From Chitinophaga pollutisoli (GTDB taxonomy: Bacteria > Bacteroidota > Bacteroidia > Chitinophagales > Chitinophagaceae): 64,000 nt of DNA. The translations under genes were made by a program, and so were the position numbers. The stretch's first letter is position 1, and each line of letters starts with the position of its first letter. The DNA is taken from NCBI RefSeq assembly GCF_038396755.1, contig NZ_CP149822.1, positions 3,472,001 to 3,536,000 on the forward strand, given 5' to 3'. Below the pieces are notes generated by a model. It did no database searches, had not been told where the DNA came from, and worked only from the letters and a program-made list of their open reading frames with translations. This document shows positions 1 to 64,000 of this stretch, piece by piece.

Positions 1-25
1 CGGGGCTTTCAGTCCCGGCTTTTTT
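1..25 (+). terminator. Partial rho-independent terminator at window edge
   Basis: The first bases form CGGGG, a 7-nt loop and TCCCG, followed by GCTTTTTT. This looks like the right part of a terminator hairpin whose left arm begins before the window. It would end a plus-strand gene outside the window. Confidence 0.5.
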
Positions 26-348
26 ATGCGTGGCAGGGGATTTGCGGCCGTTTGAAGATACGTTCGCACGGCGCGCTCCGGAAAATCGGGATTGGCGGTA
101 TTGCTGGTATAAAACCCATCAAATTAATTTCCCCAATCTAAACATCTCCGCACCCGCGTTGTTAAACTAAATACCCTGTTTATCCCCGCCACAGCCAGGC
201 AAATCAGTAGTAAGGGCGATCCGTCGGTCCCTTGGACGGTTTGCATCGGGCGAAACTTACCTATCATATTGGTTATCAAATTTTTAACTGAGGATGATGT
301 CCGGTTTACGGACAGGAATTCTTCACATTCCTTTTAAATTTTAATCGT
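26..348. other. Intergenic region upstream of the BON lipoprotein gene
   Basis: No gene is seen in these 323 bases. The last 70 bases are AT-rich, as in a Bacteroidota promoter and leader. The one distinct element is an inverted repeat at 298-314, listed separately. I could not place a clear TAnnTTTG box. Confidence 0.5.
298..314. repeat. Inverted repeat TGTCCG-N5-CGGACA
   Basis: A perfect 6-bp inverted repeat with a 5-base spacer lies 35 bases before the start codon of the BON lipoprotein gene. Its arms equal those of the palindrome at 9026-9041 (spacer 4 there). It may be a protein-binding site or a leader hairpin; the different spacing makes a common binding protein uncertain. Confidence 0.4.
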
Positions 349-840
349 ATGAAAAAACGCAATTCCTGGTTAATCGCCTGCCTTCTCGGTTTAGGCGTAT
401 TCCTGTACGCTTGCAAGCCAAGCGATGCCAAACTTCAGAAAGAAGTAAATGACAAACTAGCCACCACCACGCCCGGCGTGATCGCTGAAGTGAAAGGCGG
501 CGTTGCCACACTCAGCGGCGAAGTGATGGACGATGCCACCAAATCCGCCGCCGAAACCACCGCCAAAGAAGTAAAAGGCATCAAATCGGTTGTCAATAAT
601 GTGATGACGACCCCGCCTCCTCCGCCGCCTCCTCCGGTAGTGGTGAGCCCGGACGATATGCTGAAAACCAGCGTTGACTCCGCGTTGAATGCGCATAGCA
701 TTTCCGGTGTTACCGCTACCATCGCCAACGGGGAAGTAACCCTGACCGGCACCATCAAGAAAGCGGATCTGAAAAAAGTGATGCAGGCGGCAGCGGAAGC
801 GAAGCCGAAGAAAATCAACAATAAGCTGACGATTCAATAA
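349..840 (+). CDS. Lipoprotein with two BON domains
   Basis: A 163-residue protein. Residues 1-21 are a signal sequence ending in a lipobox (LYAC) with Cys22 as the lipidation site, so it should be membrane anchored and periplasm-facing. Two BON domains (about 28-88 and 102-163) are joined by a linker with eight consecutive prolines followed by valines. BON domains are short alpha/beta modules of envelope proteins such as OsmY, thought to bind phospholipid or other envelope surfaces. The next gene, 39 bases downstream, also begins with a BON-like module followed by LysM, so the two probably act together in envelope maintenance or stress. The ligand cannot be told from sequence. Confidence 0.8.
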   Translation: MKKRNSWLIACLLGLGVFLYACKPSDAKLQKEVNDKLATTTPGVIAEVKGGVATLSGEVMDDATKSAAETTAKEVKGIKSVVNNVMTTPPPPPPPPVVVSPDDMLKTSVDSALNAHSISGVTATIANGEVTLTGTIKKADLKKVMQAAAEAKPKKINNKLTIQ

Positions 841-879
841 GCAGCTGTTCATCCATTTATCACTCAATAAATTTGCAAT

Positions 880-1254
880 ATGGCATTACAGGAAAAATAT
901 GCGGAACTGATCCAGGCGGCTAACAGCGGCGGTGTATCCGGTTTGCAGGTGGCAGAACAGAACGGTGTGCTGTATGTAACAGGCACCGCACCGTCGGGCG
1001 CCGTGAAAGACCAGCTCTGGGGAATTTATGAAAAACTCGACCCCGAAATGCGGGCGGGCGACCTGGTGCTGAACATCTCCATGGCCGAAGGCGCGGAACA
1101 GGTGTATGAGGTGCAATCGGGCGACAACCTTAGCAAAATAGCAAAGAAATATCCGGGTATGACCTGGCAGAAGATTTTTGAAGCGAATAAAGACCAGATC
1201 TCGGACCCGGACAAGATCCAGCCGGGCTGGAAGCTGAAAATCCCTTCTGCATAG
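880..1254 (+). CDS. BON-like/LysM domain protein
   Basis: A 124-residue protein with no signal peptide. The N-terminal ~70 residues resemble a BON module, and residues about 76-122 are a LysM domain (YEVQSGDNLSKIAKKY ... IQPGWKLKIP). The BON+LysM order is that of E. coli Kbp/YgaU, a cytoplasmic K+-binding protein, although E. coli Kbp is longer (about 150 residues). It follows the BON lipoprotein by 39 bases, probably co-transcribed, and the pair ends at a strong terminator. K+ binding is only a possibility suggested by architecture. Confidence 0.75.
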   Translation: MALQEKYAELIQAANSGGVSGLQVAEQNGVLYVTGTAPSGAVKDQLWGIYEKLDPEMRAGDLVLNISMAEGAEQVYEVQSGDNLSKIAKKYPGMTWQKIFEANKDQISDPDKIQPGWKLKIPSA

Positions 1255-1273
1255 GCTTTTCCGGAAAAGAAAA

Positions 1274-1302
1274 GGGCGCTCCGGTCATCCGGAGCGCCCT
1301 TT
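1274..1302. terminator. Bidirectional rho-independent terminator
   Basis: A perfect 11-bp stem (GGGCGCTCCGG / CCGGAGCGCCC) with a TCAT loop, followed by TTTT on the plus strand and preceded by an A-rich run that serves the minus strand. It lies between the convergent ends of the BON/LysM gene and the acyltransferase gene and can serve both. Confidence 0.9.
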
Positions 1303-1310
1303 TAATGCCT

Positions 1311-2192
1311 TTATTCTGCATGCCCCTCCGCATACTCCGGCTTCCACTCGTGCTTCCAGCGGCGGTGGCTCCACACCCACACTTCGGGTTGTTCGCGGAT
1401 ATTTTTTTCCAGGTACCGGACGAATGCTTCGGTGATTTCACCCTCTTTTGTTTGTGCGGGATGCTCGAACGCGAGGGTGAGTCTGGCTTCGTAGAAACCG
1501 CGTTTCTTTTTGCGGATATCGACGAATACCACAGGGATGTCGTTCCGGCGGGCGCTCATTTCCGGCCCTTTGTAAAACGCCGTCATCTTGTTGAGGAACG
1601 GGTACCAGTAACAACGGCGCGGATTGCCGGGGTTCTGGTCGGCTACCAATGCCAGTAAATATTGCTTGCCCATCCAGGGCGCCATGCCGTTGCGCATGTC
1701 GTTTGCGGGAATGAGGATCGTTCCGAATTTTTCGCGGAAGTGACGGAACATCCGGTTCACGGCTTTGTTGGTGATGGGCATGAACACCACGAGGAAAGGA
1801 TAATCCACGCCCTGCATGCAAAACAGGTTCGCCCATTCCCAGTTGAAGTTATGGCCCAGGTGCAGCTGACAGCTCCGCCCTTCGGCATACAGTTTATGCA
1901 GCGGCGACAAATCGCAGATGAAACGCTTTTGAAGCGAGGCTTTGCTCATGGTGAGCAGCTTGATCGTTTCTACCATCATATCGGTCAGGTTGCGGTAGTA
2001 CCTGCGCGCCATGCGGCGGATTTCCTTTTCCGTTTTATCGGGGAACGCCTGCCGTAAATTGCCCAGCACCACTTTGCGGCGGTACCCCAGGATGTGGTAC
2101 ACGAAGCAGTACAGCAGGTTGCTGAGGGGATAGAGCACCCACAACGGCAAAACGGAAACGCTATAACAGAACGCCAGTAAAAAATAATACAT
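1311..2192 (-). CDS. LpxL/HtrB-type lysophospholipid (lipid A) acyltransferase
   Basis: A 293-residue member of the bacterial lipid A acyltransferase family. The family transfers an acyl chain from acyl-ACP to lipid A precursors at the inner leaflet of the inner membrane; some Bacteroidota members instead make aminolipids. An N-terminal hydrophobic segment (residues 1-33) anchors the protein. The catalytic HX4E motif is HNFNWE near residues 113-118. The length matches the family (290-310). It is the last gene of a minus-strand run, 18 bases after nadB, and ends at the bidirectional terminator. The exact acyl acceptor is not determined. Confidence 0.85.
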   Translation of the reverse strand: MYYFLLAFCYSVSVLPLWVLYPLSNLLYCFVYHILGYRRKVVLGNLRQAFPDKTEKEIRRMARRYYRNLTDMMVETIKLLTMSKASLQKRFICDLSPLHKLYAEGRSCQLHLGHNFNWEWANLFCMQGVDYPFLVVFMPITNKAVNRMFRHFREKFGTILIPANDMRNGMAPWMGKQYLLALVADQNPGNPRRCYWYPFLNKMTAFYKGPEMSARRNDIPVVFVDIRKKKRGFYEARLTLAFEHPAQTKEGEITEAFVRYLEKNIREQPEVWVWSHRRWKHEWKPEYAEGHAE

Positions 2193-2210
2193 GTCCTCGC
2201 TCGCTTTTTC

Positions 2211-3818
2211 CTACAGGATGATATTCTGAACCAGTTCGCTTTTGACCGGGTAATCGGTATTGAAGTGCAGGCCGCGGCTTTCCTTGCGGAAGACTGCCCC
2301 TTTCACGATGAGATATCCCGCCGTGATGAGGTTGCGCAATTCGCAGAGCTGCGGTGAAACGGCGGTTTCCCGGTAGAGGGCTTCCGTTTCGAGGTGCAGC
2401 ATGTCGAGCCGGCGCATGGCTCTTTCAAGACGAACGTTGGTGCGCACGATGCCCACGTAATCACTCATGATCTGCTTCAGCTCCTTGAGGCTTTGCGTGA
2501 TGAGGATCATTTCCTTGGGCGCCGTGGTACCGAGGGTGTTCCAGTCGGGCACTTCGGAATGGATGGTGCTATTTACGATGGCCGTTTTGGCGTCGAGGAA
2601 GCAGCGGTGCGCAAACACCATCGCTTCGAGGAGCGAGTTGGAAGCCAGGCGGTTGGCGCCGTGGAGCCCCGTGCTGGCGCACTCCCCGCAGGCATACAGG
2701 TTTCTTATCGATGTACGGCCGAATTCGTCGGTCTTGATGCCGCCGCAGCTGTAATGGGCCGCCGGCGCAACGGGAATCATGTCTTTCGTGATGTCTATCC
2801 CGATCGAACGGCACTTTTCGTAAATATTCGGGAAGTGATGGATGAACTTCTCCAGGTCCATATGCCGGCAGTCGAGATATACGTGCTCGGTACCGGAGAT
2901 CTTCATCTCGCTGTCGATGGCGCGGGCCACGATGTCGCGCGGAGCGAGCGACAACCGCTGGTCGTATTTATGCATGAAATCTTCCCCGTCGGCATTCCGC
3001 AGTATACCGCCGTCGCCGCGAACGGCTTCGGTGATGAGGAACGATTGCCCGCTGACGCCTACCTGGTACAATGCCGTGGGGTGGAACTGGATGAACTCCA
3101 TGTTCTCGATGCGGCCCTTGGCGCGGTACACCATCGCCACGCCGTCGCCGGTTGCGATGATGGGATTGGTGGTGGTGCGGTATACCTGCCCGTTGCCGCC
3201 AGTAGCCAGGAGCGTGAGGCGCGACAGGATTTTTTCGATCTTATTGGTTTTCTGGTTGAGGACGTAGATGCCGTAGCATTCGATGTCGAGTGTGGATTTG
3301 GTGACGAGGTAGCCCAGGTGGTGCTGCGTAATGAGGTCCAGGACGAAGCAGTGGGTAACGACTTCGATATTTTTGCTGCGGCGGACCGCTTCCAGAAGCG
3401 CGCGTTCGATCTCGCGGCCGGTTACGTCTTTATGGTGGATAACGCGGAATTCGGAGTGGCCGCCTTCTTTTCCGAGGGCGAGGTCGCCGTCGGGGGATTT
3501 ATCGAACCGGGCGCCCCAGGCGATCAGCTCGTTCACCCGGTCGGGGCCTTCCTTCACCACGATTTCGACGATCTTTTCATTACAAAGGCCGTCGCCCGCG
3601 ATGAGCGTATCTTCAATATGTTTCTCGAAGCTGTCGTTTTCCAGGTCGTTGACCACGGCCACGCCGCCCTGGGCATACTTGGTATTGGTCTCGTCTTCCC
3701 GTGTTTTGGTAATAATGGTCACCTTTTTGTCCGGGAATTCGCCGGCCACTTTCAGCGCATATGTAAGCCCGGCTATACCGGAGCCCACCACCAGAAAATC
3801 CGTTTGATGCATAGGCAT
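2211..3818 (-). CDS. nadB: L-aspartate oxidase
   Basis: NadB oxidises L-aspartate to iminoaspartate with FAD, the first step of de novo NAD synthesis. About 535 residues, the family length. The N-terminal Rossmann motif is VVGSGIAGLTYALK; the capping-domain signatures HSEFRVIHHKDVTGREIE and RGDGGILRNADGEDFM are present, and the C-terminal helical domain is complete. In-frame starts are TTG 3821, ATG 3818 and ATG 3812; ATG 3818 is used here. A TAATTTTG box directly before 3818 would favour 3812 if it is a real promoter. It sits 21 bases after the beta-lactamase-fold gene and 18 bases before the acyltransferase. nadC is separate, at 38.2 kb; nadA is not in the window. Confidence 0.95.
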   Translation of the reverse strand: MPMHQTDFLVVGSGIAGLTYALKVAGEFPDKKVTIITKTREDETNTKYAQGGVAVVNDLENDSFEKHIEDTLIAGDGLCNEKIVEIVVKEGPDRVNELIAWGARFDKSPDGDLALGKEGGHSEFRVIHHKDVTGREIERALLEAVRRSKNIEVVTHCFVLDLITQHHLGYLVTKSTLDIECYGIYVLNQKTNKIEKILSRLTLLATGGNGQVYRTTTNPIIATGDGVAMVYRAKGRIENMEFIQFHPTALYQVGVSGQSFLITEAVRGDGGILRNADGEDFMHKYDQRLSLAPRDIVARAIDSEMKISGTEHVYLDCRHMDLEKFIHHFPNIYEKCRSIGIDITKDMIPVAPAAHYSCGGIKTDEFGRTSIRNLYACGECASTGLHGANRLASNSLLEAMVFAHRCFLDAKTAIVNSTIHSEVPDWNTLGTTAPKEMILITQSLKELKQIMSDYVGIVRTNVRLERAMRRLDMLHLETEALYRETAVSPQLCELRNLITAGYLIVKGAVFRKESRGLHFNTDYPVKSELVQNIIL

Positions 3819-3839
3819 CAAAATTAGGCAATAATCGGA

Positions 3840-5468
3840 TTAGTTGGCCCGGGTAAATGGCACCCGCCGGGCGCGGCCGGAGGTAATTTCGAGGCCGGTT
3901 ACACGGTTTTGGGCATCGCGGCGGAAGCGGACGAGCCCGAAATAAGACTGGAACGCGTCTTTATACAACGGTTGCAGGGGCGATTTGAAGCCGGGCCTGT
4001 CGATGTTCACGACCAGGTTTTTACCGTCGAGGGTCACCTTCCAACGGGCTTCCGCGTCGGAAGAAACGTATTCCCCGGCATATTCCGCGTTGCTGGCGGC
4101 GGTGTCCGGGTAGTTTTCAGGTTTAAAGGCGAATGTATCCTGTTGGGGGGTGATGAGGAAGAGGTCTGTTTTTGAAAATGCGTAGCGCATGCCGCCTTCG
4201 TTGCGGAAAGTGGCCCCTCCGGCCGGATGCAGCTTCTTCGTGCCCTCGTACAGGTTACCGTTGGATTCGGTGATCTTGATGCCGTCGTCGCTACGGACGT
4301 TCCGGTACCAGCCTGTGAAAGCGCGGAGGGCTTCCGGCGGCACGGCTATCGCGGGAACGGCGGTTTGCGGGGCCGGTGTTTTCGGCGGCTCGGGAATGAA
4401 GATATTGCGCACCACCGCCGCGGCGTTCGTCGCCGCCCGGTCGAACTGCGAAGTGTTGCACAAATAAGCGAAGGACATGCCCAGTTCAGGGAAATACTCC
4501 AGGTTGGCGCGGTAGCCCGCCGTGGCGCCGGAATGGGTCACGGCTTTCCGGCCGTTGATGGGCGCCGTCATAAGCCCGGCGGCATACATCGCGGGATGGC
4601 CGCAGGTGAGGGGCACCGTTTCGGTTTGTTTGGGATAAAGGGAAGGGGAACCGTATCTTCCCGAAGTATACAAATCATTCCACTTCAGCAGTTCCTCCGC
4701 CGTGGTGAGCAGCGCGGCATGGCCGTACACGCTTTCGTTGGGCATGTTGATGTGATATCCGTACCGGTCGTCCTTCCCGTAGGCAATGGCGCGGTGAGGC
4801 ACCAGTTGCCGGTGGTCTTGCCGCCAATGGGATGCGTTCATGCCGGCGGGTGTGAAAATGTGCTCATCCGTAAATTCTTCCAGCGTTTTGCCGGAAACGC
4901 GCTCCACAATGATCGTCATCAGCGTGTAGTTGGTGTTGGAATAGATGTATTCGTATCCCGGAGGGTTGTTGAGTGATTTTTGCCGGCAGATGATGCGCAG
5001 CGCGTCGTCGTTCGTGTAATTCCTTTCCCCGCGCGGCCACCCGGTCAGCTCCGCCACCGAGCCCCAATCCTTCAGCCCGCTCGAATGATGCAGCAGGTGC
5101 GATACCCGGACGGGATGCCCGTATTCCGGGAGTTCCGGCACATACTTCCGCACTTCATCGGCCACCGACAATTTCCCCTGTTGCTCCAGGATCAGGATGG
5201 ACGCCGCGGTGAATTGCTTGCTCACGCTGCCCGCTTCGATGAGCGAAGTGGTGGCCATGGGTACGTTGCGCTCAAGATCCGCCATCCCCCAGGACTTGGA
5301 AAAAATCACCTTCCCGTTGCGGCTGATGGCCATCTGGGCGCCGGGCCCGTCGGGCTTGAAGCGCTCGAATGCGGATTCGATACGGGCGAGTGTGTCTTGC
5401 CAGGTTTGCGCCTGCGCGCCGGAAAGTACCAGCAGCGCGGAAAGGGACAGCGAGATTTTACGGAGCAT
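3840..5468 (-). CDS. Class C beta-lactamase-fold serine hydrolase
   Basis: A 542-residue secreted protein with a signal peptide (about residues 1-20, ending AQAQ). The serine-hydrolase domain (about 25-350) carries SVSK (SxxK nucleophile, near residue 82), YSN (in YIYSNTNY) and HSG (in THSGATAGY, the KTG equivalent). The C-terminal ~180 residues are a lipocalin-like beta domain common in this family (DUF3471 type). Family members include D-aminopeptidases, esterases and penicillin-binding hydrolases; few are true resistance enzymes, and substrate cannot be assigned. It begins 6 bases after the lysoplasmalogenase-like gene, within the same minus-strand run. Confidence 0.85.
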   Translation of the reverse strand: MLRKISLSLSALLVLSGAQAQTWQDTLARIESAFERFKPDGPGAQMAISRNGKVIFSKSWGMADLERNVPMATTSLIEAGSVSKQFTAASILILEQQGKLSVADEVRKYVPELPEYGHPVRVSHLLHHSSGLKDWGSVAELTGWPRGERNYTNDDALRIICRQKSLNNPPGYEYIYSNTNYTLMTIIVERVSGKTLEEFTDEHIFTPAGMNASHWRQDHRQLVPHRAIAYGKDDRYGYHINMPNESVYGHAALLTTAEELLKWNDLYTSGRYGSPSLYPKQTETVPLTCGHPAMYAAGLMTAPINGRKAVTHSGATAGYRANLEYFPELGMSFAYLCNTSQFDRAATNAAAVVRNIFIPEPPKTPAPQTAVPAIAVPPEALRAFTGWYRNVRSDDGIKITESNGNLYEGTKKLHPAGGATFRNEGGMRYAFSKTDLFLITPQQDTFAFKPENYPDTAASNAEYAGEYVSSDAEARWKVTLDGKNLVVNIDRPGFKSPLQPLYKDAFQSYFGLVRFRRDAQNRVTGLEITSGRARRVPFTRAN

Positions 5469-5474
5469 ATGTCG

Positions 5475-6140
5475 TTATATTCTATTCCTGAGATAATATA
5501 AACTCCCCGACACCAAAAGCCACTGCGCAACGCCGTAAGTCGTCATCACCACGATGCCGCTATAGGCGAAGTCCGCATAAAAAAGCTGGAACGCCAGCAC
5601 CGTGTCAGACACGACGAAGAAAAACGCCCCCAGGATAGCCCGCATCCCATACCAGGGCGCGCCGAATCCGAACGCCCGAACCGACAGGATGAACATGCTG
5701 GTAATCACCGCGGTGTATGCGATCACCGGGATGCGCATCTCTCCGGCTTTCGGGTAGAGCAAAGACAGCACCACCGCCGCATATCCCAACGCCACGGCCA
5801 TGGCCATCTTTTCGACGATCCCGATCCTGGGCCGCGGTTTCATCCAAAGGAAAAAGCCGATGTACATCAAATGTGCTATGAGGAAACTCACCAGCCCCGG
5901 CAGAAAAAATTGCGGGAACAAAAGGAAAACATCTCCCGACCAGGAAAAAATAACGGCGGCGAAAATAAAGTTACGGGAGGAATATTGCAGCTTCGCGGCG
6001 AGCGCCCAGCTGTACACGCCCAACAGTATCATCAGCAAGGGTTTGGTGACGAAACGGGCCTGCGGTACGTCGAAAAGGATCATCCCGATATCCGCGAGCA
6101 ACGCGAGGAAATACACAGCTATCCAATAGGCAGGTTTCAT
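5475..6140 (-). CDS. Lysoplasmalogenase family (YhhN/TMEM86) membrane protein
   Basis: A 221-residue polytopic protein with about eight hydrophobic segments, matching the YhhN family in length and pattern (KPLLM early; FSWSGDVFLLFPQ; FLIAHLMYIGFFLW). TMEM86 homologues hydrolyse the vinyl ether of lysoplasmalogens; the function of bacterial YhhN proteins is less certain. It is 32 bases after the histidine kinase gene and 6 bases before the serine-hydrolase gene, so it belongs to the regulator-kinase transcription unit. Confidence 0.8.
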   Translation of the reverse strand: MKPAYWIAVYFLALLADIGMILFDVPQARFVTKPLLMILLGVYSWALAAKLQYSSRNFIFAAVIFSWSGDVFLLFPQFFLPGLVSFLIAHLMYIGFFLWMKPRPRIGIVEKMAMAVALGYAAVVLSLLYPKAGEMRIPVIAYTAVITSMFILSVRAFGFGAPWYGMRAILGAFFFVVSDTVLAFQLFYADFAYSGIVVMTTYGVAQWLLVSGSLYYLRNRI

Positions 6141-6172
6141 GAAGTGGAATTATCCCCCAACTTACACTCTTT

Positions 6173-7504
6173 TTAACTGTTGAGCAATACATAAAAAGTG
6201 GTACCCTTTTCGGGGATGCTGTTTAGTTTCAGCTGCCCGCCATGCATCTGGATAATTTGCTGGCTGAGGCTCAGCCCGATGCCGGAACCGGTTTTTTTGG
6301 TGGTGAAGAACGGAATGAAAATCTTCTCTTGCGCGTCCGGGTCGATGCCGGGACCGTTATCGGTGATTTCGATGATCACCTGTTGCCCGTTGAACGAGCC
6401 TTTCACGGAAATGAGCGGCTGGTCGGTTTGGTCCAGCGCGTCCATGGAATTTTTGATGAGATTGATGAGCACCATCTGCAGCAGTGTTTCGTCGGCGTGT
6501 ATCTCGATGTTGTCCGGTGAAACGTGGGAGCGGTAGCGGATGCCCGCGGCTTTCATGTCGGCCAGCAGCAGGTTGCTCACCGAGTGGATGAGCTGCTTCA
6601 GATTGATGGTGGTGAATTGCGGCTTGGGGAGCGTGGTGTAATCGCGGTAGGCGTTCACGAAATTCATGATGCCCTTGCTGCGGCTTTCGATGGTTTCGAG
6701 TGCTTCGCGGAGGTCACCCACGGCGTCGTTCTGCTCGTCGGTAGCGGCGAGGTCGTACTGCACGATGTCTTGCATGGTGCCGATGAGGCTCACGATGGGC
6801 GTCACCGAATTCATGATTTCGTGGCGCAGGATCTTGGTAAGATTCTGCCAGGCTTCGAGTTCTTTTTGCTGCAGTTCCGCGTGAATATTCTGCAGCGAAA
6901 TCAGTTTCACCAACCGCCCCTGCAGCCTTACGCTCGCCGCCTGGATCGAAAGTTGCTGGCCGTTTTGGGTGGCGTAAAGCGTTTTATGACCGGCGGGCAA
7001 TTGCATGAGGAGCCCCGCCAGATCGGGGTGCACGTTTTTCAGCTCGTCGATATACCGGAGCCGGTAAATGCCGAGCAGCCGGAAGGCCGCGGGGTTGATG
7101 AGTTCTATCTTCCCGTCCGTATCAAAGGAAAAAACGCCGATGCTGATGTGCTGGATGATCGTATCGATATATTTAAGATTGGCTTCCCTTTCCGCCCGCG
7201 TTTGCCGGAAAGCTTCCAGGACTTCGTTGAACTGGTGGTTAAGGGCGCTGAAACTCTTACCCAGCTTATTGTCTGCGCTAAATCGGATGGAAAAATCCTC
7301 GTACCGGATGGCCTCCAGGAACAACGTCAGTTTCCGGTTAACGCGGTTGAGATAATGATATAACGACACCACCTGCGCAATAAGGAAAGGGACCACGAGC
7401 CATATCATCAGCGGGTAACCGGCCGACCACAACGCAAACCCCGCCGCCACGGTGGCGATGAACAGCACAAGGCGCAACAGGATGATGACGCTGAAACGGT
7501 TCAT
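6173..7504 (-). CDS. NtrY-like sensor histidine kinase
   Basis: A 443-residue kinase with two closely spaced N-terminal transmembrane helices (about 7-28 and 31-50) and almost no periplasmic loop, so it probably senses an intramembrane or cytoplasmic signal. A PAS domain follows (about 110-200), then a phosphoacceptor helix RHEIMNSVTP with His near 228, and a HATPase domain with N box (NLIKNSMDAL), G1 (DNGPGID) and G2 (GSGIGLSLSQQ). It starts 1 base after the regulator gene and is its evident partner. NtrY/NtrB-like kinases typically pair with sigma-54 regulators, as here. Confidence 0.9.
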   Translation of the reverse strand: MNRFSVIILLRLVLFIATVAAGFALWSAGYPLMIWLVVPFLIAQVVSLYHYLNRVNRKLTLFLEAIRYEDFSIRFSADNKLGKSFSALNHQFNEVLEAFRQTRAEREANLKYIDTIIQHISIGVFSFDTDGKIELINPAAFRLLGIYRLRYIDELKNVHPDLAGLLMQLPAGHKTLYATQNGQQLSIQAASVRLQGRLVKLISLQNIHAELQQKELEAWQNLTKILRHEIMNSVTPIVSLIGTMQDIVQYDLAATDEQNDAVGDLREALETIESRSKGIMNFVNAYRDYTTLPKPQFTTINLKQLIHSVSNLLLADMKAAGIRYRSHVSPDNIEIHADETLLQMVLINLIKNSMDALDQTDQPLISVKGSFNGQQVIIEITDNGPGIDPDAQEKIFIPFFTTKKTGSGIGLSLSQQIIQMHGGQLKLNSIPEKGTTFYVLLNS

Positions 7505-7505
7505 A

Positions 7506-8852
7506 TCAGAGATTGTATTTTTCCATGCGGCGGTACAGCGCGGCGCGGCTCAAACCCAGTTCCTTGGCGGCGTCAGTGATATTGCCGTTGCATTGCTTCA
7601 GGGCTTGGGCGATCATATTCCTTTCCATATCTTCCAGGTTGAAACCCGTGTCCAGCTTCTCCGCCGATGCCGCTGATTTTACGAATACGTCCTTCGGCAT
7701 GAGGGTTTTGCCCTGGCACAAAATCACCGCCCGCTCGATGGCGTGCTGCAATTCGCGGATGTTGCCCGGCCAGTCGTAATTCTCCAGTTGGGTGATGAGG
7801 GTTTCGTGTAAAAATGCGACGGGACGGTTATATTTCTTGCGGTACATCCCGAGGAAATATTCGGCCAGGGGCACGATGTCTTCCCGCCTTTCGCGCAACG
7901 GCGGCAGGTGCACTTCGATGGTGTTGATGCGGTACAGCAAGTCTTGCCGGAATTGCCCCGAAGCCGCCAGCTGCTGGATATTCTTGTTGGTGGCGGAAAT
8001 GAGCCGCACGTCGATGGGAATTTGTTTGTTGGAGCCAACCCGCGTCACCTGACGGTTCTGCAAAACGGTCAGCAGTTTCGCCTGGAAAGGGATGGAAATA
8101 TTCCCGATCTCGTCCAGGAAAATGGTGCCGCCCGCGGCTTCTTCGAACCGGCCGGCGCGGTCGTCTCTCGCGTCGGTGAAGGCGCCTTTGACGTGGCCGA
8201 ACAGTTCGCTTTCGAAAAGGGTTTCGCTGAGGGCGCCGAGGTCCACCGGCACGATGGATTTTTCTTTCCGCGCGCTGAGGGCGTGGATGTGCCGGGCCAG
8301 AAGGTCTTTCCCCGTCCCGTTTTCGCCGAGGATGAGGATATTGGCGTCCGTTCCGGCGACGCGGCCCACGGTTTCGAGGACTTCCTGCATGGCCGGACTA
8401 TCGCCGATGAGCACGTTACCGGTGTGGAGCGTGGCGCCGCCGGCTTTTTTGTCTTGCTTTGCCTGGTGGGCGGCCACGGCGGTTTGCATGGTGGCGAGCA
8501 GTTTATCGTTTTCCCAGGGCTTGAGCACGAAGTCGGCCGCGCCGGCTTTGATGGCGCGCACGGCCATTTCCACGTCGCCATAGGCGGTGAAGAGGACCAC
8601 GGTGGCTTTGGGATTGATGTCGAGGATGCGGTCGAGCCATTCGAAGCCTTCTTTGCCGCTGGAGAGGTCGCGGGTGAAGTTCATGTCCAGCAGGATGACG
8701 TCGTAATCGAAATTGGTGACGAGATAGGGGATTTTCTGCGGGTTCTTTTCGAAATCAACCTGGGCGAAATGCCTTTTAAGGAGGAGCCTTGCGGCGCGGA
8801 GCACGTCCACGTCGTCGTCCACGATCAGAATTTTACCTTGCTGGATGCTCAT
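7506..8852 (-). CDS. NtrC-family sigma-54-dependent response regulator
   Basis: A 448-residue bacterial enhancer-binding protein. The receiver domain (about 5-125) has the acidic pocket DDD at 12-14, phosphoacceptor Asp56 and Lys in LKPW. The AAA+ domain (about 145-385) has Walker A GENGTGKD, the sigma-54 contact loop as GAFTDA rather than canonical GAFTGA, and Walker B GGTIFLDE. A Fis-type helix-turn-helix ends the protein (NITDAAKELGLSRAALYRR). ATG 8852 is chosen because the receiver domain begins right after it; the upstream open frame to 8963 has no domain. It is divergent from the efflux operon, whose leader holds a sigma-54 promoter and two palindromes, its likely target. Confidence 0.93.
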   Translation of the reverse strand: MSIQQGKILIVDDDVDVLRAARLLLKRHFAQVDFEKNPQKIPYLVTNFDYDVILLDMNFTRDLSSGKEGFEWLDRILDINPKATVVLFTAYGDVEMAVRAIKAGAADFVLKPWENDKLLATMQTAVAAHQAKQDKKAGGATLHTGNVLIGDSPAMQEVLETVGRVAGTDANILILGENGTGKDLLARHIHALSARKEKSIVPVDLGALSETLFESELFGHVKGAFTDARDDRAGRFEEAAGGTIFLDEIGNISIPFQAKLLTVLQNRQVTRVGSNKQIPIDVRLISATNKNIQQLAASGQFRQDLLYRINTIEVHLPPLRERREDIVPLAEYFLGMYRKKYNRPVAFLHETLITQLENYDWPGNIRELQHAIERAVILCQGKTLMPKDVFVKSAASAEKLDTGFNLEDMERNMIAQALKQCNGNITDAAKELGLSRAALYRRMEKYNL

Positions 8853-9025
8853 GAATATAGGATTAATGCGTTTTTGGCTGATGACTGCAAAACGTGTTCC
8901 GGGATGGGTGCCCCTCCGGCCGGAGGAGCCCTGTTTTTGGCCGGAACGGCCCTGCTGTGGCAATATTAAACAAACATTCGGGATCCCGTAAGGTTAATTT
9001 GACGGCCCCGGTTCCGGCGCCCGCC

Positions 9026-9041
9026 TGTCCGGATTCGGACA
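9026..9041. promoter_or_regulatory. Probable enhancer site 1 (TGTCCGGATTCGGACA)
   Basis: A perfect palindrome with 6-bp arms and a 4-base spacer, centred about 119 bases before the predicted sigma-54 transcription start. That is the usual distance for NtrC-family activators. Assignment to the neighbouring regulator is inference from position and spacing. Confidence 0.65.
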
Positions 9042-9046
9042 CCCTT

Positions 9047-9062
9047 TGTCCGCTTTGGAACA
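9047..9062. promoter_or_regulatory. Probable enhancer site 2 (TGTCCGCTTTGGAACA)
   Basis: An imperfect copy of site 1 (TGTCC-N6-GAACA). The two centres are 21 bp apart, two helical turns, so two regulator dimers would sit on the same DNA face as in tandem NtrC-type enhancers. Its centre is about 98 bases before the predicted transcription start. Confidence 0.6.
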
Positions 9063-9125
9063 GCGCCCGCCCGGTGGCTTTCATCTAAATTGGCCATGGT
9101 ATTGGGTTTCAGGGTTTGGCATGGC

Positions 9126-9141
9126 TTGGCACATGGATTGA
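9126..9141 (+). promoter_or_regulatory. Sigma-54 promoter (-24/-12)
   Basis: TTGGCAC-A-TGGA-TTGA matches the sigma-54 consensus TTGGCACG-N4-TTGC with the exact spacing; the departures are A for G at the end of the -24 element and A for C at -12. The GG at 9128-9129 sets transcription start near 9153, 14 bases before ATG 9167. It also argues against a start at 9116, whose codons would run through the promoter. Confidence 0.8.
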
Positions 9142-9166
9142 CTTTACCTGTCCAGCAATTTTAGTC

Positions 9167-10414
9167 ATGGACAGACAGATCAAAAAGAAATATTGGACCA
9201 AACAACGCCTGTTCCTCTACGGAGGCGGCGGAACGGTAGTGCTCCTCCTGCTCTGGAGCTTCATCTTCGCTGACAAGCGCAGCAAGCTGAACGTGGAGAA
9301 GGACAAAATCACCGTTTCTAAGGTCACCCAGGGCACTTTTGACGAGTATATCTCCGTCACCGCCGTTGTTCATCCCCTCAAAACCATCCGGCTCGACGCC
9401 ATCGAAGGCGGGTATGTTGCCCGCAAATTCATGGAAGGCGGCAGCATGGTGAAAGCCGGCGATTCCATCCTCCGCCTGGAAAACCAGCGGCTGATGATGG
9501 ATTTCGTGAACCGGGAAACCGAAATGTACCGTCTCATCAACGAACTGCAAAACACAAGGCTGCGCCTCAAACAGGACCGTTTCTCCCTCGAAAAGACCCT
9601 CAGCGACCTCGATTTCCAGGTAGACCAGGCGAAGGATCTCTTCGAACGGAATCATAAGCTGTTCAAGGACAAGGTGGTAGCCGAACAGGAATACCTCCGC
9701 ACCAAGCGCGAATACGAGCGCCTCGACAAACAGCGCAAGATCGAAATACAGTCGCAGTCGTACCAGCTGGAAAACGCCACCACGCAGATCGCGCAGCTGG
9801 AAGGCACCATCGCGCGGACGCAGCGGAACCTCAGCATGATGAAGGAAAACCTGGCCAACCTCGTGGTGCGCGCCCCGGTAGACGGCCAGCTGTCCAGCAT
9901 CAACGTGGAAGTGGGTACCAGCATCCAGGCGGGGCAGAACATCGGTCAGATCGACGACCTGGACGGGTTCAAGATGCGGGCGGAAGTCGACGAGCATTAC
10001 ATTTCCCGCATTTTCGCGGGGCTGAAAGCCAATTTCGATTTTAACGGGAAAGCCAATGAAATGGTGATCTCCAAAGTATATCCGGAAGTGAAAAACGGGC
10101 GGTTTGAGGTAGACATGAACTTTGTGCAGGCTGCACCGGAAGGCATCCGCCGCGGGCAATCCTCTCCTATCCGCCTGGAACTGGGCAAATCGTCCGAAGC
10201 TTTACTTTTGCCTGCGGGCGGATTCTTCTCCGACACCGGGGGCAACTGGGTGTACGTCGTGGAAAACGGCGGCAAGCGGGCCGTGAAGCGCAAGATCTCC
10301 CTCGGTCGTAAAAACCCCGTATATTTCGAAGTGCTGGAAGGGCTCAAACCCGGTGACCAGGTCATCACTTCCTCTTACGAGAACTTCGGGAACAAGGAAG
10401 TCCTGGAATTCTGA
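9167..10414 (+). CDS. HlyD/MacA-type membrane fusion protein (first)
   Basis: A 415-residue periplasmic adaptor linking an inner-membrane ABC exporter to TolC. One N-terminal membrane helix (about residues 14-34) anchors it. The lipoyl-like half motif (IEGGYVARKFMEGGSMVKAGDSILRLE), a long coiled-coil hairpin (about 95-230) and the second lipoyl half (VRAPVDGQLSSINVEVGTSI) follow, then beta-barrel and membrane-proximal domains. ATG 9167 is chosen because an upstream frame from 9116 overlaps the sigma-54 promoter. First gene of the efflux operon; its ATPase starts 37 bases downstream. Confidence 0.9.
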   Translation: MDRQIKKKYWTKQRLFLYGGGGTVVLLLLWSFIFADKRSKLNVEKDKITVSKVTQGTFDEYISVTAVVHPLKTIRLDAIEGGYVARKFMEGGSMVKAGDSILRLENQRLMMDFVNRETEMYRLINELQNTRLRLKQDRFSLEKTLSDLDFQVDQAKDLFERNHKLFKDKVVAEQEYLRTKREYERLDKQRKIEIQSQSYQLENATTQIAQLEGTIARTQRNLSMMKENLANLVVRAPVDGQLSSINVEVGTSIQAGQNIGQIDDLDGFKMRAEVDEHYISRIFAGLKANFDFNGKANEMVISKVYPEVKNGRFEVDMNFVQAAPEGIRRGQSSPIRLELGKSSEALLLPAGGFFSDTGGNWVYVVENGGKRAVKRKISLGRKNPVYFEVLEGLKPGDQVITSSYENFGNKEVLEF

Positions 10415-10451
10415 CCCACCCAAATCTTATCAAAATCTTCAATCGTCAACA

Positions 10452-11141
<690 letters not shown>

Positions 11142-11161
11142 CACCAGAAAAAATTAAAATC

Positions 11162-11383
11162 ATGATACCACATTGCCCGGGACATATCAGCCTTTTGCCG
11201 GACCCCGGTTCGCTGGTGCGCTGCTTTACCGGCGGGAACGCCGCCGATGAAGGGTTCCAGGCGATGATGGTGATGCCGTCCCTGTTATTTCCCTTGCTGC
11301 TGGTCCTGTTCGCGGGGCTTTGCATGCTCAACCAGTTCCGCCGGAACCGGGGTTCCGGGTCTGTCAATACCGAGAATATTTAA
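11162..11383 (+). CDS. Possible small single-pass membrane protein
   Basis: A 73-codon ATG frame lies between the ATPase and the permease (20 and 22 bases away). Residues about 38-57 are a hydrophobic segment followed by FRRNRG, giving a plausible helix with a positive cytoplasmic end. I recognise no family. It fills the gap without overlap and keeps operon spacing, which supports it, but its short length and Gly/Pro-rich N-terminus leave it uncertain. It could be a small accessory subunit or untranslated spacer. Confidence 0.35.
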   Translation: MIPHCPGHISLLPDPGSLVRCFTGGNAADEGFQAMMVMPSLLFPLLLVLFAGLCMLNQFRRNRGSGSVNTENI

Positions 11384-11405
11384 CCTGCATAACCCTTTGT
11401 TCAAT

Positions 11406-13772
11406 ATGTACATGCTCAGAAATCATATCAAGATCGCCTGGAGGAATCTCTGGAACAACAAAGTGTTCGGGGTGATCAATATCGCCGGGCTTACGATCGG
11501 GATGACGGCCTGTATGTTCATCCTGCTTTGGGTGGCCAATGAGTGGAGCTTCAACCGTTTCCATGAAAAGCTGCCTCGTATTTACCAGGTGTATGAGCAT
11601 CAATACTATTCCAACAACGAAATGCTCACTACCACGGCCACACCCGGGCCGCTGGCGGAGAAGCTCCGGACCGAAGTGCCGGGCATCACCCAGGTGGCTT
11701 CCATCAGCTGGAACGCGGAAAAATTGCTGTCGGTAGGAGATAAGAACCTTAAATTCCAGGGGCATTATACCGAGAGTCCTTTCTTCAACATATTCAGCTT
11801 TCCCTTCGTGGAAGGCAGTGCCGCGGGGGCGCTCACGCAGCCCGGCAATATCGTGCTGACCGACGAAACGGCGCGCGCGTTCTTCGGCGACGAAAAAGCC
11901 CTCGGCAAAACGATCCGCCTCGAAAACGCGAAAGACTACACCGTATCCGGCGTGGTGAAATCGCCTGGCGAGGCGAGCACCGTCAAATTCGCCTTCCTGT
12001 TGCCCATGCAGGAATTGAAGACGGAACATCCATGGCTTTCGAGCTGGGAGGCCAACGCGCCCCGAACCTACGTGCTCCTCAGCGAACAGGCCGATCTTAC
12101 GAAAGTGAACGCCGCGGCGAAAGACATTGTGAAGCGCAACGCACAAGGTTCCACGACCGAATTATTCCTGTACCCCTTTTCCGATATTTACCTGAAAGGC
12201 ATTTTCAAAGATGGGAAGGAGCAGTCCGGCAGAATGGAATATGTGCGGTTGTTCATTATCGTGGCGGTGTTCGTGCTGTTGATCGCCTGCATCAATTTCA
12301 TGAACCTTTCCACCGCGCGGGCGGTGCAGCGCAGCAAGGAAGTGGGCGTCCGGAAAAGTATCGGCGCGGGCAGGTTCTCGCTCGTGTCGCAGTTTTTGGG
12401 AGAATCGTTTGCGCTGGTTTTTATTTCGTCGCTGTTGTCGGTGATGTTGGTGTGGCTGTTGATGCCGATGTTTGAAAAGATGGTGAATACAGAGATCGCC
12501 GTTCCGGTTTTCACCTGGTATAATCTGCTGGGGCTCCTTTGCCTGGCGGTTTTCACCGGCTTCGCGGCAGGCAGTTACCCTGCTTTTTACCTTTCTTCCC
12601 TCAACCCCATCTCTACGCTTAAAGGCGGCATGCTGCGGCTGAAGTCGTCGGCCGTGTGGCTGCGGAAAGGGCTGGTGGTGTTCCAGTTCGGGATTTCCAC
12701 GGTGCTTATCGTGGCGGCTGCGCTCGTTTATCTGCAGATTCATTTCATTAAAAACCGCAACCTTGGCCTGAATAAAGACCAGGTGGTATATTTCACCAAC
12801 GAGGGCGGCGTAGAGAAAAATTTTGAAGCCTTCCGCCGCGCGCTCGACGGGAAGCCCGGCATCATGGCTTCCTGCGTAACCAACCAGCTGCCCATTGACG
12901 TGGGGAACAGCGGCCAGGGCGTGTCGTGGCCGGGTAAGGCGGCAACGGAAACCGTGCTTTTTGATAAGCTGGAAGTGGGATCGGGCTTCGACAAAACCAT
13001 GCAGCTCGAAATGCTGGAAGGGCGTACTTTTTCGGACGATCACCCCACGGACAAAGATGGGTTCGTGATCAACGAAACGGCGGTCCGGCTGATGAAACTG
13101 GAAAAACCCTGGGTCGGCCAGATCATCACAAACCAGGAAAAGCAAGGCCCCATCATCGGGGTAGTGAAGGATTTCGCGAGCCACCACATTGCGCGGAAAG
13201 CCGGGCCCATGCTCATCACACCGTTCGACGAAGCGGGCGGGAAAGTGCTCGTCCGCATCCATCCGGGAGAAGCCGCGGCCGCCATGGCGAGCATCGGCGA
13301 AGTGTACAAACAATTCAACCCGCAATATCCCCTCGACCTGAAATTCATGGACGTGTTTTTCGAGAAGATTTACCGGAGCGAATCGGTGATCGGTAGATTA
13401 TCGACCGTGTTCACCGTGCTCGCGATTTTTATCGCCTGCCTGGGCCTCTTCGGGCTGGCGGCCTTCACGGCGCAGCAACGTACCAAAGAGATCGGCATCC
13501 GGAAAGTGCTGGGCGCCACCGTGGGGCAGATCCTCGTTCTGCTCAGCAAGGATTTTCTGCGGCTGGTGCTGGTGGCTGTGGCCATCGCATTGCCGCTGGC
13601 CGCGTATTTCATGAAAGGTTGGCTGGATCAGTTCTCCCTGCACATCGAAATCAGCTGGTGGATTTTCGCGGGAACGGCGCTGCTGTCGCTCGTGCTGGCG
13701 ATGTTGACGGTCAGTTACCAGTCGGTGCGCACCGCCCGGATGAACCCCGTTAAATCCCTGCGGGCCGAATAA
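11406..13772 (+). CDS. FtsX/MacB-type ABC transporter permease (first)
   Basis: A 788-residue permease with the eight-helix, duplicated layout of large Bacteroidota MacB-like proteins: helix 1 (about 20-42), a periplasmic MacB_PCD domain, three FtsX helices (about 280-420), a further helix near 430, a second periplasmic domain, and three C-terminal FtsX helices (about 675-780). Family motifs include NFMNLSTARAVQRSKEVGVRK, QQRTKEIGIRKVLGA and the ending RTARMNPVKSLRAE. ATG 11406 is taken; ATG 11412 is also possible, and the TTG at 11397 is less likely. It should pair with the ATPase upstream. Confidence 0.9.
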   Translation: MYMLRNHIKIAWRNLWNNKVFGVINIAGLTIGMTACMFILLWVANEWSFNRFHEKLPRIYQVYEHQYYSNNEMLTTTATPGPLAEKLRTEVPGITQVASISWNAEKLLSVGDKNLKFQGHYTESPFFNIFSFPFVEGSAAGALTQPGNIVLTDETARAFFGDEKALGKTIRLENAKDYTVSGVVKSPGEASTVKFAFLLPMQELKTEHPWLSSWEANAPRTYVLLSEQADLTKVNAAAKDIVKRNAQGSTTELFLYPFSDIYLKGIFKDGKEQSGRMEYVRLFIIVAVFVLLIACINFMNLSTARAVQRSKEVGVRKSIGAGRFSLVSQFLGESFALVFISSLLSVMLVWLLMPMFEKMVNTEIAVPVFTWYNLLGLLCLAVFTGFAAGSYPAFYLSSLNPISTLKGGMLRLKSSAVWLRKGLVVFQFGISTVLIVAAALVYLQIHFIKNRNLGLNKDQVVYFTNEGGVEKNFEAFRRALDGKPGIMASCVTNQLPIDVGNSGQGVSWPGKAATETVLFDKLEVGSGFDKTMQLEMLEGRTFSDDHPTDKDGFVINETAVRLMKLEKPWVGQIITNQEKQGPIIGVVKDFASHHIARKAGPMLITPFDEAGGKVLVRIHPGEAAAAMASIGEVYKQFNPQYPLDLKFMDVFFEKIYRSESVIGRLSTVFTVLAIFIACLGLFGLAAFTAQQRTKEIGIRKVLGATVGQILVLLSKDFLRLVLVAVAIALPLAAYFMKGWLDQFSLHIEISWWIFAGTALLSLVLAMLTVSYQSVRTARMNPVKSLRAE

Positions 13773-13799
13773 ATTCCGAACCAACAAACCACGCAAGTT

Positions 13800-16212
13800 A
13801 TGTGGAGAAATTATATCAAAATCGCTTTCCGTAACATCTGGAAAGCCAAGCAGGTAACCTTTGTTAACGTAGTAGGTCTTTCGGTAGCCATCGCCGCGGC
13901 CATGCTGCTGTGCATGACGGTGTACCGGGAGTTTTCCTTCGATAATTTCCATGAGAAAGGCGACCGGATTTTCAGTGTGTACAAAGATATTCGCTATCCC
14001 GACAAGGCCGACGTGATCCGCAATATGCCGCATCCCATGGGGCCCGCGATGAAGGCGGAGCTGCCCGGCGTGAAGGAAGCGGTGCGCTTCTTCAGCAATT
14101 CCGTGGCAGTCCGCGTAAACGGCGTGCAGCATACAGTTTCGGGAACGTTTACAGAGCCTTCGTTCATGCAGATTTTCAGTTTCCCGCTGGTTAAAGGCGC
14201 GGCACAACTGGATCTGACTGACATCGTGCTGTCTGAAAGAACGGCCGAAAACCTGTTTGGCGCGGAAGATGCTGTCGGGAAGCAGTTGGAAATAAAGATC
14301 GGGGAACAATGGAAACCGCTGACGGTAACCGGTGTGTTGCAAAACGCCCCCGAAAACTCCACCGTGGAATTCGCCGCACTCGTGCGGCTGGAAAATCATA
14401 TCGCCTATCCCCAGAATAACGGCAATTGGTTCAATATCAATCTCGATACTTTCGTGGAACTGGAGCCGGGCACCGATCCCCGCACTGTTGAGCGCGCCAG
14501 CAAAGCCATGCTGGAGAAATATTACGGAGAAGACATCGAACGGCAAAAGAAAGGCGGCGCGAAGGCAGGTCCGCTCGGAGAATACCAGCTGCTGGGGCTT
14601 GTTCCGATGAAAGACGTGCATTTTTCCCCGAATTCCAATCTTGGGGGAGAAGAAACCCCTGGTGCTGATGTTGCTCTTCATCGCGGGTTTCCTGCTGTTC
14701 ATCGCCAGCATCAATTTCGTTAACCTGACCCTCGCCCGGTCGTTTACCCGTGCCCGTGAAGTGGGCATGCGCAAGGTGATGGGAGCCGGGAAGCTCCAGC
14801 TGAGCCTGCAATTGTGGGGTGAAGCGGTGCTGTTGTTCCTGATATCGCTGCTGATCGGCGGTGTGATTGCTTACCTGTTGCTTCCCGGATACAATTCGTT
14901 GTTCAAATCCGGCGTGAGCTTTTCCATCCTGCTGGAGCCCAAATTCCTTGCAGGCATCCTGTTGACGCTGTTGGTGGTGACCGCGCTCGCGGGCGGATAT
15001 CCGGCCCTGCTGATGGCGCGGACGCAGACCTTGCTCGTGCTGAAAGGGAAAATGACGACCGGCAGGAAGAACTACTTCCGCAATTCGCTCATCGTGACCC
15101 AGTTCGTATTTTCCTGCCTGCTGATTATCGCCACGCTGATCGCCTGGCGGCAAATGAGCTATCTGCGCAACAAGCCCCTGGGCTACAATACTTCCGAAGT
15201 CATCAGCGTTCCCGTGGGCGCAAAGGAAAATGGGAATGCCGTACTTGAGCGCCTCCGGGCCGGCCTGAAAGGACAGCCAGGCATCCTGTCCATCACAGGC
15301 GCCAATACCAACTTCGGTCGCGGGCTCGATAACAGTTCCTCTACTTCCATCATTTCCTGGGACCATGAGGGCAAGGAGTTCCGGGCCAACTGGCAGGGCG
15401 TTTCCACGGATTACGTGAAAACCATGAGCCTGCAGCTGACCGGCGGCCGCGATTTCTCCGCGGCGCTCGCGTCCGATTCGTCGGGATTCATCATTAACGA
15501 ACAGATGGCGCGGCAATTTGGCCCCGGCAAAGGGCATGTAGGCTACCGCTTCCGGCTCGACGATGAAGATCCCACAGAGTACACGGTGATTGGCGTGGTG
15601 AAGGATTATCATTTCAAATCCCTGCATAACCCTATCGATCCGCTGATATTGCATTTGATGGGGCCGGATGAAGCGCCTTCCTATATTTTCGTGCGCGTAA
15701 CGCCTGGAGAATTGACATCGTCGATGGACAGGATCGCCGCCGCCTGGAAGCGCGCGGCGCCGGAAACGCCCTTCATCGGGTCGTTCGTGAATGAGAACAC
15801 CGAGCGCCAGTATCGCACGGAAGCCACGCTGACGAGGGTGTTCATCAGCGGCGGGGTGCTCACGATCATCATTTCCTGCATGGGACTGTTTGCCATGGCC
15901 ATGCTCATCATCGGGCAGCGCACGCGGGAAATCGGGATCCGTAAAGTACTTGGCGCCAGCGCAACGGGTGTGGCCACGCTCATTTCCCGGGACTTCCTGG
16001 TGCTGGTGGGCGTCGCGATCCTCATCGCATCGCCGCTGGCGTATTTCCTGATGCGGCAATGGTTGATGGAATTCGCTTACCGGACAGACATCCATTGGAG
16101 CGTGTTCCTGCTGGCTGGCGGGATGGCCCTGCTGGTGGCGGCGCTCACGGTGAGCTTCCAGAGCGTACGGGCGGCATTAATGAATCCCGTTAAATCGTTA
16201 CGGACGGAATAG
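13800..16212 (+). pseudogene. FtsX/MacB-type ABC permease (second), split by one-base frameshift
   Basis: The first part (13800-14642) encodes helix 1 and the first periplasmic domain and ends in frame at ...KDVHFSPNSNL. The second part continues one frame over from the G5 run at 14643-14647 with GEKKPLVLMLLFIAG and the remaining FtsX helices, second periplasmic domain and ending ALMNPVKSLRTE. Removing one G gives an uninterrupted 803-residue protein like the preceding permease. Either the assembly has an extra G or the gene is truly disrupted. The flanking operon genes are intact, and neither half would work alone. The C-terminal half read alone opens at TTG 14641. Confidence 0.85.
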
Positions 16213-16244
16213 CATACTTCTATTAAATTTTTTACATTCAAATC

Positions 16245-16907
16245 ATGATACAACTGCGTAATATTTCAAAGCATTATCCGGTGGGATTTGGGAAACACGA
16301 AATTTTGAGAGACGTGAGCCTGGATATTCAGCAGGGAGAATTTGTGTCGATCATGGGGCCTTCGGGTTCCGGGAAATCGACGCTGCTGCATATCCTGGGG
16401 ATGCTGGAAGATGCTTCGGAAGGCGAGTATCTTTTCCAGGAAGAGCCCGTGCATAAAATGAGCGACAAGAAAAGAACGCAGCTGCACCGCGGCGCGATCG
16501 GGTTCGTATTCCAGGCGTATCATCTGATCGACGAGCTGACGGTATACGAAAATATTGAAACGCCGCTGTTGTACAAAAACGTGCCTTCGGGTGAGCGTAA
16601 GAGCCGGGTGGCCGATATTTTGGACCGGTTCAACATGGTGGCGAAGAAGGATCTTTTCCCCACGCAGCTTTCGGGCGGGCAGCAGCAGCTGGTGGGCATC
16701 GCAAGGGCCATAGTGGCCGAGCCCGCCGTTATTTTTGCCGACGAGCCCACGGGCAACCTGCATTCCGACCAGGCCCGGCAGATCATGGAATTGTTCTCCG
16801 AACTGAATAAGCGGGACGGCATCACGATCGTCCAGGTAACCCACTCCGACCTGAACGCCGGTTACGGCAACCGGGTTGTACAAATCAAGGACGGGAGGTT
16901 GCAATAG
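16245..16907 (+). CDS. ABC transporter ATPase, MacB/LolD type (second)
   Basis: A 220-residue ATPase with Walker A GPSGSGKST, Q-loop FVFQAYHLIDEL, signature LSGGQQQLVGIARA, Walker [12 protein letters not shown] and switch VTHS. It is clearly related to the first ATPase of the operon but diverged (LVG replaces RVA after the signature). It follows the frameshifted permease by 32 bases and precedes tolC, so it probably powers the second permease, giving two ABC exporter modules in one operon. Confidence 0.92.
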   Translation: MIQLRNISKHYPVGFGKHEILRDVSLDIQQGEFVSIMGPSGSGKSTLLHILGMLEDASEGEYLFQEEPVHKMSDKKRTQLHRGAIGFVFQAYHLIDELTVYENIETPLLYKNVPSGERKSRVADILDRFNMVAKKDLFPTQLSGGQQQLVGIARAIVAEPAVIFADEPTGNLHSDQARQIMELFSELNKRDGITIVQVTHSDLNAGYGNRVVQIKDGRLQ

Positions 16908-17057
16908 GCCGCCCGTTATTTTTTCCGGAAGTTAAAAACTCATCATATGATGTTTTGCATTAAATTCGTGTGGCCCCTTGCCGCCCGCAGGATGTTTGTG
17001 CCTTTAAATCAGGAAACCGGCATGGTATCACAACAATTCAAATATTTTCGACCGGCT

Positions 17058-18512
17058 ATGAAAATTACGTCCGCTTTTACCGCCTTGTTGGTGGCATTCA
17101 TTATTTCGGTGCAGCCCGTAATGGCGCAGGAAGAAGCCTGGACATACCAGCGTTGCTACGACTATGCCCTCCGCAATAACCTGACGCTGCAACAAAGCGT
17201 GCTGAACAAACGGCTGGCGGAGCTGACGCTGAAAACAGACCGCATGTCGATGCTGCCAACGCTGACGGGTTCTGCCAGCGGCGGTTATATCTTCGGCCGG
17301 TCCATCAACATTACCACCAACCAATTCGATAACGAAGCTACGTTCAACGCCAGCATCGGCCTTTCCGCCGGCGCCGACCTGTTTGGGTGGTTTTCGAAAA
17401 GGAATATTGTGGCATCTTCCAAATACGAAGTATACGCGCAGAATTATCTGTTGGAAAAGGCGCGGAACGATATGGGCGTGAACGTGGCGAATGCATTTCT
17501 CCAGATTCTCCTGGCCCAGGAGCAGGTGAAAATCAGCCGTGCGCAGGTAGACCTGAGCAAGACACAGCTGGATAATACGAAGAAACTTGTGCTGGCGGGC
17601 TCCGTTCCGGAAAGCAACCAGGCCGACCTGGAAGCCCAGCTTGCGCGAGACAGCTCCACATTGGTAACGGCCGAAAATTCCTCCATTTTACGGACGCTCC
17701 AGATGAAAGCTTTGCTGAATCTGGGCTTTGAGGTGCCCTTCGCCACTAAAATCCCCGACAACGTAGCCGCGGTGCCCGTGATCAACCTGGCGGAAAATTC
17801 CCCTGAAATGATCTTCAGCTCGGCACTGTCTATCCAACCGCAATACCGTTCGGATGAAATGCGCGTGAAATCGGCCGACAAATCGCTGGCCGCCGCCAAA
17901 GGCGCCATGTACCCCCGCCTCCGGGCCAATGCAGGCGCGGATACCCGTCTTGCCGGCGGTACCCGGTATGAACAATTCGGGCCGGATAACTGGGTAACTT
18001 ATGTGTCCAGCATCGGTTTCCCTAAATCCAATCCCCTCGACACTGTATTCACTTACGATCAGTTCAACAACCGCGCAACGCGGAAATATACCACCGGCCG
18101 CCAGCTGGCCGACAACTTCGGCCAGAACATCGGCGTTTCCCTCAGCTTCCCTATCTTCAACGGATGGCAGCTGCGCGGACAGGTGGAACGCGCCAAAATA
18201 GAACTGGAAAACCGGAAGCTCTCGCTGGATATCAACCGCCTGCAGCTCCGCCAGGACGTATACACGGCGCATGCCGATGCCGTGGGCGCCTTCCAGAAAT
18301 ACCAGGCCGCCATCACCACGGAACAGGCTTCCCAGAAAGCGTTCGACTTCGCCACCAAGCGTTTTGAAGTCGGCCTTATGAACACGGTCGAGTATGTGAC
18401 CACCCAAACAAATCTTTTCAAGGCGCAGATCGAACGCGTATCGGCCTTGTATGATTATATTTTCAAAGTTAAACTACTGGAATTCTATCGCGATCAGAGA
18501 ATTACGCTGTAG
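17058..18512 (+). CDS. TolC-family outer-membrane efflux protein
   Basis: A 484-residue outer-membrane channel subunit. Signal peptide residues 1-23 (MKITSAFTALLVAFIISVQP, then VMAQ). The repeated helical OEP motifs and the two barrel strands per repeat fit TolC; the opening W-x-Y-x-x-C-x-D-Y-A-L-x-x-N-L motif is typical of Bacteroidota members. ATG 17058 is chosen because it opens directly on the signal peptide; frames open from 16947 add unrelated residues. It supplies the exit duct for the adaptors and ABC modules encoded around it. Confidence 0.92.
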   Translation: MKITSAFTALLVAFIISVQPVMAQEEAWTYQRCYDYALRNNLTLQQSVLNKRLAELTLKTDRMSMLPTLTGSASGGYIFGRSINITTNQFDNEATFNASIGLSAGADLFGWFSKRNIVASSKYEVYAQNYLLEKARNDMGVNVANAFLQILLAQEQVKISRAQVDLSKTQLDNTKKLVLAGSVPESNQADLEAQLARDSSTLVTAENSSILRTLQMKALLNLGFEVPFATKIPDNVAAVPVINLAENSPEMIFSSALSIQPQYRSDEMRVKSADKSLAAAKGAMYPRLRANAGADTRLAGGTRYEQFGPDNWVTYVSSIGFPKSNPLDTVFTYDQFNNRATRKYTTGRQLADNFGQNIGVSLSFPIFNGWQLRGQVERAKIELENRKLSLDINRLQLRQDVYTAHADAVGAFQKYQAAITTEQASQKAFDFATKRFEVGLMNTVEYVTTQTNLFKAQIERVSALYDYIFKVKLLEFYRDQRITL

Positions 18513-18542
18513 TGTTCCAAGACACAGTAATACAAAGCGTAT

Positions 18543-19943
18543 ATGAAGAAAAGAAAAAAGCTTTTTTTATGGATAGGGCTCATCGTGGCCCTTATCGTCA
18601 TTTTTGCCCTGGTACGCGGTTCCGGGAAGGATGAAGGACTGAAAGTGGCCGTAGACAAGGCTGCTGACAGGGATATCATCGAAGTGGTGTCTGCATCCGG
18701 CAAGATTTACCCGGAAATCGAAGTGAAAGTAAGCTCCGATGTTTCGGGTGAGATCACGCAGCTGCTGGTGAAAGAAGGGGATTCGGTAAAGAAGGGGCAG
18801 ACGTTGGCGCACATATACGCAGACATCTACGCTTCCAACCGCGACCGCCAGATCGCCGCATTGTCGCAAACGGAAGCCGAGCTCGCCAATTCCTCCGCGG
18901 CGCTCGCAGCGTTCAAAGCGCGCCTCGACCAGGCCAAAGCGACCTTCGACCGAAACAACGAACTGTACAAGGATAAAGTCATCAGCCGCCAGGAATTTGA
19001 AACGGCTGAAGCAACCTACAAAGCCGCCCTGTCGGATTACAACGCCGCCAGCCAGCGCATCAACGCCAATAAATTCGCAGTTGCCAGCGCGCAGGCCAAC
19101 CTGGCGGAAGCGAACAAGAACCTCAGCCGTACCACCATCGTGGCGCCTACCGGCGGCACCGTGAGCCTGCTTTCCGTGGAAGCGGGCGAGCGCGTGGTGG
19201 GGACAGGGCAGATGTCGGGTACGGAAATGCTCCGCATCGCCGATATGTCGACCATGGAAGTGCAGGTAGATGTAGGTGAAAACGACATCCCGAAAGTAAA
19301 AGTGAACGATTCCGCCCTCATCGAGGTAGACGCCTATACGAACCGCAAGTTCAAAGGCCTGGTGACCCAAATCGCCAGCTCCTCCAAAGGCGCCGCCACG
19401 GCTTCCAGTACCTCCACTTCCTCCGCGGAACAGGTAACCAACTACGTGGTGAGGATCCGCATCCTGTCGTCGTCCTACGCCGATCTGCTGGACCCCGACA
19501 ATCCGCGCCGCTTTCCCTTCCGGCCGGGTATGAGCGCCAACGTCGACATCCAGACGCGGACGGAAAAGAACATCTTATCCATCCCCATCAACGCCGTAAC
19601 CACCCGCGACATGTCTGACACGGCGAAGAAGGATAAGTCCGCCGCCAAAAAGGATAAGCCGGCGGAAAACAACGCCAGCGGCGCCACGCCGAACGACGGC
19701 AGTGCCCAGCAGCAGCGGCAGGACTTCAAGGAAGTGGTGTTTGTGCTCCAGCCCGACAATACCGTACAGATCCGCGAAGTGAAAACCGGCATCCAGGACG
19801 ATAACAACATCCAGATCACTTCCGGCCTCAAAGCCGGTGAAACGGTAGTGAGCGGGCCTTATACCGCTGTATCGCGCACGTTGGAGAACGGTAAGAAAGT
19901 GAAGGTGGTGCCGCGTTCCGAGTTATTCGAGGGAACCAAGTAG
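18543..19943 (+). CDS. HlyD/MacA-type membrane fusion protein (second)
   Basis: A 466-residue adaptor with one N-terminal helix (about 7-23), lipoyl half domains (ASGKIYPEIEVKVSSDVSGE ... IVAPTGGTVSLLSVEAGERV), an alpha-hairpin (about 95-190) and a beta-barrel. Two low-complexity insertions stand out: a Ser/Thr/Ala-rich stretch near 279-300 and a Lys/Asp/Ala/Gln-rich stretch near 357-395, probably surface loops. It is the last gene of the operon, 30 bases after tolC, and ends before a strong terminator. It likely couples to the second permease/ATPase pair. Confidence 0.9.
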   Translation: MKKRKKLFLWIGLIVALIVIFALVRGSGKDEGLKVAVDKAADRDIIEVVSASGKIYPEIEVKVSSDVSGEITQLLVKEGDSVKKGQTLAHIYADIYASNRDRQIAALSQTEAELANSSAALAAFKARLDQAKATFDRNNELYKDKVISRQEFETAEATYKAALSDYNAASQRINANKFAVASAQANLAEANKNLSRTTIVAPTGGTVSLLSVEAGERVVGTGQMSGTEMLRIADMSTMEVQVDVGENDIPKVKVNDSALIEVDAYTNRKFKGLVTQIASSSKGAATASSTSTSSAEQVTNYVVRIRILSSSYADLLDPDNPRRFPFRPGMSANVDIQTRTEKNILSIPINAVTTRDMSDTAKKDKSAAKKDKPAENNASGATPNDGSAQQQRQDFKEVVFVLQPDNTVQIREVKTGIQDDNNIQITSGLKAGETVVSGPYTAVSRTLENGKKVKVVPRSELFEGTK

Positions 19944-19964
19944 ATTTTTATTGAAATATAATAC

Positions 19965-19998
19965 AGGGGCGGCTTTCACGAGCCGCCCCTCTTCGTTT
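19965..19998 (+). terminator. Rho-independent terminator of the efflux operon
   Basis: Perfect 10-bp stem AGGGGCGGCT / AGCCGCCCCT with a TTCACG loop, followed by the modest T tract CTTCGTTT. It lies 21 bases after the last adaptor gene. Confidence 0.8.
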
Positions 19999-20048
19999 AA
20001 CATACATCGCAATACAAGGCACCGGCAGGGCGTAACTTTAAATTAACG

Positions 20049-20056
20049 TACCTTTG
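20049..20056 (+). promoter_or_regulatory. Candidate -7 promoter box TACCTTTG
   Basis: Matches the Bacteroidota primary-sigma -7 consensus TAnnTTTG, 26 bases before gpsA and just after the preceding terminator. No clear -33 TTG at the expected spacing. Confidence 0.5.
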
Positions 20057-20082
20057 CGGGCAACAAAAGGAAACAGAAGCGC

Positions 20083-21102
20083 ATGGCTTACCATATCGGA
20101 ATCATTGGAAGCGGCAGCTGGTCTACCGCTCTCGCCAAAATTCTTACAGACAACAATAACCATATTCACTGGTGGATCCGCAACGAAGAAACGATCCGGC
20201 ACATGCAGTTGCGCCATCACAACAAGCATTATCTTACCTCCGTTTATTTCGACACCAGCCTGCTCAGCCTCAGCAGCCGCGCGGCAGATGTAGTGGCAGC
20301 CAGCGATATCGTGATCCTGTCTGTCCCGTCGGCATTCCTTCCCGCCGTACTGGACCAACTTCCTGCGGATGCTTTCGCAGGTAAAAAAGTGGTATCCGCC
20401 ATCAAAGGCCTGGTTCCCGTAACCAATCAACTCATCAACGATTACCTGGCCGAGCGGTTCAATGTATCTGCGGAAAATTACTTCACCATCACGGGCCCAT
20501 GCCATGCGGAGGAAGTTGCCAACGAAAAGCTTTCTTACCTCACTTTTTCCGGAACGGATAATGACGAGGCCGAAGCTATCGCGGCGCTCTTCAACAACAG
20601 CTACCTGCAAACTATCGTGAACACAGATGTGAACGGCGTGCAGTTTGCCGCGGTGCTGAAAAACATCTACGCGATGGGCGCCGGCATTGCGCACGGGCTC
20701 GAATACGGCGACAATTTTCTCAGCGTCTTCATCACCAACTGCTTCCGCGAAATGCAGGAATTCCTCGAACAATACGGGAAATACGAAGCCGGCAGCGGCC
20801 GCGAAGCGGTGGTGCACAATTATAATGCGAGCGCCTACCTGGGCGATCTCCTCGTTACCTGCTATTCCCTCCACAGCCGCAACCGCACGTTCGGCAACAT
20901 GATCGGCAAAGGCTACAGCGTAAAGGCCGTGCAGCTTGAGCTGAACATGATCGCGGAAGGCTATTACGCCAGTCGCTGCATCGCGGAAATTAACGGGCGC
21001 ATCGGGGCATACATGCCCATCGCGCAGAAAATTTTCGCAATCCTCTGGGAGCAGCTGCATCCCGAAGAAGCTTTCCTCGAACTGGAAAAAGGATTGATTT
21101 AA
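20083..21102 (+). CDS. gpsA: NAD(P)+-dependent glycerol-3-phosphate dehydrogenase
   Basis: GpsA reduces dihydroxyacetone phosphate to sn-glycerol-3-phosphate, the backbone for phospholipids. 339 residues, the family length. The Rossmann motif is GIIGSGSWSTALAK (residues 5-18); the ITGPCHAEEVA segment and the catalytic-lysine region AAVLKNIYAMGAGI are present, as is the C-terminal helical domain. It has its own candidate promoter and overlaps the convergent hemW gene by 4 bases at their stop codons. Confidence 0.95.
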   Translation: MAYHIGIIGSGSWSTALAKILTDNNNHIHWWIRNEETIRHMQLRHHNKHYLTSVYFDTSLLSLSSRAADVVAASDIVILSVPSAFLPAVLDQLPADAFAGKKVVSAIKGLVPVTNQLINDYLAERFNVSAENYFTITGPCHAEEVANEKLSYLTFSGTDNDEAEAIAALFNNSYLQTIVNTDVNGVQFAAVLKNIYAMGAGIAHGLEYGDNFLSVFITNCFREMQEFLEQYGKYEAGSGREAVVHNYNASAYLGDLLVTCYSLHSRNRTFGNMIGKGYSVKAVQLELNMIAEGYYASRCIAEINGRIGAYMPIAQKIFAILWEQLHPEEAFLELEKGLI

Positions 21103-22223
21103 AAGAAAAGCGCGGCGGCGATGCCGTCTGCAAAGAATTTCCCCTCGCGCGTGAGCGTGAGGCGGTCCTCGTCTTGCCGCATCCAGCCTTTCCGGATGAA
21201 TTCGCGGCTGGCTGTGAGGAGTTGCAACTTCTTGTCTGCACCGAAACGTTCCGCTACCGTATCGAGTACGCAACCGGCTTCGGTGCGCAGCGAGATCATG
21301 ATGTGTTCGTTGAGCGCCATGCTGGGACTGAGCATTTCCATCTCGAAAGGCACCGTTTCTTTTTTGATGCTCTGGATGTAGAGGGGGTTATTCGCCACGT
21401 TCCATTGGCGCGACGTGCCGTTAAACGAATGCGCGGAAGGGCCGAGGCCCAGGTAATGTTTGCCCTGCCAGTAACTGCTGTTGTGACGCGAGCGCTTGCC
21501 GGGTAGTGCGAAGTTGGAGATTTCGTAATGTTCATACCCGGCTTTGTCGAGTTCTTCCATGAGCATGCCGAAATGTTTGGCGGCGCGGTCGGGGTCGATG
21601 GGCGGGATTTTATGGTGCTGGATAAAATGATCGAGTGCGGTGCCCGGTTCCACGGTGAGGGCGTAGCAGGAAAGGTGGGGGATGTTGAGATCGATGGCCT
21701 GGCGGATGTTGGCGAGCCAGCGTTCGTCGGTGAGCGTGGGGCCGCCGTAGATCAGATCGATGCTGAAATTGCCGAACCCCGCTTCGCGGGCTTCTTTGAG
21801 GCAATCTATGGACTGCTGGGCATGGTGGGCGCGGTTCATCCACTTAAGGTCTTCCTCGAAAAACGACTGTACCCCTATGCTCAGGCGGTTGACGCCGGTG
21901 GCGCGGAAGGCGCGGAGGCTATCGGGCGTGAGGTCGTCCGGGTTGGCTTCGAGGGTGATTTCGGCGTCGGGGAGCACTTCGTAATGGGCGCGGACGATGT
22001 CGAGGAGGCGTTGGATAGCTTCGGGGCCTACCAGGCTGGGAGTGCCGCCGCCGAAATAAATGGTGGCCACGGGCTGGCCGTTGAGATAACCGCGCTGGAG
22101 CACTGCTTCGGCCGCAATGCACTCCACCATTTCGCCCCGCAGCTGCGGAGAAGTCGAAAAGTGAAAATTGCAATAATGGCAAGCCTTTTTACAAAACGGT
22201 ATGTGCAGATAGATTCCGGCCAT
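21099..22223 (-). CDS. hemW: Radical SAM heme chaperone HemW (coproporphyrinogen oxidase-like)
   Basis: A 374-residue radical-SAM protein with the cluster motif CKKACHYC (Cys11, Cys15, Cys18). The SAM-binding GGGTPS motif and the C-terminal HemN domain (SYWQGKHYLGLGPSAHSF) are present. HemW inserts heme into target proteins and is shorter than true HemN; the length and motif favour HemW. Its stop codon shares TTAA with that of gpsA. The divergent neighbour leads to hemD, another tetrapyrrole gene. Confidence 0.9.
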   Translation of the reverse strand: MAGIYLHIPFCKKACHYCNFHFSTSPQLRGEMVECIAAEAVLQRGYLNGQPVATIYFGGGTPSLVGPEAIQRLLDIVRAHYEVLPDAEITLEANPDDLTPDSLRAFRATGVNRLSIGVQSFFEEDLKWMNRAHHAQQSIDCLKEAREAGFGNFSIDLIYGGPTLTDERWLANIRQAIDLNIPHLSCYALTVEPGTALDHFIQHHKIPPIDPDRAAKHFGMLMEELDKAGYEHYEISNFALPGKRSRHNSSYWQGKHYLGLGPSAHSFNGTSRQWNVANNPLYIQSIKKETVPFEMEMLSPSMALNEHIMISLRTEAGCVLDTVAERFGADKKLQLLTASREFIRKGWMRQDEDRLTLTREGKFFADGIAAALFF

Positions 22224-22347
22224 GCGCGATTAGAAAAGTTTTAAGGAGATTAATTTGCAAACCTCGATAATACATGTCAGTTTTGTTGATATTTTTGGAA
22301 CTGGAAAAGTTAATTGCATCATAAAATTTTGACCGTTGCGAATCTGG

Positions 22348-23329
22348 ATGACGATATGGCTGCTGCTTGCATGCACCTTGCAAACGAAGGCACAAGCCGA
22401 TACTGCCGCGCATAAAACGCCTGCGGCCGTGAAGCCCCCCGGCAGCCAGGACTGTCCCGGCTGCTGCGCACAAAGGTAAGCCAGATTCCGCTCATGCCGC
22501 GGCGCTTCATGTGGCGGACTCCGTGAAGGCCCGTGTGGCGGACTCACTGCTCGCCGCCACGCCCAAAGTGCCGGCCTATGACACCATCATGCAATCGCTG
22601 CTCGACAAGAATACTTTTCTCACCCGCAAAGGCAAGCCCGTAGTGCTGGATGTGAACCCCGCCCGGAAGGCCGACGACCAGGACTGGCTGGTGTACCTCG
22701 TGGCTGGTGTGCTCCTTTTGCTCGGAATCATCCGAAGTTCCTACCTGAAATATTTCAACGACATGTTCCGCGCGTTCTTCAACCCCACGCTGAGCCAGCG
22801 GCAGTTGAAAGACCAGTTGTCGCAGTCGCCGTTCCCCAACTTCCTCCTGAATTTCTTCTTCGTAATCAGTCTGGGCCTGTATTTGTACCTGCTGATGTAC
22901 CGCCTCGACTACCCGACGGATGCCATTGCCTGGATGCTGATTCCCGGGCTGATGCTGCTGGTGGGGGTTATTTACCTCGTGAAATTCGTGGTGCTGCGGT
23001 TTTGCGGGTGGCTTTTCGGGAATGAGGAGCTGATCGATGCGTATGTATTCATCCTCTACCTGATCAATAAAGTGCTGGGGATCCTGCTGGCGCCGTTTTT
23101 GGTCGTTTTGGCGTTCTGTTCGCCGGAAATTGCCAGTATTTGCTTGTATATATCGATATTCTTTATAGTATTACTTGTTGTCTATAGGTACGTAAGGTCC
23201 TATTCCCTCGTCCGTCAATATCTCTCCTTCAGCAAATTGCATTTTTTTCTTTACCTTTGCGCATTCGAAGTAGTGCCGGTTTTAATAATCACAAAGGTAC
23301 TTTTACTTTGGTTAACTGGTAATCCGTAG
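22348..23329 (+). CDS. DUF4271 integral membrane protein (apparent frameshift near N-terminus)
   Basis: The body of the gene encodes a DUF4271 protein with seven or so hydrophobic helices, a Bacteroidota-specific family of unknown function usually next to hemD. As it stands, the longest frame starts only at GTG 22511. Upstream, ATG 22348 opens a clear signal peptide (MTIWLLLACTLQTKAQADT) in another frame, which meets the main frame at the C6 run 22435-22440. Removing one C gives a continuous 326-residue protein: signal peptide, a Pro/Ala-rich spacer, then the DUF4271 helices. This is probably a homopolymer error rather than a broken gene. Confidence 0.75.
23252..23259 (+). promoter_or_regulatory. 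Candidate -7 box TACCTTTG for hemD
   Basis: TAnnTTTG match inside the 3' end of the DUF4271 gene, about 105 bases before the hemD start. It could allow hemD transcription independent of the upstream gene. No clear -33 element. Confidence 0.35.
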
Positions 23330-23364
23330 GGTTGCCCTTATTGTTAACGCAAGCGCAAATTAGT

Positions 23365-24144
23365 ATGATCAAAGGCGGGCCAAAAAAAGAGGAAAAACAA
23401 CTGACGATCCTAATTTCCCAACCTAAGCCAGAAACAGAGAAATCACCTTATTTCGACCTCGCTAAGAAATTCAACGTCCGGTTGGACTTCTTTCCGTTCA
23501 TCAGGGTAGAAGGTGTGCCTGGTAAGGAGTTCCGCAAGCAGAAGATAGATATTGTCAACCATTCCGCAGTGATTTTCACCAGCCGGAATGCAGTAGATCA
23601 CTTCTTTCGTATTTGCGAGGAACTGAAAGTAAAGGTTTCGCAGGAATGCAAATATTTTTGCATCACGGAAGCGGTTGCCCTCTATCTCCAAAAATTTATC
23701 CTTTACCGCAAGCGTAAAGTGTTCTACGGGGCCGATGGTTCTACCAAAAGCCTCCTGGAAGTCATGAACAAGCACCGGGAAAACGAGAAGTTCCTCTTTC
23801 CCAGCGCCGACAGCCAGAAAAAAGACATCGAGGAATGGCTGAAAACCAATAAGTGCGACTACGCCACAGCCACCTTGTACAAAACCGTTTCGAACGACGT
23901 AAAGGATGTCATGACCAACACGGAATATGACCTGATCGTTTTCTTCAGTCCTTACGGTGTGAAATCCCTCTTCGAAAACGTTCCGAAATTCAAACAAAAC
24001 GGCACCCGCATCGGCGCTTTCGGTCCCACGACCTCCGCCGCCGTGGAAGAAGCCGGCCTGAAACTCGACATCAAAGCCCCCGCGCCGCAAGCCCCCTCCA
24101 TGGTGGCCGCACTCGAACAATTCCTGCAGGGGCTCAAGAAATAA
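23365..24144 (+). CDS. hemD: Uroporphyrinogen-III synthase
   Basis: HemD closes and inverts ring D of hydroxymethylbilane to make uroporphyrinogen III. The 259-residue protein has the two-domain HemD layout, with the family pattern [13 protein letters not shown] near residue 65 and [18 protein letters not shown] near residue 200, then [15 protein letters not shown]. HemD is poorly conserved, so the assignment rests on overall pattern and on the conserved DUF4271-hemD neighbourhood. ATG 23365 is chosen; the upstream TTG 23332 adds residues without support. Confidence 0.85.
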
Positions 24145-24168
24145 TAACAACCTTTACAAAGAATTATC

Positions 24169-24203
24169 AAGGGGGATCATCGAAAGATGTTCCCCTTTTT
24201 TAT
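24169..24203 (+). terminator. Rho-independent terminator after hemD
   Basis: Stem AAGGGG-GA-CATC pairing with GATG-TT-CCCCTT (one bulged T) around a GAAA loop, followed by TTTTTT from 24196. It lies 25 bases after hemD and 21 before the next start. Confidence 0.8.
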
Positions 24204-24223
24204 TTTCGCTTAAAATCAATGGC

Positions 24224-26269
<2,046 letters not shown>

Positions 26270-26659
26270 GAATTGTTGTAAATTGCGTTCCCTTTGATAA
26301 ATTAGCGTTTCGGAGGAAATTCAGACATTGAGAATTCCCAAATAAATATTATATTTATTGTAAATGCGTGTTTGGACTTGACAGGCAAGGGTTTACGGAG
26401 GACAGTAGGCCGTATGTGGCCGTGGTAAATTAACAGCGGAAAGGCACAAGGACATAATAAATTGTTAAAACTTCCGTTTTACTATATTGCGTGGCCGGGA
26501 AATGTGTGGTTGAAAAAGTTGGAAGAAAACATACTACGGATTAAAAAAATAATACATTTGCTATCTTTCTGTGATACAACCAGGTGAAAAGCGTGACTGT
26601 AGCAGTTGACTTGTCGTTTGGCAGAAGCATCTGGCGGGTTTAAGAAAAAACGTATTCTA
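26270..26659. other. Intergenic region upstream of the gld operon
   Basis: 390 AT-rich bases with no credible gene. A TAnnTTTG-type box lies at 26553-26560. I see no riboswitch, terminator with a T tract or repeat in it. Confidence 0.6.
26553..26560 (+). promoter_or_regulatory. Candidate -7 box TACATTTG for gldKLMN
   Basis: Fits TAnnTTTG about 100 bases before the gldK start, within the only long AT-rich gap before the operon. No TTG at the usual -33 spacing. Confidence 0.4.
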
Positions 26660-27957
26660 ATGAAAGTCACCCTTATGAAGCTTAATTATTGTAGTGGGCT
26701 GTTGGTCATGCTGCTGCCGGTGCTGCTGGCCAGTTGCGGCGGCGGAAAATCCGCTAAGAACGCACAGGGTCAGTTAATAGGCGTTAGTCCCAGACCGAAG
26801 TACTCACCCCCGTACCTTATGGAATGGTATATGTTCCTTCCGGGACCTTTCACATGGGGCCGAATGACGAGGATGTGAATTATTCTTTCACTGCAAGGAA
26901 TAAATCTATCTCGATTTCCGGTTTTTACATGGATGCCACTGAGATCACGAATAACGAGTATCGTCAGTTCGTGAACTGGGTGACCGATTCCATGGCGCAC
27001 GTGTTGATGGGGCATGTGAAGAATGACAATGGGGTGGACTATGTGGACTGGAAGCAGAAGATCAACTGGAAAGACAAATCGACTTACGAAAAGCTGGACG
27101 CGATGATGTACGCTCCGGAAGACCGGCTGTATGGCCGTCTGGAGATCGACGTGCGCAAGCTGAAATACCACGAAGAGCGGTTTAACTGGGACAGGGCGAA
27201 GCTGCGTGAAAACAAAGACAAGCCGCGTTCGCAGTTCATTGACCGGAAAGACGTGCCCATTTACCCGGACACCCTTTGCTGGATCCGCGACTTCTCGTAT
27301 GCGTATAACGAGCCGATGACGCGTATGTACTTCTGGCACCCTGCGTTCGACAACTATCCGGTTGTGGGCGTAAACTGGCACCAGGCGAATACGTTCTGCG
27401 AATGGCGTTCCAAATTCTGGGAAGACTACCGGACTTCCAAGAAGCAGTTCACCGAGGATAAATTTCAGCTGCCTTCTGAAGCGCAGTGGGAATATGCAGC
27501 CCGCGGCGGCCGCGAACAGGCGCCGTATCCCTGGGGCGGTTATTACATCCGCAACAAGAAAGGCTGTTTGCTCGCCAACTTCAAGCCCGGCCGCGGTAAC
27601 TATCCGGAAGACGGTGGCTTTTATACCGTACGCGCCGACGCTTACTGGCCTAACGATTACGGGCTGTACAATATGGCGGGCAACGTAGCGGAATGGACGA
27701 TGGATATTTACTATCAGAACGCCTATTCCTTCACCTCCGATATGAACCCTTATCTGCGGATGGACGTTGCGGACAACGCACCTCCGAAGATGAAACGGAA
27801 AACCATCCGCGGAGGCAGCTGGAAGGATATCGGGCACTTCCTGCAGAATGGTACGCGCTCTTACGAGTACCAGGACAGCGCGAAGTCTTACATCGGCTTC
27901 CGTTGCACCATTGCGTTCCTGAGCCGGTCCAAAAACGATTTCAACAAAAGGAAATAG
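26660..27957 (+). CDS. gldK: Gliding motility lipoprotein GldK (apparent frameshift)
   Basis: GldK forms, with GldN, the outer-membrane-associated ring of the type IX secretion/gliding machine. The 5' part encodes a lipoprotein signal (MKLNYCSGLLVMLLPVLLASC) and the start of the mature protein up to KYSPP. The formylglycine-generating-enzyme-like (SUMF1) domain from MVYVPSGTFHMGPNDEDVNY to the end lies in another frame. Adding one C to the C5 run at 26807-26811 joins them as ...SPPVPYGMVYVP, the family sequence, giving about 432 residues (427 from ATG 26675). Because GldK is needed for secretion and the rest of the operon is intact, a missing base in the assembly is likeliest. Confidence 0.85.
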
Positions 27958-28073
27958 GAATAAATAGCTGAATCTTGGTGATAAACCTGACACAAAATCA
28001 TATCATTATGAGCACAGCAAGCATGCATCGAGCTTTTTACCTTTTAATCACCCATAAAATTAAATTTTAACCT

Positions 28074-28814
28074 ATGGCTATGAATCCTAACACAGCGAAA
28101 TGGCTTAATTTCTTCGTATGTATCGCCGCATCGGTGGTGATCATCGGGGCTATGTTCAAACTGCAGCACTGGCCTGGCGCAGACGTTGCCCTGATCGTGG
28201 GTCTGAGCGTGGAAGCCCTGATCTTCTTTATTTACGCATTCGTGCCCGATAGCAGCGCACCCGCTCCCGCAGCCGGCGTAGCCGTTGCCGGCAGCCCAAC
28301 CCTCGCCAAAATGGACAAAATGCTGGAGGAAGCCGACATCACGCCGGCCAATCTCAGCCGCCTGAGCGATAACTTCTCCAAACTGGGCACAACTGTCGAC
28401 AAAATGCGCGACATCTCCGACGTGGTAGCCGCAACGGGCGATTACACCGCCAAAACCCGCGAAGCCGCCAACGCGATCGGTTCTGTTACGCAGGCTTACA
28501 CCAATGCAGCAGCTGCCGTGTCTACCTTCAACAACGCTTCCGAATCTACCCGCAACTTCCATGAGCAGGTGCAGTCGATGACCAAAAACCTGGCATCCCT
28601 GAATGCGATCTACGAACTGGAACTGCAGGATACCAATAACCACCTGAAAGCTATGAACAGCTTCTACGGAAACCTGCTCACCGCTTCCAAAGCCATGAGC
28701 GGCAGTGTTGACGATGCGAAGAAAACACAGGAGCAAATCACCCTGCTGGCCCGCAACCTCAGCAACCTGAATACCGTATACGGCAATATGCTCACCGCAA
28801 TGCAAGGCAAATAA
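28074..28814 (+). CDS. gldL: Gliding motility protein GldL
   Basis: GldL is the inner-membrane motor component of the T9SS, which with GldM converts proton flow to motion. 246 residues with two N-terminal transmembrane helices (about 12-32 and 37-57), the conserved FKLQHWPGAD between them, then a long cytoplasmic coiled-coil rich region. Family members carry a functional Glu in the second helix; VEALIFFIYAF contains it (near residue 49). It lies 116 bases after gldK and 57 before gldM. Confidence 0.95.
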   Translation: MAMNPNTAKWLNFFVCIAASVVIIGAMFKLQHWPGADVALIVGLSVEALIFFIYAFVPDSSAPAPAAGVAVAGSPTLAKMDKMLEEADITPANLSRLSDNFSKLGTTVDKMRDISDVVAATGDYTAKTREAANAIGSVTQAYTNAAAAVSTFNNASESTRNFHEQVQSMTKNLASLNAIYELELQDTNNHLKAMNSFYGNLLTASKAMSGSVDDAKKTQEQITLLARNLSNLNTVYGNMLTAMQGK

Positions 28815-28871
28815 GGTAACGCAATAGTGACGATAACAAGAGACATTCAATTCTAAAACTTGTAGACTACT

Positions 28872-30410
28872 ATGGCATTACCAAAAGATCCCAGGCAGAA
28901 GATGATCAACTTCATGTACCTGGTACTTACTGCAATGTTAGCGTTGAACGTATCCGCCGAGATCCTGAACGCATTCGATATAGTAAATAACTCCATCACA
29001 ACGTCCAACGAATCCATCAACAACAAGAACGGCAAAACTTACCGCCAGTTCGAAAAACTGATGGCTAACGACGAAGGGAAAGTGGGCCCGCTGAAAGCGA
29101 AGGCCGATGAAGTCCGTAAGATTTCCCAAATTACCTATGATTATCTTGATACGCTCAAGCAAAAAATTATCCGTGAAAGCGGAGGACTGACCGATGAAGG
29201 TGAGATCAAGAGCAAAGACAACCTCGACGCTCCCACGCGCGTAATGGAAAACCAGAAAGAAGGCGTTGCCCTCGAAAAGCAGCTGCAATCTTTCCGTAAC
29301 CAGGTGCTCGGCCTGATCAATCCCAGAGATAAAAACGTATTCGATACCACGCTCCCGCTCCGTATTGAATTACCGGCGCAAAAAGGGCCAGTAAAGAAAA
29401 ACTGGACCGAATATCACTTTAACATGGTACCGACCATCGCGGCGGTAACCCTGCTCAGCAAATTCCAGAACGATATCCGCAACTCGGAAGCCATGATCAT
29501 CGATAAGCTGATGACGGAAGTTTCTGAAAACGACCTCGCTTTCGATAAGCTGGAAGCATTCGTGTCCCTCAACTCTAAAAACTTCACACCCGGCCAGACC
29601 CTCAGGGCTACCGTGGTAATGGGCGCTTATAGCAGCACCGTAAACCCGACGATCGTTATCAACGGTACTTCCGTTACGGCGTCCGGTGGTAAAGGCACTT
29701 ACGAAATACCGGTCAATACCATCGGTGAACATAAAATCGCAGGTACCATTCAGCTCGTGAAGCCCAATGGCCAGGTGGTAAACAGCCCATTCGAAGAAAC
29801 GTACAAAGTAAGCTCCGCCGCTACTTCCATTTCTGCGGATAAAATGAACGTAATGTACGTGGCCCTTCAAAACCCGATCAGCATCACCGCCGCCGGCGTT
29901 CCGTCCGACAAGGTGAAAGCGACGATCTCCGGTTGCGGAGGCCAGATCTCCAGCAGGGGCAACGGCGAATTCGTGGTAACCGTTAGCTCGACCGGTAAGG
30001 CCGTGATCAACGTTACCGCTGAAATCGACGGCAAGGTGGAAAACCTCGGCTCCAAAGAGTTCCGCGTGAAAAACGTACCCGACCCGTCCATCAAGGTAGG
30101 CCTCACCAAAGGCCCCACCATGAAAGCGGCCGAGTTTAAAGTACAGCAAGGCCTCCGCGCCGACCTGGAAGACTTTGTGTTCGACGGTGTGCGTTATGCC
30201 GTGGTAGGCTACCGCATGGCGATCGATGCGAAAAACAGGCCTTATGTGGAAGGTGACGCAACTTCCGAGCTTTGGCCCAACAGTCCCGAAATTCAAGGCG
30301 CTATCCGCGGTATCAAACCCGGCGACCTCGTATATTTCGACAATATTAAGGTGAAAGGTCCGGATGGCAGGGTGCGCACCATGCCGAACGTGAACTTCAA
30401 GATCAATTAA
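28872..30410 (+). CDS. gldM: Gliding motility protein GldM
   Basis: GldM has one N-terminal membrane helix (about 12-32, INFMYLVLTAMLALNVSAEI) that packs with GldL helices and a long periplasmic part of four domains reaching the GldK/GldN ring. 512 residues, the family length. It is 57 bases after gldL and 22 before gldN, clearly co-transcribed. Confidence 0.95.
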   Translation: MALPKDPRQKMINFMYLVLTAMLALNVSAEILNAFDIVNNSITTSNESINNKNGKTYRQFEKLMANDEGKVGPLKAKADEVRKISQITYDYLDTLKQKIIRESGGLTDEGEIKSKDNLDAPTRVMENQKEGVALEKQLQSFRNQVLGLINPRDKNVFDTTLPLRIELPAQKGPVKKNWTEYHFNMVPTIAAVTLLSKFQNDIRNSEAMIIDKLMTEVSENDLAFDKLEAFVSLNSKNFTPGQTLRATVVMGAYSSTVNPTIVINGTSVTASGGKGTYEIPVNTIGEHKIAGTIQLVKPNGQVVNSPFEETYKVSSAATSISADKMNVMYVALQNPISITAAGVPSDKVKATISGCGGQISSRGNGEFVVTVSSTGKAVINVTAEIDGKVENLGSKEFRVKNVPDPSIKVGLTKGPTMKAAEFKVQQGLRADLEDFVFDGVRYAVVGYRMAIDAKNRPYVEGDATSELWPNSPEIQGAIRGIKPGDLVYFDNIKVKGPDGRVRTMPNVNFKIN

Positions 30411-30432
30411 CGAACAAAAACCGTTACTGGCT

Positions 30433-31467
30433 ATGCAAGCAGTAATATTGAAAAGGATCAGCCTGAGTGCTATGTTATTGGTTTTCATCGCTTCTACCGC
30501 CGACGCGCAGTCGCGCCGGAGGAGAGGCGGCACCGATACACCGCCTCCGCAGGAGCAGGCGCCCGTAACCAACCCGGCTACCGGCAACCCTGTTAATGTG
30601 CCCGCGGCTCCCGCCGGAGACCCCTCCGGGACGGCGCCCGCATCCCTCCGCCAGGACGGCGTGGGAACACCGGTAGACACGCCGCGCAAGTCGCTGCGTG
30701 TGGACGGGGTATCCGAAAAGAGCCCTATCCGCGACCGTGTGCCCATTGCCTACGACCACATCCGGGAAGACGACAAGTTCTGGGAAAAACAGATCTGGCA
30801 GGTCATCGATGTGCGGGAGAAGATGAACCTTCCCTTCCAATACAACGTGGAAGACGAATCGGGCGTGAACCAGCTCCTCATCAATATCCTGCTTGCTGCG
30901 ATCAAAAACAAGGAAGTGGAAGCGTTCAGCGCGATCGACGACCGTTTCAGCACCCTCATGCCTTACGACGAGATCATGACCAAGCTTTCGGGCGAGGAAA
31001 GGACCGTCCGCAGCATCGACCCGGTAACGGGCGAGGAGAAGAACGTGACGATCCGCGACGAGTTCAATCCTGAAACGATCAAGCAGTACAAGATCAAGGA
31101 AGTTTGGGTGTTTGACCAGGAAGCCTCCGCGCTGAAGGTCCGCATCCTCGGGATCGCGCCGATGGTATCCCGTCTGAACGACGACGGTTCCGTGCGCGCC
31201 ACCATTCCTTTGTTCTGGCTTTACTATCCCGATTTGCGCCCCGTTCTGGCCAAATACGACGTATACAACCAGAACAACGACGCGTCTACCATGACCTGGG
31301 AAGACTTGTTCGAGATGCGTTTCTTCACCAGCTATGTTGTGAAGGAAAAGAACGCATACAACCGCGAGATCAACAATTACATCAAAGACGGTGTGATGCG
31401 TTTGCTGGAAGGCCAGGCGATCAAGGATAAGATCTTCAACAAGGAGCAGGACCTGTGGGAATACTAA
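30433..31467 (+). CDS. gldN: Gliding motility protein GldN
   Basis: GldN (PorN) binds GldK to form the periplasmic/outer-membrane ring of the T9SS. 344 residues: signal peptide about 1-25 (ending ADAQ), a basic RRRR stretch, a Pro/Ala/Gly-rich low-complexity segment (about 33-85) and the conserved GldN domain (about 100-344, with ...KFWEKQIWQVIDVREKMNLPF). The low-complexity segment makes it longer than compact homologues. It ends the operon before a terminator. Confidence 0.95.
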   Translation: MQAVILKRISLSAMLLVFIASTADAQSRRRRGGTDTPPPQEQAPVTNPATGNPVNVPAAPAGDPSGTAPASLRQDGVGTPVDTPRKSLRVDGVSEKSPIRDRVPIAYDHIREDDKFWEKQIWQVIDVREKMNLPFQYNVEDESGVNQLLINILLAAIKNKEVEAFSAIDDRFSTLMPYDEIMTKLSGEERTVRSIDPVTGEEKNVTIRDEFNPETIKQYKIKEVWVFDQEASALKVRILGIAPMVSRLNDDGSVRATIPLFWLYYPDLRPVLAKYDVYNQNNDASTMTWEDLFEMRFFTSYVVKEKNAYNREINNYIKDGVMRLLEGQAIKDKIFNKEQDLWEY

Positions 31468-31506
31468 TATCCCTTTCGTTCAGATCCTGCGAATGATAAT
31501 GAAAAG

Positions 31507-31535
31507 CCGCCTCCTGCACAGGGGGCGGTTTTTTT
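31507..31535 (+). terminator. Rho-independent terminator of gldKLMN
   Basis: Stem CCGCCTCCT / AGGGGGCGG with one wobble pair, a GCAC loop and a T7 tail, 39 bases after gldN. Confidence 0.9.
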
Positions 31536-31548
31536 ATATCTTGCAGTC

Positions 31549-32121
31549 ATGCAGCAACTCAGAACCGCAATAGAAGCCGTTATTCCCCTTCCTGAGGACG
31601 CCTGGGAAGATCTCTCGTCCTGTTTCCATCCACTGGCCTGCAAGCGGAAAACGGTGCTTACGGCAGCAGGGGATACGGAGCGTTACGTCTATTACGTCAA
31701 GGAGGGATTGCAACGGGCCTTTGCGCTGGCGGATGGGCAGAAGGAGGCCACGCTGATGTTTTCGTATCCGGGATCGTTTTCGGGGATTATTGATTCATTT
31801 TTCCTGCAGCAGCCTTCGAAGTACTACCTGGAAACGCTTACCCAGAGCGCCTTTTTACGCATTTCATTTAACGATATACAGCGGCTGATGCAGCAATACC
31901 CGGTTATCGCCCGGTGGATACATGTGGGAACGATGGCCGCGATGGCCGGTGTGATGGAACGGCTGATTGAGATCCAGACGCTGGGGGCGGAGCAGAAATT
32001 CCGGCGCCTCCTGACCAGGAGCCCGCATGTTCTCCAGATGATTCCCCACAAATACCTCGCATCCTACCTCGGCATCGATCCCGCTACATTCAGCAAGCTG
32101 CTGGGCGGCATCCGGTTGTAA
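31549..32121 (+). CDS. Crp/Fnr-family transcriptional regulator
   Basis: A 190-residue regulator with an N-terminal cyclic-nucleotide-binding-like beta-roll (about 20-115) and a C-terminal helix-turn-helix (about 155-187, HKYLASYLGIDPATFSKLLGG). The form is the short type common in Bacteroidota, where the ligand is usually unknown; the cAMP phosphate-binding Arg-Ser motif of Crp is not seen. It starts 13 bases after the gld terminator and is followed by a DinB-like gene that may be its target. Confidence 0.85.
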   Translation: MQQLRTAIEAVIPLPEDAWEDLSSCFHPLACKRKTVLTAAGDTERYVYYVKEGLQRAFALADGQKEATLMFSYPGSFSGIIDSFFLQQPSKYYLETLTQSAFLRISFNDIQRLMQQYPVIARWIHVGTMAAMAGVMERLIEIQTLGAEQKFRRLLTRSPHVLQMIPHKYLASYLGIDPATFSKLLGGIRL

Positions 32122-32160
32122 ATCTTGGCGCAGGCAAAGATTTCGTGAAAAGGACCGGCT

Positions 32161-32168
32161 TACCTTTG
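32161..32168 (+). promoter_or_regulatory. Candidate -7 box TACCTTTG for the DinB-like gene
   Basis: TAnnTTTG match 26 bases before the start codon; a TTTC at 32141 sits at roughly the -33 spacing but is not a full match. Confidence 0.45.
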
Positions 32169-32194
32169 CTTCGGATCAACAAAATAAATGCAAC

Positions 32195-32821
32195 ATGCCT
32201 ACCTTCCATTCCGCGACGCTTCTCGGCGATCTCCAGCGCGACGTCAACAACCTCCTTGCGGCGGCAGACCGCTACCTGGCGACCCAATCCCATGAAATAC
32301 TTTTGCAGCAACCTGCACCCGGCAGCTGGTCCGCCATCCAGTGCCTGGAGCATCTCAATGGCTACGGCCGGTATTATCTGCCCGCCATCGACGAATCTTT
32401 CCGGAAATTCCTGGCCGGGAACCGTGCTGTTCCGGAAAACTTCCGGAGCGGATGGCTGGGTCATTATTTTACACAGTCGATGGCGCCTAGGGCAGACGGC
32501 GGGCTGAAGATGAAGATGCAATCCCCGAAGAACCATCGTCCATCCCCGACGCTCGATGCGGCGCAGATCATGGATGAATTCCATGCGCAGCAGGAATGGA
32601 TGTTATCGTTATTGCAGGCGGCGAAGCGTGTAGATATCGGGAGCATCCGCATTCCTACGACGTTATCGAAGCTGGTGGCGTTGAAGGCGGGGGATACGTT
32701 CCGGTTCCTGATTGCGCATAGTCAAAGGCACATGCTGCAGGCGATCCGCAGTGTGGAAAAAGTGCGTGGCGGGGATGCGGCTGCGGTCACATTGCAGTAC
32801 CTTTCCGAGCCGGTCCGCTAA
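32195..32821 (+). CDS. DinB-like protein
   Basis: A 208-residue DinB/YfiT-type four-helix-bundle protein. Such proteins carry three histidines binding a metal; candidates here are His in CLEHLNGY (near 50), and His in AHSQRHMLQAI (near 175-179). Members act as thiol-dependent transferases or have unknown roles, and the substrate is not assignable. It follows the Crp/Fnr gene by 73 bases with its own candidate promoter. Confidence 0.8.
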   Translation: MPTFHSATLLGDLQRDVNNLLAAADRYLATQSHEILLQQPAPGSWSAIQCLEHLNGYGRYYLPAIDESFRKFLAGNRAVPENFRSGWLGHYFTQSMAPRADGGLKMKMQSPKNHRPSPTLDAAQIMDEFHAQQEWMLSLLQAAKRVDIGSIRIPTTLSKLVALKAGDTFRFLIAHSQRHMLQAIRSVEKVRGGDAAAVTLQYLSEPVR

Positions 32822-33113
32822 CAAAAAACCATTTCAGAAAAATCGCTTGAAACTCAATACTGTTGCAGGTTGTGGCGGAATATAATTTCCCTTCGATAAC
32901 AAATACTTAACAACGGCAGAGCCTCATTCGCGTTACTTTAGTAATGTGAAAATGCACTCATTGCATTGCCTGATTATGTGAGGTTTTACGTTGAAGATCT
33001 CCCGGTATTCGCCGGTTATCAAAGATAAATCTGTGTCTTTTAATGGTTAACTTGGGGAAATGGCCTGGTTCTCAAACCGGGCTACCTTTTTTGTGGCAGG
33101 TGAGATTTGGTAT
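32822..33113. other. Intergenic region downstream of the DinB-like gene
   Basis: No gene seen. It ends with a terminator-like hairpin (33062-33092) lying more than 240 bases after the stop codon, far for a gene terminator, so an unrecognised small RNA in 32.9-33.1 kb is possible but unsupported. Confidence 0.45.
33062..33092 (+). terminator. Terminator-like hairpin
   Basis: GGCCTGGTT / AACCGGGCT (two wobble pairs, loop CTCA) followed by ACC and TTTTTT. On the plus strand it could end the DinB-like transcript. Confidence 0.5.
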
Positions 33114-33355
33114 TTGCGGGGAACAGCGCAAGCTTGGCAATAGATTTAATGTATTATTACAGCTGGATTTCAGGCCGTTCCCGTTACAATAGAATTTTGC
33201 GGGGAACAGCGCAAGCTTGGCAATAAGCTGATGTGTTATTGCAGTTTGGTTTCGGGCCGCTCTCTTCATAATGGCAATTTGCGGGAAAGAGCGCAAGCAC
33301 AGTTATTGGCTGGCGCATTATTGCGGTTGGATTTCAGGCCCGCTCCCCTCTCCGT
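33114..33355. repeat. Three ~82-bp tandem repeats running into the 3' end of uvrC
   Basis: Copies begin at 33114, 33197 and 33279 with TTGCGGG. Copies 1 and 2 share the next block to ...AGCGCAAGCTTGGCAATA; copy 3 is more diverged and its second half is the last codons of uvrC. At each junction the end of one copy can pair with the start of the next (GTTCCC/GGGAAC, then GCTCT/AGAGC). Confidence 0.75.
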
Positions 33356-35150
33356 GGAAATGCTCCCAGATCAACTGCGCTTTCTTTTGGCCCACTTCCT
33401 TCGCCAAATCTTCCTTGCTCAGCTGTTTTACCTTATTGACCGAACGGTAGTTTTGCAGTAACTGCGTAGCCGTACTTTCACCAATCCCTTTGATTCCCTC
33501 CAACTCATTTTTGAACGTTCCCTTGCTCCGCTTCTGGCGGTGGAACGTAATGCCGAAACGGTGCACCTCGTCGCGGATGCGACGGATCAACTTCAGGCTC
33601 TCGCTGTCATAAGGCAGTTTGATGGAATCCTTATCGCCCGGGAAGAATATCTCCTCTTCGTTCTTCGCCAAACCCACCACCGTCATGCTCCCGATAAGGT
33701 TGAGCTTGCGGATGCTGTCCATCGCCGCGCCCAGCTGCCCTTTGCCGCCGTCGATGATCACCAGCTGCGGCAACGGTTGTTCTTCGTTCAGCAGCCGATT
33801 ATACCTGCGGTACACCACTTCCGACATCGAGGCAAAGTCGTTGATGCCTTCCACGGTTTTGATATTGAAATGCCGGTAATCCTTCTTCGACGCCACCCCG
33901 TCCTTAAACACCACGCAGGCCGAAACGGGATAGCTTCCCTGGAAGTTCGAGTTATCGAAGCACTCGATATGCACGGGCAGCTCCTGCAGCTCCAGGTCGG
34001 CCTGCAGCTGGTACAGCACCTTTTTCTTCTCCATATCGCTTTTGCCCTCGAGGTGCAGGATTTTTTTCTTGTGCAGCTCTTCCCGGAAATAGTTCACGTT
34101 TTTGGCGGACAGGTCCAGCAGCTTCTTTTTATCGCCGCCCTTCGGCACGGTGATCTCCACATGCTCTTCCGGGAATTCCACTTCGAAAGGCACCACAATC
34201 TCGCGCGCCAGGCTCTGGAACGCCTCGCGCAGATAAGCAATGGCATATTCCATCACTTCTTCGTCCGTTTCTTCCAGTTTCTTTTCCAGCGTCACGGTTT
34301 TGGTATCGGCGATGGTACCGTTCAGCACGCGGAGGTAATTCACGTAAGCGAAATTGCCTTCGGAAAGAATGGTGAACACGTCCACGTTGCCCACGCGGCT
34401 GCCGACGATGGTGGAGCGCGCCTGGTAATCCTGCAGGCTGGCGATTTTCTTCCGCTCGATTTCCGCTTTCTCGAATTCCATATTCATCGCGTGCTCCTGC
34501 ATGCGCGCCTTGAACACATTGAGCACCGGGGAAAGGTTGCCGCGCAGGATCTCTTTCACCTGCTGCAATCCGTCGCGGTATTCTTCGGCGGATTGAAGGC
34601 CTTCGCAAGGGCCCTTGCAGTTGCCGAGATGGTATTCCAGGCAAACTTTGAACTTGCCTTTGCGGATGTTCTGTTCGGTGAGGTTGAGGTTGCAGGTGCG
34701 CAGCGGGATGTTGTACCGGATCACTTCCAGCACTTCCCGGACGCGGCCCACGGAGGTAAACGGACCGAGGTATTCCGAGCCGTCTTTGATCACCCGGCGG
34801 GTGAGGAACACGCGCGGAAAAGGTTCGTGTTTGATGACGATGAACGGGTAGGTTTTATCGTCTTTCAGATCGATGTTGTACTTCGGCCTGAACTGTTTGA
34901 TGAGGGCGTTTTCGAGGAGGAAAGCGTCCTTCTCGTTATCTACGATGGTGAACTCGATGTGGTGGATGTTGTCCACCAGCTTGCGGGTTTTATAGTTGTC
35001 GTGATGTTTGGCGAAGTAGGAGGAAACGCGTTTGCGGAGGGATTTGGCCTTCCCGATATACAGCAGTTCCCCGCCGGCGTCGAAATATTTGTAGATGCCG
35101 GCCTGGGTGGGAATGGTATGTGATATCTGGGAAAACTCCGCTGAAGTCAT
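33318..35150 (-). CDS. uvrC: UvrABC excinuclease subunit C
   Basis: UvrC makes both incisions around bulky DNA lesions in nucleotide excision repair. 610 residues with the GIY-YIG nuclease domain at the N-terminus (AGIYKYF ... LLYIGKA, about 16-95), a UvrB-binding UVR motif near 205-240, the RNase H-like nuclease domain (HIECFDNSNFQGSYPV; IIDGGKGQL) and C-terminal helix-hairpin-helix (IKGIGESTATQLL). Its start overlaps the stop of the upstream lipoprotein gene by ATGA, implying translational coupling. The last ~11 codons lie in the third tandem repeat. Confidence 0.96.
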   Translation of the reverse strand: MTSAEFSQISHTIPTQAGIYKYFDAGGELLYIGKAKSLRKRVSSYFAKHHDNYKTRKLVDNIHHIEFTIVDNEKDAFLLENALIKQFRPKYNIDLKDDKTYPFIVIKHEPFPRVFLTRRVIKDGSEYLGPFTSVGRVREVLEVIRYNIPLRTCNLNLTEQNIRKGKFKVCLEYHLGNCKGPCEGLQSAEEYRDGLQQVKEILRGNLSPVLNVFKARMQEHAMNMEFEKAEIERKKIASLQDYQARSTIVGSRVGNVDVFTILSEGNFAYVNYLRVLNGTIADTKTVTLEKKLEETDEEVMEYAIAYLREAFQSLAREIVVPFEVEFPEEHVEITVPKGGDKKKLLDLSAKNVNYFREELHKKKILHLEGKSDMEKKKVLYQLQADLELQELPVHIECFDNSNFQGSYPVSACVVFKDGVASKKDYRHFNIKTVEGINDFASMSEVVYRRYNRLLNEEQPLPQLVIIDGGKGQLGAAMDSIRKLNLIGSMTVVGLAKNEEEIFFPGDKDSIKLPYDSESLKLIRRIRDEVHRFGITFHRQKRSKGTFKNELEGIKGIGESTATQLLQNYRSVNKVKQLSKEDLAKEVGQKKAQLIWEHFHGEGSGPEIQPQ

Positions 35151-35737
35151 GGTTGCTGTGCTGTTAAAGGTCGGAAGATCGCGGTGATTTCCATGTTTTC
35201 CGCTTTCATGAAAACAATTTTCTGCATGGAGGTGACGGTGAGCTGCCGGTCTCGCTCATAGGCGATCTCCTGGCGGTATTCGTACACGGGGTTTTGGGTG
35301 TAGGAAGAAGCCTGGACGTTCCTGATACGGCGGCTGCTGTCGATCTCCACGATCAGTTGCGCCGGCCAGGTCTGTTTTCCGCGGCTGCGGTGGATAAACG
35401 TCGTGTCTCCGGTGAAGTGGTTGGGAATGGTATCGGTCACATAGGCGTCGGCTAGAGAAGGACGGCTGATATCTGCGTCCATGAGGGGGCGGAAGAGCGC
35501 TTCCAGCCCTGCGCTGTCTTGCACGGGCGCGGAAACTGTTTCGCCGTTGAGGCGGATGGTTTTGGTAATCTGGAACGGCGATTTGCGCATCCTTGCGATT
35601 TCGTCCCAGCAATAATTGCCCAGTGCCCTGTAACTATGATCCTTTTCATCAGCCACTGGAGGCCCTTCCCGCTCGGGGAGGCTGCATCCTGCGGCCAGCA
35701 ACGCCCAAAGCCCTGCGATCCGGAATACGATTCTCAT
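35147..35737 (-). CDS. Hypothetical lipoprotein upstream of uvrC
   Basis: A 196-residue protein with a lipoprotein signal (MRIVFRIAGLWALLAAGC, Cys18). The remainder is predicted mixed alpha/beta and has no motif that I recognise. Its stop overlaps the uvrC start by 4 bases (ATGA), so the two are co-translated, though no functional link to repair is evident. A TAATTTTG box ends 6 bases before the start, which would give a nearly leaderless message if real. Confidence 0.75.
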   Translation of the reverse strand: MRIVFRIAGLWALLAAGCSLPEREGPPVADEKDHSYRALGNYCWDEIARMRKSPFQITKTIRLNGETVSAPVQDSAGLEALFRPLMDADISRPSLADAYVTDTIPNHFTGDTTFIHRSRGKQTWPAQLIVEIDSSRRIRNVQASSYTQNPVYEYRQEIAYERDRQLTVTSMQKIVFMKAENMEITAIFRPLTAQQP

Positions 35738-35938
35738 ACCTGCAAAATTAACGGTGCTGCTCCAATCAGCCTATAAAAAAATGCACCGTGAATACGGCGC
35801 ATCTGATGCATGAGCAAATCTGTCGAGAGCACTAAAAAACTTATGGTGATAGTAGATATAACAATTCCGGGAAAGCCTTTCGGCTTTATCAGGTGTAAAA
35901 CGGGCGGGAGCTCCGGAAAGTTACATGGGGAGGAAAAT

Positions 35939-35967
35939 AAAAAAGGGGCCGCAGGAGCAGCCCCTTT
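35939..35967 (-). terminator. Rho-independent terminator of gpmI
   Basis: Read on the minus strand: AAAGGGGC, a 10-base loop, GCCCCTTT and further T residues, 20 bases after the gpmI stop. Confidence 0.85.
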
Positions 35968-35986
35968 CCGATATATCCGGTCGGGA

Positions 35987-37510
35987 TTACACGAGAATAT
36001 TGCCGGTCATTTCCTTCGGGATGGGCAGGCCCATGAAGTGAAGGATGGTAGGTGCGAGGTCGCCGAGCTTACCGTTTTTGATCTCACCCTTGAAGTCCTG
36101 GCTGATAATGAATAAAGGCACCAGGTTGAGGGTATGGGCCGTATTGGGCGTACCGTCTTCATTGATCATGAAGTCGGCGTTGCCGTGGTCGGCGGTGAGG
36201 AAGATCGTATAGTCGTTGAGCAGGGCGGTCGAAACAACCTTGGATACACAGGCGTCCACTGTTTCCACGGCTTTGATGGCGGCAGGCCATACGCCTGTGT
36301 GCCCCACCATGTCGGCATTGGCGAAGTTCAGTACTACGAAATCCGCCGTGCGTTGTTCCAGTTCGGGCAGGATAGCGTCTGCCAGCTCGGGGGCGCTCAT
36401 TTCGGGTTTCATGTCGTAGGTCGCTACTTTGGGTGAAGGCACCAGGATGCGCTTTTCGCCCTCAAAGGGCGTTTCGCGGCCGCCGGAGAAGAAGAAGCTC
36501 ACATGCGGGTACTTTTCCGTTTCCGCGATGCGGATCTGGGTTTTGCCGTTCTTTTCCAGGACTTCACCGAGGGTCATGGAAAGGTTATCGTTTTCGAAGA
36601 TGACATGCACGCCTTTGAAGGCTTTGTCGTATTCGGTCATGGTGGTATAATGCAGGGCCAGCGGTTGCATGCCGAAATCGGGGAATGCTTGCTGGGTGAG
36701 CACTTCGGAGATCTCGCGGCAGCGGTCCGTCCGGAAGTTGAAGCAGATCACCGCGTCGCCGGGCTGGATGTTGCCGATGGGGTGCTGCTGCGCGTCTGTC
36801 ACGATGATGGGCTTGATAAACTCATCGGTAACCCCTTCGGCGTAGGAGGCTTTCACGGCGGTAAGCACGTCCTGCGTGGGTGTACCGGTACCGTTGACGA
36901 GGGCGTCGTAAGCCAGTTTCACGCGTTCCCAGCGTTTGTCGCGGTCCATGGCGTAATAGCGGCCTGTAACGGAAGCGATGCGCCCGGTGGTGGTGGCGAG
37001 GTGCTGCTGGAGATCTTCCAGGTAGCCGAGGCCACCTTTGGGATCGGTGTCGCGCCCGTCGGTGAAGGCGTGCACGAATACGTTGCTGAGCCCGCGGTCT
37101 TTCGCGATGGTGGCAAGCGCTTTGAGATGGGAGATATGGGAGTGGACGCCGCCATCGCTCACCAGGCCGATGAGGTGGAGGGCTTTATTGTTGTTGCGGG
37201 CGTAGTCCATGGAGTCTTGCAACACCTTGCTGGCGGCGAGCTCGCCGCTTCTTACGGCTACGTTGATGCGCTGGAGCTCCTGGTACACGATCCTTCCGGC
37301 CCCTATGTTGAGGTGGCCCACTTCGGAGTTGCCCATTTGCCCTTCGGGCAGGCCCACGTCTTCGCCGCAGGTGATGAGGGTGCTGTGGGGGTACTGCTCA
37401 TAAAGGCTGTCCACGAAAGGGGTGTTCGCATGTGCGATAGCGTCGGCGGCAGGTACCTGGCCCTGTCCCCAGCCATCCATGATAATCAGGATCGCTCTTT
37501 TAGTTTCCAT
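35987..37510 (-). CDS. gpmI: 2,3-bisphosphoglycerate-independent phosphoglycerate mutase
   Basis: GpmI interconverts 3- and 2-phosphoglycerate in glycolysis using two Mn2+ ions. 507 residues, family length. The metal ligand motif IIMDGWG (Asp12) and the nucleophile Ser62 in GNSEVGH are present, as are the HAFTDGRD segment and the C-terminal metal motifs (TADHGNAD; GHTGVW). A monocistronic minus-strand gene with its own terminator. Confidence 0.96.
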   Translation of the reverse strand: METKRAILIIMDGWGQGQVPAADAIAHANTPFVDSLYEQYPHSTLITCGEDVGLPEGQMGNSEVGHLNIGAGRIVYQELQRINVAVRSGELAASKVLQDSMDYARNNNKALHLIGLVSDGGVHSHISHLKALATIAKDRGLSNVFVHAFTDGRDTDPKGGLGYLEDLQQHLATTTGRIASVTGRYYAMDRDKRWERVKLAYDALVNGTGTPTQDVLTAVKASYAEGVTDEFIKPIIVTDAQQHPIGNIQPGDAVICFNFRTDRCREISEVLTQQAFPDFGMQPLALHYTTMTEYDKAFKGVHVIFENDNLSMTLGEVLEKNGKTQIRIAETEKYPHVSFFFSGGRETPFEGEKRILVPSPKVATYDMKPEMSAPELADAILPELEQRTADFVVLNFANADMVGHTGVWPAAIKAVETVDACVSKVVSTALLNDYTIFLTADHGNADFMINEDGTPNTAHTLNLVPLFIISQDFKGEIKNGKLGDLAPTILHFMGLPIPKEMTGNILV

Positions 37511-37678
37511 ACTTATATTCCGTTGTGCGTTATGAATGAATCGGGCAGTGAAATTAATAATACTATCTTTCCCGGTGCCTAAAATTTTTCCCGGAAGGCT
37601 ATATCACAAAGGTTTTTTGTATATTAAAATAGTATAATTCAAAAGGCGCCGAAGTATAGCACAATAATGGTATATTTA

Positions 37679-37707
37679 TTGAAACACAACAATTTGGCAT
37701 AGTTTTG
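37679..37707 (+). promoter_or_regulatory. Candidate Bacteroidota promoter TTG-N18-TAGTTTTG
   Basis: TTG at 37679-37681 and TAGTTTTG at 37700-37707 match the TTG/TAnnTTTG consensus with near-usual spacing, 46 bases before the DUF4783 gene. Confidence 0.55.
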
Positions 37708-37753
37708 GCGTCTTCTACGGTTGATAAATGTATTGCGATCAAAATAACGGATA

Positions 37754-38149
37754 ATGAAAAAGTTAATCGTAGTGTTGGGGGTGCTTCTCGCCGGAGGGAT
37801 GCTGACAGCTTTTACGCTGTTCGCCGGTCCTTTCGATGACGTGGTCAACGCCCTTAAAAAAGGAGATTCCGGTAACCTGAGCAAGCTCCTGGACAACACG
37901 GTCGAGATCAACATGGCTGGCAAATCCAATTCCTACAGCAAAGCCCAGGCGGAAATCATCCTGAAAGACTTCTTCGGGAAAAATGCCGTTAAAACCTTCG
38001 AACTCCTCCATAAAGGCGGCCCCGAAGGCGGCTCCCAGTTCGGTGTCGGCAACCTCACCACCAGTGGCGGTAATTACCGCACCTCCTTCTTCCTCCAGAA
38101 AAAAGGAAATGCTTTCGTGCTCAACGAACTGCGTTTCGAAAATAAATAG
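37754..38149 (+). CDS. DUF4783 domain-containing protein
   Basis: A 131-residue secreted protein with an N-terminal signal (about 1-24). The rest is the NTF2-like DUF4783 fold seen in Bacteroidota (FDDVVNALKKGDSGNLSKLLDNTVEINM ... near the start). Function unknown. It is followed by a terminator, so it is probably monocistronic despite nadC being close downstream. Confidence 0.85.
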   Translation: MKKLIVVLGVLLAGGMLTAFTLFAGPFDDVVNALKKGDSGNLSKLLDNTVEINMAGKSNSYSKAQAEIILKDFFGKNAVKTFELLHKGGPEGGSQFGVGNLTTSGGNYRTSFFLQKKGNAFVLNELRFENK

Positions 38150-38173
38150 CAACAGCGAAAGACGAACGTATCG

Positions 38174-38208
38174 AAAGGCTGTCCGCTCCTAGGCGGATGG
38201 CCTTTTTG
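38174..38208 (+). terminator. Rho-independent terminator after the DUF4783 gene
   Basis: AAAGGC-TG-TCCGC pairing with GCGGA-TG-GCCTTT (internal 2-base mismatch), then TT. It separates DUF4783 from nadC and overlaps any nadC start upstream of 38242. Confidence 0.8.
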
Positions 38209-38241
38209 TTTGTAACTTGCCTTCTCATTACCGATCGTGTC

Positions 38242-39096
38242 ATGTTACAGAAAGAAGCATTGGAACAATTCATAAAAGCCGCCCTGGCGGAAGACATCGG
38301 CTCCGGCGACCATAGCACCCTCGCCTCCATCCCCGCCGAAACCGCCGGCACCGCAAGGCTCAAAATCAAGGAAGACGGCGTGCTGGCCGGCATGGAAGTA
38401 GCGGAAGCAATTTTCCGACTGCTCGACGATACCACCCGCTTCGTCCCTTTCAAAAATGACGGCGACCCCATGCAGGCCGGCGAAATCGCGTTTGAAGTCT
38501 CCGCCCGCGTACGCACCCTGCTCAGCGCGGAAAGGCTGGTACTCAACTGTATGCAGCGCATGAGCGGCATCGCCACCCTCACCCGGAAATACACCGACCG
38601 CCTCAAAGGCTACCATACCCGCGTACTCGATACCCGCAAAACCACCCCCAACTTCCGCATGCTCGAGAAAGAAGCCGTGCGTATCGGGGGCGGCGTCAAC
38701 CACCGGATCGGGCTGTATGATATGATCATGTTGAAAGATAACCACATCGACTTCTCCGGCGGCATCACACCGGCCGTGGAGCGCGTGGTAGCCTATCTCA
38801 AAGCAAACAACCTCGACCTGAAGATCGAAGTGGAAACGCGCAATATCGAAGATGTGAAGGAAGTGTTGAAAGTAGGACAGATGCACCGCATCATGCTCGA
38901 CAACTTTACGCCCGAACAGATCGCTCCCGCGCTGGAGCTGATCGGCGGTAAATATGAAACCGAAGCGTCCGGCGGCATCACGCTGGAGAATGTGGAAGCT
39001 TACGCCAAAACAGGCGTGGATTACGTGTCTGTCGGCGCGATCATCCACCACGCCGTGAGCCTCGACCTGAGCCTCAAAGCCGTCATCCATCCCTAA
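38242..39096 (+). CDS. nadC: Nicotinate-nucleotide pyrophosphorylase (carboxylating)
   Basis: NadC makes nicotinate mononucleotide from quinolinate and PRPP in NAD synthesis. 284 residues with the family motifs LDTRKTTPNFR, GGGVNHRIGLYDMIMLKDNH, EVETRN and EASGGI. ATG 38242 is chosen; the frame open from 38197 would start inside the terminator. It begins a plus-strand group with a lipid kinase (16 bases on) and an SUI1-like gene. Confidence 0.96.
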   Translation: MLQKEALEQFIKAALAEDIGSGDHSTLASIPAETAGTARLKIKEDGVLAGMEVAEAIFRLLDDTTRFVPFKNDGDPMQAGEIAFEVSARVRTLLSAERLVLNCMQRMSGIATLTRKYTDRLKGYHTRVLDTRKTTPNFRMLEKEAVRIGGGVNHRIGLYDMIMLKDNHIDFSGGITPAVERVVAYLKANNLDLKIEVETRNIEDVKEVLKVGQMHRIMLDNFTPEQIAPALELIGGKYETEASGGITLENVEAYAKTGVDYVSVGAIIHHAVSLDLSLKAVIHP

Positions 39097-39112
39097 CATC
39101 AACCGAATACCA

Positions 39113-40000
39113 TTGCGGAAAATTCTGATCATCATCAACCGGAAAGCCGGCACCGACAGGGAAAAATCCCTCGGCGCCGCGATCGCACGGCAGCTGCCGG
39201 CCGACCACTTCCAGGTTGAAACCGCTTATCTCCAATATCTCGGCCATGGCGCCGACCTGGCCCGCGAAGCCGTGCAACGCGGCGTGGATACCGTGGTGGC
39301 CGTCGGCGGCGACGGGTCCATCAACGAAATCGCGCAGGGCTTGCTGGGCGCGCAAACCGCCCTCGCTATTGTACCCCTCGGCAGCGGCAACGGCCTGGCC
39401 CGCGCGCTCCACATCCCGCTGGACGTTGAAAAAGCCCTCGCCATCGTAGCCGCAGGCGTCAAAAAGCCCATGGATGCAGGCTATGCCAACGAGCACCTGT
39501 TCCTCAGCAATGCCGGCGTAGGATTCGACGCGGTAATCGCCGACCGTTTCCGGCACAGCAAAAAACGCGGCCTCGTCAATTACGCCCGACTCGTGATCGG
39601 CGGGTTCGCCCGCTACAAACCCGCTGTTTACAAGATACGGACAGACGGGAAAGAAGCCGAGGCCCCGGCGTTCCTCATGACGGTCGCCAACGGCAACCAA
39701 TTCGGGTACGACTTCAAGCTGGCGCCGCAAGCCAGTCTTTTCGACGGAGCCCTCGACGTTTGCCTGGTGCGTCCGCTCCGTTTCTGGGACCTGCTGCCGC
39801 TGAGCATCAGTTCGCTGCGGGGCAACATCGGGGAGAGCCGGTACATGCAGCATTTCACCGGGAAAGAAATAACCGTGGCGAGCCCCGACCTCTCCTGCCT
39901 GCAGGTAGATGGCGACGCGGTGCCGCTGACACAGGGAAAAACCGTTACTTTTAATGTAGTGCCCGGGGCGCTCCGCATGGTGGTGCCCGAAGGCCGCTAA
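39113..40000 (+). CDS. YegS/DgkB-family lipid kinase
   Basis: A 295-residue kinase of the diacylglycerol/sphingosine kinase fold. N-terminal NRKAG phosphate motif, the VGGDGSINEIAQGL glycine-rich loop near residues 62-75, and LGSGNGLARAL near 90-100. It phosphorylates a lipid hydroxyl; whether diacylglycerol or another lipid cannot be told. TTG 39113 is the start, giving the typical MRKILIIINRKAG N-terminus. Confidence 0.85.
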   Translation: MRKILIIINRKAGTDREKSLGAAIARQLPADHFQVETAYLQYLGHGADLAREAVQRGVDTVVAVGGDGSINEIAQGLLGAQTALAIVPLGSGNGLARALHIPLDVEKALAIVAAGVKKPMDAGYANEHLFLSNAGVGFDAVIADRFRHSKKRGLVNYARLVIGGFARYKPAVYKIRTDGKEAEAPAFLMTVANGNQFGYDFKLAPQASLFDGALDVCLVRPLRFWDLLPLSISSLRGNIGESRYMQHFTGKEITVASPDLSCLQVDGDAVPLTQGKTVTFNVVPGALRMVVPEGR

Positions 40001-40011
40001 AATTGTATGCC

Positions 40012-40344
40012 ATGAGCAAGAAAAAATCCGCCTCCAACGGGATCGTTTACTCCACAGATCCCAACTATTCGTATTCCGAAGAAACCCCGCAGGAGCGGGA
40101 CACGCTGGCGCCGGCCGAACAACGGCTCCGCGTGAAGCTGGACACGAAGCAGCGCGCCGGTAAAACGGTGACTGTAGTGGAAGGGTTTGTGGGCACGGAA
40201 GCCGACCTGGAAAAGCTCGGCAAGGAACTCAAAACGAAATGCGGCACCGGCGGCTCCGTGAAAGACGGCCTGGTGCTTATCCAGGGCGACTACCGCGATA
40301 AAGTGCTGCAATGGCTGAAAGGCTGGGGGTATAATGTGAAATGA
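40012..40344 (+). CDS. SUI1/eIF1-family translation factor
   Basis: A 110-residue protein with the eIF1/SUI1 fold in its C-terminal ~75 residues (KQRAGKTVTVVEGF ... CGTGGSVKDGLVLIQGDYRDKVLQWLKGWGY), as in E. coli YciH. Such bacterial proteins may influence start-codon selection but are not essential. ATG 40012 is chosen over TTG 40003. It follows the lipid kinase gene by 11 bases and ends before a terminator. Confidence 0.88.
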   Translation: MSKKKSASNGIVYSTDPNYSYSEETPQERDTLAPAEQRLRVKLDTKQRAGKTVTVVEGFVGTEADLEKLGKELKTKCGTGGSVKDGLVLIQGDYRDKVLQWLKGWGYNVK

Positions 40345-40369
40345 TTTCCGGAAATACCGGATGGAGAGA

Positions 40370-40398
40370 GGGCTGCGCCATATGGAGCAGCCCTTTTT
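40370..40398 (+). terminator. Rho-independent terminator after the SUI1-like gene
   Basis: GGGCTGC-G-CCA-TA-TGG-A-GCAGCCC with a T5 tail. It lies between the convergent SUI1-like and aldo/keto reductase genes. Confidence 0.88.
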
Positions 40399-40414
40399 GC
40401 TTTTTAGTCGTGTG

Positions 40415-41398
40415 TTATCTGTTCACCAGCTTCAAAGCTCCTTCGGAGTAGCGCTCCCCGGACACCTGGTAGCCGGAAAGGGTGTCTTCGATACGGGAGA
40501 CTTCCTCGGTAGTGAGGACGATGTCGGCGGCGGCGGCGTTTTCCTGGAGGTATTTGCGGCGTTTGGTGCCGGGTATGGGCGTGATGTCGTCGCCTTTGGC
40601 GAGGAGCCAGGCCAGGGCGAGTTGCGGCAGGGTGACGTGTTTGCTGGCCGCAATGTCTTCCAGGGCGCTGACAATCCGGAGGTTTTGCTCGAACGCTTCC
40701 CGCTGGAAGCGGGGCAGGTTGCGGCGGAAGTCAGTGGCGTCGAGTTCGTCGACGTTGCGCAGGTCGGAAGTGAGGGCCCCCCGGCCGAGCGGGCTGTATG
40801 GTACGATGCCGATTCCCAGTTCGCGGCAGGCGGGGATGATGTCGGCTTCGATGTCGCGGACGAAAAGGGAATATTCGCTTTGCAGCGCAGCAATGGGGTG
40901 CACCGCGGCAGCTTTTCGGATGGAAGCAGCGGAGGCCTCCGACAAGCCGAGGTACCGCACTTTCCCTTCCTTCACCAGGTCGGCCATGGCGCCAACGGTT
41001 TCTTCGATGGGCACTTTATCGTCGACCCGGTGGGCGTAGTAAAGATCGATTACGTCGGTTCCGAGCCGTTTCAGCGAAGCTTCGCAGGCTTGTTTGAGGT
41101 ACGCGGGGGAACCGTCGAAGTAAGTGGTGTTATCGTCGCGGTAACGGAAGCCGAATTTGGTGGCGAGGAAAACGTCTTTACGGCGGGTGGCCAGTACTTC
41201 CGAGAGTTGTTTTTCGTTGAGGCCCTGGCCGTACATATCGGCGGTGTCCCAAAAGTTGATGCCGAGGTCGAGCGAAAGCTCGAGCGTGGCGCGGGATTCG
41301 GCATCGTCGCGCTGGCCGTAGGCGAAGGCCATGCCCATGCAACCGAGGCCGATTGCGGAAACTTTTTCGCCGGTGTTGCCCAGAGTTCTGTATTGCAT
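40415..41398 (-). CDS. Aldo/keto reductase
   Basis: A 327-residue NADPH-dependent oxidoreductase with the (beta/alpha)8 aldo/keto reductase fold. The catalytic tetrad Asp-Tyr-Lys-His is visible: DTADMYG, ATKFGFR and YYAHRVD. The family subtype resembles the yakC/AKR13 group that reduces aldehydes and ketones. The substrate cannot be assigned. It is the only gene transcribed from the long gap upstream. Confidence 0.9.
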   Translation of the reverse strand: MQYRTLGNTGEKVSAIGLGCMGMAFAYGQRDDAESRATLELSLDLGINFWDTADMYGQGLNEKQLSEVLATRRKDVFLATKFGFRYRDDNTTYFDGSPAYLKQACEASLKRLGTDVIDLYYAHRVDDKVPIEETVGAMADLVKEGKVRYLGLSEASAASIRKAAAVHPIAALQSEYSLFVRDIEADIIPACRELGIGIVPYSPLGRGALTSDLRNVDELDATDFRRNLPRFQREAFEQNLRIVSALEDIAASKHVTLPQLALAWLLAKGDDITPIPGTKRRKYLQENAAAADIVLTTEEVSRIEDTLSGYQVSGERYSEGALKLVNR

Positions 41399-41520
41399 GT
41401 TCGAATAGGTTTTTATTGGATAACAAATCTACGTTGCTGACGCGGGGGAGATTGCAATCATCAAACGGTTCCTTACAAATATCCAATAAACGGAGAAGCG
41501 GCGGAAAGGTTTAGTACGGT

Positions 41521-41543
41521 TACAGTACGGTATCCCTACTGTA
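41521..41543. repeat. Inverted repeat TACAGTA-N9-TACTGTA
   Basis: Perfect 7-bp arms, flanked by short direct repeats (AGTACGGT twice, ATCCCTACT twice). Operator-like, about 125 bases before the aldo/keto reductase start. Confidence 0.45.
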
Positions 41544-41572
41544 TCCCTACTAGGCCTGTGCTGATGACTAGT

Positions 41573-41641
41573 CCTGAAATAGCGATACACATTTTACAAA
41601 ATCCCGCGGCGGGTTATACGGATTCGCCCTGATATAGCGAT
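41573..41641. repeat. Direct repeats CCTGAAATAGCGAT / CCTGATATAGCGAT
   Basis: Two 14-base copies (41573-41586, 41628-41641) differ by one base, 55 bases apart. The reverse complement of TATAGCGA also occurs at 41714-41721. Function unknown. Confidence 0.4.
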
Positions 41642-41960
41642 TTGCAAACACGGATCCTTAGCGTGCCCGCTTCTCCGGAAACCCGTTTACAACAGTTGTT
41701 GGAGCGCATTAATTCGCTATACATCGTTGATAATCATTAATAGATATGCTTCCGGTTGCGCGGGTTCGCTGCGCCTTGATAATATTGTTGCGATCGGTTT
41801 GCAAGGAATTGCAGCAAATGTTGCAATATTTAATTTGGATAAGCCGAAAAGAAGTTCCATCTTGTAAACCTCCATTTATCGACCAAAATCATGGGCTCAG
41901 ACCCGTGGCTGGCATTTTTGGAGAAGATACCGCGTTTGTCTTTACAAATTCCACTTCTCC

Positions 41961-41986
41961 AAAAAGCCAGTTTTTACTGGCTTTTT
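41961..41986 (-). terminator. Symmetric terminator downstream of birA
   Basis: AAAAAGCCAG, loop TTTTTA, CTGGCTTTTT. On the minus strand it ends birA 7 bases after its stop codon; the same hairpin would also work on the plus strand. Confidence 0.85.
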
Positions 41987-41992
41987 CCAGTT

Positions 41993-42733
41993 TTACCGGG
42001 TGAAAACGAATTCCACTTCCCCGAATCCCAGTTCCAGTATTTCTTTATTCTTTTCCAGGCACAGGCGGCCGTCGGGTAGTACGTCGCGGATGACGCCCTG
42101 GAATACTTCGCCGTTGATGCGGTAAAGCGCAGGTTCTTCCATGCGGTAAAGGTGCGATTTATAGTCCGTAAGCATGGCGGGGTAGGTGTCGGGGCTGAGT
42201 TGCTGATAGCGTTTGTCGAGATGGCGGCAGAGGTCTTGCGCGAGCTCGATGGTATCCCATTCGCGTCCTGTGATCTGGCGGAGGGAAACGGGGTTTTGCA
42301 GTTCATCGGGGAAGCGGGGCGTGTTGATGTTGAGGCCCACCCCCACTATGGCATATTGCCAGACGCTTCCGCGCAAAACGTTCTCGATAAGTATACCCCC
42401 TGCCTTTCTGTCACGCCAGTAAATATCATTACTCCATTTGATGCGGGATTCGTCGCCGGCGTATTTGCAGAAGAAGTCAAAGGCGCCGAGCGCGACGGCC
42501 ACGCTGAGCATGAATTGCTGATGCAGGCCCAGGGCGGGTTGGAGGACGGTGGAGAGCATGATGTTTTCTCCGGGTTCGGAACGCCACTGTTTGCCGCGCT
42601 GCCCTTTCCCTGCGGTCTGCTCCATGGCGAACCACGTGGAACCCGCGGTTACGGGGCCTTCAGACACCCGGGCCATGGCATAGTTATTGGTGCTGTCTAC
42701 CGTATTGAGCACGTGAAACGGAAAGCCTATCAC
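41993..42733 (-). CDS. birA: Biotin--[acetyl-CoA-carboxylase] ligase
   Basis: BirA attaches biotin to the carboxyl carrier protein of acetyl-CoA carboxylase via biotinyl-AMP. 246 residues, the monofunctional length without an N-terminal DNA-binding domain, so it should not repress transcription. The adenylate loop is seen as QTAGKGQRGKQW, then IKWSNDIYW and KAGGILIE. GTG 42733 is the start; no ATG exists in frame at this end. Confidence 0.92.
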   Translation of the reverse strand: MIGFPFHVLNTVDSTNNYAMARVSEGPVTAGSTWFAMEQTAGKGQRGKQWRSEPGENIMLSTVLQPALGLHQQFMLSVAVALGAFDFFCKYAGDESRIKWSNDIYWRDRKAGGILIENVLRGSVWQYAIVGVGLNINTPRFPDELQNPVSLRQITGREWDTIELAQDLCRHLDKRYQQLSPDTYPAMLTDYKSHLYRMEEPALYRINGEVFQGVIRDVLPDGRLCLEKNKEILELGFGEVEFVFTR

Positions 42734-42844
42734 AAATCCTGATTTAACTGTAAAATGAGCAAATTACCATCATTTTAACAATATTTTACCGGCTCATCCG
42801 TCTTCCAGCATATAGACCGGCGTTATATTTTGGCCCCGGTTTAG

Positions 42845-42852
42845 TAATTTTG
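42845..42852 (+). promoter_or_regulatory. Candidate -7 box TAATTTTG for the rsfS-ftsH operon
   Basis: Fits TAnnTTTG, 36 bases before rsfS, in the divergent gap with birA. No clear -33 element. Confidence 0.4.
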
Positions 42853-42888
42853 AAGATTAAAGACTATTTTTAACAAAAACAGTACTTA

Positions 42889-43293
42889 TTGGCACCCTTG
42901 ACCATACTGAACAGCAGGAAAAAGGCGGTAACCCGCGTTAACAGAAACAGCAAGATTTTTACTTCCATCATAAAGGCCATACAGGAGAAAAAAGGGGAAA
43001 ACATCGTTTCCCTTGATCTAAGAAAGATTCCTGAAGCGGTAGCTGATTTCTTTATCATTTGTGAGGCCAATTCCAGTAACCAAGTTAAGGCTATAGCGGA
43101 TTTTGTGGAGGAGGAAGTGAAGAAAAACACGGACGAATCCGCGTACAAACACGAAGGGTTCACGGCTCAGCAGTGGATCCTGGTGGATTATGTTAACATA
43201 GTAGTGCATATTTTCATCCCCGAAACCCGCAAATTCTACAGCCTGGAAGAAATGTGGAGCGATGCGGAACGCATGGAACACCTCGATCACTGA
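42889..43293 (+). CDS. rsfS: Ribosome silencing factor RsfS
   Basis: RsfS binds uL14 and blocks joining of the ribosomal subunits, lowering translation in starvation. 134 residues with the family core FIICEANSSNQVKAIADFVEEEV, WILVDYVNIVVHIF and FYSLEEMWSDAE. The start is TTG 42889 or TTG 42898. It begins the plus-strand run rsfS-ftsH-lutC, an arrangement common in Bacteroidota. Confidence 0.93.
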   Translation: MAPLTILNSRKKAVTRVNRNSKIFTSIIKAIQEKKGENIVSLDLRKIPEAVADFFIICEANSSNQVKAIADFVEEEVKKNTDESAYKHEGFTAQQWILVDYVNIVVHIFIPETRKFYSLEEMWSDAERMEHLDH

Positions 43294-43361
43294 ACAAAAC
43301 CTCCGGTTTTGTATTAATTACTTATAAAAGACAACTCTCATTCGTAAAGGAGCGAACGATC

Positions 43362-45404
43362 ATGGAAAAAGGAGGCAATAACTATAGCAAGGGATCGGAT
43401 AAGACACCGAAGAAAGGACCAAAGTTCAACATCTACTGGGTGTACGCCTTCATCGGCATTGCCCTGCTGGCCATGAATTTTGTACTGCCGTTCTCCAGTC
43501 AACCCAAAGAACTGTCCGGTTTCAAAGAATTCCAGCAACGCTTTCTCCGCACCGGCGACGTAGAAAAGCTGGTGGTGGTGAACAAAGCGCTGGTGGAAGT
43601 ATACATCAAGAAAGAACGCCTGAGCCAGCCCCAATACTCTGAAGTAGCCAAAGGCAAACTCGGCGCCCAGAACCCCGGCCCGCATTACCAGTTCACCATC
43701 GGAAGCGTGGAAAGCTTCCAGAAGGAGCTCGACCGCGCGCAGGACGGCATGCCGCTGGCCGATCAGATGAACGTATCCTACGTTCCCCGGACGGCCTGGT
43801 TCGAACCTCTCATGCAAATACTGCTGCCCATCCTCCTGCTTATCGGCATGTGGGTGCTGCTCATGCGTAAAATGGGCGGCCCCTCCGGCGGAAGCGGCGG
43901 ACCCGGCGGTATTTTCAATATCGGCAAATCCAAAGCCACCCTCTTCGATAAAGGCACCCGCGTTAACATCACCTTCAATGATGTTGCCGGCCTCGACGAA
44001 GCCAAAGTGGAAGTGATGGAAATCGTGGATTTCCTCAAGAACCCGAAGAAGTACACCGCGCTCGGTGGTAAAATCCCGAAAGGAGCCCTCCTCGTAGGCC
44101 CTCCCGGTACAGGTAAAACCCTCCTGGCCAAAGCCATGGCCGGCGAAGCGCAAGTGCCCTTCTTCTCCATGTCCGGCTCCGACTTCGTGGAACTGTTCGT
44201 TGGCGTAGGCGCTTCCCGCGTTCGCGACCTCTTCAAACAAGCCCGCGAAAAAGCCCCCTGTATCATCTTCATCGACGAAATCGACGCCATCGGCCGCGCC
44301 CGGGGCAAGAATGTCATGATGTCCAACGATGAGCGGGAGAATACCCTCAACCAGCTCCTCGTGGAAATGGACGGCTTCGGGACCGACAGCGGCATCATCA
44401 TCCTCGCCGCCACGAACCGGCCCGACGTGCTGGACAGCGCCCTGCTGCGCCCCGGCCGTTTCGACCGCCAGATCTCCATCGACAAACCCGATCTCTTCGG
44501 CCGTGAACATATCTTCAACGTACACCTGAAGCCCATCAAGACGTCGCCCAACCTCGACATCAAGAAGCTCGCTTCCATGACCCCCGGCTTCGCCGGTGCG
44601 GACATCGCCAACGTATGTAACGAAGCCGCCCTCATCGCCGCCCGTAAAGGGAAGAACGAAGTGGAAATGGAAGACTTCAACGATGCCATCGACCGTGTGA
44701 TCGGCGGCCTCGAAAAGAAAAACAAAATCATCTCTCCGGAAGAGAAAGAAGTAATCGCCTACCACGAAGCCGGGCATGCCATATGCGGCTGGTACCTCGA
44801 ACACGCCAACCCGCTCGTGAAAGTGACTATCGTTCCCCGTGGCGTTGCCGCCCTCGGATACGCACAGTATCTCCCGAAAGAACAATATCTCTACAACACC
44901 GAACAACTGATGGACGATATCTGCATGACCCTCGGCGGCCGCGCGGTAGAAGATATCGTGTTCGGAAAGATCTCCACCGGCGCGCAAAACGACCTGCAGG
45001 TGATCACCCGGATGGCTTATGCCATGGTGACCGTCTACGGTATGAACGACAAGGTGGGCAACGTTTCCTTCTACGATCCGAACAACGAACAGTCGTTCAC
45101 CAAACCGTACTCCGAGGAAACCGCGAAAATGATCGACGACGAGGTACGTATCCTCATCGACAAAGCGTACCAGCGCACCAAAGGCCTGCTGACCGACAAG
45201 CTGCCCCAGGTGAAACTGCTGGCGGAAGAACTGCTGAAAAAAGAAGTGCTGTATAAAGACGACCTCGAACGCCTCATCGGCAAACGGCCGTACGACGCAC
45301 ATAAAGAACATATCCCGACAAAGGCAGGTATTGGTGTAGAAGGCGTTCATCCTTCCGATATCATCAATCCTTCTCCGGCTAACGTAACAACAGACCAGGA
45401 CTAA
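43362..45404 (+). CDS. ftsH: ATP-dependent zinc metalloprotease FtsH
   Basis: FtsH is the membrane AAA protease that degrades misfolded and regulatory membrane proteins. 680 residues: transmembrane helix 1 (about 24-42), a small periplasmic domain, helix 2 (about 148-167), AAA domain with Walker A GPPGTGKT and Walker [10 protein letters not shown], and the zinc protease motif HEAGH near 468. ATG 43362 is preceded by AAAGGAG (43346-43352), an unusually clear ribosome-binding site here; the frame open from 43254 overlaps rsfS and is not used. Confidence 0.97.
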
Positions 45405-45409
45405 GTACC

Positions 45410-46045
45410 ATGAAAGTATCTCCCGCCAAAGAAAACATCCTGAAAAGGGTCCGCAACGCGCTCAGCCAGCCCGTACAGCTCCCGTTCCCTCATGCGGAAG
45501 GCAATAATTCCGTATTCGAAACGGAGCACGAAGGCCTCGAACTGAAGTTCGCGGAAGAGTTTTCCAAATTGCAGGGCAAATTCATCTTCTGCTCTTCCCG
45601 GGAAGAACTGGCGGACAATCTCCAGTCGCTCGTGGAAAACAAGGAGTGGAAACACATTCATTGCAAAACGCCGGGTGTGGAAGCCATCCTCCAGCCGTTC
45701 AACCCCGCTTACCTCAACGTAGGCGATATGACGGAAATGGACGCGGCCATCACCGATTGCGAAATGCTCGTGGCCCGCACGGGTTCCATCGTGATGAGCG
45801 CGGCGCAGCCTTCGGGCAGGGCCCTGCCCGTGTTCGCCCCCGTTCACCTGGTGGTGGCATTCTCCCACCAGCTCGTGTTCGACGTGAAAGATGGCATCCA
45901 GCGCCTGAAAGAGAAATACCAGGGAAATCTTCCCTCCATGATCTCTTTCGCCACCGGCCCCAGCCGTACCGCCGATATCGAGAAAACACTTGTAGTAGGG
46001 GTGCATGGGCCGAAGGAAGTGTATGTTTTCCTTCTCGATGAATAA
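45410..46045 (+). CDS. LUD-domain (LutC/YkgG-like) protein
   Basis: A 211-residue LUD-domain protein with the LutC hallmark MISFATGPSRTADIEKTLVVGVHGP near the C-terminus. LutC is one of three subunits for lactate oxidation; lutA and lutB are absent here, so a lactate role is unlikely. It starts 5 bases after ftsH, and the ftsH-LUD pairing is common in Bacteroidota, suggesting an as yet undefined link. Confidence 0.87.
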   Translation: MKVSPAKENILKRVRNALSQPVQLPFPHAEGNNSVFETEHEGLELKFAEEFSKLQGKFIFCSSREELADNLQSLVENKEWKHIHCKTPGVEAILQPFNPAYLNVGDMTEMDAAITDCEMLVARTGSIVMSAAQPSGRALPVFAPVHLVVAFSHQLVFDVKDGIQRLKEKYQGNLPSMISFATGPSRTADIEKTLVVGVHGPKEVYVFLLDE

Positions 46046-46073
46046 CTACTTCACATACAATAGATAACGATAC

Positions 46074-46115
46074 ATGTAAAATGCAAAAGGAATTCATCAC
46101 TTTTGCATTTTACAT
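46074..46115. repeat. Perfect 16-bp inverted repeat between lutC-like gene and lpxH
   Basis: ATGTAAAATGCAAAAG and its exact reverse complement CTTTTGCATTTTACAT flank a 10-base spacer containing GAATTC. There is no T tract after it. It may be an operator, an RNA hairpin, or a terminator of the upstream operon. It ends 13 bases before the lpxH start. Confidence 0.75.
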
Positions 46116-46128
46116 TTCACACCGAACC

Positions 46129-46902
46129 ATGAACATTCATCTGCCGCCCGGCAAACGTGTATACTTCGCCTCTGATTTTCACCTCGGCGCCCCCGATATG
46201 GCCCGCAGCCGCCAGCGGGAAAAGCTGATCGTGCAGTGGCTCGACGACGCTTCCCGCGATGCGCAGCACATCTTCCTCGTCGGCGATATCTTCGATTTCT
46301 GGTTCGAATACAAACATGTGGTTCCGAAAGGTTACACCCGCCTCCTCGGCAAGCTCGCCGAACTGCGCGACAAAGGCATCGGGATCACCGTCTTCATCGG
46401 CAACCACGACATGTGGATGGACGGATACTTTGAGCAGGAACTGGAAATTCCTGTTTACTTCGAGCCGCGCCAGTACGAGATCGGCGGCAAGAAATTCTAT
46501 ATCGGTCATGGCGACGGGCTGGGCCCCGGCGATCACGGGTACAAGTTCCTGAAGAAAATCTTCCGCAATCCTGTTTGCCGCTTCCTGTTTTCGTGCATTC
46601 CGCCGAACTGGGGCATCTCCATGGCCAACTACTGGAGCCGCAAGAGCCGCGCCGCCACCGGCGAAAAGCTGGAAACCTTCCTCGGGGAAAATGAGGAATG
46701 GCTGGCGATCTATTCACGCGAAATTTTACAAAAAGAGCATTTCGATTACTTCATCTTCGGCCACCGCCACCTGCCGCTCGATCTGAAGCTGGCGGATCAT
46801 TCGCGCTACATCAACCTGGGCGACTGGCTGAATTACCATTCCTACGCCGTGTTCGACGGCACAACTACCGAACTGAAATATTACAAAACGGAAGAAGCCT
46901 AA
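46129..46902 (+). CDS. lpxH: UDP-2,3-diacylglucosamine diphosphatase, LpxH type
   Basis: LpxH hydrolyses UDP-2,3-diacylglucosamine to lipid X in lipid A synthesis. 257 residues of the calcineurin-like phosphoesterase fold with metal motifs DFHLGAP, GDIFDFWFE, GNHDMW, GHGDG and GHRH. ATG 46129 is used; the frame open from 46081 starts inside the inverted repeat. Its stop codon overlaps that of convergent recO by 4 bases. Confidence 0.88.
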   Translation: MNIHLPPGKRVYFASDFHLGAPDMARSRQREKLIVQWLDDASRDAQHIFLVGDIFDFWFEYKHVVPKGYTRLLGKLAELRDKGIGITVFIGNHDMWMDGYFEQELEIPVYFEPRQYEIGGKKFYIGHGDGLGPGDHGYKFLKKIFRNPVCRFLFSCIPPNWGISMANYWSRKSRAATGEKLETFLGENEEWLAIYSREILQKEHFDYFIFGHRHLPLDLKLADHSRYINLGDWLNYHSYAVFDGTTTELKYYKTEEA

Positions 46903-47633
46903 CCGAGTATTTCGTGCAGGATGGGCGGACTGTGCAGTTCCTTGAAATCGGGGAGGTGCAGCTTGTAGAAATCCAGGTACGCGTACAGCAGGTTGCGCCG
47001 GCGCTCCTTGTTCATGAGCACATGCTCCAGATCGGGGATGTGGTGGATGTTCTGTAGCCTGTCGGTGAGCTGGCTGTTGGCTTCGTCGAGATAATTGGTG
47101 TGGTGCGGGGGAAGGTCGACATAAGTACCTTCCGCGAGGTCGAGGTAAGGCGTGTACTCCGAGTAATGCCCCGCGAAGTGGAACCCGAGATGCGCGGCAA
47201 AGCGCAAGGTGAAGAAAAGCGGGAGGTTGGCGGCTACGGCGGTGTTCTCGGTATCGAGGGCGCGGAATACCTTTTCGGTGAAGTGGTACAGTTCGGGATC
47301 GGGCTCCGGCTGCTTGAGGGATTTCTGCAATAATTCGATGAGATACAGCGCCACCGTGTTTTTCACGATGTTCACGTGCATAGTCGTGTAAATATGTCCC
47401 GGTTTGAATTCTGAAATCCGCTGGATGTTTTTCTGTTCGTGATGATACACCACCAAATCGAGGATGTTGCCTGGCTGGAGGATGTTGCCCTTGGCCGCTT
47501 TCGGGCGGGATGAGCGCACGCCGTTCACGATATAGGACTGAATCCCGAACAGTTCCGTGAAGATGCTCAGGATCACGCTGGTGTCTCCATATTTGACGGT
47601 GCGGAGCACGATGCCCGGTGTTTTATGCAGCAT
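46899..47633 (-). CDS. recO: DNA repair protein RecO
   Basis: RecO loads RecA onto SSB-coated DNA with RecR in the RecFOR pathway. 244 residues: an N-terminal OB fold (about 1-80, GIVLRTVKYGDTSVILSIFTE) and a helical domain. The four-cysteine zinc motif of some RecO proteins is not seen, as in other Bacteroidota. It lies 17 bases after the porZ-like gene and is co-transcribed with it. Confidence 0.92.
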   Translation of the reverse strand: MLHKTPGIVLRTVKYGDTSVILSIFTELFGIQSYIVNGVRSSRPKAAKGNILQPGNILDLVVYHHEQKNIQRISEFKPGHIYTTMHVNIVKNTVALYLIELLQKSLKQPEPDPELYHFTEKVFRALDTENTAVAANLPLFFTLRFAAHLGFHFAGHYSEYTPYLDLAEGTYVDLPPHHTNYLDEANSQLTDRLQNIHHIPDLEHVLMNKERRRNLLYAYLDFYKLHLPDFKELHSPPILHEILG

Positions 47634-47650
47634 GCCGCAAAAATCGGTTA

Positions 47651-49855
47651 TCAGCGGATAAATACCAGCTTCGACACGATTTTTTCCTTTCCTTCCGCAT
47701 CACTGGCCAATATGAGGTAGATACCGCTTTGCGGCCGGAAGCCTGTATAATCCTTTCCGTTCCAGATAGCCTGGCCGCCCTGCGCCCTCGTCTGGAACAC
47801 CAGTTTCCCTGTTACATCAGTGATTTTTATATACGCATCGCGCACGAGGCCGCGGATGGCGATGGGGCCGTCGTAGCCGGATGGCACGGGGTTGGGGAAG
47901 ACGAGTGCTCCGGGCTGCTGCGTTTCACTGCCTTCGGTTGCTTCGCCGCGCCAGGATACCAATCCGTTCTCCGTTGCGAAAAATACCTCGCCCGTGGCGG
48001 GATCAATGGCGATGCGTTGAACGGCATTGTTCGGCAATGGGCTGTTGCCCGTATGGAAATGCTGCAAAATCCGGCTCCCGTCGGCACTCACCAGCCAGGC
48101 CCCGTTCCGGGTGCCCGCCCATTTCCGGTTGGCGCCGTCGACGGCTATACTCAATACCTGTTCGTTTTGGAAAAGATACCCGGCGAAGTTATCGGTGCGC
48201 ACCACCGGCAGCCAGGCCTCGCAAGCATTGGCGGCCATGATGTCCGGCGCGCATTGCACCACGCCGATGCCACGTGCGGTGCCGATCCAGATCCAGCCGT
48301 CGCGGTCCTGCGCCAGGCAATAGACCTGCGAAGAAGGAAGATTGCCACGGCCGGTGCCGGAAAGGAGATGCTTCCAGCGGTCGTCGCGCGCGTCGGCGAT
48401 GTTGGCGCCGTGATGCAATATCACCACACCTCCGCCCTGCGGCGATACCATCCATTTAAGATCGCTGTTATCGATGAGGATTTGGGAAAGGGCGTTGGAT
48501 GGAAGGAAGAAAGGGACGTTGAGGCCGGTCCATCCGCCGGTGGACTGTTTTACCAGCAGCTGTTGCTGCGATGCGCCATAGGCGGAAGCCCAGAGGTTGC
48601 CCTGCGCGTCGGCCGCGAGTCCCGCGATGTTTTCCCGGCCCAGGGGTTTTTCTTCCAGGGCGAAGGCGCCGTTGCGGAAAGTGGAAACCCCTCCGCCGAA
48701 GGAGCCTGCATACACATTCCCGTTCCCGGCTGCGAGGGCTACGGCATCGGGCAGCGCATTCCCCGGTTGCGACCATTCGCCTTCCCGGAAAACGGAAAGC
48801 GGTAGCGCGTTGCCAGAGGGAGAACCGTTACCGCTGACCGTCCCCGACGCAGCCCAGAGTTCGCCATTGTAGGCGAGCAAGGCTCCGGCGCCCGTGCCTG
48901 CGGGGGCGTCGGGCGTAAGGGAGGCGTAGGTGTTATTTTGATGAAGGATCAGGCCGTTCTGCCGGTCGGCCAGCCAAAGCGCAGTGCCGGTTTCGGCGGC
49001 GCCGGCGGGAGCGGACAGTAATGGATGGGCGAAGGTGGTTTCGGTATCACCCTGGATGCGGAGCACCCTGCCCGGGAGCCCCGCGAACAAGACGTTCCCG
49101 CCGGATTGGAGGAAGGTGATCGTCCCGCGGCCATGTATCCATTTTTCCCAGGCACCGTTACCATAACGGAAAATAGTATCCCGGACACGGGCGGCCAGGT
49201 AGCTGCCGGCGGCCAGTTGTTGCGCGGGGACGGGAAGCGGGGGCAGTGGCTGCCAGTAACCCGGGTCTGCCAGGTTGGGCGCGTTGAGCGGGGCGCGGAA
49301 AACGCCTTGCGGCGTGGCGGCGTAGATATCGTTTTGCAGGATGGCGGCGGAAGTAACGGGGAAGCCGGGCGTCCAGGTGTCGGAGATTTCACGGCGGCGG
49401 AGGTCGATGGCGATGATGCCAAAGGGCAGGGGCAGGAGGGCTTTGTCGCCCGTGATGAGGATGGCGCCGGCGGCTTTGTCTGGCGCTCCCGGGCGTTGGA
49501 GCACTTCGGGAATGTTGGTTACCCTGCCGTTGGACAGGAGGTCGATATTGCCGTTGCGGTATGCCAGCACGAGAGTGCCGGTGCCTTCGTGCCAGGCCAT
49601 CGCCGCAATGCCCGCGTCGTGCAGGCCGGAGGATTTGCCGTAGCGGGTGATGGCGTGCTCGTCCGCCGATACAGAGAAAAGCCCGTGCGCCGTAGCGCAG
49701 AAGATTTCCCCGCCGCCTGCGGTAACGGCAACGGCCTGGCGTGCCGGGAAATGCTCCCGCCATTGGCCGATTGGTATGTTTTGCGACCGTAAGGCGTTGG
49801 AAATGAATGTTAAAAAAGAAATATCCAGTAACGGAACATGTTTCAAAAGTAACAA
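47651..49855 (-). CDS. porZ: PorZ-like beta-propeller protein of type IX secretion
   Basis: The 734-residue frame encodes two beta-propeller domains (repeated blades such as AQDRDGWIWIGTARGIG and ADAQGNLWASAYG) and a C-terminal T9SS-type Ig-like domain (ALVFPNPVPSGYDGP ... SGIYLIL). PorZ sits at the cell surface in the sortase complex and binds A-LPS. Adjacency to recO is a typical PorZ context. The start is unsure: TTG 49855 gives an odd leader, while adding one T to the T6 run (A6 at 49812-49817) gives ATG 49839 and a normal signal peptide (MFRYWIFLFLTFISNALRSQ), 729 residues in all. Confidence 0.85.
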   Translation of the reverse strand: MLLLKHVPLLDISFLTFISNALRSQNIPIGQWREHFPARQAVAVTAGGGEIFCATAHGLFSVSADEHAITRYGKSSGLHDAGIAAMAWHEGTGTLVLAYRNGNIDLLSNGRVTNIPEVLQRPGAPDKAAGAILITGDKALLPLPFGIIAIDLRRREISDTWTPGFPVTSAAILQNDIYAATPQGVFRAPLNAPNLADPGYWQPLPPLPVPAQQLAAGSYLAARVRDTIFRYGNGAWEKWIHGRGTITFLQSGGNVLFAGLPGRVLRIQGDTETTFAHPLLSAPAGAAETGTALWLADRQNGLILHQNNTYASLTPDAPAGTGAGALLAYNGELWAASGTVSGNGSPSGNALPLSVFREGEWSQPGNALPDAVALAAGNGNVYAGSFGGGVSTFRNGAFALEEKPLGRENIAGLAADAQGNLWASAYGASQQQLLVKQSTGGWTGLNVPFFLPSNALSQILIDNSDLKWMVSPQGGGVVILHHGANIADARDDRWKHLLSGTGRGNLPSSQVYCLAQDRDGWIWIGTARGIGVVQCAPDIMAANACEAWLPVVRTDNFAGYLFQNEQVLSIAVDGANRKWAGTRNGAWLVSADGSRILQHFHTGNSPLPNNAVQRIAIDPATGEVFFATENGLVSWRGEATEGSETQQPGALVFPNPVPSGYDGPIAIRGLVRDAYIKITDVTGKLVFQTRAQGGQAIWNGKDYTGFRPQSGIYLILASDAEGKEKIVSKLVFIR

Positions 49856-49930
49856 TTATGAATTATCTCTTATGCATTAATCGACATGAATAGTTACCTT
49901 TATGGCCTTTAAACAAATCTAGACTCATCT

Positions 49931-52333
49931 ATGTGGCAGCGCCTGGCAGCTTTTGTTTTGAAATTCCGTTTGTGGCTTCTGGCTTTGTTGTTTCTGGGAA
50001 CGGGCATCATGGCTTATTTCGCGAGTAAAGTGGAGCTCTCCTACGAGTTCACCGGCGCTATCCCGCGCGATAACCCGAAATGGCTCGTTTACCAGCAGTT
50101 CAAGCAACAGTTCGGGGAAGACGGCAATATGATGGTGGTTGGTATTGAAACCGATAACCTTTTCCAGCTGGATTTCTTCCGCGATTACGTCGCCATGAAC
50201 GACGCCCTTCGCAAGGTGCCCGCCGTGGAAAATACGCTCAGCATCCCGGTTGCCGTTAACCTGGTGAAAGACGACAGCACGAAAAAGCTGAAAGCCGTGC
50301 CCCTGTTCCAGCCCCTGCCGCAAACGCAGGCGGAGCTCGACAGCCTGAAAGATGTTTTCCATTCCCTGCCTTTCTACAAAGGGCTGCTCTATAGCGCCAA
50401 TTCCAACAGTTACCTGCTGGCCGTGCACATCAACAAGGAAATCCTCAATTCCAAGCGGCGCATCGAGGTGGTGCAAAATATCCAGAAGATCGCCGAGGCA
50501 TTCGGGCAAAAGCATAACCTGGACGTGAAGCTGAGCGGCCTTCCCATGATCCGGACGATCATGGCGACCAAGGTGGCCGACGAGCTGAAGATGTTCCTGT
50601 ACATCTCATTCGTGCTTACCGCGCTCATCCTGCTCCTGTTCTTCCGGTCGTTCAGCGCCGTGCTCATGAGCATGATCGTGGTGGCGATCGGGGTGATCTG
50701 GAGCGTGGGGACGATTGTGTTGTGCGGATACAAGATCACGCTGTTAACAGGTCTGATTCCGCCGTTGATCGTGGTGATCGGGATCCCCAACTGCGTATAC
50801 TTCCTCAACAAATACCATACGGAATACGCGCTGCATGGCGATAAGATGAAATCGCTCGTGCGGATGGTGCAAAAAATGGGCATCGTTACGCTGTTCACCA
50901 ACCTCACGGCGGCGATCGGCTTTGGGGTGTTTTACTTCACCAATTCCGAAATCCTGAAGCAGTTCGGGGTGGTTGCCGGCGTGAATATCATGCTCATCTT
51001 CCTCATCTCCTTCATTTTCCTCCCCTCGGTACTGAGCTACCTGCCGCCGCCGAAAACGAAGCATACCAGTTACCTGGACAATAAAGCTTGCCGTTGGGTG
51101 CTGGAATTCCTGAACCGGCTTGTGTTCAACTACCGGCCATGGGTATACGCATTTACGGTGATTATGGTGGTGTTGGCCGGGGTGGGGATGATGCGCCTCC
51201 GGCCGGTGGGCTTCATCGTCGACGATATTCCGAAAAGCGATAAACTCTATACCGACCTGAAGTTCTTCGAACAGCGCTTCAAAGGCGTGATGCCGCTGGA
51301 AATCGCGGTAGACACGAAGAAGAAAAACGGCGTCGTGAACCTGCGCACCCTCGAAAAGCTCGACGAGCTGGGTAAAATTATTGCCGAACAACCCGCTTTC
51401 GCCCGGCCGCTGTCAGTCGCCGAAGGGATCAAATTCGCGAAACAGGCGTATTATAATGGCGACAGCCTCAACTATACCGTTCCCAACCAGTTCGACATTG
51501 GCTTTTTGGCGCCGTACCTGCGGATGAAAGGCAACGGCGACAAATCGGTGTTTACGCAACTCGTTTCGTCGTTTATGGATAGCACCCGCCAGGTGGCGCG
51601 CATGAGCGTGAATATGGCGGACGTGGGATCCGTGGCGCTCCCGCTGCTGCTGGATTCGCTGCGCCCGCACGTTGACCGGATCTTTGACACCGCGCAGTAT
51701 AATGTAACGTTTACCGGTACGAGTATCATCTTCCTGGAAGGCAGCCGGTTCATCATCAATGGGCTGGCAGAAAGCATTCTGCTGGCGTTTGTGCTGATCA
51801 TTTTCTGCATGCTGTACCTGTTCCGCAGCTGGCGGATGCTGGTGATCTCGCTGGTGCCGAATATTATTCCGTTGCTGGTAACGGCTGGGGTGATGGGTTG
51901 GATGGATATCGCGATCAAGCCGTCGACCGTGCTGGTGTTTAGTATTGCGCTCGGTATAGCCATCGACGTTACCATCCGTTTCCTGGTGAATTTCAAGCAG
52001 GAATTGCCGTTGAATAATTATGATATATCCGCCACCGTTAGGCATACGATCAACGATACGGGTTTGAGTATTATTTACACATCCCTGATCCTGTTCGCGG
52101 GCTTTATGATTTTCAGTTTTTCGGAGTTCCAGGGAACGAAGGCGCTGGGTTGGTTAACGAGCCTGACGCTGGTGATGGCGATGGTCACGAACCTGACGAT
52201 ACTGCCGGCGATGCTGTTGTGGATGGAGAAGGCGTTGCAGAAGAAGGCGCGGAAGAAGGAGTTGTGGAAGGCGCTGGACGATGAGGCGGACCTGGAAATG
52301 AAGGAAATCGGGCTGGATGAGCGGAAAAATTGA
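49931..52333 (+). CDS. RND/MMPL-family exporter
   Basis: An 800-residue RND-superfamily transporter with 12 predicted helices in two halves. Each half has one helix, a large periplasmic domain (about 33-215 and 415-625), then five helices. The sterol-sensing-like segments (LTGLIPPLIVVIGIPNCVYF; VLVFSIALGIAIDVTIRFL) resemble the MMPL/HpnN group of lipid or hopanoid exporters. No adaptor or TolC is adjacent. The substrate is unknown; a lipid is likely for this subgroup. It is divergent from porZ and ends before a terminator. Confidence 0.87.
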   Translation: MWQRLAAFVLKFRLWLLALLFLGTGIMAYFASKVELSYEFTGAIPRDNPKWLVYQQFKQQFGEDGNMMVVGIETDNLFQLDFFRDYVAMNDALRKVPAVENTLSIPVAVNLVKDDSTKKLKAVPLFQPLPQTQAELDSLKDVFHSLPFYKGLLYSANSNSYLLAVHINKEILNSKRRIEVVQNIQKIAEAFGQKHNLDVKLSGLPMIRTIMATKVADELKMFLYISFVLTALILLLFFRSFSAVLMSMIVVAIGVIWSVGTIVLCGYKITLLTGLIPPLIVVIGIPNCVYFLNKYHTEYALHGDKMKSLVRMVQKMGIVTLFTNLTAAIGFGVFYFTNSEILKQFGVVAGVNIMLIFLISFIFLPSVLSYLPPPKTKHTSYLDNKACRWVLEFLNRLVFNYRPWVYAFTVIMVVLAGVGMMRLRPVGFIVDDIPKSDKLYTDLKFFEQRFKGVMPLEIAVDTKKKNGVVNLRTLEKLDELGKIIAEQPAFARPLSVAEGIKFAKQAYYNGDSLNYTVPNQFDIGFLAPYLRMKGNGDKSVFTQLVSSFMDSTRQVARMSVNMADVGSVALPLLLDSLRPHVDRIFDTAQYNVTFTGTSIIFLEGSRFIINGLAESILLAFVLIIFCMLYLFRSWRMLVISLVPNIIPLLVTAGVMGWMDIAIKPSTVLVFSIALGIAIDVTIRFLVNFKQELPLNNYDISATVRHTINDTGLSIIYTSLILFAGFMIFSFSEFQGTKALGWLTSLTLVMAMVTNLTILPAMLLWMEKALQKKARKKELWKALDDEADLEMKEIGLDERKN

Positions 52334-52420
52334 TACGCTCATCCTGTTTTAAGACCGTTTAACCAGTAAAGTGATTTAACGCACTAGATAAATATTTTCC
52401 ATCTGTAAAGCATTAGAATT

Positions 52421-52449
52421 AAACCCGTGGCCGCTTGCCACGGGTTTTT
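52421..52449 (+). terminator. Rho-independent terminator after the RND exporter
   Basis: Perfect 11-bp stem AAACCCGTGGC / GCCACGGGTTT with a CGCTT loop and a T5 tail. Confidence 0.9.
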
Positions 52450-52462
52450 CGTTGGGGGGTAG

Positions 52463-52484
52463 CCAAATAATCTAGTAGGGGGCG
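52463..52484. repeat. Direct repeat, left copy (CCAAAT ... TAGTAGGGGGCG)
   Basis: CCAAAT, AATC, TAGTAGGGGGCG. A near copy lacking AATC lies after the transposase-like gene at 53280-53297. The pair brackets the gene but is in direct rather than inverted orientation. Confidence 0.55.
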
Positions 52485-52579
52485 TTCATCACGGGGTATT
52501 CGCCGTTTATAATAAAGCATTATATATAGCGGAGAAAAAGTTAGAGGTTTAGAGTGCCATTTCTAATCCTCTTAGTACC

Positions 52580-53278
52580 ATGAAAAATAAGTTCCTAAAG
52601 GGCGCTCATTTGTCTGAGCGTAAATTTAAGGAGATACTAAAGCTGTTCTCCGAAGATTTAACCGCCACCCAGATCGCCAATATCAGTGGTGTGAGCCGGG
52701 TAACGATCAACAGTTACCTGAAAAAAATCAGGATGCAGATTGTGAAGTACTGCGAGTCTTTGCAACCTGAAAAGCAAGCGGGGGCCGCTTCTTATAGTCA
52801 CCGTAACCTTTCTCTCCATCAGCAGCAAGACATAGCCGTTGCCGTTAAAACCGATGTTGACCGCATTGTGAAGCCCGTAATCTTCGGGATTTACAAGAGC
52901 GACAACAAGGTGTTCACTGAGATTCTTCCGGATATGAGCCGTTCGATGATCCAGGCGATAGCCCGCGGACGGTCGGTACTGGAGACGGTGGGTAGCGCGG
53001 AGCGGATCCGGCGGTTCAACGGCGTGGTGGACCTGAGCCAATATCGTTTGTACCACCTGGGCCATGGGCATCACGAAGCCGACAGCAAAAATGCGCTGGA
53101 TGATGTGGACGGGTTCTGGGGGCTGACGAAGCACCGCCTGGCGAAATTCAAAGGGCTAAACAGAAATACAGCATACCTCCATTTGAAAGAATGTGAGTTT
53201 CGATACAACAACAGACATGAAGAATTATACGCAGTGTTACTTAATCTTCTCAAGACTTATCCGTTAAACTTATCTTGA
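52580..53278 (+). CDS. IS1595-family transposase relative lacking catalytic motifs
   Basis: A 232-residue protein matching IS1016/IS1595-type transposases end to end: N-terminal helix-turn-helix (about 28-50), the central VIFGIYKSDNKVFTEILPD segment, FWGLTKHRLAKFKG and HLKECEFRYNNR. The usual catalytic positions are replaced: DExYFG near the centre is AVKTDVDRIVKP, (S/T)DGW is VGSAERI, and the IExFW acid is VDGFW. The protein should therefore not transpose DNA. The frame is otherwise full length and uninterrupted, which suggests selection, perhaps as a DNA-binding protein, or recent decay by point mutation only. Confidence 0.75.
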   Translation: MKNKFLKGAHLSERKFKEILKLFSEDLTATQIANISGVSRVTINSYLKKIRMQIVKYCESLQPEKQAGAASYSHRNLSLHQQQDIAVAVKTDVDRIVKPVIFGIYKSDNKVFTEILPDMSRSMIQAIARGRSVLETVGSAERIRRFNGVVDLSQYRLYHLGHGHHEADSKNALDDVDGFWGLTKHRLAKFKGLNRNTAYLHLKECEFRYNNRHEELYAVLLNLLKTYPLNLS

Positions 53279-53279
53279 C

Positions 53280-53297
53280 CCAAATTAGTTGGGGGCG
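53280..53297. repeat. Direct repeat, right copy (CCAAATTAGTTGGGGGCG)
   Basis: Near copy of 52463-52484 without its AATC and with T for A before the G run. It begins 2 bases after the transposase-like stop codon. Confidence 0.55.
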
Positions 53298-53561
53298 ACA
53301 TTTGATGTAGATTACGGGAAAACCAGTAATTTTACAGTACCAAAGTCTGTCGCTTATGAAAAAAGGATTCGCAAAACGCGTGGCGTCCGGATATTCCGTC
53401 GCTATGGGCCGATCAAAGTCTTATCGGGATACTGCATGTAAAACTTTACCAAACAGTGTATCTGCCATAAAAAATATTGTGCGCTGCAGCGATGCGGGGC
53501 ATCAAAACCATTCTAAAGATCTCGATTTAGATTTTGGTTGATGATAAGCGGGTGATAATCT

Positions 53562-53625
53562 TGTCGCCTGCTTTTTCTTTTTGTACCTGGTCGTAACCCA
53601 GCCGGGACAAGGGATGCAGGCGACA
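53562..53625. repeat. Nested inverted repeat upstream of susC
   Basis: Outer arms TGTCGCCTGC (53562-53571) and GCAGGCGACA (53616-53625) are exact complements. Inside them TTGT pairs with ACAA and CTGG with CCAG. It lies 165 bases before the susC start; it could be an RNA structure or an old element end. Confidence 0.5.
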
Positions 53626-53752
53626 TATCCATATACTTTCTTCTTATTGTACTCTTTCAACCTATCATGAAAAAAAGTATTCACCAAAAAAATATGTATG
53701 TCCCCTCCAAAAAAATTACAAACCAATTGCGTTACAAAAGAGTTAAGTAATT

Positions 53753-53760
53753 TATATTTG
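53753..53760 (+). promoter_or_regulatory. Candidate -7 box TATATTTG for the first susCD pair
   Basis: TAnnTTTG match 30 bases before susC in strongly AT-rich sequence. Confidence 0.5.
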
Positions 53761-53790
53761 TCTGTTAAAATTCTGTTAAACAACTAAATT

Positions 53791-56700
53791 ATGCTTATGA
53801 GGAAAGGTCTAACCGCACTTTTCCTGATCCTGGTATGTATATCGGGACAGGTAATGGCGCAGAGCCGAACCATTAAAGGAAAGGTGACGGCGGCAGATGA
53901 CGGGACCCCGATCATTGGTGCCACAATTATCGCGAAAGGCACGAATGTCGGAACCGTTACCAACGCGGAAGGTGATTATTCACTGAATGTCCCGTCTGGT
54001 GTAGACGTACTGGTGGTTAAATTCATCGGTATGAGAGATCAGGAGGCAAGAATCTCCGGTCCAACAGTAAACGTCGTACTGACTACCGACGTAACCAATC
54101 TCACAGAAACAGTTGTTACGGCGCAAGCCATCCGGAGGGAAAAACGTTCCCTGGGTTTCGCGGCGCCGACCGTTAAGGCGGAAGAGCTGACCAAAGGCCA
54201 GAGCGTAAGCGCGCTGAACGGCCTCACCGGTAAAGTTCCCGGCCTGAACATTTCCGGTACCGCATCCGCTCCCGGTAGCTCTACCCGTATCGTACTCCGC
54301 GGTGGTTCTTCCATCTCCGGTAACAACCAGGCACTGATGGTAGTGGATGGTGTTCCCATCGACAACAGCGGCCTGATGGGTGGCGGCGACAGCCGTTCTT
54401 CCGTGGACTTCGGTAACCGTGGTAACGACATCTCCCCGGACGACATCGAGTCCATCAACATCCTGAAAGGCCCCGCGGCAGCTGCGCTCTACGGCTCACG
54501 CGCGTCTAATGGCGCCTTGATCATCACCACAAAATCGGGCAAGAAGGGGCAGTCCAAAATGAACGTTTCGTTCAACACGGCGAACACTTTCTCTTCCGTA
54601 CTGAAAATCCCTGAATACCAGAACCAATTCGGGCAGGGTTATTCTGACGGTGCTGGTGGTTACATTAATGACCCCAAGGAAAACTGGAGCTGGGGTGCGC
54701 CCTTTAATGGCCAGATGCAACCCTGGGGACAGGAAATCAACGGTGTTCGCCAGGAGAAGCCTTACTCCGCTATTGAGGACAACGTGAAAGATTTCTTTGA
54801 CATGGGTATGGCAACCAACAACAACCTGGCGCTTTCCGGTGCAGGCGACAAAACGACTTACTTCCTGTCGCTCAACTCACTGAACTCAGATGGTGTTATG
54901 CCGGGCCATACCGACACCTACAACAGGTACAATGTGCGTTTCAACGGTTCCGCCGAACTCGCGCATAACCTCACTACGAGCGTAAACTTCAACTACGCCA
55001 AGATCAAGTCGAACATGGTACAGGGTGGCCAGGGCGACGGTTCCGTTTGGAACTCCGTTATCCAGATGCCCCGCGACATCCCCCTGACTTCGCTGAAAGA
55101 TATGAGCAACCCTTACAACAGCTTCGGTAACATCTTTGATCCCGCCGGCAACCCCTTGTATGGCTATTATGGTGCTTATACCGTGAATCCTTACTGGCAG
55201 CTGGCGAACTATCGCAACGAAAATGCGGTAGACCGTATTACCGGTAACTTCCAGGTGGGTTGGAAACCCTTGTCATGGTTGAACGTTGTTGAACGCCTTG
55301 GTGTGGACGTGTATGCTGACCGTCGTAAGTACAAGTACCCGAAATTCAGCTTTGCTCCCGCTGATAATACTTCCGGAGAGTATAGCGTTGCGGCAAACAC
55401 CCAGGTGGCTGCAGGTAAATACCAGGAGGAAATTTTCAATCTCGCCGAGATTGTAAACGACCTGATGATTACCGCTGAACATGAATTCAGCAGCGACTTC
55501 AAAGGTAGCATCCTGTTAGGCCATAATATCCGTCAGCGCCAGTTCGATGTTTCCGATGTGGAAACCAACCCATCCGGCGGCCTCGTGGTTCCCGGGTGGT
55601 ATAACTTCGGTAACTCCAATGGTCCGATCGACGCGGTGAACACTTTCACCCGCCGCCGCCTCATTGGTGTTTACGCAGACATTAACATGTCTTACCGCAG
55701 CATGCTCTTCCTGGGCCTTACCGCGCGTAACGACTGGTCTTCGACCCTGCCGAAAAACAACCGTTCTTTCTTCTATCCGAGTGTGAACGCATCTTTCGTA
55801 TTCACTGAACTGATGAAAGACGCTGCGATTTCCGACTGGTTTGAATATGGTAAAATCCGCGCCAGCTGGGCGCAGGTGGGTAATGATGCGGATCCTTATC
55901 TGCTGAATACTTTCTATGACCGTACCAACATCCTCGGGCCTTTCGGCGCCACCCGTTTCCCGCTGAATGGCATTCCTGGTTTGGCACAATCCAACAGGAT
56001 CGGGAACCCCGACCTGAAACCGGAGATCACCACCGCATTTGAGGTGGGTACCGAAATGAGCTTCTTCAAGAACAGGCTGAGCCTGGATTTCTCCTACTAT
56101 CAGAATAAATCCAAAGACCAGATCCTGAGCATTCCTATTTCTGCAGCCAGCGGTTTTACTACCAAAGTGGTAAATGCGGGTTCTATTCAGAATAAAGGTG
56201 TTGAACTTGCCCTGCGCGGCACGCCTATTCAGACTTCTTATGGTCTGAGCGTTGAACTGTATGGTACTTATACCAAAAATAAGAGTGAAGTGCTTTCGCT
56301 GTTGCCTGGTGTAGACCAGATCGTTCTGGGCGGCTTCGGCGGTATGTCTATCGTTGCGGCAGTAGGTAAACCTTATGGTACCTTCTATTCCCAGGATCTC
56401 CAGAAAACGCCTGACGGAAAAGTTATCGTAAATCCTTCCACAGGTGATCCGCTTTTAACATCTGGATCCGTTTACCTCGGAAACTACAACCCGGATTATA
56501 TGGCATCACTCGGTACCAACATCAAGTTTAAAAACTGGAGCCTGGGCGTACTGTTTGATACCAAACAGGGTGGTATGTTTTATTCCAGAACGAAAGACCT
56601 GATGGATTTTGTTGGCGTAGCAAAAGAAACCGCTGCTAATGGCCGCGTTCCCCATCCGTTCCCGAATTCTGTAGTCGTAGATCCGAACGATGCCAGCAAA

Positions 56701-57027
56701 TACATTCCGAACACAACAGAATACGACATGGAAGGTTACTGGTCAACGACCATACCTGCGGGCCAGCATGTACTGGATGGTTCGTTTGTTAAACTGCGCG
56801 AGGCTAACCTGAGCTACCGTTTCCCGAAAAATATGCTGAACAGAGGCATCTTTAGCGACGTTACCATAGGACTGTTCGGTAACAACCTGTTCTTGTGGAC
56901 ACCGAAAGAAAACCAATATGTAGATCCTGAGGTGAATTCCGGTGGTTCTTCCAACGAGCAAGGTCTGGACTTCTCTGCCCAACCCTCTCTGCGGAACATT
57001 GGCTTTAACGTGAAAGTTACTTTTTAA
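53791..57027 (+). CDS. SusC/RagA-family TonB-dependent transporter (first)
   Basis: A 1078-residue outer-membrane importer. Signal peptide about 1-24 (ending VMAQ), a carboxypeptidase-regulatory-like domain (about 27-105, TIKGKVTAADDGTPIIGATI), plug domain (about 115-235, with ALMVVDGVPIDNSGL and LKGPAAAALYGSRASNGALIITTKSG) and a 22-strand barrel to a C-terminal Phe. SusC proteins import oligosaccharides or peptides with their SusD lid. The SusD gene follows 21 bases later. No glycoside hydrolase or sensor is adjacent, so the substrate cannot be predicted. Confidence 0.95.
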   Translation: MLMRKGLTALFLILVCISGQVMAQSRTIKGKVTAADDGTPIIGATIIAKGTNVGTVTNAEGDYSLNVPSGVDVLVVKFIGMRDQEARISGPTVNVVLTTDVTNLTETVVTAQAIRREKRSLGFAAPTVKAEELTKGQSVSALNGLTGKVPGLNISGTASAPGSSTRIVLRGGSSISGNNQALMVVDGVPIDNSGLMGGGDSRSSVDFGNRGNDISPDDIESINILKGPAAAALYGSRASNGALIITTKSGKKGQSKMNVSFNTANTFSSVLKIPEYQNQFGQGYSDGAGGYINDPKENWSWGAPFNGQMQPWGQEINGVRQEKPYSAIEDNVKDFFDMGMATNNNLALSGAGDKTTYFLSLNSLNSDGVMPGHTDTYNRYNVRFNGSAELAHNLTTSVNFNYAKIKSNMVQGGQGDGSVWNSVIQMPRDIPLTSLKDMSNPYNSFGNIFDPAGNPLYGYYGAYTVNPYWQLANYRNENAVDRITGNFQVGWKPLSWLNVVERLGVDVYADRRKYKYPKFSFAPADNTSGEYSVAANTQVAAGKYQEEIFNLAEIVNDLMITAEHEFSSDFKGSILLGHNIRQRQFDVSDVETNPSGGLVVPGWYNFGNSNGPIDAVNTFTRRRLIGVYADINMSYRSMLFLGLTARNDWSSTLPKNNRSFFYPSVNASFVFTELMKDAAISDWFEYGKIRASWAQVGNDADPYLLNTFYDRTNILGPFGATRFPLNGIPGLAQSNRIGNPDLKPEITTAFEVGTEMSFFKNRLSLDFSYYQNKSKDQILSIPISAASGFTTKVVNAGSIQNKGVELALRGTPIQTSYGLSVELYGTYTKNKSEVLSLLPGVDQIVLGGFGGMSIVAAVGKPYGTFYSQDLQKTPDGKVIVNPSTGDPLLTSGSVYLGNYNPDYMASLGTNIKFKNWSLGVLFDTKQGGMFYSRTKDLMDFVGVAKETAANGRVPHPFPNSVVVDPNDASKYIPNTTEYDMEGYWSTTIPAGQHVLDGSFVKLREANLSYRFPKNMLNRGIFSDVTIGLFGNNLFLWTPKENQYVDPEVNSGGSSNEQGLDFSAQPSLRNIGFNVKVTF

Positions 57028-57048
57028 CAGTTACTAAAAAATTGAAGA

Positions 57049-58506
57049 ATGAGAAAATTGAATATAAAAAATGTGGCTTTAGCTGTTGGGATAGCTGTAA
57101 CAGCGGTTGGGTGCGGCAAGTTCCTGGATGTGAACGAAAGCCCCAACCAGCCGTTAGTAGCGGATGTGAAGCTGCTACTGCCTTCCGCGCAGGCGGCTAC
57201 GGCGCACGTGCTTTCCAACCAATTCGGTATCACTGGCGGCATGTGGGCACAATATTGGACGCAAAACCCGTTTTCAAGCCAGTACCGTAGCCAAGACCGT
57301 TATAACCTCCAGCCTTCCACGTCAAATAACCCTTGGGCTATTTTGTACGCGGGTGCATTGCAGGATTACAAACGTGTGATTGAAAATGCGGGCAGCCTCA
57401 ACCAGCACGCTGCCATCGCGCATATCATGAGGGCTTACACCTACCAGATGATCACTGACGCCTGGGGAGACGTGCCTTTGAAGGATGCGCTGAACGAAGG
57501 TGCCAGCCTGAACATCCCGTATCAGTCGCAGAAAGTTGTTTACGACAGCATTTTCCTCTGGCTCGATCGTGGTCTTGCCATCCTGAATCCTTCCAGCCCC
57601 AACAAAGTTGGAAGCGAAGACCTGGTTTTCCATGGTGATATCGACCAGTGGATCCGTTTCGCCAATACGCTGAAACTGCGCGCTTATCTCCGCATCAGCG
57701 CGGTAGACCCAACGCGCGCCGCGGCCGGCATTCAAGGCCTGGAAGATGAACCGCTGCTGACCTCTTCCGCTGCGATCCAGTATGCTACCTCCGGTGGTAA
57801 CGAGAACCCCCTGTTCTCCGAAATCCTCGGTCTTGGCAGAACCCAAAACCTCGTGGCCAGCAGCACTTTCCTGGATGCCATGAAGGAGAATAATGATCCC
57901 CGTCTGGAGCAACTCTATACCAAGGTAACCTGGGACGGCGTTGAGGACACCATTGTAGGTGGGCTTCAGGGCGACTTCCAGAACACGCCTGATTTTGATT
58001 ATTCCTTCCCTAGCGCAGCAACCGGCGGCCTCGGTGCGGATAACAACTCCGCTTTAGCGCCTGTTGTGCTGATTTCCGAAGCGGAAAGCTACTTCCTGCA
58101 AGCAGAAGCCCGCGCCCGCGGTTGGTTCACTACCGGCAGCGCGCAAACGCTCTTCAATAACGGGATCACTGCCAGTTTCGAAGCCAATAAAATTGGCTCA
58201 GAAGCCGCTGCGTACATCGCAAGCGCCGACGCTGCTGAATGGCCCGGAACGCTGGCCGCCCAGATACAGGCGATCATCACCCAGAAATACTTCGCCATGA
58301 ACGGATGGCAGGCCTTCGAAGCCTGGACCGAATGGCGCCGTACAGGTTTCCCCGACTTCTTCGATCTGTCGGTACAACAGCGCCTTGGCGGAAAGTTCCC
58401 CGTTCGTCTTCCTTATCCTGAAACGGAAGCCAATACCAACGGCGAATTCGCTAACGTAAAACACAGGCCGAACAGCGAACGTCTCTGGTGGGACATCGCC
58501 GACTAA
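57049..58506 (+). CDS. SusD/RagB-family lipoprotein (first)
   Basis: A 485-residue surface lipoprotein with lipobox VGC and Cys22. The sequence is of the SusD-like subgroup with TPR helices near the N-terminus (AHIMRAYTYQMITDAWGDVP near residue 125) and the C-terminal AFEAWTEWRRTGFPDFF motif. It forms the substrate-capturing lid of the SusC barrel encoded 21 bases upstream. The pair ends before a strong terminator. Confidence 0.93.
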   Translation: MRKLNIKNVALAVGIAVTAVGCGKFLDVNESPNQPLVADVKLLLPSAQAATAHVLSNQFGITGGMWAQYWTQNPFSSQYRSQDRYNLQPSTSNNPWAILYAGALQDYKRVIENAGSLNQHAAIAHIMRAYTYQMITDAWGDVPLKDALNEGASLNIPYQSQKVVYDSIFLWLDRGLAILNPSSPNKVGSEDLVFHGDIDQWIRFANTLKLRAYLRISAVDPTRAAAGIQGLEDEPLLTSSAAIQYATSGGNENPLFSEILGLGRTQNLVASSTFLDAMKENNDPRLEQLYTKVTWDGVEDTIVGGLQGDFQNTPDFDYSFPSAATGGLGADNNSALAPVVLISEAESYFLQAEARARGWFTTGSAQTLFNNGITASFEANKIGSEAAAYIASADAAEWPGTLAAQIQAIITQKYFAMNGWQAFEAWTEWRRTGFPDFFDLSVQQRLGGKFPVRLPYPETEANTNGEFANVKHRPNSERLWWDIAD

Positions 58507-58530
58507 GCCTCGTAACACGATAATTATGTA

Positions 58531-58564
58531 AAAAGCCGCTCCCGGAAAAGGAGCGGCTTTTTTT
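58531..58564 (+). terminator. Rho-independent terminator of the first susCD pair
   Basis: AAAAGCCGCTCC / GGAGCGGCTTTT with a 7-base loop and continued T residues, 24 bases after susD. Confidence 0.92.
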
Positions 58565-58694
58565 GCTTTTTCATATAATATCCCGCCAATTTTCCAATCA
58601 CATTTAAGTGTACTGTGATATCAGTTGAATTTCAGTATCTTGTGGTTGTAAACTGTTACATCCTCTCGGGGCATTAGACACAAAAGCAAATCTC

Positions 58695-61544
58695 ATGAAA
58701 AAAACGCTATCGCTATGGCTGGTTTCCGCCATCAGCATTCCCGGCGTTGCACAGACATCAGACAACCGGCCAGACACAGCTATTCCATCGAAACGGCTCC
58801 TTGACGAAGTCGTTATTTCCGGCTACAATACCGCCACCCGTAAGCAATACACAGGCGCGGTAACCACCGTTTCAGGGGATAAATTCCAACAGGCGCCCAT
58901 GGCCTCCTTCGACCAAATGCTGCAGGGTCGCGCGCCCGGATTGTATGTGGCCGCAGGCAGCGGGCAACCCGGCGCAGGCGCCCGTATGGTGATCAGGGGC
59001 ACCGCCACCAACGCCGATATCGGCGATATGAACGCTTCGGCGCCCTTGTACATCGTTGACGGCATCGCCGTGGAAAGCGGCGTGTTCATCGGGCTGAACC
59101 CGGCGGACTTCGAATCCGTCAGCATACTCAAAGATGCGAACGCGACGGCGCTCTACGGCTCCCGTGGCGCCAACGGTGTAGTGCTCATCACCACCCGCAG
59201 GGGGCAACAGGGCGATGTGCGCTTCTCCTTCAACACCCGTCACGGTATTTCCCAACCTTCGCGCCGCCGCTTCGATATGATGAATACGAAGGAAAGATTG
59301 CAGTTTGAAGAAGAAGTGGGAAAAGAAACCGGCAGAACAATCGGCGCGGGATGGATCTTCTCCGCCGACAATCCCGCGAACGCCGGTCTGCCCGCCAGCG
59401 CCAAAGCCCGCAACGCAGCGATCCTCGACAGCCTCGGCCGCATCCAGACCGACTGGATGGACTATTTCCTCCGCGACGCGGCGCCCTTCCATGAATACGA
59501 ATTATCCGCCAGCGGCGGCACCGATAAAGTGCGGTTCTATTCCTCCGCCAGCTACCTTTCGCAGCAGGGCATCGCCTACCGCTCCGGCCTCGATCGTTAC
59601 ACTTTCCGCACCAACCTCGACGCTACGGGCAACAAATTAAGGCTGTCCATCAATACCGCCGTGGGCTACACCGGCAGCGACCTCATCGAAAGCGAAGCCC
59701 TGTCTTCCGTCGCCAATCCGTTTGCCTCCGTCTATTATGCGCTGCCCTATGAGCAGCCTTATGTAAATGGTGTGCTCGTCCACAGCGGCAACAAAGCCAA
59801 TTTCGGCGGCACGTTCGACACCCGGGAAGGTTCCGACGCGCTGGAGCGGATGGAAACCACGACCAACCGCGTGAACCAGCTGAAAGGTTTGCTCAGTTCC
59901 GCGCTCCGCTACCAGGTAAACGACTGGCTGTACGCCACTTTCAACATGGGACTGGATTTCAGGGAGAACAACGAGATCCGCTCCGCCGCACCCGGCTCCA
60001 ATGCCGGGAGAGCAGCCGCGGGCGGGCAGGGGATGCATGCGGAAGCGATGTCCCGTTTCTTCCAGTTCACGTCTTCGGCGGGCATCACGTACGATAAATT
60101 GCTGCATGAGCGCCATCGCCTCGTGGTAGCCGGGTTTTATGAATTCAACCGTCTGAAGTGGTCGGATCTGAAAGCCACAGGTTTCGGCCTTACGCCGGGG
60201 CTCGACGGCACCCTGTCCGCCACCATGCCGGGATCTCCCATCAACGGGTTCATCCCGCAGGTGGGCGGTACCCGCACCGGCAGGGCGCTGGCTTCCTGGG
60301 TAGGGCTTGTGCGCTACCTGCTGGACGAGCGTTTCAGCCTCAACCTTAGCTATCGTTACGACGGTTCTTCGACCCTGCCTTCGCAGAATCGCTGGCAGCC
60401 GTTTTACTCAATTGGTGCGGGTTACGACCTGCCCTGGTTGGAGCATGTCAGCTGGATCAATACCTTGCGCGTTCGCGCCAGTTACGGAACATCCGCGGCG
60501 CCACCGGCACAGTATTTTGCCTACGCTTCGGGATACGGCCCGTCGCGATACGACGGCCAGCCGGGCATTGCACCCGCTGCCATCGGCAACCCGGATTACG
60601 AATGGGAGAAAACGGAAATGCTGAATGCAGGGCTTGATCTCGCGTTTTTTGATAACCGTCTTCGCCTTGTGGCCGATTTCTACAACCGCACTACGAAAGG
60701 CTTTTTCCTGGACGAGCAGCTGTCGATGACGAGCGGGTTTACTTCGCGCAGCATCAATGCCGGCAATATCCGCAACCGCGGCGTGGAGCTGGATCTGAAC
60801 GGCGATATCATCCGCACCAAAAAACTAACCTGGACGGCAGGCGCCAACTTTACGTACAACCGAAACCGTGTGACCAGCCTCGGAGGCGCCAACGGTTATC
60901 AGAAAAGCACCTTTCTCATCCGCGAAGGCCTTCCCGTTAACGCGCATTACATCGTGAAGTATGCAGGCGTGGATCCGCAGACAGGGCAGGCGCTATACTA
61001 CGACGCCAGCGGCAACAAAACGGCGAACTATAATATTATGTCCATGAGCGTGGCCGACTTCGGTTCCAACGATCCCAAAATGTATGGCGGCATTACCACC
61101 GGCTTGCGTTACAAGGGTTGGACGGCTGATGTGCTCTTCTCCTACGTATCTGGCTACAACCGGTATAATGCGATGGATTATTACACGCTGAACAATAACG
61201 GGAACATATTCAGCAACCAGTCGGTAAGATGGTTGGATCGTTGGCGTAAGCCGGGGGATGTAGCGAACGAAGCGTCGATAACGAGTCCGCGGACCTTCTC
61301 GTCTGCCCACATCCAGGACGCATCGTTCCTGCGTTTGCGCAATGCACAGATCGCCTATTCGTTGCCGGAGCATTGCCTCGCGCCGCTGAAAGTGGTGAAG
61401 AGCGCGATGGTGTATGTGCAGGGGCAGAATTTGCTGACCTTAACGAAGTGGAACGGATTTGATCCGGAAGATAATAATGCCAATGCATTTTTCGAGTATC
61501 CATCGCCGCGCACGTTGGTAGCGGGCGTTCGTATCCAGTTCTGA
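58695..61544 (+). CDS. SusC/RagA-family TonB-dependent transporter (second)
   Basis: A 949-residue SusC-type transporter, shorter than its neighbour because it lacks the N-terminal carboxypeptidase-regulatory-like domain: after the signal peptide (about 1-19, ending GVAQ) it passes in about 20 residues to LLDEVVISGYNTATRKQ and the plug (about 35-160; PLYIVDGIAVESG; LYGSRGANGVVLITTRRG), then the barrel ending in Phe. Such domain loss is known in the family. Its SusD partner follows 15 bases downstream. Confidence 0.93.
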   Translation: MKKTLSLWLVSAISIPGVAQTSDNRPDTAIPSKRLLDEVVISGYNTATRKQYTGAVTTVSGDKFQQAPMASFDQMLQGRAPGLYVAAGSGQPGAGARMVIRGTATNADIGDMNASAPLYIVDGIAVESGVFIGLNPADFESVSILKDANATALYGSRGANGVVLITTRRGQQGDVRFSFNTRHGISQPSRRRFDMMNTKERLQFEEEVGKETGRTIGAGWIFSADNPANAGLPASAKARNAAILDSLGRIQTDWMDYFLRDAAPFHEYELSASGGTDKVRFYSSASYLSQQGIAYRSGLDRYTFRTNLDATGNKLRLSINTAVGYTGSDLIESEALSSVANPFASVYYALPYEQPYVNGVLVHSGNKANFGGTFDTREGSDALERMETTTNRVNQLKGLLSSALRYQVNDWLYATFNMGLDFRENNEIRSAAPGSNAGRAAAGGQGMHAEAMSRFFQFTSSAGITYDKLLHERHRLVVAGFYEFNRLKWSDLKATGFGLTPGLDGTLSATMPGSPINGFIPQVGGTRTGRALASWVGLVRYLLDERFSLNLSYRYDGSSTLPSQNRWQPFYSIGAGYDLPWLEHVSWINTLRVRASYGTSAAPPAQYFAYASGYGPSRYDGQPGIAPAAIGNPDYEWEKTEMLNAGLDLAFFDNRLRLVADFYNRTTKGFFLDEQLSMTSGFTSRSINAGNIRNRGVELDLNGDIIRTKKLTWTAGANFTYNRNRVTSLGGANGYQKSTFLIREGLPVNAHYIVKYAGVDPQTGQALYYDASGNKTANYNIMSMSVADFGSNDPKMYGGITTGLRYKGWTADVLFSYVSGYNRYNAMDYYTLNNNGNIFSNQSVRWLDRWRKPGDVANEASITSPRTFSSAHIQDASFLRLRNAQIAYSLPEHCLAPLKVVKSAMVYVQGQNLLTLTKWNGFDPEDNNANAFFEYPSPRTLVAGVRIQF

Positions 61545-61559
61545 TTTAAATAATGACCG

Positions 61560-62957
61560 ATGAAATTAATGTTTAGATATAGTTTGCTCGCGGCCTGGAT
61601 GATGGCGGCATCCTGTCTGGGGGACCTCGATGTGAAGCCTGCCGGGGTGAAAGACGCTTCTGTTGCATTCCAGGATGTCGACGACGTGAATACAGGCGTG
61701 TTGGGTGCTTATGCGGCGCTCAACGGGCAGTCCATTAAAATTAGTTCCCTCATTTCCGATGAGAATATGTTGCCGATGGAAAACACCAGCAACGATGGCG
61801 TAAAGGTGTTTGAATGGCAGCATGATGCTTCCACGCCGAACGTGGTGCCGGCATGGCAGGGCAATTACCAGGCGATCGACCGGGTGAACCGCATTCTTGC
61901 GGTGATCGACGGTGTACATGCTGAATTGCCGGACGTGGAAAGAAAGCATCGTTTGAAAGGTGAGCTGCTGGCCATTCGCGCATATTGCCACCTCGAACTG
62001 CTGCGCCATTACGCGGTGGATTATGCCGCGGATTCGGCGGGAGTACCGATTATGACGGTTTCGCAGGCTGGTCAGCCCGCGCGGAATAAAGTGGGAGAAG
62101 TATTCGCACAGATCCGCAAAGATCTGGACGGCGCCAAGGCACTCATTCCTGCTTCCTGGACCAGTGCCGGGCGCATTACGCGGCTGGCGGTGCTGGCGAT
62201 AGAAGCGAGAACGGCATTGTACCAGCAGGATTGGACGACGGCCATCGCCGCTTCCCGGGAGGTAATGGACGCGGTGCCGTTGGCTACCGCTGCACAGTTC
62301 CCGGAAATCTGGACGGATGTACGGAATAATGAGGTGGTCTGGAAGCTGGAACGTGAACCGGTGGACGAGCGCTTCGGGGCTTTCTACAGGCTCGCGGGCG
62401 GTATGGTGTTGTTTGCGCCTTCGTTCAAACTGATCGGTGTTTTCGATCGCGCGAACGATGTCCGTTTTAATTCCTGGATTGCAGACCTGAATCCTTCGCC
62501 TGTGGATACGCGGTGGGCGGTTACGAAATATGCAGGCGGGCAGCCCGCGAATTACAACCTGACGGATATTAAATTATTCCGTGTGTCGGAGATGTACCTG
62601 ATCCATGCGGAAGCGCAGGTGCGCAAGGCGGGTCCGGATATCGCCGCGGCGAACAACGATCTACAGGCATTGCGCAGCCAGCGTATCAATAATTATGTGC
62701 ACAGTGCATTTGGCAATGCTGCGCAGGCGATGGCTGCGATCGAGGAGGAGCGCTTCCGTGAGCTGGCGTTTGAAGGCCATCGCTATTTCGACCTTCGCCG
62801 GTGGAAGAAAGACATCGTGCGCTTGCCGGCGGATATCGTAGCGGTAGGCGGAACGGATCTAACTTTATCGCCTGCACGAAAAAATTATTATATGCCGATA
62901 CCGCTTGCGGAATTGCAGGCGAATCGTAATATCCGGCAGCACCCTTTATATGAATAA
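61560..62957 (+). CDS. SusD/RagB-family lipoprotein (second)
   Basis: A 465-residue surface lipoprotein with lipobox AASC and Cys19. It has the standard RagB/SusD architecture: N-terminal SusD-like helices (LKGELLAIRAYCHLELLRHYAVDYA near 140) and the C-terminal ERFRELAFEGHRYFDLRRWKKD segment typical of the family. It is the partner of the SusC gene 15 bases upstream and differs from the first SusD in subgroup. Confidence 0.93.
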   Translation: MKLMFRYSLLAAWMMAASCLGDLDVKPAGVKDASVAFQDVDDVNTGVLGAYAALNGQSIKISSLISDENMLPMENTSNDGVKVFEWQHDASTPNVVPAWQGNYQAIDRVNRILAVIDGVHAELPDVERKHRLKGELLAIRAYCHLELLRHYAVDYAADSAGVPIMTVSQAGQPARNKVGEVFAQIRKDLDGAKALIPASWTSAGRITRLAVLAIEARTALYQQDWTTAIAASREVMDAVPLATAAQFPEIWTDVRNNEVVWKLEREPVDERFGAFYRLAGGMVLFAPSFKLIGVFDRANDVRFNSWIADLNPSPVDTRWAVTKYAGGQPANYNLTDIKLFRVSEMYLIHAEAQVRKAGPDIAAANNDLQALRSQRINNYVHSAFGNAAQAMAAIEEERFRELAFEGHRYFDLRRWKKDIVRLPADIVAVGGTDLTLSPARKNYYMPIPLAELQANRNIRQHPLYE

Positions 62958-62994
62958 AGCCCGTTGAGGTAACGATAATGGATCTGAACCGAAC

Positions 62995-63030
62995 TAGCCC
63001 GGAAGCATACACGCTTTTCCGGGCTATTTC
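62995..63030 (+). terminator. Rho-independent terminator of the second susCD pair
   Basis: TAGCCCGG-AAGC pairing with GCTT-(TT bulge)-CCGGGCTA around ATACAC, followed by TTTCTTCTT. Confidence 0.82.
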
Positions 63031-63328
63031 TTCTTATTAATCTGTTGGCTTAAACACATTTAATATTTAATTCTATGAATTGATATTCAATTTATTCTAT
63101 AATAAATTCGTAAGTACACATTATTTCTCAGTGATTGTTATATTCCTTTTTTCAGTAATTTACCTTTAGTTGCAGCAAGCGGAAGCATCCAAAATCTAAA
63201 TCAAGCAGCAAGCAAACCCGAACCCAAGTGAAATAGTACCCTGTAGCCCAGCATAGCATCTGAATCGAAGGATTGTAACCTCCCTGCATATTTATTTATC
63301 GTGTCTTCATCACCAAAAATCTATCGAT
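63031..63328. other. Intergenic region upstream of the third susC
   Basis: 298 AT-rich bases without a gene. TACCTTTA at 63161-63168 is one mismatch from the -7 consensus and would imply a leader of about 160 bases. No repeat or hairpin stands out. Confidence 0.45.
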
Positions 63329-64000
63329 ATGAAAGGAACGTTACTTCTTTTGTTCTTATCGGTCGTACTTTGCGGGCATGCTATGGCCCAAACGCGTCCA
63401 GTCGCGGGCAAGGTAACCGATAAAGCAGACGGGTCACCACTACCTGGCGTGACCATTTCCATTAAAGGCACTTCAAAAGGAACGATTACCAACACGCAGG
63501 GCGAGTACCGGATCGAAGCGGGGAACGGCGATGTGCTGGTATTCTCATTTATTGGCTATGCCACGCAGGAACTGCCCGTTCCCGGCGGCGGCGTGCTGAA
63601 TGTTTCCATGGGCCCCGACGACAAAACGTTGAGTGAAGTGGTGGTTACCGGTTATGTGGACATCAACCGGCGGGATGCTACTGCTTCCACCTCCAAGATT
63701 GACGCAACGCAGATCAACAACCGGCCTATCCAGAGCTTCGACCAGGCGCTGGATGGTTTGGCTGCGGGTGTGAATGTAAACGTACAGTCGGGCGTGCTCG
63801 GCGATCGGGTGGCGATCCGTATCCGCGGGGTGAATTCTATTTCGAACAGCGGCGAGCCATTGATCGTGGTTGACGGCGTGGTGCTTAATAATACCAGGAA
63901 CACCAACGTTTTCAATAGTGGTAATGGTACGCGCTATAATCCCATGGCTGACATCAATCCGAACGACATCGAAAGTGTCGATGTGTTGAAAGATGCGTCC
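63329..64000 (+). CDS. SusC/RagA-family TonB-dependent transporter (third), N-terminal part
   Basis: An open frame of 224 codons from ATG 63329 runs off the window end, so only the N-terminus is present. Signal peptide about 1-21 (ending AMAQ), a carboxypeptidase-regulatory-like domain (about 25-100) and the first part of the plug with EVVVTGYVDINRRDATAS, PLIVVDGVVLNN and DIESVDVLKDAS. It is a separate SusC gene, not a copy of either neighbour, and its SusD partner is expected beyond the window. Confidence 0.93.
   Translation, partial: MKGTLLLLFLSVVLCGHAMAQTRPVAGKVTDKADGSPLPGVTISIKGTSKGTITNTQGEYRIEAGNGDVLVFSFIGYATQELPVPGGGVLNVSMGPDDKTLSEVVVTGYVDINRRDATASTSKIDATQINNRPIQSFDQALDGLAAGVNVNVQSGVLGDRVAIRIRGVNSISNSGEPLIVVDGVVLNNTRNTNVFNSGNGTRYNPMADINPNDIESVDVLKDAS

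Follow-up and report, generated by a model that had tools for sequence, protein, structure and literature searches.

What switches on the double ABC exporter operon of Chitinophaga pollutisoli, and does the circuit encoded opposite it serve that operon only? The stretch of DNA considered here (64,000 nucleotides, hereafter the window) carries the operon in the order adaptor, ATPase, permease, split permease, ATPase, TolC-like protein, adaptor (Table 1), and the transcription unit probably ends at the second adaptor.

Table 1. Features of the exporter locus, in coordinates of the window
Feature	Coordinates	Strand	Remarks
Sensor kinase	6173..7504	-	PAS, HEIMNS H-box (by eye), HATPase
NtrC-family response regulator / predicted sigma-54 activator	7506..8852	-	receiver, AAA+ and Fis-type HTH
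Palindrome 1 (distal), predicted activator site	9026..9041	.	TGTCCGGATTCGGACA
Palindrome 2 (proximal), predicted activator site	9047..9062	.	TGTCCGCTTTGGAACA
Second -24 motif copy, TTGGCAT	9116..9122	+	direct repeat, 10 bp 5' of the box's own
Sigma-54-type -24/-12 box, TTGGCAC-ATGGA-TTGAC	9126..9142	+	TTGGCACATGGATTGAC; -12 non-canonical
HlyD/MacA-type periplasmic adaptor, first operon gene	9167..10414	+	ATG at 9167; best model DarC, below cut-off
Stand-alone MacB/DarD-like ABC ATPase 1	10353..11141	+	longest-ORF start overlaps adaptor
Duplicated MacB_PCD/FtsX permease 1	11397..13772	+	ADOP-like, below cut-off
Duplicated permease 2	13800..16212	+	two overlapping frames, 13800-14723 and 14641-16212
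Stand-alone ABC ATPase 2	16245..16907	+	
TolC-like outer-membrane efflux protein	16947..18512	+	
Second periplasmic adaptor	18543..19943	+	MacA-like, below cut-off

The adaptor and ATPases score best with DarC and DarD of the darobactin exporter DarBCD, all below the respective cut-offs. Six intact permeases match the ADOP model over nearly its full length at 291-333 bits and do not reach its curated cut-off of 622 bits (NCBIfam TIGR03434), and the permeases are therefore termed ADOP-like here rather than members. Homology of ATPase 1 starts near residue 29-34 of its longest open reading frame. The split of permease 2 reflects either a frameshift in this genome or else a sequence error; the core-operon permeases of two other Chitinophaga genomes (G001 and G041) are uninterrupted, at ~800 aa. 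A short open frame (~11160-11385) in the gap that separates ATPase 1 from permease 1 encodes a hydrophobic peptide ending ...NQFRRNRGSGSVNTENI, possibly a small membrane protein.

For the DNA upstream of the first adaptor, an earlier note had claimed a promoter of exact sigma-54 spacing at 9126-9141, preceded by two palindromes 21 bp apart and about 98 and 119 bases before the predicted start, and divergent genes for a sigma-54 activator and its kinase. The geometry is as described: the palindromes are 21 bp apart start to start, the box begins 79 bp past the start of palindrome 2, and with the -12 element set at 9141 the predicted +1 falls at 9153 and the palindromes are centred near -98 and -119. 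The activator and kinase are likewise present (8852-7506 and 7504-6173). The spacing of the box is right, but its -12 element reads TTGAC and not the canonical TTGC. The extra copy of the -24 motif, whose 69-bp distance from palindrome 2 is frequent in relatives, may have arisen by tandem duplication. The arrangement supports a sigma-54-type promoter, with two palindromes that resemble enhancer sites, facing a putative NtrC-family activator and a membrane kinase. Separately, an AT-rich block (of the GCAATATTAAACAAAGATTT type) at 8960-8980, 5' of the regulator, recurs in the correctly oriented genus loci examined and is perhaps the regulator's own primary-sigma promoter.

Related genomes, which the earlier note had named as the place to look for the paired sites, retain them at orthologous operons both within and outside the genus. 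The adaptor was found in 73 of 119 genomes searched, comprising all 72 Chitinophaga and one of 47 others. In each of the 72 genus genomes the palindrome pair with 21-bp spacing lies 5' of the adaptor, a YTGGCAY-N5-TTG box with invariant GGCA and TTG starts 41-60 bp before the adaptor ATG, and an NtrC-type regulator is adjacent and divergent; the kinase adjoins the regulator in 42/42 genus loci with 5 kb of flank. Measured from the first base of palindrome 2, the box of these promoters lies at one of three distances, 68 bp (33 promoters), 69 bp (23) or 79 bp (16), the last being the clade of the window (L016-L031). As the -24 motif of the window is doubled 10 bp apart, a one-turn insertion appears to have preserved the phase. 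The sole non-genus relative with the adaptor in this search (G110, 43% identical) had neither the regulator within 5 kb nor the palindrome pair.

Wider relatives were reached by a contig scan of the best 80 of 551 relatives, in which 53 loci were taken as non-Chitinophaga (L211-L264 without L252), 51 of them with sufficient upstream DNA. All 51 carry a pair at p<=0.01 (200 dinucleotide shuffles each), with spacings of 20 bp (20 loci), 21 bp (25), 22 bp (5) and 23 bp (1), and the genera represented include Spirosoma, Dyadobacter, Runella, Larkinella, Emticicia, Marinoscillum and Ferruginibacter. A box with at most one mismatch is present in 38 of these loci; taking only the first box within range in each, the distance is 67-70 or 79-82 bp without exception. 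No box within one mismatch was found in the other 13, including six Saprospiraceae MAGs and two Lacihabitans; on inspection, TGGCAC or TGGCAT occupies the corresponding position in these, and either the spacer is shorter or the -12 is altered. In the Saprospiraceae MAGs L236, L239 and L249, the -24/-12 spacer is seemingly one base shorter (TGGCAC-N4-TTG).

The gene for sigma-54 itself, whose absence would have spoken against the earlier note, is present: the genome (6.08 Mb, one contig) encodes one RpoN, with an RRTVAKYRE box and a full-length alignment to the sigma-54 chains of solved structures. The -12 element is the unusual part of the promoter. GG-N10-G is retained in 72/72 genus promoters and a C at -12 in only 8/72, with TTGA/G/T replacing TTGC in most promoters; position 16 of the 17-mer is A34 G19 T11 C8 in the 72 genus promoters and G24 A8 C5 T1 in the 38 non-genus boxes. 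For E. coli sigma-54 promoters, PMC4591121 gives 17-mer positions 3, 4, 14, 15 and 16 as seldom deviating, and its table includes pspA itself with TTGT at -12. The loss of the -12 C in 64 of the 72 genus promoters could be taken to mean that sigma-54 plays no role: a primary-sigma or ECF factor would read the box, and the palindromes would be targets of an ordinary repressor or activator. The genome-wide count of the canonical YTGGCAYN5TTGC, 6 against 14 for the control, would agree with this. This reading is nevertheless very improbable given the invariance of the GG-N10-G spacing, GGCA and TTG, the AAA+ sigma-54 activator adjoining the promoter and the phasing of site-to-box distances over 57-82 bp, which fits enhancer action; pspA, moreover, shows that the -12 C can be missing from an E. 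coli promoter of this class (PMC4591121 table). A sigma-54-type promoter thus remains the preferred reading of the box.

Individual motifs were compared with control patterns across the whole genome. Across the 6.08 Mb, a lone palindrome with at most one mismatch occurs at 80 places and the reversed control pattern at 163, such that a scan for single palindromes is uninformative by itself; a lone box exceeds its control only slightly (22 vs 17). It is through pairing, phasing and conservation (72/72 in the genus and 51/51 outside) that the sites are more than chance. Within the window, the only pair scoring at least 10 on a PWM trained on the 72 genus promoters, the window's own sites included, is that at 9026-9062 (36.6). 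Exact TGTCC-N6-GGACA occurs three times in the genome, palindrome 1 among them, and all three lie 5' of permease transcription units. In a further 365 kb, drawn from loci selected for a permease or a single-site match, 9/9 pairs scoring at least 20 sit just 5' of a permease. Nine stretches were examined around some of the 50 listed (of 80) single-palindrome places; five (L106, L108, L109, L111 and L112) contain no pair scoring at least 10, and L110 holds one weak pair (14.4) away from any permease. Two sigma-54-like boxes, TTGGCATACTTCTTGG and TTGGCACGATGGTTGC, were also observed on the minus strand less than 200 bp apart at G000:C1:170506-170698.

The earlier note had regarded the circuit as dedicated to the double ABC exporter, and on this point it is not supported. 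The other two exact palindromes of the genome and a third locus (at most one mismatch) belong to pairs 21-22 bp apart, directly 5' of unlinked two-PCD MacB/FtsX permeases, each with two PCD and two FtsX stretches. PF12704 genes were surveyed in four Chitinophaga, the window's genome, G001, G008 and G041. A pair at p<=0.01 precedes 20/41 first-position two-PCD genes, a count that leaves out the window operon and scores the core-operon permeases L123, L155 and L184 as misses. The same threshold was passed by 0/9 internal two-PCD and 0/26 single-PCD genes, the latter including three half-genes of split permeases (247k, L148 and L149). Among the 21 first-position genes that do not pass, three are in core operons, eight have variant half-sites (by eye) and ten show nothing; one of the 20 that pass, L169, looks spurious, with a likely chance pair at -297. 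Dyadobacter sp. Leaf189 (G119), with counts covering 30 of 78 matches, has a pair at p<=0.01 at 9/16 first-position, 1/9 internal and 2/5 'single' genes. Judged by their neighbours, the two passing 'single' genes resemble pieces of split two-PCD genes, and one has an intergenic pair in common with a divergent permease. With pairs at unlinked permeases in the window's genome and four others, the sites look like those of a regulon rather than of a dedicated circuit.

The dispersed promoters also share the phasing of the core operon. Pair-bearing promoters numbered 27, made up of 19 with p<=0.01 (the 20 minus L169) and eight with variant half-sites that were picked by eye after the sequences had been seen (L146, L154, L159, L163, L164, L171, L175 and 4829). 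Their best box lies at 57-58 bp (5) or 66-70 bp (22). The 66-70 interval, which was set around the genus operon distances, holds 22/27 promoters against ~5/80 by chance (p ~2e-22), and the 57-58 class was noticed later; 22/27 best boxes are above the 95% null of a mononucleotide shuffle. Overall, box-to-site distances cluster about one helical turn apart, at 57-58, 66-70 and 79-82 bp. Paralogous permeases could bring their promoters along on duplication, in which case the sites would control the core operon only and the orphan-permease copies would be duplicated promoters without function. This is very unlikely: the dispersed permeases are 29-40% identical to permease 1, their flanks are otherwise unalike (by eye), and the sites, spacing and phase nonetheless persist across several genomes and two orders. 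A sigma-54 regulon of the exporter core and scattered permeases is the likely interpretation.

Most of the dispersed permeases stand apart from obvious partners. A related ATPase or adaptor was not found in the examined flanks of 19/20 non-core loci (~5 kb per side for L297-L312; 0.7-6.7 kb for L104, L105, L107 and L113), the exception being L302, with two ATPases ~3.4 kb away.

The candidate activator has a receiver, a sigma-54 AAA+ domain and a Fis-type HTH, all above Pfam cut-offs. With activators of the NtrC/ZraR/AtoC type it has in common this domain order, tandem upstream sites and a -24/-12 promoter. It differs from them in reaching the NCBIfam cut-off of none of the 25 models listed, in a GAFTDA loop in place of GAFTGA (in all 8 orthologues aligned, and in 2/8 activators of this genome), in TGTCCG-N4-CGGACA sites about two turns apart with a degenerate -12 C, and in its predicted targets, which are exporters and orphan permeases. 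The best NCBIfam model of the kinase is AtoS, with a score far under the cut-off, and at its N-terminus a very short loop joins two hydrophobic segments. A short-loop, two-segment kinase recalls the intramembrane-sensing kinases of Bce modules, which likewise stand beside an FtsX-type ABC transporter. The present kinase differs in having a PAS domain, and the output here is a predicted sigma-54 activator. Bce modules such as BceRS-BceAB serve peptide sensing in Gram-positives (PMC10314905).

The genome encodes eight strong sigma-54 activator domains, with six further matches at only 21-34 bits. One of the eight, at a 252-kb locus, shares 43% identity and the GAFTDA loop with the regulator and resembles it in the HTH. 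In a second adaptor-TolC-ATPase-permease operon, at 243-255 kb, the box TTGGCATCCGGATTGGA stands 46 bp ahead of the first gene, and the operon also has a related palindrome pair with a different spacing (19-bp offset) and a low PWM score at the first site. This activator and its own kinase lie ~2.5 kb beyond the second exporter operon (L295:3175-5773, L114:797-929), and activator and exporter are therefore near each other twice in this genome. With eight strong activators, including this paralogue, the assignment of an activator to each site is provisional. The palindromes of the window could be bound by the paralogue or another of the eight, with the adjacent regulator acting elsewhere. We regard this as unlikely, even though the paralogue is similar in HTH and loop and sits near an exporter with a sigma-54-like box of its own, and the variant half-sites of G041 may point to more than a single specificity. 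The regulator was also not found in the upstream flank (<=3 kb) of 16/51 pair-bearing loci outside the genus. Conversely, a regulator match at 57-69% identity occurs in that flank in the other 35/51, the regulator is divergent from and adjacent to these sites in 72/72 genus genomes, and the sites of the second operon differ in offset and score. The adjacent regulator is thus preferred as the activator of the window's promoter. The variant sites of G041, with a TGTATCAAAACCGGACA-type proximal element, are those of permeases L159, L163, L164, L171, L172, L174, L175 and L177, and are perhaps the target of a different activator.

These observations can be assembled into a mechanism, and with good confidence 9026-9142 is predicted to be a sigma-54 promoter that carries sites of the divergent regulator and drives both the core operon and the unlinked permeases. 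The region would hold two tandem dimer sites for the regulator encoded at 7506-8852. Once the membrane kinase is activated, perhaps by envelope damage, by a toxin as the earlier note had predicted, or by the state of the transporter as the inducer, a phosphorelay would yield phosphorylated regulator that binds both palindromes, two helical turns apart, and assembles into an AAA+ ring; the register of 57-58, 66-70 or 79-82 bp would determine which face of the DNA it occupies. The ring would remodel RpoN-polymerase waiting at the box and turn the operon on, from the first adaptor through the ATPases, permeases and TolC-like protein to the second adaptor. The same activator or a close paralogue would turn on the unlinked single-gene units of duplicated, ATPase-less permeases. 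Classical enhancer action is proposed because the tandem sites are phased, a -24/-12 box is present and an AAA+ activator is adjacent.

The orphan permeases, we infer, borrow the ATPase and adaptor of the core operon. Whether this amounts to export with exchangeable permeases, in which a nearly invariant core ATPase, the adaptors and the TolC-like channel serve scattered permeases made only when the same enhancer fires, is close to an even call, with the odds slightly against. Two observations hint at it: ATPase 1 is 92-93% identical in two genus relatives while adaptors of such species are 70-78% identical, and G041 has 20 two-half permease genes, five of them in the core operon, with only five related ATPases at E<=1e-45, two of these in the core operon. 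If true, it would explain the long-unassigned duplicated orphan permeases.

The only direct prior art found, in a literature search that left most subscription journals outside, is PMC12316311, and the search found no published activator, binding site or regulon for these permeases. From a promoter scan around the consensus TGGCACN5-7TTGCT, that study finds COG0577 FtsX-like permeases of Bacteroidia enriched for predicted sigma-54 promoters, a result that it presents as the first evidence for this permease family. Like the present analysis, it ties sigma-54 promoters to this class of permease in Bacteroidota; its passages on the subject, unlike the present locus, offer no activator, site pair or phasing, and the strings 'UAS' and 'upstream activat' are absent from its main text. 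The analysis here adds a sequence-defined candidate regulon (paired palindromes, fixed phase, non-canonical -12) for permeases that a genome paper lists only as duplicated orphans with no assigned function, makes the role of the duplicated permeases and their partner ATPase directly testable in non-pathogenic Bacteroidota, and extends sigma-54 enhancer logic, with phasing that is measurable in two orders, into a phylum for which few worked-out circuits were found. In two Dyadobacter genomes, 28 and 33 duplicated orphan permeases are annotated as function unknown in PMC11573002. Their arrangement can differ between genera: duplicated permeases of Chitinophaga are mostly scattered singles, unlike those of Dyadobacter sp. 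Leaf189, in which fifteen duplicated permease genes lie on one strand within 48 kb of contig 1 (~1.239-1.287 Mb), downstream of the core adaptor.
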